The translations under genes were made by a program, and so were the position numbers. This document shows, piece by piece, positions 1-64,000 of a stretch of DNA of 64,000 nucleotides (its first letter is position 1; each line of letters begins with the position of its first letter). The stretch comes from Spiroplasma endosymbiont of Dioctria linearis (GTDB taxonomy: Bacteria; Bacillota_I; Bacilli_A; Mycoplasmatales; Mycoplasmataceae). The stretch spans positions 1,116,001-1,180,000 of the forward strand of contig NZ_OZ034984.1 in the NCBI RefSeq assembly GCF_964030865.1, in the 5' to 3' direction. The notes below the pieces were generated by a model. That model did no database searches. It worked only from the letters and a program-made list of their open reading frames with translations, and was not told where the DNA came from.

Positions 1-366
1 AGTCTTTGGAAGGGGTTTTTTAACAAAAACTAAAATAAAATTTGACTCTCTATCATCATTATTTTTTTGTTGTCCTTGTATTTTTAAGTTATCTTCAAAA
101 TATAATTGTAAGAGAACATTTTTAATTGTTGGATTTGCTAAAAGATCATTAGGTAAAATATTATATAGTTCTTGTACACTAATACTTTTATTACTTTGAA
201 TAAGATTAATTAGTGTATTTTTAACAGAGTTATAACTTGCAGAACTTTTATCACTTGCAAAATTTGGTCCGCTTGTTGAATTTATTCCTTTTTGTTTAAT
301 AACATTATTTCTACAAAAATCAGCTCAATCTAAAAAGTCTCTCGAATTTGATTCTCCTCATACCAT
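1..366 (-). CDS. Hypothetical protein, partial (3' end outside window)
   Basis: The reading frame starts with ATG at 366-364 on the minus strand and runs off the left edge, giving 122 residues. An AAGGAG Shine-Dalgarno lies 9 bases upstream of the ATG. Two TGA codons are read as Trp (one near residue 3, one near residue 14). The visible part is hydrophilic with no signal peptide or membrane segment. Residues 45-100 have a pattern of short helices followed by a basic strand that could be a winged-helix fold, but this is only an impression. I do not recognise the family. It is transcribed divergently from the next gene. Confidence 0.6.
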
Positions 367-443
367 TATTGTATTTCTCCTTATTATTAATAATATCAAA
401 TGTAGTATGATTATCTTATATATAAATATAGAAAAGGATTTTT

Positions 444-1199
444 ATGAAAACAATTAAACCTATTAATTATGAAAGAATTATTATAAAAAGAGTTAATACT
501 GTATACGAAAATTTAAAGCAAAATATCTTTAATGAGTTTAAGATTCCTAAAAATATTGAAGAATTTTTAAAGAGGAATAGTCAGCTTCATACAAGAGAAG
601 AAGCGGAGTTGTTTGGTCAAGAATTTGATAAAACTTTTGGAGAGTGAAAACCTCTAGATAATAATTCAGATAAATTAATTATTTTAAATCACTTAATGTC
701 TATCTTTCAAAATGCTATTATTGTTTTAATCTCTGTCGATGTTAATTTAGAAAAAGAAAAGTTAGAAAAAGAGATTGTAAAAGACTCTAAAGGAATTGAT
801 ATAATAGTTGCAACTGCAGTTCAAACCTTTGGAGTTAAAACAAATGAACTACTTGAAAAATATAAAGAACTAAATTTAAAGGAAGATACTAATAATACTT
901 TTAAACCCATGGATGATTTTTTAAAAAAAGTTTCTGAATTAGATGCCCAGTCAGCTTTTTCAAAACTAATGGAGAACATTTTAGAATTTAATCAAAATTA
1001 TACAAATACATACAAAAGATTATCTACGATTGAAGAAGATCAATTATCAACAAAAAGAATTGAGATATTTATGGAGTATATGAATTTCTATTATTTGATG
1101 GTTTACTTATTAGAACTTGTTTTAATTTATCCTTTACAAGAAGGAATGATGAATCAAACAGTATTTGATAATATAATGCCAAATATATGCTTATTTTAA
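444..1199 (+). CDS. Hypothetical helical protein
   Basis: The gene encodes 251 residues when the TGA at 645-647 is read as Trp; the frame continues unchanged on both sides of it. A short AAAGG ribosome site precedes the ATG. The protein is acidic and Lys/Glu-rich, with predicted amphipathic helices and a moderately hydrophobic C-terminal stretch (about residues 205-240) too polar to be a clear membrane segment. No catalytic motif was recognised. It stands alone between a divergent gene and the str operon and is closed by a terminator. Function unknown. Confidence 0.7.
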
Positions 1200-1212
1200 G
1201 TATTAAAAAATT

Positions 1213-1250
1213 AAAAAAAGAACTAAAAATATTAATATTAGTTCTTTTTT
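1213..1250 (+). terminator. Rho-independent terminator
   Basis: An A-tract and AGAACTAA arm pairs with TTAGTTCTTTTTT, with an AT-rich loop. It follows the stop of the 444-1199 gene and separates it from the str operon. Confidence 0.8.
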
Positions 1251-1275
1251 AATATATAATATATTTTGTGTGATT

Positions 1276-1294
1276 ACAATACACTCGGTATTGT
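1276..1294 (+). promoter_or_regulatory. rpsL leader stem-loop
   Basis: ACAATAC and GTATTGT form a perfect 7-bp stem around ACTCG, ending 4 bases before the AAGGAGG of rpsL. A TATAAT at 1255-1260 could be the -10 box and would place the whole stem in the transcript. If instead TACAAT (1275-1280) is the -10, the palindrome would be a DNA operator. The choice is open. Confidence 0.45.
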
Positions 1295-1312
1295 GGAAAG
1301 GAGGAACCTTAA

Positions 1313-1732
1313 ATGGCAACAATCAATCAATTAGTTAGAAAACCAAGAAAAGCAAAAACATGAAAAACTAAAGCTCCTGCTTTAAACAGAGGAGTTAATA
1401 CTTTATTAAAAAAAGTTACTAGAGTTTCAGCACCACAAAAAAGAGGTGTTTGTACAAGGGTTGCAACTATGACTCCTAAAAAACCTAACTCGGCTTTACG
1501 TAAGTATGCAAGGGTTAGATTAACTAACGGTATGGAGGTAACAGCTTATATTCCAGGAGAAGGACACAACTTACAAGAACATAGTGTTGTGCTTATTCGT
1601 GGGGGAAGGGTAAAAGACTTACCTGGGGTTCGTTATCATATTATTCGTGGTACTTTAGATACAACTGGAGTTAACGGAAGAATGCAATCTCGTTCTTTAT
1701 ATGGAACAAAAAGACCTAAAGAGAAAAAATAA
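1313..1732 (+). CDS. rpsL: 30S ribosomal protein S12
   Basis: This is S12 of the small ribosomal subunit, which sits at the decoding centre and helps select cognate tRNA. The 139 residues match the usual length. The conserved loop [11 protein letters not shown] (about residues 54-64), where streptomycin-resistance changes are known in other bacteria, is present, as is the [14 protein letters not shown] segment. The lysines at both classical resistance positions are wild type. A strong AAGGAGG precedes the ATG. One TGA Trp codon occurs near the N-terminus. First gene of the str operon. Confidence 0.98.
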
Positions 1733-1781
1733 AAGAGTGTAATTCACATTTTATAAATAAAAAAAGAAAGGAGAATATAAT

Positions 1782-2249
<468 letters not shown>

Positions 2250-2271
2250 TAGAAAATAAGGAGAAAAGAAT

Positions 2272-4341
2272 ATGCCAAGAGAATATAGTTTAAATATGAC
2301 TCGTAACTTTGGTATTATGGCTCACATTGATGCTGGTAAGACTACAACTACAGAACGTATTTTATTCCATACAGGTAGAATTCATAAAATTGGTGAAACT
2401 CACGAAGGTGAATCACAAATGGACTGAATGGCTCAAGAGCAAGAACGTGGTATTACAATAACATCTGCAGCTACAACAGCATTTTGAGCAGATCATAGAT
2501 TTAATATCATTGACACTCCTGGTCACGTTGACTTCACAGTTGAAGTTGAAAGATCATTAAGAGTTCTTGATGGAGCCGTAGCTGTTTTAGACGGTCAAAG
2601 TGGTGTAGAACCACAAACAGAGACTGTTTGAAGACAAGCTACAACATATAGAGTACCAAGAGTCGTTTTTGTTAATAAAATGGATAAAACTGGAGCTGAT
2701 TTTTTATACTCAGTAAAAACAATTGGAGATAGATTGGGAGCAAAAGCTGCTCCAATTCAATTACCAATTGGAGCAGAAGATCAATTTAACGGAATTATTG
2801 ATTTAGTTGAAATGAAAGCATGAGGCTTTGATGGAGCTGCTGAAGAAGTTGCTAAGGAAATTGAAATTCCTGCAGATTTAAAAGATAGTGCAGTTCAATT
2901 AAGAACACAACTTGTTGAAATGGCTGTTGAATATGATGAAGATTTAATGGTTAAATTTTTGGATGGAGAAGAAATTACAATTCCTGAATTAAAATCAGCA
3001 ATTCGTAAAGGTGTAATATCAGCTGAATTTTTTCCAGTACTAGCTGGGTCAGCATTTAAAAACAAGGGTGTTAAATTATTATTAGACGCTGTTGTTGATT
3101 ATTTGCCATCACCATTAGATGTTCCTTCAATTAAAGGAATCTTACCAAATGGAACAGAAGCTGAAAGAAAAGCTGCAGATGATCAACCATTTGCTGCATT
3201 AGCTTTTAAAATTATGACTGATCCATTTGTTGGAAAACTAACATTCTTTAGAGTTTACTCAGGAGTTTTGGCAAAAGGTAGTTATGTATTAAATGCAACC
3301 AAAGATAAAAAAGAGCGTGTAGGACGTTTATTAAAAATGCATGCAAATAACCGTGAAGAAATCGATGAAGTTTATGCTGGAGATATTGCTGCAGCTGTTG
3401 GATTGAAAGATACAACAACTGGAGATACATTAACAGATGAAAAAAATGAAATTATTTTAGAATCAATGGTATTCCCAGAACCAGTTATTCATTTAGCATT
3501 AGAACCAAAAACTAAAGCAGACCAAGAAAAACTAGGATTATCATTAAACAAATTATCAGAAGAAGATCCAACTTTTAGAACTTTTACTGATGAAGAAACT
3601 GGACAAACAATTATTGCTGGAATGGGTGAACTACACCTTGATATTATTGTTGACCGTTTAAAAAGAGAATTTAAAGTAGAAACAAATGTTGGAGCACCTC
3701 AAGTTTCATATCGTGAAACAATTAAGGGCTCAGCAAAAGTTGAAGGAAAATATGTTAAACAATCAGGAGGACGTGGACAATATGGACACGTTGTGATTGA
3801 GTTTGAACCAAATCATGATAAAGGATTTGAATGAATTGATAAAATTGTTGGGGGTAAAATCTCAAAAGAATATATCAATGCTGCAAGAGTAGGACTAGAA
3901 AATGCTTTACAAAATGGAATAATTGCTGGATTCCCAATGATAGACGTAAAAGCAACAATAGTTGATGGATCATATCATGATGTCGATTCAAATGAGATGG
4001 CATATAAAATTGCTGCATCATTAGCACTAAAAGAAGCTGCTAAAAAAGTTAATCCAGTTCTTTTAGAACCAATTATGTCAGTTGAAGTTACTGTACCAGA
4101 TGAATACTATGGAGATGTAATGGGTAACATTTCATCAAAACGTGGTTTAATTGAAGGTTCAGAACAAAGAGGAAATGCACAAACAATTAAATCAAAAGTT
4201 CCTCTTTCAGAAATGTTTGGTTATGCAACTGAACTTCGTTCATTTACACAAGGTCGTGGAAATTATACAATGATTTTTAGTCACTATAATGAAGCACCAA
4301 AAAACATTGCTGAAGAGATTATTAAAAAACAAGGTAAATAG
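2272..4341 (+). CDS. fusA: Translation elongation factor G
   Basis: EF-G is the GTPase that drives ribosomal translocation and, with RRF, recycling. The 689 residues are typical. The P-loop AHIDAGKT is at residues 17-24, followed by the switch region [15 protein letters not shown] and NKMD. Domains II to V follow, including the domain IV sequence around [12 protein letters not shown] serves as Trp several times (for example 3832-3834). The start is set by GGAG at 2260-2263. Third gene of the str operon. Confidence 0.98.
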
Positions 4342-4367
4342 TACCTTATTATCAAATAAAAAAAGTA

Positions 4368-4396
4368 TTGTACTTTAAACAAAATGTATTTATAAT
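4368..4396 (+). promoter_or_regulatory. tuf promoter
   Basis: TTGTAC (4368-4373) and TATAAT (4391-4396) are separated by exactly 17 bases, an excellent vegetative-sigma promoter. It gives tuf its own transcription start in the fusA-tuf gap. The resulting leader of about 55 bases contains TTGGTC and GAACCAA, which could pair in a weak hairpin. Confidence 0.75.
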
Positions 4397-4456
4397 TATT
4401 AGGACACTTGGTCAAAATAATTATAAATTAGAACCAAATGGAAGGAATGAAAAAAC

Positions 4457-5644
4457 ATGGCAAAAGAAGCATTTGACCGTAGTTTACCTCACGTTAACAT
4501 TGGAACAATCGGACACGTTGACCACGGTAAAACTACTTTAACAGCTGCAATTACAAAAGTATTAGCAGCAAAAGGTGGAGCAGAATTCAAAGATTATGCA
4601 AATATTGATAATGCACCCGAAGAAAGAGAAAGAGGTATTACAATTAATACTTCTCACGTTGAATATAAAACAGAAAAAAGACACTACGCTCACGTAGACT
4701 GTCCTGGCCACGCCGATTATGTTAAAAACATGATTACAGGAGCTGCACAAATGGATGGTGGAATCCTTGTTGTTGCTGCAACTGATGGACCAATGCCTCA
4801 AACAAGAGAGCATATCTTATTGTCAAGACAAGTTGGAGTACCAGCTATCGCAGTATTTTTAAATAAATGTGATATGGTAGATGACGAAGAATTAATAGAT
4901 TTAGTTGAAATGGAAGTTAGAGATTTATTATCTGCATATGACTTTGATGGAGATGGAGCACCTGTTATTCGTGGATCAGCTTTAGGAGCATTAAATGGTG
5001 ATGCTAAATGAGTTACTAAAGTTGAAGAATTAATGGATGCTGTTGATGCATATATCCCAACACCAACTCGTGATAAAGAAAAAACTTTCTTAATGCCTGT
5101 AGAAGATGTATTTACAATTACAGGTCGTGGAACAGTTGCAACTGGAAGAGTTGAAAGAGGAGTTGTTAAAGTAAACGACGAAATCGAAATTGTTGGATTA
5201 GTTGAAGATAGTAAAAAAGTTGTTGTTACAGGATTAGAAATGTTTAGAAAATTACTAGACTTTGCTGAAGCTGGAGATAATGTTGGAGCACTATTAAGAG
5301 GTGTTGATAGAGATAATATTGAACGTGGACAAGTTCTTGCAAAACCAGGAACAATTAAACCACATACAAAACTGAACGCATCAGTTTATGCTTTAACACA
5401 AGAAGAGGGTGGAAGACACAAACCATTCTTCAACAAATACCGTCCTCAATTCTACTTTAGAACTACAGACGTTACTGGAGAAGTTCACTTACCAAGTGGA
5501 ACAGACATGGTTATGCCTGGAGATAATGTTGAATTAGTTATTGAATTAATTAAACCAATTGCTGTTGAACAAGGTACAAAATTCTCAATCCGTGAAGGTG
5601 GAAGAACTATTGGTGCTGGAACAGTTGTTTCAATCGTTAAATAA
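4457..5644 (+). CDS. tuf: Translation elongation factor Tu
   Basis: EF-Tu is the GTPase that delivers aminoacyl-tRNA to the ribosome. The 395 residues are standard. The P-loop GHVDHGKT is at residues 19-26; RGITINT (switch I), DCPGH and NKCD follow in order, and domains II and III are complete to the C-terminal GTVVSIVK. One TGA (near residue 184) encodes Trp. A GGAAGG ribosome site precedes the ATG. Its own promoter and terminator make it a separate unit from the str operon. Confidence 0.99.
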
Positions 5645-5656
5645 TTTAATAAATAA

Positions 5657-5684
5657 TAAAAAATTCCATAAGGGAATTTTTTTT
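5657..5684 (+). terminator. tuf terminator
   Basis: AAAATTCC and GGAATTTT form the stem, followed by an eight-T tract, just after the tuf stop. Confidence 0.85.
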
Positions 5685-5715
5685 AATTTATAATAGTAAG
5701 TAAGGGTGATTTTTT

Positions 5716-6303
5716 ATGGACTTAAAAGAACAATTTAAAGCAATAACTAATATTAAAAATTCTAGTGATTTAAAATATAAATCTTTATCAGAAAATTATT
5801 TATTACATTTTATTAATAATTTATTGATAACTAGAGCAGGTTTTAATAGTTTGGAGTTAGGTCAAATTAATTATAAGGTTTCGGGAACATATCTTGTGTA
5901 TTCAATAGTTAATAATAAATTAAATTTTTGTTACATTGGAGAATCTAGAAATTTAATTAGTAGATTTAAACAACATGTTAATGGTTTTAAAACTAGCAAG
6001 GAAAGATTTTATTCTAAAATGAGATCAAAAGTAGATAATATAGCAGACATTAACTTCTTAATTTTGGATGAAATAGATAATCAAAATGATAGATTAATGA
6101 AAGAAACATATTATATTTACTCAACAAAATCAAAATTCTATTCTTTAAATACTAAATTGGTTAATAGAAAATTAAAATGTCCAAATGGTCATGGTATGGT
6201 TAAAAGTTTTTTAAATTATGAAAAAGACACTGAGAAATTAAAATTAATAATTTATGGTAAATGTACAAATCAAAAATGCAAGAAAACCTTTGTAATAAAG
6301 TAG
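5716..6303 (+). CDS. GIY-YIG domain protein with C-terminal zinc-ribbon-like motif
   Basis: The 195-residue protein shows the GIY-YIG nuclease layout: GTYLVY at 57-62 (in place of GIY), YIG at 73-75, Arg83 and His87 in the following helix, and a possible catalytic Glu130 in KETYYIYS. The family cuts DNA with one divalent metal ion. A second module has Cys155-x3-His159 and Cys183-x4-Cys188, which could bind zinc. There is no UvrC-type UvrB-binding or RNase H part, so it is not UvrC. It is a single gene between terminator-bounded tuf and pepA, with AAGGGTG as ribosome site. A role in DNA repair or as a free-standing endonuclease is inferred only. Confidence 0.7.
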   Translation: MDLKEQFKAITNIKNSSDLKYKSLSENYLLHFINNLLITRAGFNSLELGQINYKVSGTYLVYSIVNNKLNFCYIGESRNLISRFKQHVNGFKTSKERFYSKMRSKVDNIADINFLILDEIDNQNDRLMKETYYIYSTKSKFYSLNTKLVNRKLKCPNGHGMVKSFLNYEKDTEKLKLIIYGKCTNQKCKKTFVIK

Positions 6304-6349
6304 TGCTAAAAATGATATTATAATCTTGTAAATCAAAAGGAGAAATAAA

Positions 6350-7687
6350 ATGATAACAAACAATAAAAAAGAATTTACATTAACTTTAAAAGCAGTTGGC
6401 TCAAAGGATAAATTAAATGAGTTAGTTGTTAAAGAAAATGGAGTTACTTCATTAATTAGTGAAGATAAAACTTTATATTATTTTTTAAATGATAAACCTT
6501 GTCTTAGAGAACTAGGTGATTCTCTAGAAGCAATAATTAAATCAAATAAATATGATTTAAATGTTAACGTAGAGTCATTTGCGTCAAAGTTTAAAAATGA
6601 GGAAGAAGCTTTTCAAAAAGTTGTAGAAACAATTATGTTTGCTGCACATAAAGAGTTTGAAATGAAGGAAAAACAAGCACAACCAAAATCAATTAATTTT
6701 TTATTTGATAAAAAATTTAATGCAATTTATGAAGAATCAGCAATTAAAATGGAATACTTAAATTTTGCAAGAGACTTACAAGACTTACCACCAAACATTG
6801 GTACATCTGTTGAAATTGCAAATAGAATTGTTGCAAAAGCTAAAGAAATAAAAGATTTAAAAGTAACAGTTTATGATAAAAAACAAATTGAATCAATGGG
6901 TATGGGATTATTACTTTCAGTTAATGCGGGAAGTAATATTGATCCAAGAGTTGTTGTAATGGAATATAAATCAGATCCTTCTCAAAAAAGAACAGCTTTA
7001 GTTGGTAAAGGAATTACTTTTGATACAGGAGGATATAACTTAAAACCTTCAAATTTTCTAGATAATATGAAATTTGATATGTCAGGTGCAGCTATAGTTT
7101 CTTCAACAATTATGGCTCTTGCAAAAGCAAAAGCAAAATGTAATGTTGTATCTATTGCAATGTTAACTGATAATAGAATTGGTGGAAAAGCAACTTTAAC
7201 AGAATCTGTAATTAAATCTATGAATGGAAAAACTGTTGAAATAACTAATACAGATGCAGAAGGCAGATTAGTATTAGCTGATGGAATTACTTATGCAGTA
7301 AGAGAAGCAAAAGCTGATAGAGCAATTACTGTAGCAACTTTAACAGGAGCAATTGCAATAGCACTTGGAAGATGATTTACTGGAACATTTTCAAAATATG
7401 ATGAATTCCATAAAGAATTTGAAAATGCTTCAAAAAAAGGTCAAGAACCAATTTGAAGACAACCAATAATTGGAGATCATTTAAAAGCAATGCAATGTTC
7501 AAAAATAGCAGATCTAGCAAACTCTGAACCTGGTAGAGAAGCTGGTTCATCAACAGCTGCAGCCTTTTTAGATTCTTTTGCTGAAGGAAAAGAATATATT
7601 CATTTGGATATAGCTGCAACAGCAGATGCAAATAAACGTGGTAGAGCACCAATGTTAAAAACTATGTTTGAATTATTAAAAAAATAA
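6350..7687 (+). CDS. pepA: Leucyl aminopeptidase (M17 family)
   Basis: A cytosolic zinc/manganese aminopeptidase that releases N-terminal residues from peptides, useful in an amino-acid auxotroph. The 445 residues include the M17 signature NTDAEGRL at 300-307 and metal ligands in GKGITFDTGG (Lys220, Asp225). TGA at 7373-7375 and 7454-7456 are Trp, joining three segments in one frame through the C-terminal DIAATA region. An AAAGGAG site precedes the ATG. It is closed by its own terminator. Confidence 0.93.
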
Positions 7688-7700
7688 AATAAATAAAAGG

Positions 7701-7730
7701 AGGATTTTAATTTAATTAGAATCCTTTTTT
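7701..7730 (+). terminator. pepA terminator
   Basis: AGGATT and AATCCT arms with AT-rich inner pairing, followed by a T tract. It sits 13 bases after the pepA stop. Confidence 0.75.
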
Positions 7731-7779
7731 ATTTAAAAATATTATTGCTAATATGAAATATAAATTTTCTTTTATTCTA

Positions 7780-7785
7780 TATAAT
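7780..7785 (+). promoter_or_regulatory. -10 box of pepF (leaderless transcript likely)
   Basis: A perfect TATAAT ends 6 bases before the pepF ATG, so transcription should start at or next to the start codon. No Shine-Dalgarno is present upstream. No convincing -35 box was found. Confidence 0.5.
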
Positions 7786-7791
7786 AAAAAT

Positions 7792-9570
7792 ATGAAAAGA
7801 AATGAAATAAATAGGAAATATAAATGAGACTTTTCTCATTTATACAAAGACTTTAAAAGTTGAAAAATAGATCTAAATGAAGCTAAAATATTTGTTGAAG
7901 AGATCTCAAAGTTAAAGGGTAAATTAGATAATAAAGAAAATTTTTTACATTATTTAGATCTTGAAAAAAATATTGATTTTATTTTATCTAGACTAAATCA
8001 ATATGCACATTTAATTGATATTGATCAAACAAATAATGAGAATCAAGAGCTGAACTCGCTACTAGATAATTTTTATCAAGATTTTAATATTAAAAAGGCT
8101 TTTGTATTAAATGAATTAATGGAAATAGGAGATAAAAAAATTTTTCAATGATTAAAAGAAAATAATATTCATGAATATGAATATTATTTTAAAACTTTTT
8201 TTAAATCTTCTAAATTTATTCTTTCAAAAACAGATGAAGAACTAATGAGTAAAGTCTCAAGAAGTAGAAATGCAGTTGGAAATTTATATGACTCATTATC
8301 TTATGCAGATAAACAAAACTCTATAATTGAATGAAATAATCAGGAGGTAGAATTAAATTTATCTTTATATAGAGAAATTATGGAGAATTCTGATCCAATA
8401 AAAGATCAGGAAAAGCGAAGAGAAGCAAACGAATTATATTTTAAAAATTATAGTTCAAGAAAACATAGCTATGCAAAAATATATGAATCTATTATACAAG
8501 TTCAAAATGAAGATAAAAATGTTAGAAATTATAAATCAATTCTGGAAATGAATTTATTCGATGACCAAGTAAGTGAGGAGATTTATTTAAATCTAATTAA
8601 ATTTGGAAAAGATACAATAATAAATTTTAAAAAGTATAATAGATTGATAAAAAGTATATATAACTTTAAGAAATTTTATTCAACTGATAGATTTTTAAAA
8701 ATCTCTAAGAATTATAAAAAAAATTTTAGTGTAGAAGAAGGTAAAGATATTGTTAAGAACTGTCTAAGCATTTTAGGAAATGAATACCAAGTAAAATTAA
8801 AAACTGCTTTAAAAGATTCATTAATTGATTATTATGAAGATGAAAATAAATCTGATGGAGCATACTCATCTGGTGAAAATGGCGTTGAACCAATAATTTT
8901 AATGAATTGAGATGAGCAATTAGGGTCAGTGACTACTTTAGCTCATGAGGTTGGTCATTCTGTTCATACTTTATTTGCAGATGAATCTCAAAAATACCCT
9001 TTAAATAATTATCCAATTATACTAGCTGAAGTGGCATCAACATTTAATGAGCATTTATTATTTGATTATTTATATTTATCTACAGAAGATGTTGAAGAAA
9101 AAAAATATTTACTACAACAAAGAGTATTTGATTTAATCTCAACATTTTATAGACAAATTCAATTTGCAGATTTTGAATATAGTGCCCATAAATTAATTGA
9201 AGATGGAGAGGCAATTACTACTGATAGTTTAAATGATCTATTTATAGAGAAACAAAAAGAATTTGGATATGATGAGTTTGATGATAAAGATGAACCAAAT
9301 TACTCATGACCTTATATCTCTCATTTTTTTCAATCTCCATTTTATGTTTATAAGTATGCAGTTGATTTAGTAGCTAGTTTTAAATTATATAAGGATTTTA
9401 AAAAAGGTAATAAGAATACAATAATTAATTTCTTAAAGTTAGGAGGTTCAAAACCACCATTAGAAATCTTAAAAGAGGTTGGCGTAGACTTTTTAAGTGC
9501 AGATACATATAAACCTTTAGTAGATGAGATTAATGATCTTATAAATCAATTAGAGAAAATTACAAAATAA
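7792..9570 (+). CDS. pepF: Oligoendopeptidase F (M3 family)
   Basis: A cytosolic zinc metallopeptidase that cleaves oligopeptides. The 592 residues match the usual length near 600. The zinc motif HEVGH is at 385-389, with EVASTFNEHLL supplying the third ligand and SPFYVYKYAVDLVAS downstream, typical of PepF. Start ATG 7792 is chosen because the conserved N-terminal KWDFSHLY follows directly. No ribosome binding site is present and a TATAAT lies just upstream. With pepA it forms a peptide-degrading pair, though each has its own terminator. Confidence 0.92.
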
Positions 9571-9592
9571 AAAACTGGATAACCAGTTTTTT
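9566..9592. terminator. Bidirectional terminator between convergent pepF and Cof gene
   Basis: AAAAACTGG and CCAGTTTTTT form a symmetrical hairpin with an A tract on one side and a T tract on the other. Both stop codons (9568-9570 plus strand, 9591-9593 minus strand) touch it, so one structure serves both genes. Confidence 0.85.
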
Positions 9593-10463
9593 AAACTTCC
9601 ATTCCTCTTAAAAGTTTTTCAAGATATTCGCCAAGGCCACCCTCATCATTACTAAGGTTTGTTATTCCTGCTGCAATATTTTTTAGAGCTGTACTTCCAT
9701 TTTTCATAGCTACTCCATAACCTACTTTTTGAACCATTTCATAATCATTCATTTGGTCCCCAAAAGCAATAACATCTCTAATATCTTTATTATAGTATTG
9801 TGCTAATATGTCTGCCACAAAACCTTTATTTACAATTTTATTAGTTAAAGTAACCATTAACTTTGAAGATTCACTTAAATTTCCATAGACATTTCCAGAT
9901 TGTATTTTAATTGTATTTTTAAATTTTTCTAATACTCTTAAAACATTATCCTTATTATCTTCAGTATCTATAAATAAAACCACGTTAGTTGCAGAACCTT
10001 CTCAATGCTTATATGGGTCAATAATTTTATATTCATCATCGGCTACATCATCAAGATGAAAAAAATTTTCTATGAACTCATTTTTTTCCTTAACCATTGC
10101 TTTATTATATGATTCAATAAGTATATTTGAAATACTTGATTTAATAACGGGATGTAACATTATTTCCTTAACTACTTCTTCACTTATAGGAAAAACTATT
10201 CTTTTAAATTTCATTGATACAGGATCATGTATATGTGCTCCATCAAAATTTGTTAAAAGTGTAGTTAATCCAAGTTCATTAAAAAATCTAATACTTGCTC
10301 TATGAGGTCTTCCTGTTATTATACAAACTTCATGACCATTTTTAGTAGCATTAATTAAAGCTTGCTTTGTAGTTTCATGAATTTCTTCTCCATTAGACAT
10401 TAAAGTTGTACCGTCTAAATCTATTAAAATTAATCTCTTTTTTGATAAATGTTGTAATTGCAT
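9591..10463 (-). CDS. Cof-type HAD-superfamily phosphatase
   Basis: A HAD-family phosphatase of the Cof subgroup, probably acting on sugar phosphates or flavin/pyridoxal phosphates. The 290 residues include motif I DLDGTT near residue 15 (nucleophile Asp), motif II in ITGRP, a conserved Lys in VNKG and motif III GDQMND. The reading frame needs the TGA at 10004-10002 as Trp. An AGGAGG site lies 9 bases upstream of the ATG. Substrate cannot be told from the sequence. It is the only complete minus-strand gene in the window. Confidence 0.88.
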
Positions 10464-10483
10464 AATTACCTCCTTTACTAATA

Positions 10484-10489
10484 ATTATA
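10484..10489 (-). promoter_or_regulatory. -10 box for the Cof-type phosphatase gene
   Basis: On the minus strand this reads TATAAT, 20 bases upstream of the start codon. The -35 position is A-rich without a good match. Confidence 0.45.
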
Positions 10490-10583
10490 TCTTTTTTTAG
10501 TTCATTTCTTTTGATAAAAAAAGAGAATAGAGGTTGGAAAAATTTAGAAAATAATTTTCTTTATTTAAAGAATTTCCTCAAAT

Positions 10584-10609
10584 TTGACATAAATACCTTA
10601 GAATATAGT
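10584..10609 (+). promoter_or_regulatory. Candidate promoter of lplA-pdhABCD
   Basis: A perfect TTGACA (10584-10589) is followed by TATAGT at 10604-10609, only 14 bases away, shorter than the usual 17. It lies directly before the lplA ribosome site. No other promoter or terminator is seen until after pdhD. Confidence 0.4.
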
Positions 10610-10632
10610 TGTATAGAAGGAGAAGTATCTAA

Positions 10633-11628
10633 ATGTTTATATATAAAACTTCTTGTGTTGACCCATCTTTTAATTTAGCAACAGAAGAATATTTTGTAAA
10701 GAATAAAAAATATGCAGAACCAATTCTTTTTTTATGACAAAATGATAACACAATTGTGGTTGGAAGAAATCAAAATGCGGCTTGAGAAATAAACCTTCAA
10801 AATGCTCAAAAAGATTCTGTTAACATTGTCAGAAGAAATAGTGGTGGTGGAACAGTATTTCATGATTTAGGAAATATGAATTTCAGCATTATTTATACAG
10901 ATTTAGAAAATAAAGGAGTCTCTTTATTTTCAACAATGTTGGACCCTGTTATTAAAACTCTTAATGAGTTAAACGTTCCTGCAAAATTTTCTGGAAGAAA
11001 TGACATTGAATTAAATGGAAAAAAGATTTCCGGAAATGCTATGTGAAAATATGAAGACAGATTTTTGCAACATGGAACAATATTATTCAATGCCAATTTG
11101 GATAGATTAACTAATTATTTAACTGTTGACAGAGCAAAAATTCTTTCAAAAAATATTAAATCTATTGCGGCTAGGGTTACAAATATAAATTCGGAAGTAA
11201 AAAATAAAATTGATATTGAAGCTTTTATGAATAAATTAATTGAAACATATAAAAAATCAGATGAAATAAAAACAATTAATTTAAGCGAAGATGAAATAAA
11301 AGAAATAAAAGATCTTAGCGAAAAGAAATTTAGGAACTCAGATTGGAATTATGCAAAAAATGCAGATTTTGATTATAGAAATAAACAAAGGTTGGAAGGT
11401 AAAGGAACTATTGAAGCTCTTTTAAAAATTGAAAAAGGAGTTATCAAGGAGGCTAAATTCTATGGAGACTTTTTAGGTTTCCAAGGAACAGAAGACCTTG
11501 AAAAAAAATTAGTAAATTTAAAATATGAGACGTTTGTCTTAGAAGATGTTTTAAATAAGTCAGATATTAAAAACATATTTGGTGAAAACTTCACAAGTAA
11601 GGATATACTAGACTTATTGATACAATAG
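10633..11628 (+). CDS. lplA: Lipoate-protein ligase A
   Basis: LplA activates free lipoate with ATP and attaches it to lysines of lipoyl domains. The 331 residues contain the ligase signature RRNSGGGTVFHDLGNMNFS near 68-86, the lipoate pocket sequence FSGRNDIELNGKKISGNA with the catalytic-type lysine, and a C-terminal accessory domain from about 245. The next gene begins 9 bases downstream, so it is the first gene of the pyruvate dehydrogenase operon, whose PdhC and PdhD carry lipoyl domains. Mollicutes generally scavenge lipoate, which fits. Confidence 0.94.
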
Positions 11629-11637
11629 GAGGTAAAA

Positions 11638-12750
11638 ATGAAATTTATAGGAAAATTTGATCCATTAAAGGACGAAATAGTTCGTGTTATGGATAAAGAT
11701 GGTAAAATTGTTGATGAAAAATTAATGCCTGAAATGACAGATAAAGAATTAATTGATGCATATTGATTAATGAATCTTTCAAGAAGACAAGATGATTTTC
11801 AAAATAAAGCACAAAGACAAGGGAGATTATTATCATTTCTTTCTTCAACAGGACAAGAAGCATCTGAAATCGGATATACAATGCCTTTAATAAAAGGAAA
11901 AGATTGATTCTCATCTGGTTATAGAAATAATGCTGCTTGATTAAGCGTGGGTATGCCAATGAGAAATATAATGCTTTATTGAATGGGAAATGAGTATGGT
12001 GGTCAATCACCAGAGGGTGTTAACTCTTTACCACCAAATATTATTATTGGTTCTCAATATTCACATGCAACAGGAATAGCTTTTGCAGAAAAATATAGAG
12101 GAACAGGTGGAGTTGCAGTAACTACAACAGGTGATGGTGGAATGAGTGAAGGTGAAACTTATGAAGCAATGAACTTTGCAAAAATTCATGAACTACCAGT
12201 TGTTTTCATTTGTGAAAATAATAAATGAGCTATTTCAACACCTTATAAAAAGTCTACAAAATCAATAAATATAGCTGTAAAAGGTATTGCATCAGGAATG
12301 CCTTCAATTAAAGTTGATGGAAATGACTTGCTTGCAGTTTATGCAGTTGCAAAAGAAGCAATTGAACATGCAAGAAGTGGTAAAGGTCCAGTTTTCATTG
12401 AATGTGATACATATAGATTAGGAGCCCATTCATCATCAGATAACCCAGATATTTATAGACCAAAATCTGAATTTGAAGAGGCACTTAAATCAGATCCATT
12501 AATAAGAATGAAAAAATATTTAGTTAGCAAAAAAATATGAAATGATAAAAAGCAAGAGGAATTAGATAAAAAGCAAGATGAACTTATTAGAACTGAATTT
12601 GACTGAGCTGAAGCAAATAAATCATATGAATTAGAAGATATTTTTAACTTCCAATTTGCTGAAAAAACTCCAGATTTAGAAAAACAATATAAGGAAGCAA
12701 AAGAGTTTTTCACTAAATATCCAGAAGTAGCTAAAGGAGGACACCATTAA
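11638..12750 (+). CDS. pdhA: Pyruvate dehydrogenase E1 component, alpha subunit
   Basis: E1 alpha decarboxylates pyruvate with thiamine diphosphate, with PdhB as partner. The 370 residues contain the ThDP motif GDGGMSEGETYEAMNFA, ending in ENN, near residues 163-195. The phosphorylation-loop region YRLGAHSSSDNP is also present. TGA encodes Trp about ten times. The ribosome site AGGAGG overlaps the end of lplA. The AAGGAGG for pdhB lies inside its last codons and its TAA overlaps the next ATG. Confidence 0.96.
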
Positions 12751-13739
12751 TGAAAGTTTTAAATAATGTTAAAGCAGTTTCAGAAGCATTAGAAGTTGCA
12801 ATGGAAAAATGAGATGACGTTGTTGTTTATGGAGAAGATGCTGGTTATGAAGGTGGAGTGTTTAGAGCAACAGAAGGATTACAAGCCAAGTTTGGTGAAA
12901 AAAGATGTTTTGATGCTCCAATCTCAGAAGCTGTATTTGCTGGTGTAGCTATTGGTATGGCAGTAAATAAAATGAAACCAGTTGTAGAATTACAATTTGA
13001 AGGTTTAGGATGACCATCATTACAAAATATTTTAGGACATATGGGTAGAATGAGAAACAGAACAAGAGGCAAGTACCCAACACCAGTTGTGATAAGAATG
13101 CCAATGGGTGGTGGAATTAGAGCTCTTGAATTACACTCTGAAGCTATGGAAGCAATGTATGCTCATACTCCAGGTATTAAGGTAGTTTGTCCTTCAACAC
13201 CTTATGATACAAAAGGTTTAATTTTAGCAGCAATTGAATCACCAGATCCAGTTATTGTTTTTGAACCAACAAAATTGTATAGAGCATTTAAACAAGAAGT
13301 TCCTGAAGGATTTTACACTGTTGAAATAGGAAAAGCTTTTAAAATCCAAGAGGGAAATGACTTAACAGTTGTTACTTATGGAGCGCAAACAGTGGATTGT
13401 CAAAAAGCAATTGATGAGTTAGAAGAAAAAAATCCAGATGTTACAATTGAATTAATTGATTTACGTTCAATTCAACCATGAGATAAAGATATGATTTTTG
13501 AATCTGTTAAAAAAACAGGAAGATTATTAGTTGTTCATGAAGCAATTAGATCATTTTCAGTATCATCTGAAATTATTGCTTCAGTAAATGAAGAATGTTT
13601 TGAATATTTAAAGGCTCCATCAATGAGATGTACAGGATATGACATTGTTATACCTTTTGACTCAGGTGAAGCTTACCATCAACCTCATCCAAAAAAAATA
13701 CTAGTTAAAATGGAAGAAATCTTAAATTATAAATTTTAG
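12750..13739 (+). CDS. pdhB: Pyruvate dehydrogenase E1 component, beta subunit
   Basis: E1 beta completes the alpha2beta2 E1 enzyme and contacts E2. The 329 residues have the usual family length and sequence: GEDAGYEGGVFRATEGL near the start, the central MGGGIRALELHSE loop, IDLRSIQPWD and the C-terminal YHQPHPKKI. Its ATG shares one base with the pdhA stop (TAATG), implying translational coupling. It is followed after 23 bases by pdhC. Confidence 0.96.
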
Positions 13740-13747
13740 ATACTAAG

Positions 13748-14088
13748 AGGAGAATTAGAAATATGTTTAAAGTAAAATTCGCAGATATTGGAGAAGGTTT
13801 AACAGAAGGTACAGTTACTGAAGTTCTTGTAAAAGTTGGAGATCAAGTTAAAATGGGAGATGCTCTTTTTAATGTTGAAACTGATAAAGTTACTTCAGAT
13901 ATCTATGCACCAGTTGATGGTAAAGTAGCAACAATTTTAATTTCAGCAAATCAAGAAATTAAAGTTGGTCAAGTTGTTGTTGAAATTGATGATGGTAAAG
14001 GAGATGTTCCAAAAGAAGAAGCAACATCTAAATCAGAACCAGTGGAGGAAAATGCATCAGTTGTTGGTGCAACGCCCGTTTCAAATGA
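13748..14088 (+). repeat. Direct repeat copy 1 (pdhC ribosome site and lipoyl domain)
   Basis: This 341-bp segment recurs at 15096-15436 with five mismatches by eye. It starts at the ribosome site (AGGAGAATTAG) and ends after residue 108 of PdhC, covering the lipoyl domain and the beginning of the linker. Confidence 0.95.
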
Positions 14089-15097
14089 AGTTATTTCAAG
14101 AAAAGCGAGAGAAGTTGCACCTAAAGCAAATATCGCTTCTCAAATAAGTATTATTGATAATAGCAATGTTGATGTTAAAGCATCTCCATTAGCAAGAAAA
14201 GTTGCAGCAGTTATGGGAGTAGATCTTTCAAAAGTAAGTCCTACTGGTCCAAATAATAGAATATTAGTTTCTGATGTTGAAGGGTATGCAGCAAATCCAC
14301 AAAGCGTTGCACCATCAATAAAAGCAGCAGCACCTGGACCAAAAGGGGTAGCAATTGATTACTCAAACCCATTAATCTCAGTTCCTGAAATTAATGAACC
14401 TCTAACATTTGAATCAAAACCTTGAAATCCAATTAGAAAAGCAACTGTTAAAGCAATGACAACAGCTCATGAAAAAGTTGCTGGATTTACAGGATTAAGA
14501 AATTTAGATGTTACTGAGTTAGTAAATATTAGAAAACAGCTTAAAGGGCATGCAGATTCACTGAGAGTTAAATTAACTTATTTAGCATTTATTATTAAAG
14601 CAAGTGCTAATGCATTAAAAGATATGCCAAATTTAAATGTAAGAATTGATGAAGAAAATAAAGCAACAAAATTTGCTCAACAAATCAATATTGGTATGGC
14701 TTGTGATACACCTGATGGTTTAATGGTTCCAGTTATTAGAGGAGCTGATAAATTAAGTGTTTTGCAAATTGCTGTAAAAATAAATGATTTGGCAACTAAG
14801 GCAAGAAATAAAAAACTTTCAGCCACAGAAATGAGTGGAGCAACATTTACAGTAACTAACTTTGGAGCTGTAGGATTAGATTATGCAACACCAATTGTTA
14901 ACTTTCCAGAAGCAGCTATTTTAGGTGTTGGAACAATTACAAGAGCGCCTGGGGTAATTAAAGAAGAAATCGAAATTAGAGACTATATGCCATTTTCAAT
15001 AACTGCAGATCATAAAGTAATTGATGGAGCAGATGCAGGAAGATTTTTAACAAGAGTAGCATACTACTTACAAAATCCTGCAACTCTGTTAGTTTAG
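13763..15097 (+). CDS. pdhC: Pyruvate dehydrogenase E2, dihydrolipoamide acetyltransferase
   Basis: E2 is the core of the complex and transfers the acetyl group from lipoamide to CoA. The 444 residues comprise one lipoyl domain (1-78, lipoylated Lys42 in ETDKV), an Ala/Pro/Glu linker, a peripheral-subunit-binding domain near 130-172 ([13 protein letters not shown]), a second linker, and the catalytic domain from about 210 with the active-site His417 and Asp421 in HKVIDG. TGA 14423-14425 is Trp. The lipoyl region is almost identical to that of PdhD downstream. Confidence 0.96.
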
Positions 15098-15436
15098 GAG
15101 AATTAGAAATATGTTTAAAGTAAAATTCGCAGATATTGGAGAAGGTTTAACAGAAGGTACAGTTACTGAAGTTCTTGTAAAAGTTGGAGATCAAGTTAAA
15201 ATGGGAGATGCTCTTTTTAATGTTGAAACTGATAAAGTTACTTCAGATATTTATGCACCAGTTGATGGTAAAGTAGCAACAATTTTAATTTCAGCAAATC
15301 AAGAAATTAAAGTTGGTCAAGTTGTTGTTGAAATTGATGATGGTAAAGGTGATGCTCCAAAAGAAGAAGCAACATCTAAATCAGAACCAGTGGAGGAAAA
15401 TGCATCAGTTGTTGGTGCAACACCTGTTTCAAATGA
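15096..15436 (+). repeat. Direct repeat copy 2 (pdhD ribosome site and lipoyl domain)
   Basis: Copy of 13748-14088, offset 1348 bases. The last two bases of the pdhC stop codon (TAG 15095-15097) fall inside this copy, so the repeat joins pdhC to pdhD without extra spacer. Mismatches are ATC/ATT, GGA/GGT, GTT/GCT and two third-position changes near the end. Confidence 0.95.
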
Positions 15437-16997
15437 TCTTCTTTCAAGAGGAAGAACCAGAGCTGTTCCTCCAAAAAGATCCGCAGTAGAAACTATTGTA
15501 AATGCAGTAAATAATGTTAATATGTCAGGTCTTACAAAAGGTAAAGGTGGACAAGTAAAACCAGCACCTAAATTTAATTCAACAAATCCAGAGAATCACT
15601 ATGAAGTAATAGTTATTGGTGCTGGAGTTGGAGGTTATGTTTCAGCTATTAAATGTGCTCAACTTGGATTGAAAACATTAATTATTGAAAAAGGTAATTA
15701 TGGTGGAGTTTGTTTAAATATTGGTTGTATACCAACTAAGACATTATTAAAGTCAGCATATTTATATGAACAAATTACAAAACGTGCAGACAAGTATGGA
15801 ATCAAAGTTGATGTAACAGGAGTAAAAGCTGATTGAAAAGCAATTCAAGCAAGAAAAGATGATGTTGTAAATAAACTAACAACTGGTGTAAAAGGTCTTT
15901 TGAAAAAAAACAAGGTTACAGCAATTGAAGGTCATGCAAAAGCAATTGATAAAAATACTGTAAGTGTAAATGGTAAAAAATATACTTGTGATAATTTGAT
16001 TGTGGCTACTGGAAGTGTGCCAAATCATTTCAATTTACCGGGAGCAAAAGAAGCTATTGAATCAGGTTGATTAATCGATTCAACAGGAGCATTGGCACTT
16101 CCTAAAATTCCAAAAGAATTAGTTATTATTGGTGGAGGAGTTATAGGAATTGAATTTGCTTGTGTTTATAAGAGATTAGGAACAAAAGTTACAGTTTTAC
16201 AATTCTTACCAACAATTTTAGAAATGTTAGATAGTGATGTTTCAAAAGAAATGACAAAAGAGTTATTGTCTAGAGGAAATTTAGAAATCATTTATGGAGT
16301 TAATACAAAATCTTTTGGTAAAAAAGAAGTAGTTTATGAAAAAGATGGTAAAGAATATAAAATTAAAGCGGATTATTGTTTACAATCAGTTGGACGTAAA
16401 GTTATAACTGAGGGATTTGATAAAATTGGTTTAGAAATGAATGAACGAGGTCACATCAATGTAAATGAATATTGTGAAACAAATATTGATGGAGTTTATT
16501 CAATTGGTGATGTTACAGGAAAAATGATGTTAGCCCATGTTGCTTCTCACCAAGGTATTATTGCAGCAAATAGAATCGCAAAGAGATTAGGTAGTGAACA
16601 TGCTGAAGATTTAACTATGAACTTTGATAGAGTTCCAAGTTGTATTTATACTTATCCAGAAGTTGCTTGTGTTGGTAAAACAGAAGATGAATTAAAAAAA
16701 TCTGGAACAGATTACAAAGTATACAAGTTTCCATTTGCAGCAATTGGTAAGGCACTTGCAGACGGAAATACAGGTGGATTTGTTAAATTAATTTGTGAAC
16801 CAAAATATAAACAAGTATTAGGGTGTCATATTATTTCAAATACAGCAACAGATATGATTTCAGAAATTACAACTGTTATGGAATCTGAAGCTACAATTAG
16901 TGAGATTGCAAGAGCTATTCATCCTCACCCTTCATTGAGTGAAGCTATTGGTGAAGCAGCTGAAGCATTAGAATCAGGAAAACCAATTAACTTTTAA
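15111..16997 (+). CDS. pdhD: Pyruvate dehydrogenase E3, dihydrolipoamide dehydrogenase with N-terminal lipoyl domain
   Basis: E3 reoxidises dihydrolipoamide with FAD and NAD. The 628 residues exceed the usual 460-470 because an N-terminal lipoyl domain (Lys42) and a linker to about 160 are fused in front. The FAD motif GAGVGG, the redox cysteines Cys201 and Cys206 in CLNIGC, the NAD motif GGGVIG and the catalytic His606/Glu611 in HPHPSLSE are all present. E3 proteins with a lipoyl domain are known in some Gram-positives and mollicutes. Last gene of the lplA-pdhABCD operon. Confidence 0.96.
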
Positions 16998-17013
16998 AAA
17001 TTAATAATTAATA

Positions 17014-17062
17014 TAAACACCTTATAAACTAGAACTACTAGAAAATATAATGGTGTTTTTTT
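17014..17062 (+). terminator. pdh operon terminator
   Basis: AAACACC and GGTGTTT arms enclose an AT-rich loop of about 35 bases with some internal pairing, followed by a T tract. Confidence 0.65.
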
Positions 17063-17066
17063 GATG

Positions 17067-17072
17067 TATAAT
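17067..17072 (+). promoter_or_regulatory. -10 box of guaA-guaB
   Basis: A perfect TATAAT follows the pdh terminator and lies 49 bases before the guaA ATG. The -35 region is A/T-rich with no clear match. The short leader shows no purine riboswitch. Confidence 0.4.
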
Positions 17073-17121
17073 AAAGAGAAAACTTGATGTGTTCTATTTA
17101 AAATAGTTAGAGGTTAGAAAA

Positions 17122-18663
17122 ATGTTAAATACGCAAATACTTATTTTTGATTTTGGAAGTCAATATACTCAATTGTTAGCAAGAAGAGTAAGAAATTTAA
17201 ATGTCTATGCTGAGGTTATACCCTTTGATAAAACAAAAGAGGATTTAAAAAAATATAAAGATCTAAAAGCAATAATTTTATCTGGCGGACCAAATAGTGT
17301 CTATTTGAATGAGGCTTATAAAATCGATAAGGAAATATTTAATCTTGGAGTTCCAATATTAGGTGTTTGCTATGGTATGCAGTTAATTACTGAAATGTTT
17401 GGTGGTAAAGTTGAATTAGCTGATTCTCAAGAATTTGGTAAAGCTAAATTATATATTGATGATGAGAAAAGTCTATTATTTAAAAAAGTTAGTCAAAATT
17501 CACAAGTATGAATGAGTCATGCAGATCACTTAACAAAAATGCCTGATGGTTTTAAACAAATTGCTCATTCTGATTCATCAGTTGCAGGTATTGAAAGTGA
17601 AAAAAGGAATATCTATGGAATTCAATTTCATGCAGAAGTTACTCACTCTGAAAAAGGAATTCAAATTTTAAAAAACTTTATTTTTGACATTTCAAAATGT
17701 AAGAAAGATTGAGAAATGAAACAATTTATTGAAAACAAAATAAAAGAAATAAAAGAAATTGTTGGAGATGAGCAAGTTATTTTAGGTCTTTCTGGAGGAG
17801 TAGATTCATCAGTAGCTGCGGCTTTAATATCAAAAGCTATTGGTAGACAACTGAAATGTATTTTAGTAGATACTGGTTTATTAAGAAAAGATGAAGCTAA
17901 AAAAGTAATGGATTTATATAACAAAGAATTTGATATGGATATTAAATTGGTTGATGCAAGTCAAGAATTTTATAAAGTATTAAAAGGCCAAATTGATCCA
18001 GAAGATAAAAGAAAAACTATTGGTAAAAAATTTATTGAAGTTTTTAGTGAAGAGGCAAGAAAAATGCAAGGGGCAAAATTTTTGGCTCAGGGTACAATTT
18101 ATCCAGATGTAATTGAATCATCAAGTAATGGTCATGTTTCAAAAACAATTAAATCACATCATAATGTTGGTGGCTTACCTAAAGATTTAAAATTTGATTT
18201 ATTAGAACCGTTAAGAGAGTTATTTAAAGATGAAGTAAGAGCTGTGGGAAGAGAACTAGGAATTCCTGCTTTAATGATTGATCGTCATCCTTTTCCAGGA
18301 CCTGGTCTTGGAGTAAGAGTTATTGGTGAAGTTACAAAGGAAAAATGCGAAATTTTAAAAGAAGCTGATGACATTTTTATTAGTAATTTAATTGAAGCTA
18401 ATTTATATAATGAAGTATCTCAAGCATTTGTTACACTATTGCCTGTAAAAACAGTTGGTGTTATGGGAGATAATAGAACTTATGATTATGTGGTTGCATT
18501 GCGAAGTGTAAATACAATTGATTTTATGACAGCTTCAAGTACACACTTACCTTGAGATTTTTTAGATAAAGTTGTTAATGAAATTATTAATAAGGTGGAT
18601 GGAGTTAATAGAGTAGTTTATGATATAACTTCAAAACCACCAGGAACAATAGAATGAGAATAA
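17122..18663 (+). CDS. guaA: GMP synthase (glutamine-hydrolysing)
   Basis: GuaA aminates XMP to GMP using glutamine and ATP. The 513 residues match the family. The N-terminal amidotransferase has Cys83 in GVCYGMQ and His/Glu in FHAEVTHSE; the ATP-pyrophosphatase P-loop SGGVDSS is at 224-230; the C-terminal dimerisation domain ends in KPPGTIEWE. TGA codons at 17509-17511, 17710-17712, 18553-18555 and 18655-18657 are Trp. The next gene, guaB, supplies XMP, 12 bases downstream. Confidence 0.97.
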
Positions 18664-18675
18664 AGGAGAACTTGT

Positions 18676-20145
<1,470 letters not shown>

Positions 20146-20150
20146 ATTTT

Positions 20151-20176
20151 GGTTCATTGTATGAACCTTTTGTTTT
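20151..20176 (+). terminator. guaAB terminator
   Basis: GGTTCAT and ATGAACC form a perfect stem with a TGT loop, followed by TTTTGTTTT. Confidence 0.7.
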
Positions 20177-20205
20177 GCAAATAAAATAGAAATGAGAGGA
20201 TAGTT

Positions 20206-20466
20206 ATGAAAAAAATTAATTTAGATGATATTGCAAAAAATGCTTGAAGTAATGCTTTACTTTGTCAATGTGGAGATGAGAAGGATAATTTGGATATTCA
20301 CAGAATTTGTTTAGTTTGTTTAAAAATTATGGACTACAATGAGCATTATTCACAAATAAATGTAAAAAAGCCATGAGACATTAAATTTTACAATAATGAT
20401 AATTATAACTTAGTTGAATTTAGTGGTATCACAATGGCAGTTCATAAGGAGTGCTTTATAAAATAA
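20206..20466 (+). CDS. Small Cys-rich hypothetical protein
   Basis: The gene encodes 86 residues with two TGA Trp codons and a GAGAGGAT ribosome site. Cysteines cluster as CQC near residue 20, CLVC near 36-39 and HKEC at the C-terminus, a possible metal-binding set, although the spacing fits no family I recognise. It lies 53 bases before alaS in the same direction and may share its transcript. Function unknown. Confidence 0.7.
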
Positions 20467-20519
20467 ATATAAGTACTTATATGCTAAAATTATTTTGTTA
20501 TCTTTAAGGAGAGAAAAAA

Positions 20520-23195
20520 ATGAAGAAACTTTCTGCAAATGAAATTAGAAAAATGTGACTAGATTTTTTTAAATCAAAAGATCACTATTTTTTAGAACCT
20601 GTTAGTTTAGTACCTGTAGAAGATCCAAGTTTATTATGAATAAACTCTGGAGTTGCTACTTTAAAACCATATTTCGATGGAAGAATGAACCCTCCATCAC
20701 CTAGATTAACAAATTCACAAAAATCTATTAGAACAAATGATATTGAGAACGTAGGAGTTACAGCACGACATCAAACAATGTTTGAGATGTTAGGTAATTT
20801 CTCAATTGGGGATTACTTTAAGAAAGAAGCAATAGAATTTGCATGAGAACTTTTAACTTCTCCAAAGTGATTTGATATTAATCCAGATCTTTTATACATA
20901 ACTGTCTTTAATGAAGATCAAGAAGCCTATGATGTTTGAACTAAAGTTATTAAAATTAAAGAAGATCATATTTTTAAAGGAACAAGAGATACTAACTTTT
21001 GAGATGTAGGACAAGGACCATGTGGACCCAATACAGAGATATTTTTTGATCGTGGTGAAAAATGAGATCCTAAAAAAATTGGATCAAAACTTTTAAAAGA
21101 TGATATTGAAAATGATCGATACATTGAAATTTGAAATATTGTTTTCTCACAATTTAATAATGATGGTAATAATAATTACACAGAGTTACCAAGAAAAAAT
21201 ATTGATACGGGTGCTGGTTTTGAGAGATTAGTTTCAATTTTTCAAGAAGCTCCAACTAACTTTGAAACTGATATATTTTTTCCAACAATACAAGAAGTTG
21301 AAAAAATGTGTAATAAAGAGTTTAGATACTCAATTGAAAATTATTATAATGAAAATAAGGAACAAACTAAAATTAATACAGCTTTTAAAGTAATTGCTGA
21401 TCATGTTAGAGCAGCTGTTTTTGCTATAAGTGATGGAGTGTTTCCTGGAAATAAAGATAGAGGATATATTATTAGGAGACTTATTAGAAGAAGTTCTGTC
21501 TATGGAAGAAAACTAGGAATTAAAGAGTCATTTTTATATAAACTAGTAGATAAAGTAATAGGGGTAATGAAAGACTTTTATCCTTATTTAATTGAAAAAA
21601 AAGATATGGTTAAAGAAGTTATTAAACAAGAGGAATTAAGATTTTTAAAAACACTTTCAAAAGGTTATGAACATTTAGAAACTATTATTAATGCAGAAAA
21701 AAAAGTAACTGGTAAAAATGCATTATTGCTTTTTGAATCTTTTGGATTTCCAATTGAATTAACTACGGAAATAGCAAATGAAGCTAATGTAAAAATTGAC
21801 TTAAAAAGTTATGAAAAACTTTTGGAAGAGGCAAAACAATTAGCAAGAAACTCAAGAAAAGATGACAAGGCTTGAAATAAACAATCAGCGATTTTAACAG
21901 GTTTAAATGTTGAAAGCGAATTTGTTGGCTATGATTTAGACGAATGTGATTCAAAAGTTAACTTCATTTTTGAAGATGAAAAAAGATTAGAGTCTGTAAC
22001 AAATAAAGTAGTATTTATAACTTTAACAAAAACTCCTTTTTATGCTGAAAAAGGTGGGCAAGCTGCTGATAATGGTTACTTAATTGATTCACAAGATAAT
22101 CGCCACTTAGTAATGGATGTTAAAACGGGTCCAAATGGCCAACATATTCATAAGGTTCAAGTTAATGGAACTTTAAAAAATGGTGATATTGTTAAAGCAA
22201 TAATTGATAGTGAAAAGCGATTCTATACTATGAAAAATCACTCAGGTACACATATTTTACAAGCAGCTCTTCAAGAGGTTCTTGGAAAAGAAACTTTACA
22301 AAATGGTAGTTATAATGATGAGAATGGTTTAAGAATTGATATTTCATATAATAGATTACCAACTCCAGAAGAAGTAGTAAAAATTCACTCAGTTATAGCA
22401 AGAGAAATTAAAAAAGAAATTCCTAGAGAAATTATTCACTGTTCATTAAAAGAAGCTATTGAAAAACATAATGCCCTAGCATTATTTACAGAAAAGTATG
22501 GTAAGAATGTTAGAGTAATTAAATTTGGATCATTTTCTTGTGAACTTTGTGGGGGAACCCATGTTGCTAATACAAAAGATATTGAAGACTTACTAATTAC
22601 CAATGTTGAGTCAAAGGGAAGCGGAGTATTTAGATATCATGCAGTAACTAGTCATAAGGAAGTGAGTAGTTATTTAGAGCAGTTGTTTATTAAACAAAAA
22701 TTAGAAATTCAAATTATAATAGATAAATTTAATAAATTTAAATTAAAAGTTAAAAATGATTTAATTGAAAAAGAAATTAATAAAATAATGTCTCTAAGGG
22801 CAACTAAGGAAAATTTAGTAATTATAAAACAAAAAGTAAATGATTTAAAAAACTCATTTAAGATATATCAAAAAGAAATTGAAGAAATTTTAATTGAAGA
22901 GAAATTACTAAAATATTCTGATATTATTCCTGTTAAAAAAGAGAATATAAATTTAATTGAATTAGAAACTAATAATCTAGAAATGAAAGAAATGAAATCT
23001 CTTTCAGACAAATTACAAAATAAGTTCGAAAATTTAATTATTATGCTTTGGAATACAAATGAAAAAATTTTTATTGTATCGGTGAATGATAAAATTGCAA
23101 AAGATAATAGAGCAATTGATCTATTTAATAACAATAAGAAATTTAAAGTTAAAGGTGGAGGAAATAATACATTTGCTCAAGGTAAGATAATTTAA
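20520..23195 (+). CDS. alaS: Alanyl-tRNA synthetase
   Basis: AlaRS charges tRNA-Ala and hydrolyses mischarged Ser/Gly-tRNA. The 891 residues are full length. The class II catalytic core is at the N-terminus ([15 protein letters not shown]-type motif 2 region, GAGFERL motif 3), the editing domain has His574 and His578 in HSGTH and Cys674/Cys677/His681 in CELCGGTH, and the Lys-rich C-terminal oligomerisation region follows. Nine or more TGA codons are Trp, and one TGG occurs near residue 844. An AAGGAGAG site precedes the ATG. Confidence 0.97.
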
Positions 23196-23208
23196 TTATT
23201 TTATATAT

Positions 23209-23260
23209 AAACATTAATTTTAAAAATATTTTTTAAAATTAATGTTTTTTTTTTTTTTTT
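23209..23260 (+). terminator. alaS terminator
   Basis: A long AT-rich hairpin (AACATTAATTTTAAAA with TTTTAAAATTAATGTT) is followed by a run of 16 T. This is the strongest terminator in the window. Confidence 0.9.
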
Positions 23261-23292
23261 ATCAACTATAATTAAAATAGGTGAGAAATATA

Positions 23293-24021
23293 ATGAAGAA
23301 AGTTAGAAGTAATATAAACTTAATAATTATTTTTATTCTTCTTTTTTTAACATTTCCTATTCAAAATATCTTAAATCAAAAAACTAATATACTTATATTG
23401 TCAATATTAGTTAATGTGACTTTAATCATAATTTCTTTGTATTTCATCTCTAAATTTATTGTAAATTTACTAAAATTTATCGAAAAATATAATGATGAAA
23501 TATCAAGAAAAAATTTAATAAGTTTAAGCTTATTAAATAATAATTTTAAATTTTATATAACAATGTTGGTTACCTTTTTATTTTTCATTTTTTCAATAAC
23601 TCAAACCTGTATTTCAATTGAAAGAACAACAGTAATTTCAATGGAAATATATTGATGAACAAATTATAAATTTGATAGAGTAATTAACTTAGATTATATA
23701 AATATATTATTTTTTGCTCAGTTTATTTTAATAAGCTCACTTTTACTATACTCATTCTTTTATTTTATATTTTTCTTCTTTATATATTCTGTAATAAAGA
23801 CTGTTTCAAAATCTAATGAAAACTTAAATCACCTTATTTATAAAAAATCTACTAAATTAAATTTATTTTTGAAAATGCTTATTAAGTATTTAAATAATAT
23901 TAAACTACAAGACAAAAAAGTTGAAAATAGTTGAAAAGAAATAATAATTTTAATTAGCAATATTAAATCAAAGGAATTGAAAAGCTTTAAAAAGGCAACG
24001 ACTCCTCCATTATTTTTCTAA
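23293..24021 (+). CDS. Four-helix membrane protein with C-terminal TPPL tail (locus 1)
   Basis: The 242-residue protein has four hydrophobic segments, near residues 9-28, 32-60, 90-112 and 132-165, with loops rich in Lys. A cytoplasmic-type tail of about 75 residues ends KKATTPPLFF. The gene at 52097-52798 has the same topology and ends in KKGVTPPLNTFQ. Both lie directly upstream of giant FtsX-type permease genes. ATG 23293 is preferred to the GTG 12 bases upstream because GTGAGAAA is the likely ribosome site. The family is not recognised; a role with the permease is inferred from position. Confidence 0.7.
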
Positions 24022-24280
24022 TTAAAAACTTTTTAGCGTTGTTTTTAAGTTAATCACTTAGATTTATCAAAATGGACAAAAATTTAAGTGTAAAAAATAC
24101 AGAGTATAAAGAGAAACAAAATTATTTAAATAATCTCTAATGACACAATAATTTAAAAATTAAAAGGGTAAATAATAAGGAAGATAAACTATAAGATTTT
24201 AAAAAAATGAGTATAAAAAGAAAAAATACTTAATAAAATTAAGTACTTATTGAATGAAAGAAAAAAGGAGAATTTTAATT
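24022..24280 (+). other. Intergenic region with inverted repeat before lipoprotein gene
   Basis: This 259-base AT-rich stretch holds no credible gene. CAACG in the end of the preceding gene and CGTTGTTTTT at about 24038 may form a weak terminator. TACTTAAT-AAA-ATTAAGTA at 24227-24245 is a perfect inverted repeat ending 35 bases before the lipoprotein ATG; without a T tract it is more likely an operator or mRNA stem than a terminator. Confidence 0.5.
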
Positions 24281-26563
24281 ATGAAAAAATTACTAAATAT
24301 ATTAACATCTGTAACCTTAATTGGTTCAGCTGCAACATCAGTAGCGGCTTGTGGCGGCGGGGAAAAAAAAGACCCAGACCTTTCTACTATGCAGCAAGAA
24401 ATGCTAAATGGAGCAGAGTTTATTTCAAGACTTATTGTTGCTGGAAGACATGAAAATTTAAATTACAATGTTAATGAAATATTATCAATTTTCTTAACAC
24501 CAACACCAACAGCTATGAACATGCCAATTTCTTATAATTATGAAGGAAAAAGTATAAATATGGCAGCAAATATAAATAAATTTAAAAACTACTTAGCGCC
24601 TTCTTTAAATTACTATAACGGTGATAATTATGCGGGAATGTTTGCTAGTTATCTTATGGGGATGTATGAAGATGACTTTTATAATGAGATAATAAATGGT
24701 AAAAATGGAGAGTATTATTTTAGAGATACTTTTTCAAAAGCAGGTGACCAAGGCTACAATAAAAAAAATAGCAATGCTATGGGTTATGGAGCTGGATTAG
24801 GTAAGGATATTAATTTATCAAAAAATCAAGATAGAAGAAATCTAGCATGAGGAATACAAGATACAGGAGCATTATCAAATTATTTATTGAATTTGGGTTT
24901 TGATGGTGCAAATCCAACTGATACAAATGGGACATCATCACCGAAAACTAGTGCAGGTCCCAATAAAGGGGGAACAAATGGTTCTGGTTATGCATGATAT
25001 AACTCTATTTTAATGAATAATGGAGCTACAAAGAGTGCAGATTATAGCCAAGGTTGAAATGCAATAGGAATTCCACTTACAAAAGGAAAATTAAAGGGAA
25101 CAGACTTTAAAGCAGCAGATGATGAACTTAAATCAAGTATTAATGGAATTAGGTTTAACTCAACAGGAGCTTTAATTACAAAAGTAGCAGGAGAACAAAA
25201 TATAAATGGATTTATTAGTATGTTTGGCTCAATGTTAGAAAATTTATCAGATACAAAAAATGGAGCTTTATTAACTGGAGAATTTATAAATATTTTATTT
25301 CCAATGATAAGAGGTGAAGGTGTTACTAATGCTGCAACTATAATGCAAGCTGTAGGATTATCTTTAATTTATAATGTTTGAAGTGGAATTAAAGAGATAA
25401 ACTCAGAGTTAGTTTCAAACCCTGAATTATCAGAAATAATTGAAAGACTGGATGAACCAAAGAAACTATTTACATCAGTACCAATTGTAGGAGACTTACC
25501 AGTTACAGAAAATATTAAAGTTGAAGCATTATATAAAATGTCAGATAGAGACAAATCAGTAGAAAATCATGGTACAAATGCAAAGGATATTGTTTCAGTA
25601 ATTGAAACTTTAACAGAAATTTATAACTCTTATTCAAATAAGCAGGATTTTAATGATAAATTTTTTATAAACAATGATGCTCCATTTTATAAATCTTATT
25701 CATTAATTAGAAAATATATAGGAGAAGAAAATTGAAAAGATGCAATGAATGGAAAAAATAATGATGGAGGTATAAACCTTTTAAATTTTGCAAAACAAGC
25801 ATTTGAGATGTTAACAGAAAAAGAAGTAATTGATAAATTTGATTCTATAGTTAATGCATTTGATAATAAAAAAAGCTTTAGGGAGTTATCAAGTGTTGAA
25901 AAAAATAATTATTTAAAGTTATTAGGATGAAATGAAGAAGAAGGATATATAGAGGGATCTCTTTCAGGACGTATTTATAATGCTATGACAAACCCTGAAG
26001 TTCACGGACAAAGAGATTTTAAAAAATTCTTTGATAGTTTTAAATATTCTGTAGAAAATGCTATGGGAGAGCTTCATAAACCAGTTCTTCAATATTTAAC
26101 TGATGATAAATATTGAAAGGTTAATAATTTCACAATTAATACAACAAGTAATACACAAAGAGCAGGTAAAATGGAGTTTGATTTAAATTATACTGGTAAT
26201 GGAGATGTTACCTCTAATGCAAGTAAGCAAACTAAAAAGGTTGAGGTTAATGAAAAATTTAATCCATATCAAACTATTGCTGAGAATCAGAAAAAAAATT
26301 GAAAACCTGAAATTGAAAGTAAATTAGATAAAGAAAAAATTGAAAATTCAGGACAAATTTTAGGATTAAAGCAACAAGTTGTTAAAGAAGATGAACTATT
26401 GAAATACGATGGTTTAGGAAATCATTCTGATTATAAGCCAGTAAATAACTCATATAAGATAGTGTGAGAAAATATTTCTAAAAATCCTGATTCACCATAT
26501 TGAGTTATTACATCCTTAAAATCATTTAATGCAAGCGGTCAAGAATTCTATAATATTTATTAA
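24281..26563 (+). CDS. Large lipoprotein (possibly MOLPALP-type family)
   Basis: A 760-residue lipoprotein. The signal peptide MKKLLNILTS... ends in the lipobox SVAAC with Cys24 as the lipid anchor, so it is held on the outer face of the membrane. The mature part has low-complexity Gly/Asn regions near 230-260 and a conserved-looking FLTPTPTAMNMP segment near 75-86. This resembles the mollicute lipoproteins called MOLPALP, which is a memory-based suggestion; I did not see the PALP motif itself. ATG 24281 has AAAGGAG in front; an upstream in-frame ATG at 24254 would spoil the signal peptide. The permease gene begins 5 bases after its stop. Confidence 0.8.
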
Positions 26564-26568
26564 TAACA

Positions 26569-29500
26569 ATGCTTTTATTTAAAAATGGTTTAAGAAAATT
26601 ATTAAAAGACTATGTCCAATTTGGAATATATTTAGTACTTATTACAATTGCTGTTATATTTACTTCAACTTTTGGTATTGTTTCTTCAAATTTAATTAGT
26701 ACAAATAATGAAATAAATAGAAATTTTGAAAAGTTTGATTATTCATTTAGATATACTTCAAGTGCTTATAAATCTAATGATACTCAAACTTTTACTCCGT
26801 GATTTGCATTCAATACAGATTTAGTAAAAGATGATAAGGATAATTATTTCCCAACATTAAGTTTTGGAGATTTAGAAGAAGGTAAAATACTTAAAAGTTA
26901 TGAATTTAAAGACAATTGTGAAAATAATAAGAGCCAGTGCTATGAATCTACTTTAATTTTTGAAAATAGTAGTGCTAAATATGTAAATTTTCACTTTGGA
27001 GATGTGGAGTCAAATTATGAGTATAATAATTCTGATATAGACTATCTACCAAATAAAGATCAAGCAATTACAAACTACTCAGTAGAGCAAAAAATTGAAA
27101 CGGTAAAAAGCGGAGAATTTGGAGATTTTTATAGATTCAATTTGGAAGCAAAAGGTTTTAAGAAATCTTTAATAGGAAATTTATATGAAAAAAACAATAA
27201 TTTTAAAGATGAATATTTAACTGAGGAATCTAAAAAAATAGCTCTACATATTTTTGATTACATGTTTTACTTAAATAATTCTGCTTTAACAAATGTAATT
27301 AAAAAAGATATTATTGATATTTATAATCAAAATAAAACTAATGCTAAGGAGCAGATTGAAGAATATATTAATAATGGATTTGGAGTAATTGATAATGAGG
27401 GTAAATATATATTCTCAAAAAATCAAAATATTATAGATGCTGAAACTGAAGAAAGAAAACTATTTTCAGAGCACGCCAGTTTTTATATTAAAAAATTTGA
27501 TTCTTTCCTAACTTTTAAAACAGATATTAATGAGAATGGATATGAAATTTTAACAAATAAAGTAACTCAAAGAGATTGATTCTCAAATTATTTTGATTTA
27601 TTGGGAGATTTAACAAACTTCAAAATAAGATTAACAAATGAGGCTGTTAAATGGGATTCTAGTGGAAAAAAATTTAGATATATTTCTTCATTCTATAATA
27701 ATCAACAACCAAATAGTGATATTTTAGATGTTCATTTCTATAATTCGGATATATTTAAGTTATATAAAAGAACATATAATATTAATAGCTTTACAGAATA
27801 TTCATTTATATCTTCTAGTGGATATGCTAAATATAATAATTTAGAATTAGGGAAAGGTTATGATATTTTTAACCATAATAATTCTAATGGTCCTTATATT
27901 ATGGATGGGATTGGTGTTGACTCACTCAATGTTTATCCAACAATATATGAAGAAGATTTACTAACTAATCAGGAAAATGAAGCTATTTTTTATATAAGTA
28001 ACTCTTTATTCAATAATCAATTTAATAAGGAGACAAATGAAAAAAGTTATCAGGATGTAAGTAGATCCTATTTGACTTATCAAAAATCTGATAAAAAAAA
28101 TATTGAAAAGGATATAAATTTATTTAAAACTTATTTTGCAGACAATATTTTATATTTAGGACAAGTTGTTAAAAATATTGAAAATGAAAATTATTCAGAG
28201 AATTTATCGAGAGCAAATATAGAAGCTTATAAAGATACAACATTACTAAATATGAGAAGTAATTTATTTCCAGGTGTTGTAAAAGGCTTTTATGCAATAG
28301 CAATAATATTTTGTTTAATCTTTGCTAGTGCTTTAGCATTTGTTGTATACCACATTTTTAAAAAAGTTTTAGTATCTCAAAGAAGTCAAATTGGAAATTT
28401 AAAATCTCTTGGAGTCTCAAATTTTAAAATAATTTCTAATTATATGCTATATATGGCCTTTCCTATATTAATACTTGTACCAATTGGTTGGTTTATCAGT
28501 TTATTTTTACAAGTTTCCTTAATGGGAATCTTTGAAAGATATTTTAACATTCCATCAATTTTCTCAATTAATTGAAAACTTTTATTAGTTGAATTATTTG
28601 CATTTTTGGGAATTGTAAGTTTAATGGTTTTTTTAACTAGTTATTTCACTGTAAAACAATCACCTCTTATTTTATTATCACCAAGCAAAAGTAATAAGCC
28701 AAATACTTTTCTTTCAAAAAGCTTTTCAAAAATAAAAGGAATAAGTTTTACATCTAAATTAAGACTTATAATATTATCTACTGCAATAAAGGATTTAACA
28801 ATATTTTTCTTAATATTATTATTTTCAAGCTCAGTTATAACTCTAGCTTCTGTAGCACCAAATACTATGAAAAATATGTCCAATGAGTATTATAAAAATA
28901 TTAAATATAATAATGATTTTAGTTACAATAATATAGTTATAAATAATCCTTTGACTAGATATTCATTTTATCAAATGGATGAAGAGAATAAAGCTAAAAG
29001 TAATATAGAAGCATCTTTATTTAACACGTTAATAAAAACAAAAGAAAATGATTATAGAACTTTATTTGAAGCTGATTATTGAAAAAATGATAAAGGCATA
29101 TCTTTTAGAAAAAATTTTGATAATATTCTGTTTAATAATTTGCTTACTTTTAAAGGTGGAGTTTTATCAACAGGAATAATGGATGAATTAGTTAATACAG
29201 AATCAAAAATTAGCAAAGAAAAACTAATAGCACAAAGATTTAATAATGTTTCTTGCCAAGTTATTCCTCAATTATTTGGACAACCTTCTATAACTGAGGA
29301 TAAGGATTATAATGAATGTATAAAAAGTATTTCTAATAATATCTTACCTTCTACAATAAAGGAACTTTGGGATAAGGATAAGAATGAATTTAAAAATTTC
29401 TCATTCAATTTTTCAAATATTTCAGTGGATAACAAGATAGATCAAATGTATACTAAAGTTGAATCAATTATTGATGATAATAAGCAAGCAAGATATACTA

Positions 29501-30840
29501 TTTATGGTTTGGACTTATTTGAAGAAAAATCAAAAAACTTATTATTAAAAAATGAGAGCAAAATTAAGTATAATGATTCTTTAGACTATATTCCAGTATT
29601 AATTAATAAAAAGGGAGAATTGGAGGGGTTAAAAGTTGGTAATGAATTTAATTTAAAAACTCCTCAAAACTTATTAGCTATTTTAGGTGGAGATAACTCA
29701 AAAAATGAATTAGACTCTAGTTTATGAAAATTCAAAGATAAAAACCTCTTTGAAATGGATTTAGATAAGTTCACTTATGCTATTAACCATGACTTTTATT
29801 TTAAAAATGGTAGTATTTATGAGCCTTATTACAATATGGCAGATATTCAATTGTCACTTCCAAAAAAAATGCTTAATCAAGAATTATTTAATGAAGTTAA
29901 TATAGAGTATCAGCAATATTCGAATAAGGATTTAAACTCAATTTATAGAGAAGAGTCAGATAATTATATTATCAATCCTTTTGATATATATAAATATGAA
30001 AAGGGTGTTCCAACTGAAATAGGAATAGAAACCCTGTTAGGAGGAACGAACAGCTGATTAAATATTGCATTAAAAAAAGGTTTATTAGTAAATAAAATTG
30101 TAGACTCTGCGCCAAGAAAAGCAAAAGTTGTAGGAGTAGAGGAATTGTATGATGGAAATAAATTATATATGGATCAATTATATGCAAATGAACTAATGGG
30201 TGTAAAAGAAGATTTTGATACTAGAAGAGAGTTTGAGAATGGTTCTTCAGTAAATATTTGAAGTAATGCTAAAATGAGTTCAAATATACAAAATGCTGAT
30301 CAAATGCAAAGAATTTTATTATCATCATTTAATGCAAATAATGCAACTGATGGATTTGCAAAATACATGGACCAATCAATTGGTTATACAGACTATATTC
30401 AAATGAAAAAAATGGCTATGAGTAATCTTATTACTTCAGTAATATCTATCTCTGTTATATTTGTTTCATTATCATTAATAACAGCTATTATTATAATTTA
30501 TCTGATTACTGAAATGTTTATAGGAAGATATAAGCGATTTATGAGCTATATGCGAATTCAAGGATATTCAATGAGAGAAATTAACTCTATTATTATGTGA
30601 ATATTCTTACCTATAGCTGCAATTGGTGTGGCATTGGGAATAACAATTATTTGACTTTTAATAAGTTATTTAGTCCCTCAAATACTGCTTTCACTTGATA
30701 TAGCAGTGCCAATGATAATGGGTTGGACAATTATGCCTATTGTCTTTATTGTAGGATTAGCAATATTCCTATTAGGTTATACAGTAATTATGTTATCTAT
30801 TAGAAGAGTTAAATTAGCTTCTTTAATAGGAAATGAGTAG
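26569..30840 (+). CDS. Giant FtsX-type ABC transporter permease (1423 residues)
   Basis: The protein has TM1 near residues 18-45, a large outer domain, three helices near 565-700, a helix at about 740-760, a second large outer domain, and three C-terminal helices (about 1283-1420). This is a doubled FtsX/MacB layout: a cytoplasmic loop SQRSQIGNLKSLGVS follows the second helix, and the C-terminal counterpart is RFMSYMRIQGYSMREI. No ATPase gene is adjacent. It lacks a ribosome site and starts 5 bases after the lipoprotein stop, implying translational coupling. TGG is used beside TGA for Trp. The outer domains carry paired cysteines. Substrate unknown; lipoprotein release or attachment is possible. 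Confidence 0.8.
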
Positions 30841-30844
30841 AGAT

Positions 30845-30870
30845 TAAAAATCGACTTTGGTCGATTTTTC
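30845..30870 (+). terminator. Terminator after permease gene 1
   Basis: AAAAATCGAC and GTCGATTTTT form a perfect stem with a short loop and a T tract. Confidence 0.88.
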
Positions 30871-30949
30871 TCATTTTAAAAGTTAATAAAATGAAAAATT
30901 AATCTAAATTGCTATTATTTAATTAATTTAATCTTTTTTAATTTTCTTA

Positions 30950-30978
30950 TTGCTTTTCCATTAATGTTGTGTGATAAT
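30950..30978 (+). promoter_or_regulatory. S10 operon promoter
   Basis: TTGCTT (30950-30955) and GATAAT (30973-30978) are 17 bases apart, and TGT directly before the -10 gives an extended -10 element. This is a well-formed promoter 73 bases before rpsJ. Confidence 0.7.
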
Positions 30979-31008
30979 TGGAAAGCATGTATATTTTATG
31001 TTCATTTA

Positions 31009-31032
31009 GACAACACACTGGAAAGGGTTGTC
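31009..31032 (+). promoter_or_regulatory. Leader hairpin before rpsJ
   Basis: GACAAC and GTTGTC pair around a 12-base loop, ending 7 bases before AAGGAGG. Its place in the leader suggests translational feedback, as known for r-protein operons, but no ribosomal-protein binding site was recognised. Confidence 0.4.
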
Positions 31033-31051
31033 AATGTTGAAGGAGGACCTA

Positions 31052-31360
31052 ATGGCTCAACAAAAAATAAAAATAAAATTAAAAGGTTACGACCACGCTA
31101 TTGTTGATCAATCAATTGCAAAAATTATTGAAGCAGCTGAATCAACTGGAGCTAAAGTTCGTGGACCAATTCCATTACCAACAGAAAAGCAAATTATAAC
31201 AATATTAAGAGCTACTCATAAATATAAAGATAGTAGAGAGCAGTTCGAAATGAGAACACATAAAAGAATACTTGAGATAGTTGAACCAACACCAAAAACA
31301 ATGGACTCATTAACAAGAGTTCAATTACCAACTGGTGTTAACATCGAAATTAAATTATAG
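31052..31360 (+). CDS. rpsJ: 30S ribosomal protein S10
   Basis: S10 is a 30S head protein and also the NusE antitermination factor. The 102 residues match the family exactly, with GPIPLPT and the RTHKR motif (about residues 68-72). ATG 31052 is used because AAGGAGG ends 5 bases before it; an in-frame start 24 bases upstream would swallow that site. First gene of the S10-spc-alpha superoperon. Confidence 0.98.
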
Positions 31361-31409
31361 TAGACGATCAAGATATACATGAACATCATAAAAAACAGGA
31401 GGAAATATC

Positions 31410-32135
31410 ATGAAAGGAATCTTAGGACGTAAGTTAGAGATGACTCAAATCTTTAGTGAGAATGGTAAATTAATTCCGGTCACTGTTATTGCAGTAGAAC
31501 AAAACACAGTTTTACAAGTAAAATCAGTAGAAAAAGACGGATACCAAGCATTAAAATTGGGAACAATCGATAAAAGAGCTAACTTATTTAATAAACCAGA
31601 TATGGGTCAATTTAAAAAAGTTAACTCAGAACCTAAGCGCTTCGTAAAAGAAATCAGAGATATGGAAGGATACGAAACTGGTGCAGTAATTAATGCAGCC
31701 GACGTATTCAACGCTGGTGAATTTGTGGACGTTACAGGTATATCAAAAGGTAAAGGATTTGCAGGAGCAATTAAAAGACATAATTATTCAAGAGGACCAA
31801 TGGGTCACGGGTCAGGATATCACAGAGGTATCGGGTCAATGGGAGCAATTATTAACAGAATCTTCAAATCTAAAAAAATGGCTGGTCACATGGGACATGA
31901 ACAAGTGACAATCCAAAACTTAGAAGTAGTAAAAATTGATGCTGAAAAAAATTTAGTTTTAGTTAAAGGATCTGTTCCGGGTCCAAGAAAAGGCTTTGTT
32001 GTAATTAAACAAAACGTTAAAGGTAGAAAAGCGCAAGAGGCTGTTTCATTGTTATCAAGAAACACTGCTACTAAAGCTGTAGTTGAACCAACTCCAGCTG
32101 CTGTAGTTGAAGAAACAGCTCCTGCAGCTGAATAA
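31410..32135 (+). CDS. rplC: 50S ribosomal protein L3 with C-terminal Ala/Pro/Glu tail
   Basis: L3 binds domain VI of 23S rRNA and reaches the peptidyl transferase centre. The 241 residues include the conserved [22 protein letters not shown] loop region (about 108-130). After the normal end near residue 212, a low-complexity tail rich in Val, Ala, Pro and Glu ([14 protein letters not shown]) adds roughly 25 residues. An AGGAGG site precedes the ATG. Confidence 0.97.
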
Positions 32136-32154
32136 TTAGGGGGAAAGAATTAAC

Positions 32155-32781
32155 ATGAAAGCAAAAGTTTTAGATGTTAAGGGAACATCTCTTAAAGAAA
32201 TTACATTAAACGATAAAGTTTGAGGTGTAGAGCCTCATCAACAAGCTATTTTTGATACAGTTGTTTCACAACAAGCTGCATTAAGACAAGGAACAAGAAA
32301 AACAAAAACTAGAGCAGAAGTGCGTGGTGGAGGTAGAAAACCTTGAAGACAAAAAGGTACAGGACGTGCCCGTCAAGGATCAATTAGATCTCCACAATGA
32401 AGAGGTGGGGGAATTGTATTTGGTCCTACACCAAACATCAACTACAAAAAAGCTGTAAATAAAAAAGTTAGACAATTAGCAATTAGAAGTGCTTTAAGTA
32501 TTAAAGCAAAGGAATTAAATTTAGTAATTTTAGATAAATTTGCATTCTCAAAACCTTCAACAAAAGAAATGCTAAGTGTTATGAAAAATATTAAAATTGA
32601 AGATCAAAAGACATTAATAGTAACTAAAGAACACGAAGAAATAGTTGTTAAATCAGCAGGTAACATTCCAGGAGTTAAGACATTAGACTTCCAAAAAATG
32701 AATATATTTGATTTATTAAATGCAACTAAATTGGTTGTTACTGAAGAAACTGTTAATAAAATCGAGGAGGTGTATGCATAA
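32155..32781 (+). CDS. rplD: 50S ribosomal protein L4
   Basis: L4 lines the peptide exit tunnel and in many bacteria regulates the S10 operon. The 208 residues include the tunnel-loop sequence [19 protein letters not shown] (about 58-78), with Trp codons written TGA. The start follows AGGGGGAAAG. Its stop overlaps the rplW start by one base (TAATG). Confidence 0.97.
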
Positions 32782-33065
32782 TGCATTTAACACAAGTTAT
32801 TAAAAAACCTTTGTTAACTGAAAAGACTTATTTAGGTCAACAAAATGGTGCGTACACATTCATTGTTGATAAAAAAGCTAACAAAACTCTAATTAAAAAA
32901 ACATTCGAAGAAATATTTAAAGTCAAAGTTAAAGATGTAAGAACTATGAATTATGACGGAAAAGAAAAAAGAATGGGTAAATATGTTGGAACAAAAGCAT
33001 CTTTTAAAAAAGCTGTAATAGTATTAAAAGATGGAGAAACATTAGATATCTTATCAGACTTATAA
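32781..33065 (+). CDS. rplW: 50S ribosomal protein L23
   Basis: L23 sits at the exit tunnel mouth, next to L29, and docks trigger factor and SRP. The 94 residues show the typical KPLLTEKT N-terminus and the [10 protein letters not shown] strand. Its ATG shares a base with the rplD stop, and GGAGGTG inside rplD is its ribosome site. Confidence 0.97.
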
Positions 33066-33124
33066 AATTAAGAAATTAATTATTAAGAGATGGAAAAGAT
33101 TAGGCGAAAACAGGAGGATATATT

Positions 33125-33967
33125 ATGCCAATCAAAAAATATAAGCCTACGACCAATGGTCGTAGAAACATGACTAGCTTAGATTATAGTATCCTTACAA
33201 CTTCAAAGCCGGAAGGTTCATTAGTCTCAAAACTAAATGAAAAGGCTGGAAGAAATAATCACGGTCAAATAACTACTCGCCATAAAGGTGGAGGACATAA
33301 AAGAAAATATCGTATCATCGATTTCAAACGTAATAAATTAGATATTGCTGGAAAAATCGCAACTATTGAATATGATCCAAACAGAAATTCATTTATTTGT
33401 TTAGTAAATTATATTGATGGGGAAAAAAGGTACATCTTATTTGCAAAAGGAATGCAAGTAGGACAAGAAGTAATTTCTAGTGAAAATGCAGATATCAAAA
33501 CTGGTAATGCAGCACCACTAAAAAATATTCCTGAAGGAACATTAATTCATAATGTTGAATTAAGACCAGGAAAAGGTGGACAAATAGCACGTAGTGCAGG
33601 AAGTTCAGTACAGATTTTAGGTAAAGATGAAGAAGGTAAATACATCACTTTACGTTTAGGTTCAGGAGAAGTTAGAAAAGTACTTGCTGAATGTTATGCA
33701 ACAATTGGTGAAGTAGGAAATGAAGAATATAATTTAGTAAACTGAGGAAAAGCTGGAAGAAATCGTTGAAGAGGAATTAGACCAACTGTTCGTGGTTCTG
33801 TTATGAACCCAATCGATCACCCTCACGGAGGGGGAGAAGGTCGTGCTCCAATCGGACGTAAAGCTCCATTAACACCATGAGGTAAAAAAGCTCTTGGTGT
33901 AAAAACACGTGATAAAAAGAAAGCTTCTACTAAATTAATAGTAAGAAGAAGAAATGATAACAAATAG
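33125..33967 (+). CDS. rplB: 50S ribosomal protein L2
   Basis: L2 bridges the subunits and supports peptidyl transfer. The 280 residues end in the basic KLIVRRRN tail; the conserved [18 protein letters not shown] segment with the key histidine lies near 222-239. TGA at 33743-33745, 33767-33769 and 33878-33880 are Trp. AGGAGG precedes the ATG after a 59-base gap from rplW. Confidence 0.98.
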
Positions 33968-33979
33968 GAGGATTATGAA

Positions 33980-34249
33980 ATGTCAAGATCATTAAAAAAA
34001 GGTCCCTTTGCAGATGACTATTTAATTAAAAAAGTTGAAGCAATAGGTGAAAAAAAAGAAATTATTAAAACTTGATCACGTCGTTCAACAATCTTTCCAA
34101 GCTTTGTTGGTCACACATTTGGAGTTTACAACGGGAAAGAATTTATCACAGTTTATGTTACAGAAGATATGGTAGGTCACAAATTAGGAGAATTTTCACC
34201 AACACGTAAGTTTGGTGGTCATGGTGATGATAAGAAAAAGAAAAAGTAA
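33980..34249 (+). CDS. rpsS: 30S ribosomal protein S19
   Basis: S19 is in the 30S head and contacts the A-site tRNA and S13. The 89 residues begin SRSLKKGPF and include [16 protein letters not shown] and [14 protein letters not shown], all typical. ATG 33980 is chosen over an out-of-frame ATG at 33975. AGGAGG lies about 9 bases upstream. The C-terminus is a short Lys run. Confidence 0.97.
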
Positions 34250-34275
34250 TCATTAGGAAATAGGAGTTTCAAAAT

Positions 34276-34611
34276 ATGGAAGCAAAAGCAAAATTAACAA
34301 TGATTAGAATCTCACCAAGAAAAGTTAGACTAGTAGCTGACACTATCAGAAGTAAAAAAATATCAGAAGCTGTAGCAATTCTTCAAAACCAAGACAAAAG
34401 ATCTTCAGAACCAGTATTAAAATTATTAAACTCAGCTGTAGCAAATGCTGTTAACAATAACGGTATGGAAGCTGATCAATTATTTGTTAAAACAATCTTC
34501 GTAAATGAAGGACCAACATTAAAACGTTTTAGACCAAGAGCTCACGGAAGAGCTTATGAAATTTTGAAAAGAACTAGCCATATTACAATAGTGGTTAGCG
34601 ACGAAAGATAG
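34276..34611 (+). CDS. rplV: 50S ribosomal protein L22
   Basis: L22 extends a hairpin into the exit tunnel. The 111 residues include [14 protein letters not shown] near the start and [10 protein letters not shown] in the loop (about residues 83-92), as expected. A TAGGAG site precedes the ATG. It lies between rpsS and rpsC with short gaps. Confidence 0.97.
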
Positions 34612-34627
34612 AAGGGAATTATAGAGT

Positions 34628-35335
34628 ATGGGACAAAAAGTATCTCCAAATGTTTTACGAATAGGTATTATTAGAGGTTGAGATAACCGCTGATATGCTG
34701 AAAAAGGTGAATATGTTAAGTGATTGCATCAAGATATCAAAATTAGAAAAGCTGTTGAAAAACAATTAAAAAACGCTGCTGTTTCAAAAGTTGAAATCGA
34801 AAGAACTAAAAAAGAAATCACTCTAGTAATTCGTTCTGCACGTCCAGCTATTGTTCTTGGACAAGAAGGTAAAAATGTTGAAAATATCGTTTTAACAGTT
34901 AGAAAAACAATAAAAGATAGAAAAGCTGATGTAAAAGTTAAAGTAATTGAAATAAAAAATCCAGATGTTGATGCAAAATTGGTTGCACAATTTATTGGAG
35001 AACAAATTACAAATCGTGCATCATTTAGAACTGTACAAAAATTAGCTATTAGAAAAGCTTTAAAAGCTGGAGCTAAAGGAATTAAAACTGCAGTTTCTGG
35101 AAGACTTGGAGGAGTTGAAATGGCTCGTACTGAAGGTTACCTTGAAGGTTCAGTACCATTATCAACTTTAAGAAGTGATATTGATTATGCTCTATATGAA
35201 GCAAGAACTACATATGGACAAATCGGGGTTAAGGTTTGAATTAACCACGGGGAAATTATAGGAAAACAAAACCAAAACAATTCGAAAGCGATTGAGGACA
35301 AAAAACCTCAAAGAACACCAAGGGAGGTTAAATAG
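34628..35335 (+). CDS. rpsC: 30S ribosomal protein S3
   Basis: S3 forms part of the mRNA entry channel and its helicase activity. The 235 residues start [17 protein letters not shown]; the KH domain has [13 protein letters not shown] and the C-terminal domain has [13 protein letters not shown]. Several TGA Trp codons occur near the N-terminus (34679-34724 region). The C-terminal tail is charged. The ribosome site of rplP, GGGAGG, lies inside its end. Confidence 0.97.
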
Positions 35336-35337
35336 TT

Positions 35338-35751
35338 ATGTTAATGCCCAAAAGAGTTAAATTCCGTCGTCCTCACAGAGTGAGTTACGAAGGAAAAGCA
35401 AAAGGTGGAAAATTTATCGCATTTGGTGAGTACGGATTGATGTCATTAGATGGTAATTGAATTACTTCAAGACAGATAGAAGCAGCTCGTATTGCTATGA
35501 CACGTTATATGAAACGTTTTGGTAAAGTTTGAATTAGAATATTCCCTCATATGGCAATAACTAAAAAGCCATTAGAAGTACGTATGGGTTCAGGGAAAGG
35601 ATCTCCTGAAGAATGAGTAGCAGTTGTTAAAACTGGCCAATTCATGTTTGAAGTTGGTGGAGTTTCAGAAGAAGTTGCTCGTGAAGCCTTACGTTTAGCA
35701 ATGCATAAATTACCAGTGCGTTGCAAAATCGTTAAGAGAGGTGATGAATAA
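35338..35751 (+). CDS. rplP: 50S ribosomal protein L16
   Basis: L16 organises the A-site tRNA region of the 50S. The 137 residues include the conserved [14 protein letters not shown] start, [11 protein letters not shown] and [15 protein letters not shown]. The gene starts 2 bases after rpsC and its stop overlaps the rpmC start (TAATG), showing tight coupling. Confidence 0.97.
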
Positions 35752-37010
35752 TGTCTAAAGCAGTAGACTTCATGATAGAATTAAGAACAAAATCAGTGGA
35801 AGATTTAATCAAACTTGGTGAAGATCGCCGTGCTGAATTATTCGCTCTTAAATTTCAAGCTGCTGTAGGTAGTTTAGAACAAACTCACAGAATTCCTTCA
35901 CTTAGAAAAGACATTGCAAGAATTGAAATGTTATTAGGTGAAAGAAGATTAGCTGGAGAAGATGTAAATAAAACTATTAAAGCAGATTATTCAAAAGCAG
36001 TTGTTGAAGCTGAAAAAGCTGGTAAACAAGTACGTAAAAAACATAAGGACATGATTGAAAAACTTCAACAAGAGCAATTTGGAACTGGAGAACAAGTTTC
36101 AGAGGATGCAATTATGGCAGCAATGCAAAATGCAACTGAGGAACCAATTGAAATAGAAGTTAAAGAAGAAAAACCAGCTCCTGCTCCTAAAAAGGAAGTA
36201 GTTGTTGAACCTAAACCAGCTCCTGCTCCTAAAAAGGAAGTGGTTGCTGAACCTAAACCAGCTCCTGCTCCTAAAAAGGAAGTAGTTGTTGAACCTAAAC
36301 CAGCTCCTGCTCCTAAAAAGGAAGTGGTTGCTAAACCTAAACCAGCTCCTGCTCCTAAAAAGGAAGTAGTTGCTAAACCTAAACCAGCTCCTGCTCCTAA
36401 AAAGGAAGTGGTTGCTAAACCTAAACCAGCTCCTGCTCCTAAAAAGGAAGTAGTTGCTAAACCTAAACCAGCTCCTGCTCCTAAAAAGGAAGTAGTTGCT
36501 AAACCTAAACCAGCTCCTGCTCCTAAAAAGGAAGTAGTTGCTAAACCTAAACCAGCTCCTGCTCCTAAAAAGGAAGTAGTTGCTAAACCTAAACCAGCTC
36601 CTGCTCCTAAAAAGGAAGTAGTTGCTAAACCTAAACCAGCTCCTGCTCCTAAAAAGGAAGTAGTTGCTAAACCTAAACCAGCTCCTGCTCCTAAAAAGGA
36701 AGTAGTTGCTAAACCTAAACCAGCTAGTACAAAAGTTGTTCCAGCTGGAGAAGCAAAAGCAACTGGAAAAGGAAAACAAGCATTAAAAGATGTAAATATT
36801 AAATCTGCTAAGGTTGGGGTAATTAAAGGTGAACGTATTGAAGGTATTGACTTAAAACTTTCAAAAAAACCAGCTAATGCTAAAACATATACATTTGGAT
36901 CAAATGTAGTAGAAGCAAGAAAACAAATTGAAGAAGCTAATAAAAAGTTAGCTGAAAGAAAAGCAGCAAAGCAACAAGCAGCAAAATCATTAATTAAAGG
37001 AGCTAAATAA
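35751..37010 (+). CDS. rpmC: 50S ribosomal protein L29, enlarged by a Pro/Lys repeat region
   Basis: The protein has 419 residues where L29 normally has about 65. Residues 5-75 are a recognisable L29 domain ([18 protein letters not shown], then LRKDIARI). A helical, acidic linker follows. Residues about 142-323 are 13 units of [10 protein letters not shown](V/A)(E/K)PK; the first three units carry Glu, the other ten Lys. A C-terminal region of about 90 residues (from TGKGKQALK) is Lys/Ala-rich and probably helical. L29 sits at the exit tunnel beside L23, so the repeat arm would extend from the tunnel mouth. Extended L29 is reported for some mollicutes from memory, not checked. Confidence 0.93.
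36174..36719 (+). repeat. 42-bp tandem repeat, 13 copies, inside rpmC
   Basis: Thirteen units of exactly 42 bases span 546 bases, beginning CCAGCTCCTGCTCCTAAAAA. A partial fourteenth unit (CCAGCT) follows at 36720. Units 1-6 differ at GTA/GTG, GTT/GCT and GAA/AAA positions, partly in an alternating pattern; units 7-13 look identical. The gradient suggests recent expansion at the 3' end by slippage or unequal recombination. Confidence 0.97.
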
Positions 37011-37012
37011 CC

Positions 37013-37270
37013 ATGGAAAGAAATTTAAGAAAAACTTATACTGGTAGAGTAGTTTCAGACAAAATGGATAAAACTATTACCGTATTAGTTGAAACATATA
37101 AAAACCACCCAATTTACAAGAAACGTGTTAAGTATTCAAAGAAATACAAAGCGCACGATGAAAATTCGAGTGCTCAAATGGGAGACAGAGTTGAAATTAT
37201 GGAAACTCGCCCAATGAGTAAAACTAAAAACTTTAGACTTGTTAGAGTTGTTGAAAAAGCAATTATCTAA
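37013..37270 (+). CDS. rpsQ: 30S ribosomal protein S17
   Basis: S17 binds the 5' domain of 16S rRNA. The 85 residues contain [17 protein letters not shown] and the [16 protein letters not shown] motif. The start codon is 2 bases after the rpmC stop; AAAGGAG lies within the end of rpmC. Confidence 0.97.
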
Positions 37271-37288
37271 TTTCAGAGGTACGACAGA

Positions 37289-37657
37289 ATGATACAAAAT
37301 GAATCAAGATTAAAAGTCGCTGATAACTCAGGTGCTAAAGAAATATTAGTTATTCGTAATTTAGGTGGAAGTGTTAGAAAGTTCACAAATATTGGTGATA
37401 TTGTTGTTGCAACTGTTAAATCAGCAGCTCCTGGTGGAACTGTTAAAAAAGGTCAAGTTATTAAAGCTGTTATTGTTAGAACTGTAAGAGGTTTAAGAAG
37501 AGCTGATGGTACATACATTAAGTTTTCCGAAAATGCTGCAGTAATCATCAAAGATGATAAAACACCAAGAGGTACTCGTATCTTTGGTCCAATCGCACGT
37601 GAAGTAAAGGATGCTGGATTTGCAAAAATTGCCTCTCTAGCTCCCGAAGTGCTATAG
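37289..37657 (+). CDS. rplN: 50S ribosomal protein L14
   Basis: L14 forms an intersubunit bridge and is the docking site of the silencing factor RsfS. The 122 residues include [18 protein letters not shown] and the [12 protein letters not shown] loop, both diagnostic. An AGAGGTACGA site precedes the ATG. Standard position after rpsQ. Confidence 0.98.
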
Positions 37658-37670
37658 AAGGAGAACTTTT

Positions 37671-37988
37671 ATGAATAAATCAAAAATCTTAAGAGGAGAT
37701 GTTGTAAAAGTTATCGCCGGAAATCACAAAGGAAAAATTGGACCAGTAGTTAAAGTATCAAAAGATAAAAAAAGAGTTTATGTTGAAGGAATTGTTGCAA
37801 TTAAACATGCTAAGCCTTCACAAACAGATCAAGAGGGTGGAATGAAAGAAATACCTGCATCAGTAGATATTTCAAATGTTTCATTGGTTGATCCAAAAAA
37901 TAAAAGTGGCTTTACAAAAATTGGATACAAAATTGCAGATGGAAAAAAAGTTAGAATTGCTAAAAAATCTGGCGTAGAAGTTAAATAG
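37671..37988 (+). CDS. rplX: 50S ribosomal protein L24
   Basis: L24 is an early 50S assembly protein near the tunnel exit. The 105 residues begin with a KOW motif (GDVVKVIAGNHKGKIGPV, about 10-27) and include the IKHAKPSQTDQEGG segment. AAGGAGAA precedes the ATG. Confidence 0.97.
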   Translation: MNKSKILRGDVVKVIAGNHKGKIGPVVKVSKDKKRVYVEGIVAIKHAKPSQTDQEGGMKEIPASVDISNVSLVDPKNKSGFTKIGYKIADGKKVRIAKKSGVEVK

Positions 37989-38005
37989 GGAAGGGATAAG
38001 TTAAT

Positions 38006-38560
38006 ATGGCAAAAGCAAATGTTAATAGATTAGAACAAAAATATAAAGAAAAAATCGTCCCAGAATTATTTAAAGAAAAGCAATACAAATCAATCATGCA
38101 AGTTCCAAAAATAGCAAAAGTAGTTATCAACATGGGTATTGGAGATGCTGTACAAGACACTAAGAAATTAGATGATGCAGTAATCGAATTACAACAAATT
38201 ACAGGACAAAAACCTCTTGTAACTAAGGCTAAAAAATCTTTAGCTGTATTCAAATTGCGTGAAGGTATGCCAATTGGAGCAAAAGTTACTTTAAGAGGAA
38301 AAAGAATGTATGAATTTTTAGATAAATTAATCTCAGTTGCGTTACCACGTGTGCGTGACTTTAGAGGGGTACCAAAAACTAGTTTTGATAAACAAGGAAA
38401 CTACACAATGGGTATCAAAGAGCAAATCATCTTTCCCGAAATAGACTATGATAAAGTTAAAAAAGTTCGTGGAATGGATATCACAATAGTTACAACAGCA
38501 AACCAAAAGGACGATGCATTCTCATTATTACAAAAAATAGGAATGCCCTTCGTTAAGTAA
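38006..38560 (+). CDS. rplE: 50S ribosomal protein L5
   Basis: L5 binds 5S rRNA in the central protuberance and contacts the P-site tRNA. The 184 residues include [32 protein letters not shown] and the C-terminal [11 protein letters not shown]. The N-terminus is a few residues longer than usual. The AGGGAAGGG ribosome site overlaps the rplX stop. Confidence 0.97.
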
Positions 38561-38579
38561 TTGAGGAGAATAGGATAAA

Positions 38580-38765
38580 ATGGCAAAAAAATCATTAAAA
38601 GTAAAACAAGCAAAAGTCCAAAAATTCAAAGTTAGAGAATACACACGTTGTGGAAATTGTGGTAGACCACATTCAGTTTTGAAAAAATTTAATCTATGCC
38701 GTGTATGCTTCAGAGATTTAGCATACAAAGGTCAAATCCCTGGTATTAAGAAAGCTTCATGATAG
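38580..38765 (+). CDS. rpsZ: 30S ribosomal protein S14, zinc type
   Basis: This is the short zinc-binding S14 of 61 residues, with CGNCGRPH (about 24-31) and CRVC (about 40-43) as ligands. The last residue is Trp encoded by TGA 38760-38762, followed by TAG, so the true stop lies 3 bases later than a standard-code reading would give. GAGGAGAA precedes the ATG. Confidence 0.96.
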
Positions 38766-38783
38766 TGAAAGGAAAAAGAAATT

Positions 38784-39173
38784 ATGACAACAGATGTAAT
38801 CGCAGATATGCTTACTAGAATTAGAAATGCAAACCAACGTTTTCACAAAGACGTTCTAATTCCAGGAAGCAAAGTAAAATTAGAAATAGCAAACATTCTT
38901 AAAAAAGAAGGTTTCATCGAAGACTTCAAAGTTGCAGATGACTTTAAGAAAGACATTACTATAAGTTTAAAATACAAGGGAAAAATTAGAGTTATTAAAG
39001 GATTAAAAAGAATTTCAAAACCAGGATTAAGAGTTTACTCAAATTCTCATGACTTACCTCAAGTATTAAACGGTTTGGGTATTGCAATAGTTTCAACTTC
39101 AAACGGAATTATGACAGATAAGGAAGCTCGTCACCAAAACATTGGTGGAGAGGTTCTAGCATTTGTTTGATAA
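38784..39173 (+). CDS. rpsH: 30S ribosomal protein S8
   Basis: S8 is a central-domain assembly protein that also regulates the spc operon in other bacteria. The 129 residues start [17 protein letters not shown] and end in EVLAFVW, the last codon being TGA. The ISKPGLRVY motif is present (about 73-81). A GAAAGGAAA site precedes the ATG. Confidence 0.97.
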
Positions 39174-39189
39174 GGAGAGGAATTAATAT

Positions 39190-39732
39190 ATGTCACGTAT
39201 AGGAAACAGAGTATTAAGTATTCCCGCCGGAGTAGAGGTTAAAGTTGAAACAAATAACGTTGTAACTATAAAAGGATCAAAAGGTGAATTAATTCAAACT
39301 TTCAGCCCTTTAATTGAAATTAAAGTTGAAGGTAGTGAATTACAAACTCTTAGAAAAAACGAACAAAAACACACAAAACAATTACATGGAACTACAAACT
39401 CATTAATTAAAGGAATGTTAACTGGAGTTAGTGAAGGATTTGTAAAAGAACTTGAAATTGTTGGGGTTGGTTATCGTGCAGCATTAGCTGGCAATAAAAT
39501 CAACTTATCATTAGGGTTTTCACACCCTGTAGAATACGAAGTTCCAAAGGGAATTTTAGTAGAAATCCCAAAACCAACAGAAATTAAAATATCAGGAATT
39601 GATAAACAATTAGTTGGAGAAGTAGCAGCAAATATTAGAGCATATAGAAGACCAGAACCTTATAAAGGTAAGGGTGTTAAATACAAAAATGAAAAAATCA
39701 TTAGAAAAGAAGGTAAAGCAGCTGGTAAGTAG
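39190..39732 (+). CDS. rplF: 50S ribosomal protein L6
   Basis: L6 lies near the sarcin-ricin loop and the factor-binding site. The 180 residues start [16 protein letters not shown] and end with the conserved [13 protein letters not shown] motif followed by [19 protein letters not shown] precedes the ATG. Confidence 0.97.
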
Positions 39733-39755
39733 GCTGTTGCTAAGGAGAAGTAAAT

Positions 39756-40106
39756 ATGAAATACACTAAAGCAGAAGCTAGAAAAAGAAGACACTATCGA
39801 GTAAGAAATAAAGTGTCTGGAACTAGTGCTAAACCAAGATTAAATGTATTTAAATCAAACTCATACTTCTATGCTCAAATAATTGATGATGCAAGTGGTG
39901 TTACATTAGTATCATCATCTTCAATAAAAATGGGATTTAAAAACGGACGTAACGTTGATGCAGCTAAAGCTGTGGGAAAAGATATTGCTGAAAAAGCAAA
40001 AAGTAAAAAAATAACTAATGTAGTATTTGATAGAGGTGGATATTTATTCCATGGTAAAGTAAAAGCTTTTGCAGAATCTGCAAAAGAAAATGGTATGAAA
40101 TTCTAG
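39756..40106 (+). CDS. rplR: 50S ribosomal protein L18
   Basis: L18 binds 5S rRNA with L5. The 116 residues have the basic N-terminus ([17 protein letters not shown]), [18 protein letters not shown] and the C-terminal [17 protein letters not shown] signature. AAGGAGAAG precedes the ATG. Confidence 0.97.
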
Positions 40107-40123
40107 AAGGAGATTAAGAAAAA

Positions 40124-40774
40124 ATGACAGAAGAAACAAAAGTTGTTAAAACTGAATCAACTCCAAAAGTAGATTCAAGCAACCAAGACAAAAGAGAAAC
40201 TAGACCAAACAATAACAATAACAATAGACCTAACGGACAAAGAAGAGATCCAAAATTCAACAGAAACAGAGAAGACAACCCTTATGAAGAAAGAGTTGTT
40301 ACTATCAACCGTGTTACAAAAGTTACAAAAGGTGGACGTAGATTCAGATTTGCAGCAGTTGTAGTTATTGGTGATAAAAAAGGTAGAGTTGGGTTAGGAA
40401 CAGGAAAAGCTAACGAAGTACCAGATGCAATTAAGAAAGCTATTAAAGAAGCAAGAAAATCTTTAATTAGAATTCCATTAGCAGGTTCTACAGTACCTCA
40501 TGATGTTATGGGACATTATGGTGCTGGAAAAGTTATGATTAAGCCTGCAAGAAAAGGTACAGGAGTTATTGCTGGTGGTCCAGTTCGTGCTGTTGTTGAA
40601 TTAGCTGGAATTTCAGATATCTATACAAAATCATTGGGATCAAATACACCTATCAATATGATAAGAGCTACATTAGAAGGTTTACAACAAATGCAAACAC
40701 CAGAACAAATTGCAAGATTACGTGGAACTCAAGTTGAAGTTAAAAAAGAAACTAAAGAAGCTACAATAGCTTAA
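40124..40774 (+). CDS. rpsE: 30S ribosomal protein S5 with Asn-rich N-terminal extension
   Basis: S5 lies at the mRNA entry and decoding region. The 216 residues exceed the usual 165 because of an N-terminal tail of about 45 residues that is charged and Asn-rich (a run of six Asn near 29-34). The S5 core follows: [19 protein letters not shown] and [13 protein letters not shown]. The next gene in many bacteria, rpmD (L30), is missing; rplO starts 17 bases later. Confidence 0.97.
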
Positions 40775-40790
40775 GAAGGAGTAATTATTT

Positions 40791-41228
40791 ATGAAATTAC
40801 ATGAATTAAAATCTACACCAGGAAGTAAAAAAGACTCAACACGTGTTGGTCGTGGTATGGCTTCTGGTAAAGGTAAAACATCAACTAGAGGACATAAAGG
40901 TCAAAATTCACGTTCTGGTGGAGGGGTAAGACCTGGATTTGAAGGTGGACAAACTCCTTTATTCAGAAGATTACCTAAAATAGGTTTTACAAGCTTAAAC
41001 AGAAAAGAGTTTGTATTAATTAATTTAGATAAATTAGAAACATTAGGGTTAACTGAGGTAAATCACAAAACTTTAATGGAGAAAAAAATTATTAAAAATG
41101 AAAAAACATTAGTAAAAGTACTAGGAAATGGTAAAATTACTAAGTCAATAAAAGTTAAAGTAAATAAAGTATCAAAAAGCGCTGAAGAGTTAATCAAAGC
41201 TGCTGGTGGTACTATAGAGGTGATTTAG
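40791..41228 (+). CDS. rplO: 50S ribosomal protein L15
   Basis: L15 is a late assembly protein of the 50S. The 145 residues show the Gly/Arg-rich N-terminus ([21 protein letters not shown]), the [12 protein letters not shown] motif and the C-terminal [18 protein letters not shown] precedes the ATG. Its stop codon is directly followed by the GTG of secY. Confidence 0.97.
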
Positions 41229-42659
41229 GTGGCTGCTAAAGTTAATAAAACTAAAAAGGCTAAAAAAACTAAATATAAAAACGAATTCGCTAAAGGTGGC
41301 TTCTTTGTTAGAAACAAAGACCTTGTTAAACGAATCGTTTTTACTTTAATAGTATTAATAATAATTAGAATGGGAACTTTATTAACAGTTCCTGGAGTTC
41401 AAGTTTCAGCAAACTTTAAAGAATCAGTTGGAAATCAAGACTTTTTCCAATTGCTATCAACTTTAGGGGGGGGAAGTATTGGACAATTCTCAATATTGGC
41501 TTTAGGTGTTTCACCTTATATTACTGCCTCAATTATTGTTCAATTGCTTTCAACTGATGTTATTCCTGTTTTAACAAGATGAAGTAAATCTGGTGAAAGA
41601 GGAAGAAGAAAATTAGATAGGTTAACCAAGTTATTAGCAATTCCGTTTGCATTAATGCAATCTGTAGCTACAATCTTTACGTTAACAAGTCAAGGGTTAA
41701 TTGATGCTAAATGAGGTACAAATGCACAAGGCACTGGACCTGCATGATTTTATTACATATTAGTGCCAACAGTAATGCTTGGTGGAACATTCTTAATGTT
41801 ATGAATTTCAGATCAAATAACAATTAAAGGTATTGGTAATGGGGTTTCAATTATTATTTTTACAGGTATTGTTTCACAAATGCCAAATAACTTTACAAAC
41901 ACATTTAAATTCTGAGTTGAAGTAAAAGGAGAATCAACAATTCTATTTGATGGATTATTGAAATTCCTAATATATATTATTTCGTTCTTATTAGTTATTT
42001 TTGTTGTTGTTTTAATGAATGAAGCTGAAAGAAAAATTCCAATTCAACAAACAGGTGCGGGATTAGTTGATACAAAAGATCACACGCCATATCTACCATT
42101 GAAATTAAATAATGCAGGGGTTATTCCAGTTATTTTTGCCTCAGCTATAATTTCAACACCAATGACAGTTGCTCAAATTATTGCAGCTACAAACCCAAAT
42201 AATGGTTTTGTGTTGTTTACACAAAATTACTTATCATTTGGTACTTGGTGAGGAATTGCAATTTATGGAATATTAACAATTCTATTTACTTTCCTTTATG
42301 CACAAGTACAAATTAATCCTGAAAAAATTACAGAAAACTTTAAAAAATCTGGGACATTTATTCCAGGAATTAAACCTGGAAAAGAAACTGAAAAATTTTT
42401 ATCAGGGGTAATTAATAGATTAAGTATTATTGGAGCATTATTCCTTGCAGGAATTGCAGTTCTTCCTTATGTAATTTCAAAAATTACAGCTTTACCATCT
42501 CACTTAGCTATTGGGGGAACCGGTTTAATAATTGTAATATCAGTTGCAATTCAAACTGTTCAGCAATTAAAAGGTAGATTGATTCAACAATCATTCTTGG
42601 ATAAAAAACAAGATAAATTTAGTGAAAATGAATCTGCCTATAATTCACATATTTGATAA
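41229..42659 (+). CDS. secY: Preprotein translocase subunit SecY
   Basis: SecY is the channel of the Sec translocon in the membrane. The 476 residues have about ten transmembrane segments and a basic N-terminal tail of some 35 residues. The start is GTG at 41229, touching the rplO stop, with AGAGGTGA as ribosome site. Conserved signatures include GVSPYITASIIVQLL and the RGRRKLDRLTK loop. TGA codes for Trp at many sites, and TGG-TGA (Trp-Trp) occurs at 42246-42251. Two TGA-Trp codons precede nothing unusual at the C-terminus (HIW). Confidence 0.97.
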
Positions 42660-42677
42660 TAAGGAGAAATAGCAATT

Positions 42678-43313
42678 ATGAATATAATTTTACTTGGTGC
42701 TCCAGGTAGTGGCAAAGGAACTCTTTCAGAGTTTCTTTGTGAGAAAAAGGCTTTTACACAACTTTCAACTGGTGATTTATTTAGAGATAATATTTTAAAT
42801 AAAACTGAATTAGGTTTAAAAGCTCAAGAGTTTATAAATAAGGGAAAGTTAGTTCCAGATTCAATAACAAACTCAATGGTTGAAAAATATCTTAAAGTTA
42901 AAAAACAGGATTTAATTTTTGATGGTTTTCCAAGAACAGATGATCAAGCTTTAGCTTTGGACAAAATGTTAGAAAAATTAGATGAAAAAATTGATCAAGT
43001 CGTTTACTTAGATATTGATGAAAGCACTTTAATGGGTCGTTTAACAGGAAGAATGATTTGTCAAATTTGCAAAAGAAGTTATCATAGAATAACTAGAAAA
43101 CCTTTAAAAGAAGGAATTTGTGATTTTGATAATGGAGCTTTAATTGTGCGCCCTGATGATCAAGAAGATAAAATAAAAATAAGATTAGAAGCATATCATA
43201 ATCAAACAGCTCCATTAATAAAATTTTATAAAGAGAAAATAATTAAAATTGATGCTGATAATTGTTCACCTGAAGAGCTTTATATTAGAGTAGAAAAAGT
43301 TCTGGGTTTTTAA
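42678..43313 (+). CDS. adk: Adenylate kinase
   Basis: Adk interconverts 2 ADP with ATP and AMP. The 211 residues begin with the P-loop GAPGSGKGT (7-15), followed by STGDLFRDN and FDGFPRTDDQA. The LID has CQIC, a later Cys and an Asp (CDFDNG), which fits the zinc-binding Gram-positive type with a Cys3-Asp set. AAGGAGAA precedes the ATG. It is in the usual place between secY and map. Confidence 0.97.
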   Translation: MNIILLGAPGSGKGTLSEFLCEKKAFTQLSTGDLFRDNILNKTELGLKAQEFINKGKLVPDSITNSMVEKYLKVKKQDLIFDGFPRTDDQALALDKMLEKLDEKIDQVVYLDIDESTLMGRLTGRMICQICKRSYHRITRKPLKEGICDFDNGALIVRPDDQEDKIKIRLEAYHNQTAPLIKFYKEKIIKIDADNCSPEELYIRVEKVLGF

Positions 43314-43317
43314 TAAA

Positions 43318-44091
43318 ATGGCTATTACAATTAAAAATGCTGAACAAATTGAAAAAATGAGATATGCTGGAAAAGTTCTTGGAGAAGCCTTACAAGAGCT
43401 AAAAAAAATGATTAAGCCAGGCATTAATTGTTTGGAATTAGATAAATTTTTTATAGATTTTATTACACAAAAAGGTTGTACAAGTAATTTTAAAGGTTAT
43501 GGTGGATTTCCCGCACATATATGTATATCAATTAATGAACAATTAATTCATGGAATACCTAGAAATAGAATATTAAAAGATGGAGATATTGTATCAATTG
43601 ATGCAGGATGTGTTTTTGAAAAATATCATGCAGATGCAGCAATAACTGCAATTTGTGGTAACTCAAAAGATAAAAAGTATGATAAACTAATAGAGTTGAC
43701 TGAAAAGTCACTATACTTGGCAATTGAGCAGGTAAGAGCTGGTGTACGCATCGGAACTATTTCTTCTACTGTTCAAAAATTTATTGAAGAAAATGGTTAT
43801 CATTTGCCAACAGATTATTCAGGACATGGTATTGGATTGGAAATGCATGAAGATCCCTTTGTTCCTAATGTAGGAATAGAAAATACTGGAATGAGATTAG
43901 TTCCAGGAATGGCTATTTGTATTGAGCCCATGGTTCAAATAGGAACAGATAAAACTATTGTGGCTGATGATGATTGAACAGTGTCATCAAAAGATGGTAG
44001 CATGACTGCCCACTTTGAACATACTATTTTGATCACTGAAGGAGATCCAGAGGTATTAACTTTATTTAAAACCAAGGAGGAAACAGAATAA
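43318..44091 (+). CDS. map: Methionine aminopeptidase, type I
   Basis: Map removes N-terminal Met from new proteins. The 257 residues contain the metal-site residues in [17 protein letters not shown] (two Asp), [13 protein letters not shown] (His), CIEPM (Glu) and FEHTILIT (Glu). TGA 43975-43977 is Trp. It starts 4 bases after adk with no clear ribosome site, so translation is probably coupled. Its stop overlaps infA by one base. Confidence 0.97.
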
Positions 44092-44318
44092 TGGCAAAAG
44101 AAGATTATTTAGAAGTGGATGGTACCGTTTTAGAGGTACTACCGAATGCTACTTTTAAGGTGAAATTAGAAAATGAAATAGTTATAGACGCCCACGTGTC
44201 TGGTAAAATCCGAATGAATTACATTCGCATCTTACCAGGAGATAAAGTTACTGTTGCAATTTCACCATATGACCCAACACGTGGAAGAATTACATATCGT
44301 TTTAAAAATGGTAAATAA
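44091..44318 (+). CDS. infA: Translation initiation factor IF-1
   Basis: IF-1 occupies the A site during initiation. The 75 residues form a single S1-like OB fold, with [20 protein letters not shown] and [17 protein letters not shown] typical of the family. Its ATG shares a base with the map stop (TAATG); AAGGAGG lies within map. Confidence 0.97.
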
Positions 44319-44378
44319 GTAATTTCAATCAACAATGTAAATATAAATTAAGTACACAAAATCAGGAGGTTAGAAAAG

Positions 44379-44492
44379 ATGAAAGTAAGATCATCTGTCA
44401 AAAAAATTTGCGACAAGTGTCGTGTAATAAGACGTAAAGGCCGTGTAATGATTATTTGTGAACAACCAAAACATAAACAACGACAAGGTTAA
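44379..44492 (+). CDS. rpmJ: 50S ribosomal protein L36
   Basis: L36 is the smallest 50S protein. The 37 residues have the zinc set Cys11, Cys14, Cys27 and His32 in CDKC...CEQPKH, ending KQRQG. An AGGAGG site precedes the ATG. The ORF is easily missed because of its length. Confidence 0.96.
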
Positions 44493-44522
44493 TTATTTTA
44501 TTAATATTTATTAATAAAATAA
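44493..44522 (+). repeat. Perfect 13-bp stem-loop between rpmJ and rpsM
   Basis: TTATTTTATTAAT and ATTAATAAAATAA are exact reverse complements around ATTT. The stem starts right after the rpmJ stop and is followed by A, not T, so it is not a typical terminator. It may be an RNA processing or stability element inside the operon. Confidence 0.75.
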
Positions 44523-44555
44523 AAAAGGTTAATCTTATTAGAAAGGAAATTAATA

Positions 44556-44921
44556 ATGGCTCGTATAAATGGGGTAGAAATACCTAATGAAAAAAGAGTA
44601 GTTATTGCTCTAACTTATATTTATGGTATTGGTTTAACAACTTCACAAAAAATCCTTGAGGCTACAAAAGTAAGCGAAGATACAAGAGTTAAAGACTTAT
44701 CAGAAGAGAATATTAAATCAATCTCTCAAGAAATTTCTAAAGTAAAAACTGAAGGAGATTTAAGAAGAGAAACAGCATTAAACATTAAACGTTTAATGGA
44801 AATTGGATGTTACAGAGGAATGAGACACAGAAAAGGACTTACTGTTCGTGGACAGTCAACTAAGACAAATGCACGTACGAGAAAAGGTCCTCGAAAAACT
44901 GTAGCTAATAAGAAAAAATAG
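44556..44921 (+). CDS. rpsM: 30S ribosomal protein S13
   Basis: S13 is in the 30S head and forms bridges with the 50S. The 121 residues start [15 protein letters not shown] and include the YGIG helix-two-turn-helix motif and [20 protein letters not shown] near the C-terminus. AGAAAGGAAA precedes the ATG. First gene of the alpha part of the operon. Confidence 0.97.
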
Positions 44922-44938
44922 TTAGAGAGGTATAAACT

Positions 44939-45328
44939 ATGGCAAATAATAAACAAAACAATAAGAAAAAAGTTAAAAAGAATATTGCTAAAGGTATAGC
45001 TCACGTTCACTCAACATTCAACAATACAATCGTAACTGTTTCAGATGAAAAAGGTAATGTTATAGCTTGATCAAGTGCTGGAGTAATGGGATTTAGAGGA
45101 AGTAAAAAATCAACACCTTATGCTGCTCAGTTAATCGCTGAAGCTGCTGGTAAAGGGGCAATGGACAATGGAGTTAAATCTATTGCTGTTGAAGTAAAAG
45201 GTCCAGGCCCAGGAAGAGATGCTGCTGTTAGAAGTTTACAGGGTATCGGATTAGAAATAACTTCAATTAAAGATACAACACCAATTCCCCACAATGGAGT
45301 GCGTCCACGTAAACGCCCGAGAGGTTAA
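44939..45328 (+). CDS. rpsK: 30S ribosomal protein S11
   Basis: S11 lines the mRNA exit region of the platform. The 129 residues include [30 protein letters not shown] and the C-terminal [18 protein letters not shown] encodes the Trp in IAWSSAG. The ATG follows a GAGAGG site; the rpsM stop is 17 bases upstream. Confidence 0.97.
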
Positions 45329-45337
45329 TAAAAGAAT

Positions 45338-46291
45338 ATGAAACAATTTTCAAGACCAGAATTTAAATTATTAAAAGAAGAGAAAAACAGAAACTATGGG
45401 GAATTTAAAGTTGAACCTCTTGAAAGAGGATTTGGAACAACTCTTGGTAATGCAATTAGAAGAACATTAATTTCTTCAACACCAGGAGCTGCTGTTTATG
45501 CAATTAAAATTGTAGGTGCAGCCCATGAATTTACATCAATAAATGGAATTGTTGAAAATGTAAGTAGAATTATTTTAAATCTAAAAAAATTAGCTTTAAA
45601 AATAGATTCAAAAATATTTGAAGATGAAGAGTTTGTTGAATTAAAAGTTAGTTCTACAAGAGTTGGAAAAATAACTGCAGGAGATATTAGTTTACCTACT
45701 GGAGTTGAAGTTATGAATCCAGAATTACACATATGTACAATTGCAGATGGTGGAGTTTTAGATTTAACTTTATTTGCAAAAAACTCAAGAGGTTATAGAT
45801 CATTTAAAGATAATAAAAAAGAAAAATTAGTTGCAGATGCAATTACAATCGATTCAAATTATTCTCCAATTGTTAAAGTTGCATATCATGTAGATGCAAC
45901 AAAAATTGGAAAATCAGTAGATTTAGAAAAACTTGTTTTAGAAGTTGAAACTGATGGAACTGTTACTGCAAGTGATGCAGTTGCAACAGCTGCAAAAATA
46001 TTAGTTGAACACTTACAATTCTTTGTAAATTTAAATGATGAAATTAACGAATTAAATGTAATTGGGGCAACAAATGAAGAAGATGAAAAAGAATTAGATC
46101 GTTTAATTGAAGATTTAGACTTTACACAAAGAAGTTTAAATTGTTTAAAAAGAGCAAGCATCAATTCATTACGTGACTTAGTTTCTCGTACTGAAGATGA
46201 TATTCAAGAAATCAGAAACTTGGGTAGAAAATCATTAAAAGAAATTAAAGATAAAGTTGTTCAATTAGGATTAACTTTTAAACAAGACTAG
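45338..46291 (+). CDS. rpoA: RNA polymerase alpha subunit
   Basis: RpoA assembles RNA polymerase and contacts upstream promoter DNA. The 317 residues include the N-terminal dimerisation domain with GFGTTLGNAIRRTLISS (about 32-48) and the C-terminal domain with RSLNCLKRASINSLRDLV and IRNLGRKSLKEI. No tryptophan is needed. It is 9 bases after rpsK with only a weak ribosome site (AGAGG). Confidence 0.98.
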   Translation: MKQFSRPEFKLLKEEKNRNYGEFKVEPLERGFGTTLGNAIRRTLISSTPGAAVYAIKIVGAAHEFTSINGIVENVSRIILNLKKLALKIDSKIFEDEEFVELKVSSTRVGKITAGDISLPTGVEVMNPELHICTIADGGVLDLTLFAKNSRGYRSFKDNKKEKLVADAITIDSNYSPIVKVAYHVDATKIGKSVDLEKLVLEVETDGTVTASDAVATAAKILVEHLQFFVNLNDEINELNVIGATNEEDEKELDRLIEDLDFTQRSLNCLKRASINSLRDLVSRTEDDIQEIRNLGRKSLKEIKDKVVQLGLTFKQD

Positions 46292-46308
46292 AAGGAAGGT
46301 GTAGTTAT

Positions 46309-46668
46309 ATGTCATATATTCAAAAAAGAGGTAAAAACACTGCTTGAAGAGTTGCTTTAATGAGAAACTTAACTACAGAGCTAATAATTTCAGAAAGATT
46401 AGAAATTACTGAAACTAGAGCTAAAGAATTAAGACAACACTTTGACAAAATGGTTACACTTGGTAAAAGAGGTGACTTACATGCTCGTAGACAAGCTGCT
46501 GCTTGATTAAGACATGTTGATGCTTCTGAAAAGGAAACTGCATTACAAAAACTGTTTTCAACAATTGCAAAAAGGTTTAAAACAAGAGAAGGTGGTTATA
46601 CAAGAATTCTTAAATTGGATAACCGTCGTGGTGATAATGCACCAATGTGTATCATAGAGTTAGTTTAA
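46309..46668 (+). CDS. rplQ: 50S ribosomal protein L17
   Basis: L17 lies near the tunnel exit. The 119 residues contain [25 protein letters not shown] and the C-terminal [13 protein letters not shown]. Two TGA Trp codons. GAAGGAAGG precedes the ATG. Last gene of the superoperon, followed by a terminator. Confidence 0.97.
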
Positions 46669-46682
46669 TTATTTATAATAAA

Positions 46683-46709
46683 AAAAAGTTCCCAAAAGGA
46701 TCTTTTTTT
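46683..46709 (+). terminator. Terminator of the S10-spc-alpha superoperon
   Basis: AAAAAGTTCC and GGATCTTTTTTT pair with one internal T-T mismatch, followed by the T tract. It is the first terminator since 30870. Confidence 0.7.
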
Positions 46710-46750
46710 ATTAATTTGTTTTTCTTTTAATACACTATTATAAAAAGATT

Positions 46751-46756
46751 TATAAT
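46751..46756 (+). promoter_or_regulatory. -10 box of proC
   Basis: A perfect TATAAT lies 18 bases before the proC ATG, partly in front of GAGGAGG. No -35 match was found. Confidence 0.45.
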
Positions 46757-46774
46757 ATATGAGGAGGCAAGATT

Positions 46775-47581
46775 ATGAACAATGTTTTATTTATTGGTTT
46801 AGGTCATATGGGGTCATCTTTGCTTAAAGGAGTGTTTAAAAATGAGCAAATTAAGGCAAAAATTTATGGTTATGATACATTTAAAAACTTAGAAGACAAT
46901 GTAATAAAATCTGTAAAAGGTGCTAATTCATTAAATAATTTAGAAGAAATAGTATCAAAAAATATAAACTATATTATTTTTGCTGTTAGGCCAATGGATT
47001 TTGATAAATTATGTCAAAATTTAAATGGTTTAGACTTAAAAAATAAAACTATTATTTCAATGGTTAATGCTATAGAAATAGAAGAAATTAAGTTAAAATT
47101 TAAAAAGCAGAAAAATTTAAAAATTATAAGAATAATGCCAAATATGAATGCTTCAATACAGAAATCAGTGACAGCTATTGCATATAATAATGCTGCAAAA
47201 GAAGAATTAGACTTTGTTATTAAAATGTTTGAAAGTTGTGGTATTGTAGAGTTAATTGAAGAAAAAAACTTTGCTACTTTCACAGCAATTTCTGGTTGTC
47301 TGCCAGCTTATGTATTTACTTTTTTTAAGGCAATTACAGATTATGGCATTGAAAAGGGCATTGAAAAGGAAAAAGTCTTTAGAATTGTTGAACAGTCAAT
47401 AATTGGAAGTATTAACAATGCTGCCAATTCACAGATGGAATTAAAAGAAATGATTGACAGTATTTGCGTTCCTAACGGCTCAACAATTGAAGGTCAAAAA
47501 GTTTTACAAGATTATAAGTTTGAAGAAATTATAAAAAAATGTCTTCAACAAGCAGACAAATATTCTAAACCAATTAAATAA
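46775..47581 (+). CDS. proC: Pyrroline-5-carboxylate reductase
   Basis: ProC reduces pyrroline-5-carboxylate to proline with NAD(P)H. The 268 residues have the dinucleotide motif GLGHMG (8-13), RIMPNMNA for the substrate loop, SGCLPAYVFTFFKAITDYGIEKG (the GSGPAY-type helix with changes) and VPNGSTIEGQKVL. It has no TGA. The gene stands alone. In a mollicute it may act on P5C from arginine/ornithine breakdown or serve redox balance, which is inference. Confidence 0.9.
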   Translation: MNNVLFIGLGHMGSSLLKGVFKNEQIKAKIYGYDTFKNLEDNVIKSVKGANSLNNLEEIVSKNINYIIFAVRPMDFDKLCQNLNGLDLKNKTIISMVNAIEIEEIKLKFKKQKNLKIIRIMPNMNASIQKSVTAIAYNNAAKEELDFVIKMFESCGIVELIEEKNFATFTAISGCLPAYVFTFFKAITDYGIEKGIEKEKVFRIVEQSIIGSINNAANSQMELKEMIDSICVPNGSTIEGQKVLQDYKFEEIIKKCLQQADKYSKPIK

Positions 47582-47652
47582 AAATCTGTCTGCTTAAATA
47601 TTACTAAATTATATTTTTTATAATCTAATAATGTTTAAATATTTATATTTGA

Positions 47653-47658
47653 TATAAT
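47653..47658 (+). promoter_or_regulatory. -10 box of the ecfA1-ecfA2-ecfT-truA operon
   Basis: TATAAT lies 24 bases before the ecfA1 ATG, within TTGATATAATAATAA. The -35 region is poor. Confidence 0.4.
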
Positions 47659-47682
47659 AATAAATGTATGAGAGGTAATACT

Positions 47683-48885
47683 ATGTCAAGCAACAATTTA
47701 AATGCAACTGAAAAATTAAATGAATTCAGGCTTAAACTAAATGAACATAATGATAAGTTAATTCGAGCAAGTCAAAAAATGATTATTGCAAGAAGTAAGT
47801 TTTCTAGACGTGAAGTTGATATGGATTTTGTTAAGGCAACTGAAAATGAGTACAAAATAATAAAAAAAGAATTTAAGGAAGTTTCTGATAATAGCTTCTT
47901 TTTTGACAATGTAATAAAAGCAAAGCAAGAATTAAAAAAAGCCTCTAAAAACTCAAAAGAATATTGAAAATTATTTGAAGAGTATAAGTTAGCAGTCTTT
48001 TTATATAAAGAATCAAAAATAGCTATTAAAGACAGAGGTCATGGAGGATTACTTTCAAAGTTATCTGATACAGCTTTAAAACTTGAAAAAATTAAGTTTA
48101 GATATAGAGAAGGACATCCTTTTGCAGTTAATGGAGTTAGTGTTGAAATTAAGCATGGAGATTATGTCGCTATTATTGGGCATAATGGTAGTGGTAAATC
48201 TACACTTTCAAAAATTATTATTGGGGTTTTACAACCAACAGTAGGTTCTATTGAAGTATATGGAAATAAAGTTACAAGAAATAATATAAATATGATTCGT
48301 AAATTTTTAGGTATTGTCTTTCAAAATCCAGATAATCAATTTATTGGTTCTACTGTAAGAGATGACATTGCATTTGGATTAGAAAATAGAAGAATTGACC
48401 CTTCTAAAATGGCAGATATTATTATGAAATCTGCTAAAAAAGTAAGAATGGAAGAATTCTTAGATCACGAACCTTTAATGCTTAGTGGTGGTCAAAAACA
48501 AAGAGTTGCAATTGCGTCTGCTTTAGCTTTATCTCCGGATATATTAATTTTTGATGAAGCAACAAGTATGTTAGATCCAAAAGGAAAAAATGAAGTAAAA
48601 GAAATTATGGTAGAATTAAAAAACACAAGAGAAAAAACAATTTTTTCTATTACTCATGATATGGATGAAATTTTAAACGCTGATAAAGTTATGGTTATGA
48701 ATAAAGGCGAATTAGTTAAATTTGGTTCACCAAAGGAAATACTATCTGAAAAAGAATTCTTGAGATCTATTCATTTAGATATTCCTTTTGTAGCTCAAAT
48801 TGAAGAGGCTTTGCAAAACGAGGGGCTTAAAATCTCTGGAAGTGCAAATTTGGAAGAGTTGGTGAAAAATATATGTCTCAAATAA
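47683..48885 (+). CDS. ecfA1: ECF transporter ATPase A1 with N-terminal helical extension
   Basis: One of two ATPases that energise ECF-type vitamin and metal importers. The 400 residues are about 120 longer than usual. Residues 1-130 are a Lys/Glu-rich, probably coiled-coil region; the ABC domain follows with Walker [10 protein letters not shown] (166-174), the Q-loop in [15 protein letters not shown] and Walker [13 protein letters not shown] 47683 has GAGAGG in front; an in-frame ATG 15 bases upstream has none. It overlaps ecfA2 by 13 bases. Confidence 0.93.
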
Positions 48886-50102
48886 AAAGAATGTCACCAG
48901 AACAAAAAGCAAAGGCTTTAGCGGAGAAAAAAGAAAATAAAGTTGAATATAAAATTCATTTGAAAGAATTAAATGAGAAGCAAAAGCATGATAATAAAAG
49001 CAGAAAAAAAAGACACAAAGAAGTAAAAAAATTAATTAAAGAAGATAAAAAGAATCAAATCCAATATCAAAAAGAAATCAAAGCGGATATAAAAAAGGAT
49101 AAAGAATTAATGCCTCAAAGAATTAAGGAAGTTAAGGAGTGATATCTAAGTCAACCAAAAAAAGACTCTTTAGTTAAGAAGGAATTTAAAAGAAAACTTA
49201 AGATGGTAAGTCAACCAAAATGAGATTTTAATGGAGAAATTAAATTTGAGTCAGTAGCTTATACATATAGTAAAAACTCTCCATTCGAATTTAGAGCTTT
49301 AAATGGAACTGATTTAATTATTGAAGAGAGAAAAATTACAGCAGTAATTGGTATGACAGGTAGTGGTAAATCTACTTTAATACAATTAACTAATGGATTA
49401 TTAGTAACTGAAACGGGACGAACAAAAATTGGAGACTTTCAAATTCCTGCATCTACTAAAAAAATTAAACAGGTTAAGGAATTAAGAAGGGAAGTAGGAT
49501 TGGTATTCCAATTCCCAGAGTATCAATTATTTCAAGATACAATAGAAAAAGATATTTCCTTTGGACCAATTAATCTAGGCGCAAATAAAAAAGAAAGTTT
49601 TGAAAAAGTTCCTGAATTATTAAAGATGGTAGATCTACCAGTAGATTATGCTAAAAGAAGTCCATTTGATTTAAGTGGTGGTCAAAAACGTAGGGTTGCT
49701 ATTGCAGGAATTGTTGCAATGGATGGAAATACACTTGTTCTTGATGAACCAACAGGGGGTTTAGATCCTCAAGGTGAAGAAGACTTTATGAATTTATTTA
49801 ATAAATTAAATAAAGAAAAAAATAAGAGAATTATTATTGTAACTCATAATATGGATCATGTTTTACAAATTGCAGATCAAGTAATTGTTATGCATAAAGG
49901 TAAAGTTATTTCAAAGGGAACTCCATTTGAAATTTTCTCTAATAATAAGTTATTAGAAGAAATTGAAATAGAGCCACCAAAATTATACAAACTTGCTCAT
50001 AAATTAAAAAAAGCAGGTCTTGATGTTACAAAAACTGAGTTTAGATCAGTTGAAGAACTTGCAAAGGCAATAAAATTAGCTGTTAAAGCTAAAAGAAAAT
50101 AG
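48873..50102 (+). CDS. ecfA2: ECF transporter ATPase A2 with N-terminal basic helical extension
   Basis: The partner ATPase of EcfA1. The 409 residues begin with about 125 residues that are very rich in Lys, Glu and Gln ([17 protein letters not shown]). The ABC domain has Walker [10 protein letters not shown] (160-168), [15 protein letters not shown] and Walker [11 protein letters not shown]. The start ATG 48873 lies inside ecfA1; an in-frame ATG at 48891 is an alternative. TGA Trp at 49140-49142 and 49221-49223. Confidence 0.93.
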
Positions 50103-50120
50103 GTAAGGAGAAATTCAATA

Positions 50121-51020
50121 ATGAGAATGGTATTTGGTAGGTATATGCCCTATAATTCAATAATTCATAAAATGGATCCAAGATTGAAACTATTTATGAT
50201 TATTTCATTAATTGTTGTTGTATTTTTGCCTATTGGCTATACAGGTTTTGTATTTACAGCAGCTTTTATTTTTATGATGTATATTATAAGTAAATTAAGC
50301 TTCAAGATGTTAGTTAAGTTATTTTTTCCAATAATATTTATATTTTTGGTCTTAATTTTAATTAATATATTTATGTTAAAGCCAAAAGGTTTTGAAGATC
50401 TAGCAAATGGGGTACATGATACAGGTGCTTATGCTTATGGTTATATTTATAAATGAAAAGCAATTTGTCTTTCAGAAAAAGCTTTATATTCAGCTTTATA
50501 TATGACAATTAGAATATTTTTAATGATTACTTTAACTACAATTTTAACAGGTACAACACAGCCTTTAGAATTAACATTAGCAATTGAAGATTTATTATGA
50601 CCTTTAAAATTAGTTGGGATACCTGTATATATTTTTTCAACAATTATTTCAATCGCTTTAAGAATGATTCCAACTTTAATTGATGAAGCAGGAAGAATTA
50701 TGAAAGCCCAATCTTCAAGGGGAATTGACTTTAAGAATGGAAAATTAATTGATAAGGCTAAATCAATGACCTCTTTAATTATTCCTTTATTGGTATCAGC
50801 TTTTCAAAAAGCTGAGGATTTAGCTTATGCAATGGACTCAAGAGGATATGATCCTCATGCCAAAAGAACAAGATATAGACAAGTAAAATTTAGATTTTTA
50901 GATGTTATTATCTTTACTGTTGGAATGGGTGTATTTGCAACTCTTATTTGTTATATAAATATCAGTTCATTTCAAAATATGGTACAAATTCCTAGAATTG
51001 ATACAATTCTATTTTCTTAA
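50121..51020 (+). CDS. ecfT: ECF transporter transmembrane coupling protein T
   Basis: EcfT links the two ATPases to substrate-specific S components elsewhere in the genome. The 299 residues have about six membrane segments, plus the coupling-helix motifs AQSSRG (about 196-201) and AMDSRGYDP (about 240-248), the characteristic Ala-Arg-Gly boxes. AAGGAGAA precedes the ATG. Its place after ecfA1-ecfA2 is the standard order. No S component is in the window. Confidence 0.95.
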
Positions 51021-51029
51021 TAAGTAACA

Positions 51030-51767
51030 ATGTATTATTATTTATTAACTATTGAGTACGATGGAACTGATTTTTGTGGTTGAGCTAAGCAAAATAGACA
51101 ATTAACTATTCAAGGTGAAATTGAAAAATCTATAGCAAAAGTAGCTAAAAACTCTATATTTAGAATAGTTGGAGCTTCAAAGACTGATTCAGGAGTTCAT
51201 GCAAATGATCAAAAGGCATGAGTAGAATTAAACTTTAGGCCAAATATTGATGGTTTTTTAAAGGCCTTAAACAGAAGTTTAACTTTGGGTATTCAAGTAA
51301 AAGATATGATTCCCATAAGTAAGGAATTTAGAGTTAGAAACTGTAAAGAAAAAATTTATGAATACAAAATAAACTTAGGAAAAAATAATGTTTTTGAAAA
51401 TAGATATTATTTTTTACCGAAGAATTCATTAAATATTTTAAAATTAAAAGAGGCCTTGAATATTTTTGTAGGTAATCATGATTTTTTAAATTTCTCAGGT
51501 TTAAAGACTAATGAAATAGATTTAATTAAAACAAAAAGAAAAATTAACTCAATTGAATGTCATTTGAATAATGATTTATTTTTAATCACTTTTAAAGCAA
51601 AGGGCTTCATTAGATATCAAATTCGAATGATTATAGGGGCTTGCATAGCTTACAGTTTAAACAAAATTAGCTTAGAAAAAATTATAAATGTTTTAGAACT
51701 AAAAGAAGAAAAAATGCCATATATTGCAAATCCTGAAGGACTTATTTTAAAAAAGATTATTTATTAA
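51030..51767 (+). CDS. truA: tRNA pseudouridine synthase A
   Basis: TruA makes pseudouridine at positions 38-40 of tRNA. The 245 residues start YYYLLTIEYDGTDFCGW; the catalytic Asp53 is in ASKTDSGVHA (the family usually has RTDAGVHA). The C-terminal IRYQIRMIIGACIAY region is typical. It follows ecfT after 9 bases without a ribosome site, as is common for the ecf-truA order in Firmicutes and mollicutes. TGA Trp at 51081 and 51220. Confidence 0.95.
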
Positions 51768-51787
51768 CTGCTTTTTAAGGTATTATT

Positions 51788-51950
51788 TATTTAGGTCGGT
51801 TATTGTGAACTTAAATACACCAAAAAATGAGTAATAGTTATTTATTAGTTTATCTTTTTTGAATAAGTTTTCTTAACAAGAAGGAAAAGGTATGTAATAA
51901 ATTTCTTTTACAGTAAGCCGACTAAAATACGTTTTAAACGTATTTTTTTA
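51788..51950 (+). ncRNA. Probable structured small RNA with intrinsic terminator
   Basis: No open reading frame of note lies in this 330-base gap. TTTAGGTCGGTTA (51790-51802) can pair with TAAGCCGACTAAA (51914-51926) as a long closing helix with one bulged G. Inside, ATACACC can pair with GGTAT, and TTTTCTT with AAGGAAAA, giving an overall rod. A strong terminator follows at once. TATTAT at 51781-51786 could be the -10 box. It carries no SRP, tmRNA, RNase P or tRNA signature that I can see. Confidence 0.6.
51924..51949 (+). terminator. Terminator of the small RNA
   Basis: ATACGTTT and AAACGTAT form a perfect stem flanked by A and T tracts. The closing helix of the RNA overlaps its first three bases. 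Confidence 0.85.
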
Positions 51951-52035
51951 TTTTCTAATTAGATATATTTTTAAAAATTAACTATCAAAAAAATTATTTT
52001 TAAATAATTTACAATAATTGCTGAGCACCAAACGT

Positions 52036-52063
52036 TTGTTATTTTTGTTTAAAATGCTATTAT
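52036..52063 (+). promoter_or_regulatory. Candidate promoter of the second TPPL-tail gene
   Basis: TTGTTA (52036-52041) and TATTAT (52058-52063) are 16 bases apart. The 10-bp palindrome CAAACGTTTG (52029-52038) overlaps the -35 and could be an operator. Confidence 0.4.
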
Positions 52064-52096
52064 ATTTTAAAGAGCAAATTTTGTAGGGGAGTTTAT

Positions 52097-52798
52097 ATGA
52101 ATAGTTGTAATAAAAAAAATGTAAAAAAACTATACCTGTTATTTGTTTTAACTCATTTAACTATTATTTTTGCATCAACTTTTTTTGAATATTCAAATGA
52201 TAATTTTTATATTGCGATACAAATTACATGAATAATAAACACTGTGATAATTAGTTTAATATGTTTTTGAATAATTATCGAATCAATGGTTATAATTAAT
52301 AAGCTTAAAAAAAGTTTTATCGGTTTTAAGACATTTAAATGTTTTAAAAGATTTACTTATCTAAATGAGTTTTTTAATTTAATATTAATTACAGTACCAA
52401 TTTTTATTTCAACCGAATATCAAGCTGTAGAATATTTTTGAGACTCAAATCAAAGTATAATAAATTTAGAGTTCTTTTTAATAGTTTTATTTACTATAAT
52501 AGTTTTATTTACTTGTGTAATTATTTCACTAAATATAGTTTATGAAAAAATAATAAATAAAATAAAATTAAAAATGACTGAGCAAGTATTTTTTAATTTT
52601 TCAAAAATAGTCAAAAAAGAGTCATTTTTTTCAGAATATTCAAATATTACAAAATCTCTATTACAAAAAATTGAGTTGGAATTTGAACCTATTTTCGAGA
52701 AAAGTTATTTTGTAGAAGAAGTTGTTAATTGGAAAAAGAGTTTTCATCTTAAAATTTTAAAAAAAGGAGTTACTCCCCCATTAAACACTTTTCAATAA
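52097..52798 (+). CDS. Four-helix membrane protein with C-terminal TPPL tail (locus 2)
   Basis: The 233-residue protein has hydrophobic segments near residues 11-30, 36-65, 92-112 and 130-155, then a tail of about 75 residues ending KKGVTPPLNTFQ. Topology and tail match the protein at 23293-24021 (ending KKATTPPLFF), although the rest is too diverged to align by eye. GGGGAG precedes the ATG. Both TGA and TGG encode Trp. It lies 36 bases before the second giant permease, so the two genes are probably co-transcribed. Function unknown. Confidence 0.7.
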
Positions 52799-52834
52799 AA
52801 AAATAATTATAAATTAATAGGAGGAAAATTAAAT

Positions 52835-55800
52835 ATGAAGGGAATTAGACTTTTACTAAAGAATGCTTTTAAGGCTGCTGGAAAAAATAAGCCACAAATT
52901 ATAGGCTTATCACTTTTAGTTATGTTGGTATCTTTAGTTATATCTGTTTTAGGAGCAACTTCAACTAGAATAGTTGGAGCTTATAATTATTTAAATACAC
53001 AATCTAATTTAAGAGATTATGTTTTAGATATTAATTTAGAAGATAAAATATTGGAACCTGATGAGAATGGTAAGGATATAAAGGAATGAGAAACTGATAA
53101 AAAACTTGTAAAAGATGATATGCTTTATCAACAATATATTATGAATCAAATTGCACTCAAATATGATTTGGATGTATCTTTTACTGAAGCAAGACTAATA
53201 TCAGGTTTATATGGTAAAAAAGGTGATATTAGAATTAAAGCAATAGCGAAAATTAATTCTGATTTAAATAAGGGTGTAGATAAACTTGTAATTTCAAAAG
53301 GAAGATCTTTTAAGGAAAATGCTAAAGAAGTTGTTATTGGTGAATCTTATGCTAAACAAAATGGAATTAAAATTGGTGATATTGTTAGAATTAACTCTGA
53401 TAAATATGGAAATGATTTATTAGTTAAAAATACACAAGGTAACTCAACTGAGGTAAAACAACTTAACGAAGATTTAAAAAATATGAAGGATGTTCAAACT
53501 TTTTTAAATAGTAATAGTTATAAAAACCAGGTTTGATTCGAAGTTGTTGGAATTGGAACATCAGCAGATTTTACAACTCCAATAATGGATGAAACAACAA
53601 TAATGCCAAACATTAATAATGAGCTTTTAATGTACATGGATCCATCATGAATGGGATATGAAAGTACTGGATATAATTTTACAAAAGTAACAGAAGAAGA
53701 AACAACAAAAAGAGAAATTGTTCAAAAAAATATGGCCTCATATATTGTTTCAAATGCAAAAGTAGTTGTCACTTCTGAAAATGATAGAGAAGCCTACATT
53801 TCTGTAAAATCAAGTAATAAAAGTAATAATAAACTTTTAGATAATCTAGAAAAAGAATATAAAACTTGAGCAGATATCAAAATAGATAGTAAATATATAT
53901 TTGCTTCAAATGATCCATTATATAAATTCTCAACGAGAATAACAACATTTAAATCTATTATGACAGGTTATAATTCAATGGCAACAGGATTAATAGTTGT
54001 TATAGTTGCTATTGCTGGATTCACAACAGTATTAACAACTAAAAAACAAGTAGAATTACAAAGTAGACAAATTGGATGTTTAAAATCATTAGGATATAAA
54101 AAGCGTGAGATTGTTAATAACTTCATTGCACTTCCCCTGATAGTTTCAATTCTTGGAGCTCTAATGGGATATATTATTTCAATATTCATTGAAACAATAA
54201 TTGTAAATATATTTTCAAATTACTTTAATATTGCTTTCTTTGGATTTAAATTTAATATTGTTTCATTTTGTTCAAGTATTATTGGTTTATGAATAGGTTT
54301 AACATTATTGGCATTTATAATTGGTTATTGAACAATTAGATTGCCAGCTCTTACTTTATTAAAGGGTGGAGATGATAAAGTAATTAATAAATTCTCAATG
54401 TATATTAAGTCCTTATTTTCAAAAAGAAGTTTTAATCCAAGATTAAGAGCAGCTCTGTTAACGACTTCTTTAGGTAAATTGGTAGGGGTTAGTGCAACTA
54501 TGCTTTTAAGTGCAACTCTTATTACAACAACAATTGTGGCACCAAAAGTTATGAAAGATAACATGATAGCTACCTTCAATGGAATGAATTATGAAAATAT
54601 GGTTGAATATACTCAACCAATCGCAAATAACCCATGATCATTTCAAAGAACATATAACCCAAATTGAGATAGTGAAAAAGAGGGTTGAGGGCAATATGAC
54701 GATGAGATATTAATAAGAAATAGTGGAAATGGAACAGATATTGGGGGACAAACTGGTCCAGCTGGATTTGCAAAAGGTTGAACTGCCTATCCAACTACTG
54801 ATGGTTATGATCCTATTGCAAAAGAAAATGGAAAAATAATAAATTGAGAGAAAGTTTATTTAGAACTTTTAGAAGGTAAAATAAGTCCTTATTACTATAC
54901 TTATGATATAGCTAAAAATGATAAATTTTTCTGAACTGAGTTTTCATATTTAAACTGAAAAAATATGTCAACTAAACTACTTCAAAATTTGGACAAAGCC
55001 AATGTATCTGGACTTGGAGCGGGTGAAGCACTAAAACAATTACAAGCACAGTGACCAGATTATACTAATTTAGTAAATAATGAATTTACTAAAATGATTA
55101 AGGAAAATCCTGATTTAAATGATCTAAAAAAATATGCAAATTTAATGATTAATTTTTATAGCAAATATACTAAAGGATTGAAGTTGAATTACAATAATAT
55201 GATTGTAGGTGAAGGTGATAATGCATATATTGATCCAAATAAAGCAAAAAATAATATGAATGATATTATTAAAAATGATTATAAGGGTGGATTTTTAAAA
55301 GCAAAGGGTGTAAATGATTATTGATTTAAAGGTCAAGATTTAAGTTCTGATAAATTAACAAGTTATATGCAAATTGATGAAAGTGAAACAGCACAATTTA
55401 CATTTAAATGAAAAGATGAAGATTTTATAAATCCAATAAATATTGATAAGCAAGATATTAATAATCTAGAAGAAAAAGATAAGCAAATGCTTAAAAATTT
55501 AAATACAGCTTTAACATTATGATTTGGTTCTGTTATTGATGGAAGAATGGGTTTAGCAGTATTACAAACAACTTATACTAGATCTCCTTATTTTGTTCAA
55601 GAATATATGAAAAATGCAATAGAAAATAATGAAAATTATAATATTACTTTTAATTTAATTCCATATGATAATACTAAAGATGAAATTGGAACTATGCTTA
55701 ATACTGCTTTTTTAACTAAAACTGGAAAAACAGAAAATGCTAAAATATTTGGAATTAATAATAATTCAAAAATGGTCTCTTTAAAAAATAAAAAGGGTGC

Positions 55801-57253
55801 AGATTTAAATGAAGTAGTATTTTCTAAAAATTACAGTAATAAAATACCCTTAGTAATTAATGAAAGCTTTAATAAAAAAATTGGCAAAGAAGTAGGTCAA
55901 ACTATTTCACTTAAAGTTTTAAGGGAAATGTTGACTAAAGAAAATAAAGTTTTAAATTTAGAAAAAGATATTAAATATGGTCATAATATAGTTAAAAATG
56001 AAAAACTTAATTTTAAAGAATTAAGAACTCAATCAACTTATGGATATTATACTAATGGGGGTATATATGCAAATAACTCAGCAGCTTTAGCTAGTACTGG
56101 TGGTGTTGACTCTTCATCTATAGGGGGAATTAACATAGCAGCCAAATATGCTGATAAAGCAACAAACCCTATTGATATTTATAAATCATATAAGAATGGA
56201 GAAGTTAAAATAAACTCAAAATATGATAATGTTGAATTTATAATAGCAGGAGTTCAAAACGGTTATGGTCAACCACAAGGGTGAATCTCAAATGAAAATG
56301 CAAATGAAATTATGCAATATGATCAGGTTAAAAAATACAACTTTGAAAATTGATTTGCAAGAGAATATCCACAAAAAAACCCACTATACAATTTTGAAAA
56401 ATTCTCGAATGGTGATGAAGAAAAAATTCAAGGTGTTACATTAGAAGAATTCATACAAGAAGTTTATGATGGGAAAAGAACATATGAAGACTTTATAGCT
56501 AATGTACAAAGAAGTAAAGAAGGATCAAGTTGAAGAAATATGAATCAACTTTATGAAAATTTATATCCTGTATTTAATTATAAGTATAGTTATGATAACA
56601 ATATTGTTGACTTAACTCAGGGATTCTCGGTATCATCAAAAATTGGTGACTTTAGTTCAGTTGGTTTAAATGGTAGTTTTGAAACAATTTCTGTACCTTG
56701 TCCAGAAGAAAATTCTACAAGAGATGATGAAAATCAATGTACAACAGTTGATCCTGAAAAATTTAATCAAGGTTATGGAATTGGGACACTTTCAACAATG
56801 TTACCAAAAGAACAAACTAGACAAATATTAGGTCAAGTTACTGACTTAATAAACTTAATTATTATTATGTTTATAACAATAGCAATTATTGTTTCTGCAA
56901 CAATTATTCTTTTAACAACAAGTTTAATTATTTTTGAAAATAAACAATTTATTGCAACAATGAAAACACTAGGATATTCAAATTCATATGTTGTAAGACA
57001 AATTTTAGGAATGTATATACTGCCAATTTTAATTATGTATGTCATTGGTTTTATAGCAGGATGATATATCTTTGTAATAATAGCTGATTTCTTAGCTTTA
57101 AATACTGCATGGGTTTTACCAGTAAATTTCTCACTGTGATTGCCATTTACAGTATTTGCAGTTATTGCAACAATTTATATAGTAACTTTTGCAATTGGAT
57201 GAAAAAATATTCAAAAAATTAATCCATTGGAAGCTTTGAAAGATAATGATTAA
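52835..57253 (+). CDS. Giant FtsX-type ABC transporter permease (1472 residues)
   Basis: TM1 lies near residues 18-45, an outer domain follows to about 370, then three helices (about 376-505), a helix at 545-570, a very large outer domain (about 575-1325) and three C-terminal helices ending at 1472. This is the doubled FtsX/MacB layout, with LQSRQIGCLKSLGYKKREI and ATMKTLGYSNSYVV as the matching cytoplasmic motifs after the first helix of each module. It is related in layout to 26569-30840. No ATPase or lipoprotein gene is adjacent. TAGGAGG precedes the ATG. Function unknown; envelope protein or lipid transport is possible. Confidence 0.8.
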
Positions 57254-57258
57254 AAATT

Positions 57259-57292
57259 AATCTTATATATTTTTATATATAAGATTTTTTTT
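57259..57292 (+). terminator. Terminator after permease gene 2
   Basis: AATCTTATATAT and ATATATAAGATT form a perfect stem with a T loop and an eight-T tract. Confidence 0.85.
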
Positions 57293-57341
57293 ATTTTTTA
57301 GAGGACATAAATTATAGGTACTTATTTCTTAATAAAAACTA

Positions 57342-57371
57342 TTGTGTAAATAAAAAATATTAAATTAATAT
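57342..57371 (+). promoter_or_regulatory. Candidate promoter of the sugar locus
   Basis: TTGTGT (57342-57347) and TAATAT (57366-57371) are 18 bases apart, upstream of the DeoR-type regulator gene. Confidence 0.35.
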
Positions 57372-57403
57372 TATTCTAGGTTAAAATTATTTTGAGGTGC
57401 TTT

Positions 57404-58174
57404 ATGAAAAACCATAACAAGGCAGAACGTATTAATATTTATTTAGCAAATCTTAGTGATCGAATAAATCTTAATATGAAATCTTTTATTGAAATAGGAC
57501 ATAATTATAGTATTCCTGAAATAACTGTTAGAAGGGATATTAAATTTCTTGAAAAAATGGGATATATAAAAACTCATATGGGTTTAATTAATTTCTTTAG
57601 AAATAAGGACTATGAAATTACTAGAGCTGAAAAGTTGCAAACAAATAAAGAAAAGAAACAAAAAATTTCTATCAAAGCAAATGAAATAATTAACTCATCT
57701 GAAATATTTGTAGGTCCAGGAACAACTTGCGAAACTTTTGTAAGATCTATTACAAAAACTATTGAAGTTTTATATACCAATGGAATGGAAATAGCAAGGA
57801 TAGCTAACAACTCACCAAATGTTAAAAATGTTGTTATAATTGGTGGTAGGTTAAGACCACAATCCACTGCAATGTGTGGTTCAATTGCTAATCGAACATT
57901 GGAGAGCTTAAAATTCTCTCAATCCTTTATAACTGTAACTAATCTTGATAAAAATTTATATCTCTACAATAATCATGAGGATGAAGCAGAATTTGTTAAT
58001 AATTTGATTAACTTAACAAATGAAACCATTTGTTTGATAGATTCAACTAAAATTAGCAAAGTTGAAAAGGGAAATTTAATATGCAATATTGAAAGAATTA
58101 ATACTTTAGTCTTAGATGAACCTTTAGAAAGAGACTTACTAAACAAAATTTCCAAAACTACAAAAGTTGTTTAA
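57404..58174 (+). CDS. DeoR-family transcriptional regulator
   Basis: A sugar-phosphate-responsive repressor. The 256 residues have an N-terminal helix-turn-helix (IPEITVRRDIKFLEKMGYI, about 33-51) and the DeoR sensor domain beginning FVGPGTTCETFV (about 101-112), with IIGGRLRP and CLIDSTKISK following. ATG 57404 has GAGGTG in front, making the upstream in-frame TTG unlikely. It is followed by a terminator hairpin and then lacA, so it probably controls the sugar genes downstream. Confidence 0.9.
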   Translation: MKNHNKAERINIYLANLSDRINLNMKSFIEIGHNYSIPEITVRRDIKFLEKMGYIKTHMGLINFFRNKDYEITRAEKLQTNKEKKQKISIKANEIINSSEIFVGPGTTCETFVRSITKTIEVLYTNGMEIARIANNSPNVKNVVIIGGRLRPQSTAMCGSIANRTLESLKFSQSFITVTNLDKNLYLYNNHEDEAEFVNNLINLTNETICLIDSTKISKVEKGNLICNIERINTLVLDEPLERDLLNKISKTTKVV

Positions 58175-58183
58175 AATGATAAG

Positions 58184-58210
58184 AAATGATAATTTTTTAT
58201 CATTTTTTAT
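58184..58210 (+). terminator. Terminator or attenuator between regulator and lacA
   Basis: AAATGATAA and TTATCATTT pair around TTTT, followed by T. It separates the regulator from the enzyme genes, although read-through is possible because no strong promoter follows. Confidence 0.65.
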
Positions 58211-58248
58211 TTTCCTGTGTTAATCTTTAAGTGGAAAGGAAAGTATAA

Positions 58249-58683
58249 ATGAACAAAATTATAGTATATATAAATAATAGAATAGATAAAGAGTATGAGA
58301 ATTTTTTATTAGAAAATATTAAATCAAAAAACTTTGATATTACATTTCAAAAGGAGGTCAATATATTTAATGACTTAAATAAACTAAGCGATAATTTAAG
58401 TCAAAAAAAAATAGATAGAGTAATTGTTATTGATGATTTTGGAACTTTACCTTTTATGATTATGGCTCAAAAAAAAGCAGTTATAGTAGCTCAAATATCA
58501 GATTATCATTCTGGGAAAATGACAATTCAACATAATAATTCAAACGTCTTATCATTAGGCTTTTCTATAATAGGTAAAGAGAATATGTTAAATATAATTG
58601 ATGCATATCTAAGTGCTACTTTTGAAGCTGGAAGACATATGGTAAGAATTAATATGTTAGAAAATATGTTGGAGGGACAATAA
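58249..58683 (+). CDS. lacA: Galactose-6-phosphate isomerase subunit LacA
   Basis: LacA and LacB form the enzyme that converts galactose 6-phosphate to tagatose 6-phosphate. The 144 residues match the LacA pattern in the second half: DDFGTLPFMIMAQKK, QISDYHSGKMT, HNNSNVLSLG and the C-terminal AGRHMVRINMLE. The N-terminal third is more diverged and lacks the GSD motif seen in LacA and RpiB. GGAAAGGAAAG precedes the ATG. lacB follows after 1 base. Confidence 0.83.
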   Translation: MNKIIVYINNRIDKEYENFLLENIKSKNFDITFQKEVNIFNDLNKLSDNLSQKKIDRVIVIDDFGTLPFMIMAQKKAVIVAQISDYHSGKMTIQHNNSNVLSLGFSIIGKENMLNIIDAYLSATFEAGRHMVRINMLENMLEGQ

Positions 58684-58684
58684 A

Positions 58685-59185
58685 ATGAGAATTGCAATAG
58701 GATGTGATCACATTGTTACAGATATTAAAGATAAAATAATTGAAATGTTAAAAGATAGTAAAATTGAGGTAATTGATTGTGGAACTAATGATTTTAAAAG
58801 AACTCATTATCCAATATATGGTCATCAAGTTGCTGTAAATGTAGTAACAAAAAATGCTGACTTTGGAATTGTAATTTGTGGAACTGGAGTTGGAATTACA
58901 AATAGTGCTCAAAAAGTTAAAGGGGCAAGAGTAGTTCTTGCTAAAGATGTTTTGACAGCTATTGATGCTAGACAAAAATATGATGCAAATGTTGTTGGTT
59001 TTGGAGGTCGAATTATTGGTATTGGTTTAATGTATGAGATTATTGAAAGTTTTATCCAAGCTAAGTATCTAGGTAAAAATGATGCTTTAATTAATCAAAT
59101 TAATTCAATTGTTGAAAAAGAAAATTACGATAGTAAAATTTTTGATGAAGAAAAACGCAAGTGAGATCAGGGATTTTATAATTAA
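58685..59185 (+). CDS. lacB: Galactose-6-phosphate isomerase subunit LacB
   Basis: LacB is the second subunit of the isomerase. The 166 residues start RIAIGCDHIVTDIKDK and include RTHYPIYGHQVA and ICGTGVGITNSAQKVKG, which carry the active-site Cys of the RpiB/LacAB family, and NVVGFGGRIIG. TGA 59162-59164 is Trp, so the C-terminus is KWDQGFYN. GGAGGG in lacA is its ribosome site. Confidence 0.88.
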
Positions 59186-59211
59186 CTACTACTAGTAGGG
59201 GGTAGAAATAA

Positions 59212-60168
59212 ATGATAAGTAGTTATGCTCTAGCAATTGACCTTGGGGGCACAACAGCTAAATGTGCCCTAATTTATAATGAGAAAATTATTGACAGAAT
59301 TATTATAAAAACTAAAAAGAATGAGATTTTAGAAAATATTTATATTAATATTTTACCTCTTTTGGAAAAAAATAAATTGGAGCAAAGTGATCTCATTTTT
59401 ATAGGCATTACAATTTGTGGATTAATTGATTACCAAAAAGGTATTTCTATTTGAGCAGGAAATTTGCAATGAAACAATTATAAAGTAATTGATAAATTAA
59501 GAGAGCTATTTAAAATAGAAAATATATATATTTTAAATGATTCAAAATCTGCTACTTATGGAGAGTATGTAAAAGGTATTAATAAAGAAAAGAGTAGTAT
59601 GCTATTATATACAATTGGAACCGGACTTGGTGGAGGAGTAATTTTAAATCATGAGTTATATTTTGGCAATAATACAAGATTGGCAAGTGAACCAGGTCAT
59701 AGTGGAGGATTCCAGAATAAATATCAATGTAATTGTAATTTATTAGGATGTATTGAAGGTTTAAGTAGTGCAACAGGAATTGAAAGAGAGTTAAATAATA
59801 ATTATGCGTATTTTTCAAAAAGGTTGAATACTCAAAAAGATTGAATTGAAATTAAAGATATTTATAATTTATTTCAAATTAATGATAAAAAAACAATTAA
59901 TATTTTGAAGTCTAGTTTAACACCTTTAGCTAAACATATTGCAGTTTCTTTACACTTAATGGATTTTGAAATTATTGTTATTGGTGGGGGACCTTCAGCA
60001 TTAGGAAAAAATTTAATAACTATTATTAAAGATATATTAAAAGACTATTTACTTCCAAGTTTTTATAAAAAGTTAGATTTAAGAATAGCAAAATTAGGAA
60101 ATGATGCTGGAATTTGAGGAAGATATTATTGATCAAAAGAAAAGTTTAAAAATGATTATCCAATATAA
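59212..60168 (+). CDS. ROK-family sugar kinase
   Basis: A cytosolic ATP-dependent sugar kinase. The 318 residues contain the phosphate-binding AIDLGGTTAKCAL (8-20), GTGLGGGVI, the ROK motif EPGHSGG and the zinc cysteines CNCNLLGC. TGA Trp at several sites. A GGGGG site is at 59198-59202. The position between lacAB and the ABC importer suggests it phosphorylates the imported sugar at C6 to feed LacAB; substrate (galactose, allose or glucose) is inference. Confidence 0.88.
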
Positions 60169-60230
60169 ATTATTGTATTTTTAAATTGTTATTAAATATT
60201 ATGGTTTTTTATAAGAAAGGATAAAGTTTA

Positions 60231-61743
60231 GTGGAGGAAAAAAATAAGAACAAAGTTGATAGTAATAAAGTGCTTGTTCTAAAAGATGTTACAAAAAAAT
60301 TTGGGGACATCCTAGCTTTAAAGGGTGTAAGTTTAAATGCCTATAGAGGAAAGTGTATGGGAGTTCTTGGAGAAAATGGAGCTGGAAAATCTACATTAAT
60401 GAACATAATATCAGGAGTCTATAAAAAAACTAGTGGTTATATGGAATATAACTTTAAGAAATATGAACCCAGAAATATTAAAGAAGCAGAAAATAATGGA
60501 GTTATCATAATTCATCAAGAGTTAAGTACTATTAATGAAATGACAGTAATGGATAATATTTTTTTAGGATCAGAAATTAAAAGTAGATTAGGTTTTATTA
60601 AATTTAAAGAGCAAGAAAAAATTATTAATAAAATATTTGAAGAACTAAAAATATATATTAGTCCATATCAAAAAATTGCTACATTATCCATTGCTGAACA
60701 GCAATTAATTGAAATTACAAAAGCAGTTATTAGAAATGCAAATGTAATTATTATGGATGAACCAACTTCCTCATTATCAAATAGTGAGACAATGAAGCTC
60801 TTTGAAATTATCAAAAAAATGAAAAAACAAAATAAGGCAATTATTTATATATCTCATAGATTGCAAGAAATTCCAATAGTATGCGAATATATGACAATAA
60901 TTCGTGATGGTAAGTTTATTAATGAATATAAAGTTGGAGAGATTAGTGAGAATGAAATCATTGCTAAAATGGTTGGAAGAAATATAAAAGAAAAATTTCC
61001 TCAAAAAATATTTGCAAAAAAAACAAAAATCTGTTAAATAAAAAATGTTCAAAGTAAATTAGTTAAAAATATTAGTTTTGATATTTTTAAAAATGAAATC
61101 TTAGGCTTTGCTGGATTAGTAGGAGCTAAAAGAGCGGAGTTATTTAAAACAATAATTGGTCAATTTAAAAGCTCAAACTTAGAAATGACTTTTGATAATA
61201 AGAGTGTCAATTTTAAAAGCCCATCAGATGCAATCAAAGCAGGATTTTATTATGTCTCAGAGGATAGAAAAGTTGATGGATTGTTCTTAAATTTTAATAT
61301 TAAATTTAATATGGCAATTTCATCACTAAATAAGTATAAAAATAAATTTACAAGACATATCTCTGGATGAAAACAGAATGAAGACTCCAATTATTTTTTA
61401 AAAAAGACTTTGCTAAAAACACCAGATATTTTTAGAAATGTATCCACACTCTCGGGAGGAAATCAACAGAAGGTTTTGATAGCAAAAGCACTTAGTGCAA
61501 ACCCAAAAATAATAGTTTTTGATGAACCTACAAGAGGTGTTGATATAGGAGCTAGAAAAGAGATTTTATGATTTAATTTTGGAATTTAAGAAGCAGTCAA
61601 ATGGAGCTGTTATTATAATTTCAAATGATCTACCTGAAATAATCGGCCTATGTGATTCTGTAATTATTATGAAAAATGGAGTTATTACAAAACAATTAAA
61701 TAATAATTTATCTCAGGAAGAGATTCTAAAATATGCAATTTAG
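60231..61743 (+). pseudogene. RbsA-type sugar ABC ATPase, disrupted
   Basis: The gene would encode the double ATPase of a ribose-type sugar importer (about 500 residues). The first ABC domain is intact: Walker A GENGAGKST (47-55), LSIAEQQLIE and IIMDEPTSS. An in-frame TAA at 61035-61037 ends it after 268 codons. The same frame continues into the second domain ([44 protein letters not shown]). At 61564-61567 an extra T shifts the frame; the rest (FKKQSNGAVIIISNDLPE to the TAG at 61741) is one frame over. Start is GTG 60231 after GAAAGGAT. Real decay or sequencing error cannot be told apart here. Confidence 0.85.
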
Positions 61744-61758
61744 TAAAGGAGTGAAAAT

Positions 61759-63516
61759 GTGATTGATCCTTTTAAAAACAATTTAATAGAAAATGCAAAA
61801 GTTACTATTGAACAAAATTATAATAAGGATATAAATTTTTTAGAGAATTATAAATTAAAAATTATTAATAAAAGGTTAGACAATATATTTAATATATCTT
61901 ATATTGTTAATAATAATGTAATAGCTCAGGAAGAAAAAATAAAAAAATTTTATAAAGAATATAATCAAATAATTGAAGAGCTTGAAATACAGTTACAAGA
62001 TAAAATAATTGAGCAAGTTGAATTTGAGAAACTATGTAAAGAAAGTTTAGAAAAGTTCAATAGCTATTATCATAATAAAATTGAAAAAATAAATGCTAAG
62101 ATAAAAAAATATAGGGAGAAAAATGAGAATTTAATTAATCTTAAAAAAAAGAATTATAAATTAAAAAATAAGGTTTTTACTGAATTAATTGATAAAAAAA
62201 TATTAAAGGTAAATATTAAAAAAAATAAAAAAATAGAAAAATTAATTTTACCTAATAATAAAATTATTGTAGAACTTGAAAATAAGTTAATTAAAAAGAA
62301 GAAGAATAAACTACTAATTAGTAAGGAGTATCAAACTATTGTTGATATTAACGAGGACTTAAAAAATGGAAAAATTGGTCAGATTAAATTCAATCAACAA
62401 ATGGAAATATTAAATCCTCAATTAGATAATAGAATTACTAAAATTGAAAATACTCAAACTTTTAAAATTAGAAAATTTAATAAGTCTGTAAAACTAACCA
62501 ACACAAATAGTCATTGAAGAAGAGAAAAAATAAAAGAAGGTTTTATTACTTTATTAAATCAGTCAAAATTAGTACTTTTAATATTAATTATTTCTATTGT
62601 AGCAGGTTTATCAAATCCTTATTTTTTTACAGAAAGAACTTGAGTGAACTTACTAACAAACAATTTAGATTTACTATTGGTAGCTTTTGGTATGACTTTA
62701 ATTATATTAACGGGAGGGATTGATCTTTCCGTTGGATCAGTTTTAGCTTTTTCAGGGGCGATTACTATTAAGCTATTAGAGGCAAACTTAACTATTTTTT
62801 TAGCCATAATTATTGGTCTACTAGCTGCTTGCTTATTTGGATTTATTGCAGGTTTCTTAATTAGTTTTGTAAAGTTACAACCTTTTATTGTAACTTTAGT
62901 ATTAATGCTTTCATTACGTGGTGCAACAGCTTTATTATTAGAATCAAAAGCAACTGCATTGCCACAAGATACTTTACAGTGAATTACTCAACCAGTAATT
63001 GGCAAAATGCCCTGAAGTTTTTTCATAGGATTAATAATATTTGTAATGCTTTTTATCCTAATGAAATGATATCAATATGGAAGATATGTTTATGCAGTTG
63101 GGGGTAACGAAAAGGCTGCATATTTATCAGGTATTAAGACAAATTTTATTAAGACTAGTGTCTATGTTTTTTCAGGAGCCCTAGTTTATTGTGGAACGTT
63201 GATTTATATTAGTAAATTAAATTCAATCTCACCTACATCTGGAAATCAACTTGAACTAGATGCTATAGCATGTGTTGCTCTTGGGGGAACATCTCTATTA
63301 GGTGGTAAAGGTGGAATATCCAAAACTTTAATCGGATGATTTGTAACTTGTGTTTTAAATACAGCTATGAATATGATTGGTATTGATAGTTATTGACAAA
63401 TGATTGTTAAGGGAGTGATTATTTTAATAGCAGTAGTATCAGACAAACAATTTAATATTGTATCAAAAATGGAAAGAATATATTTAAACTTTAGATTTAA
63501 ATTATATGGAGGATAA
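61759..63516 (+). CDS. RbsC-type sugar ABC permease with long N-terminal coiled-coil extension
   Basis: The 585 residues are far above the usual 320. Residues 1-255 are Lys/Glu/Asn-rich and probably coiled coil without membrane segments. The RbsC-like part starts near 256, with TM helices and the conserved GGIDLSVGSVLAFSG (about 314-328), GGNEKAAYLSGIK and the coupling-region ALGGTSLLGGKGG. TGA Trp at 62515-62517 and others. GTG 61759 is the likely start with AAAGGAG 8 bases upstream; the ATG two bases earlier is out of frame. The gene is intact although the ATPase gene before it is broken. Confidence 0.88.
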
Positions 63517-63521
63517 AAGAT

Positions 63522-64000
63522 ATGAAAAAATTACTAGCCATATTAGGTTCAACTGCAATAGCAAGTTCAACTACTTTAGCAGTTGTAGCTTGTGGAGATT
63601 CAAAAGGAGTTATTCAATTAATTATTCCAGAAGATCCAAATGCTTTTTGACAAGATTTATTAGATACAGCTAATAAATATGTATCAACAAATGATGAGTA
63701 CAAAAATAAATATAAAGTAAAATGAACATCTTCACAACAAGATTCAAGTAAAGAGTTAACTAATACAAAAAATGCTGTAGATGCAGGAGCATTAGCAATA
63801 ATAATGGCACAAAATAATCCTACTCAAAGACAAGCTGCTAAATATGTAATTCAAAACAATATTCCTTTAGTAGCAGTAAATATCCCATTTGCAAATGATT
63901 TAAAAGATGGAGAAAAACCAAATTTTCAAGTATATCAAGATGCTGAAGAAGCTTCAAAAAAAATGGGAAATGAGATTTTTGACTTATTGACTAAAAATGG
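63522..64000 (+). CDS. Sugar ABC transporter substrate-binding lipoprotein, partial
   Basis: A lipid-anchored sugar-binding protein of the RbsB type, cut by the window end after 159 residues. The signal peptide MKKLLAILGS... ends in the lipobox VVAC with Cys24. The mature part begins as a periplasmic binding protein fold, with IPEDPNAFWQDLLD, a DAGALAIIMAQN segment and NNIPLVAVNIP, typical of the type I fold. GGAGG at the end of the permease gene is its ribosome site. Third component of the importer. Confidence 0.85.

Follow-up and report, generated by a model that had tools for sequence, protein, structure and literature searches.

FtsX-type permeases work with an ATPase, and the MacB permease makes contact with the ATPase domain through a minor coupling helix at its C-terminus (PMC5985334). 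The MacB-type transporter YknXYZ of Bacillus has a small membrane protein, YknW, which modulates its assembly (PMC4887032). The window analysed here, a stretch of 64,000 nucleotides from the Spiroplasma endosymbiont of Dioctria linearis, contains two loci in which a protein with four predicted hydrophobic helices and a short C-terminal KK-PP peptide (hereafter, tail protein) is encoded upstream of a giant FtsX permease (Table 1). Like the YknWXYZ system, the arrangement described here combines a small multi-helix membrane protein with a MacB-type system, a membrane-anchored extracytoplasmic component and, putatively, a separate ATPase. YknW is the closest precedent in role, but the tail proteins are unrelated to it in sequence: YknW belongs to the Yip1 family, whereas none of 68 tail proteins matched the Pfam Yip1 model. 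In addition, the permeases here are giants with a double FtsX, a Pfam search of the locus 1 lipoprotein gave no domain, and the candidate ATPase, conserved throughout the taxonomic family, has its gene at another site in most cases. To our knowledge, no KK-PP tail has been described for YknW.

The permeases can also be compared with the type VII systems MacB, LolCDE and DevBCA. They carry FtsX (PF02687) domains, with a weak MacB_PCD match in two of them (0.0043-0.0049, below cut-off; 0.0049 in the second permease of the window) and none in the others, and the best models for the candidate ATPase are DevA, MacB and LolD. They differ in their length of about 1200-1880 residues with two FtsX units in one chain, in an ATPase that has extra conserved ends and falls below the curated cut-offs of those models, and in the probable extra four-helix subunit. 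The lipoprotein of locus 1 resembles the mollicute paralogous lipoproteins (MOLPALP, TIGR04547) in size, in its occurrence in related bacteria and in the signal peptide region, but the match covers residues 1-44 only (23.6 bits, below the cut-off of 65), and neither the body nor the full length matched. As the preliminary description had supposed, searches of Pfam, NCBIfam, the PDB and a paper collection yielded no described system of tail protein plus giant permease, and a literature search on FtsX-like permeases in Spiroplasma returned nothing.

The window was read with translation table 4 (TGA=W), a code which, like the types of lipoprotein signal, fits a Spiroplasma-like genome. Both four-helix proteins of the preliminary description are real open reading frames, each with four predicted helices followed by a helical tail, and the giant permease that it had placed after each, as well as the lipoprotein gene with a lipobox in between at locus 1, were confirmed. 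The gene order is alaS, tail protein, lipoprotein and 1423-aa permease at locus 1, and truA, tail protein and 1472-aa permease at locus 2, where the last two genes are 36 bases apart. Tail protein 1 is 36-90% identical to its relatives in the genus, all of which have the C-terminal PP, and tail protein 2 is 41-88% identical to its own relatives, with tails that read KKGVTPP or KRGVTPP. AlphaFold2 modelled tail protein 1 as all-helical (mean pLDDT 77, and ~90 in the cytoplasmic helices that precede the tail), and Foldseek detected no solved relative of the model. Lipoprotein 1 has 7 relatives among the loci fetched; its model was poor (mean pLDDT 55), and no convincing match to a solved structure was obtained with Foldseek.

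Table 1. Features of the two loci and of related loci. Plain positions are those of the window; G000 is the genome of the window, and other G and L numbers are our designations of genomes and fetched loci.
Feature	Position	Strand	Description
Tail protein 1	23293..24021	+	242 aa, four TM helices, helical cytoplasmic tail, C-terminus KKATTPPLFF (from translation)
Codons of the conserved tail KKATTPPLFF	23989..24018	+	AAA AAG GCA ACG ACT CCT CCA TTA TTT TTC
Lipoprotein 1	24281..26563	+	760 aa, lipobox; NCBIfam LP_plasma lipobox above cut-off
Giant permease 1	26569..30840	+	1423 aa, 8 predicted TM, two FtsX domains (PF02687)
Tail protein 2	52097..52798	+	233 aa, four TM helices, C-terminus KKGVTPPLNTFQ (from translation)
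Giant permease 2	52835..57253	+	1472 aa, two FtsX domains (PF02687 1.8e-26)
Third tail protein	G000:1182862-1183560 (L039)		232 aa, end KKATTPPLI; then lipoprotein, 1364-aa permease, another lipoprotein
Fourth tail protein	G000:24131-24904 (L036)		End KLKGECPPNSII; then 1243-aa permease
Fifth relative	G000:414410-415222 (L198 2410-3222)		Degenerate end KKSINEPEFSTLTI, beside valS; from profile search
Giant permease without tail protein	L037 11085-16301, window's genome		1738 aa; divergent lipoprotein genes upstream
Giant permease without tail protein	L038 11141-15334, window's genome		1397 aa; row of lipoprotein genes downstream
Candidate shared ATPase	G000:1039257-1040243 (L119 1294-2286, L148, L238)		330 aa; beside hslO, no permease adjoining
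FtsX domains with their own ATPase	G001:500k, G007:497k, G009:339k, G012:750k and 1036k, G008:612k, G018:552k		

The preliminary description had seen two loci. Both stand, but they are not the only ones: beyond the window the same genome (1,230,581 bases) carries two more units and a fifth, tail-degenerate relative that adjoins valS. A whole-genome FtsX search detected twelve FtsX domains, which form six double-FtsX permeases, and in every giant permease examined PF02687 scored over its cut-off in two stretches. Several giant permeases, two of them in this genome, have neither an adjoining tail protein nor an ATPase of their own, which suggests that the subunit is not needed by all.

When single proteins were searched against 60 related genomes, members turned up in the same genus and in one other. 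With wider searches, by a 24-row and then a 68-row profile, tail proteins were detected in 46 of the 60 genomes of the taxonomic family, in seven genera, including all 20 genomes of the genus; outside the taxonomic family, among the rest of the 298 genomes of the order, there were only weak partial matches with E-values of 1e-4 or worse. The collected family comprises 110 relatives, and the surrounding DNA was read for about 110. Diverged members, with ends such as KKASSPPISLD, KKASAPPSFN, KKASTPPII and KKNIDPP, occur in genomes without matches to the first profile, and some are detectable only by reading the DNA upstream of permeases. Against Pfam and NCBIfam there were scattered weak matches to single members, and a sequence search of the PDB returned helical look-alikes only, the best being a designed protein at 0.0025. 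No known family therefore fits the tail proteins, and the family appears to be undescribed in the sources searched.

In an alignment of 68 sequences the two prolines are the sole invariant columns, and one lysine is conserved in more than 90%. PP lies close to the C-terminus (14 residues or fewer from the end) in 105 of the 110 members, for which the consensus is K-K-[GAS]-x-T-P-P: counting back from the first proline, K is found at -5 in 94 and at -4 in 97 of the 105, G, A or S at -3 in 86, and T at -2 in 59 and at -1 in 60. Hence, of the KK-x-x-TPPL ending that had been proposed, the two prolines and the two preceding lysines hold, but the final L does not. The result is that an unnamed and widespread family is now defined by one testable peptide.

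A body HMM from which the tail was omitted was built to limit circularity. Applied to 40 loci outside its training set, which had themselves been located by a profile that included the tail, it recognized 37 members, 32 of them with the PP tail; across all loci, 98 of 103 body-HMM matches had the tail. A Kx3PP sequence near the C-terminus was present in 7 of 976 other neighbouring genes. All seven encode membrane proteins of 200-243 aa that precede a giant permease or a lipoprotein, and they are family members too diverged for the HMM. None of the remaining 969 genes, the background of this sample, had the tail, which rules out a general C-terminal motif of the genome.

Although the genome is AT-rich, the tail codons are rich in C, and a ribosome-binding site follows them, as would be expected if the tail were a by-product of a DNA or RNA element, e.g., a CCNCC sequence able to base-pair with the ribosome-binding site ahead of the next gene. 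However, the first proline codon is CCA in 67, CCT in 32, CCC in 5 and CCG in 1 of the 105 members, tail codons differ synonymously among relatives, and the next start lies anywhere from 17 to about 400 bases away. Since the proline codons vary while the amino acids stay, it is the peptide and not the DNA that is conserved; an anti-Shine-Dalgarno or other such element is extremely unlikely, and is largely ruled out by the codon variation. A second possibility is that the peptide matters during synthesis and not as a ligand, i.e., that PP near the stop codon slows the ribosome (an EF-P-type stall), holds it at the membrane and thereby couples synthesis of the tail protein to that of the next gene, which often starts 17-70 bases downstream. 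The position of PP in 105 members, no more than 14 residues from the end, agrees with this. Strong PP stalling favours particular residues after PP, whereas here that residue is free (L is commonest, and N, S, D, E, H and others occur); conservation also extends to two lysines and a small residue ahead of PP, and the gap to the next gene can reach about 400 bases. We consider stalling improbable.

Giant permeases are the most frequent downstream neighbours. Sixty-eight of the 110 members lie upstream of a giant FtsX permease: 47 directly, mostly with gaps of 17-70 bases, 16 with one or more lipoprotein genes in between, and 5 past another gene. Another 20 precede a lipoprotein with no permease seen next, although in some of these cases the fetched DNA stops there or the permease is broken (L084); 16 adjoin valS, and 6 have other surroundings. 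The recurrent functional module that had been suggested from two sites is thus supported by the 68 loci and by the 20 with a lipoprotein, and the profile search that had been proposed as a check yielded both recurrent linkage and a conserved PP (68 and 105 of 110, respectively). Homologues of the kinds that would have spoken against the suggestion do occur, in a minority: the PP end is missing from 5 of the 110, and 16 have valS as their neighbour instead of a permease.

The same counts can be read differently. The tail could be a general membrane-protein handling signal, recognized by a protease, chaperone or targeting factor, on a protein whose main associate is the neighbouring lipoprotein; it might serve lipoprotein display or quality control, for instance, and the permeases would be one class of client. 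The 20 members before a lipoprotein without a permease and the 16 beside valS indicate that the tail is not bound to FtsX alone, and lipoproteins are also encoded between, or after, tail protein and permease. On the other hand, most members precede a giant permease, some of the lipoprotein-only loci are edge cases whose permease may lie beyond the fetched DNA, and absence from all 969 other genes would be odd for a general signal. This explanation is unlikely.

At two loci (L084 and L053) the giant permease gene is apparently broken into several ORFs, and the upstream tail-protein gene retains KKATTPP or KRGVTPP. In genus g5 (L115, L214, L215, L219 and L223) the tails are K[ML]R[NI]MPP or RMRNVPP, and what usually follows is a gene for a large lipoprotein (about 640-844 aa) and not for a permease. 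The valS branch (L198, L090, L093, L095, L098, L101, L117, L199-L202, L204, L207, L212, L216, L218, L221 and L228) often lies 370-400 bases ahead of valS with no permease adjoining, and in four genomes, including that of the window, its PP tail has decayed (KKSINEPEF, KKSIKKPEF, EKSVKKHAI). The valS branch, with its loss of PP, argues that the family is broader than the permeases or that this branch changed partner.

A candidate for the ATPase was found away from the permeases (Table 1). Among 30 ABC ATPase loci read in the window's genome, only this one has the motif DEPTGALD. Its orthologue is present, one per genome, in 60 of 60 genomes of the taxonomic family, with 60-99% identity, compared with the 46 of 60 in which tail proteins were found. 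Outside the ABC core an N-terminal stretch (GVK..K.K.K.QKQ.T.KYSK.IL.G.I.STTG) and a C-terminal stretch (NP.PKKPSEIDWS) are conserved, and these extensions could be sites that accept a peptide. In two similar genomes (G065 and G076) all parts form a run on one strand with short gaps, in the order ftsH, hslO, tail protein, permease (1380 and 1383 aa, respectively), lipoprotein and ATPase, the tail proteins ending in KKETCPPLLIF and LLIN; this run is possibly the outcome of one event. Judged by coordinates, seven FtsX domains in the genus adjoin an ATPase of their own, and none of the seven is at a tail-protein locus. We take the single conserved ATPase to be the likely partner of the permeases in the window's genome.

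It is probable that the four-helix proteins form the fourth component, a membrane-embedded accessory subunit, of MacB-type (type VII) ABC machines whose permeases are the double-FtsX giants. The family, its tail, its linkage, the one conserved ATPase per genome and the gene run with all parts are what we observe, and from them we infer a physical complex, docking on the ATPase and mechanical work. The diverging membrane part would pair with one permease or lipoprotein set, and the helical cytoplasmic tail would end in a common plug, the KK-[GAS]-x-T-P-P peptide plus a few free residues. Such a plug would bind a partner common to all copies, the likeliest being the single conserved ATPase. In this way each tail protein would help to bring the shared motor to its own permease, or to gate it there, and the permease would then do mechanical work on the outer side of the membrane, acting on the neighbouring lipoprotein or together with it. 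An adaptor would look like this: the diverging membrane part would fit one system each, and the terminal peptide, which is common to all, would fit the shared partner. Moreover, because the minor coupling helix of MacB touches the ATPase, a second cytoplasmic peptide at that surface is reasonable. We propose the whole reading, an accessory subunit of a MacB/LolCDE-type machine that acts through its tail on a shared ATPase to support mechanical work, tentatively and at somewhat less than even chances; docking of the tail on the shared DevA/LolD/MacB-type ATPase, taken by itself, is possible, if on the doubtful side. It is plausible that the terminal peptide serves in docking or sorting, as the preliminary description had suggested. 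A still more general form, in which a lineage-specific family of membrane adaptors, all with one interchangeable C-terminal peptide, lets many different giant permeases and lipoprotein systems of a cell draw on a single ABC motor, is rather unlikely; we know of no such plug-in architecture described for ABC transporters.

The tail might instead block the ATPase, the protein being a membrane regulator or inhibitor that keeps the transporter idle until a signal arrives. The linkage and tail data are common to the recruiting and the blocking readings, and the permease C-termini are also basic, some with proline (KINPLEALKDKD, IKKRPLTLLVS), so that the tail could compete with them for the ATPase surface. 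The likeness between tail and permease ends was, however, judged by eye, and we regard inhibition as a long shot. If the tail binds the conserved ATPase, this would explain how one motor can drive several giant permeases in genome-reduced bacteria, and would give an entry point to the substrates and roles of these transporters.

For 41 of the 68 linked pairs, tail protein and permease have their best hits at one and the same locus, against about 1 expected from permutation; shared vertical descent of the operons would by itself account for this concordance, just as well as physical pairing would. One pair of classes is an exception: tail proteins of the locus 1 type are also found ahead of 1650-aa permeases that are unrelated, at the same alaS site but in other genomes. 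At one locus (L054, G019:1179001-1198000) the interval from alaS to the ribosomal gene cluster contains two tail-protein/permease units arranged in tandem. The first consists of a shortened tail protein, a lipoprotein and a 1429-aa permease, and the second of a tail protein and a 1667-aa permease. Other genomes keep one unit or the other and, given both in one genome, differential loss of tandem units at the alaS site is likely.
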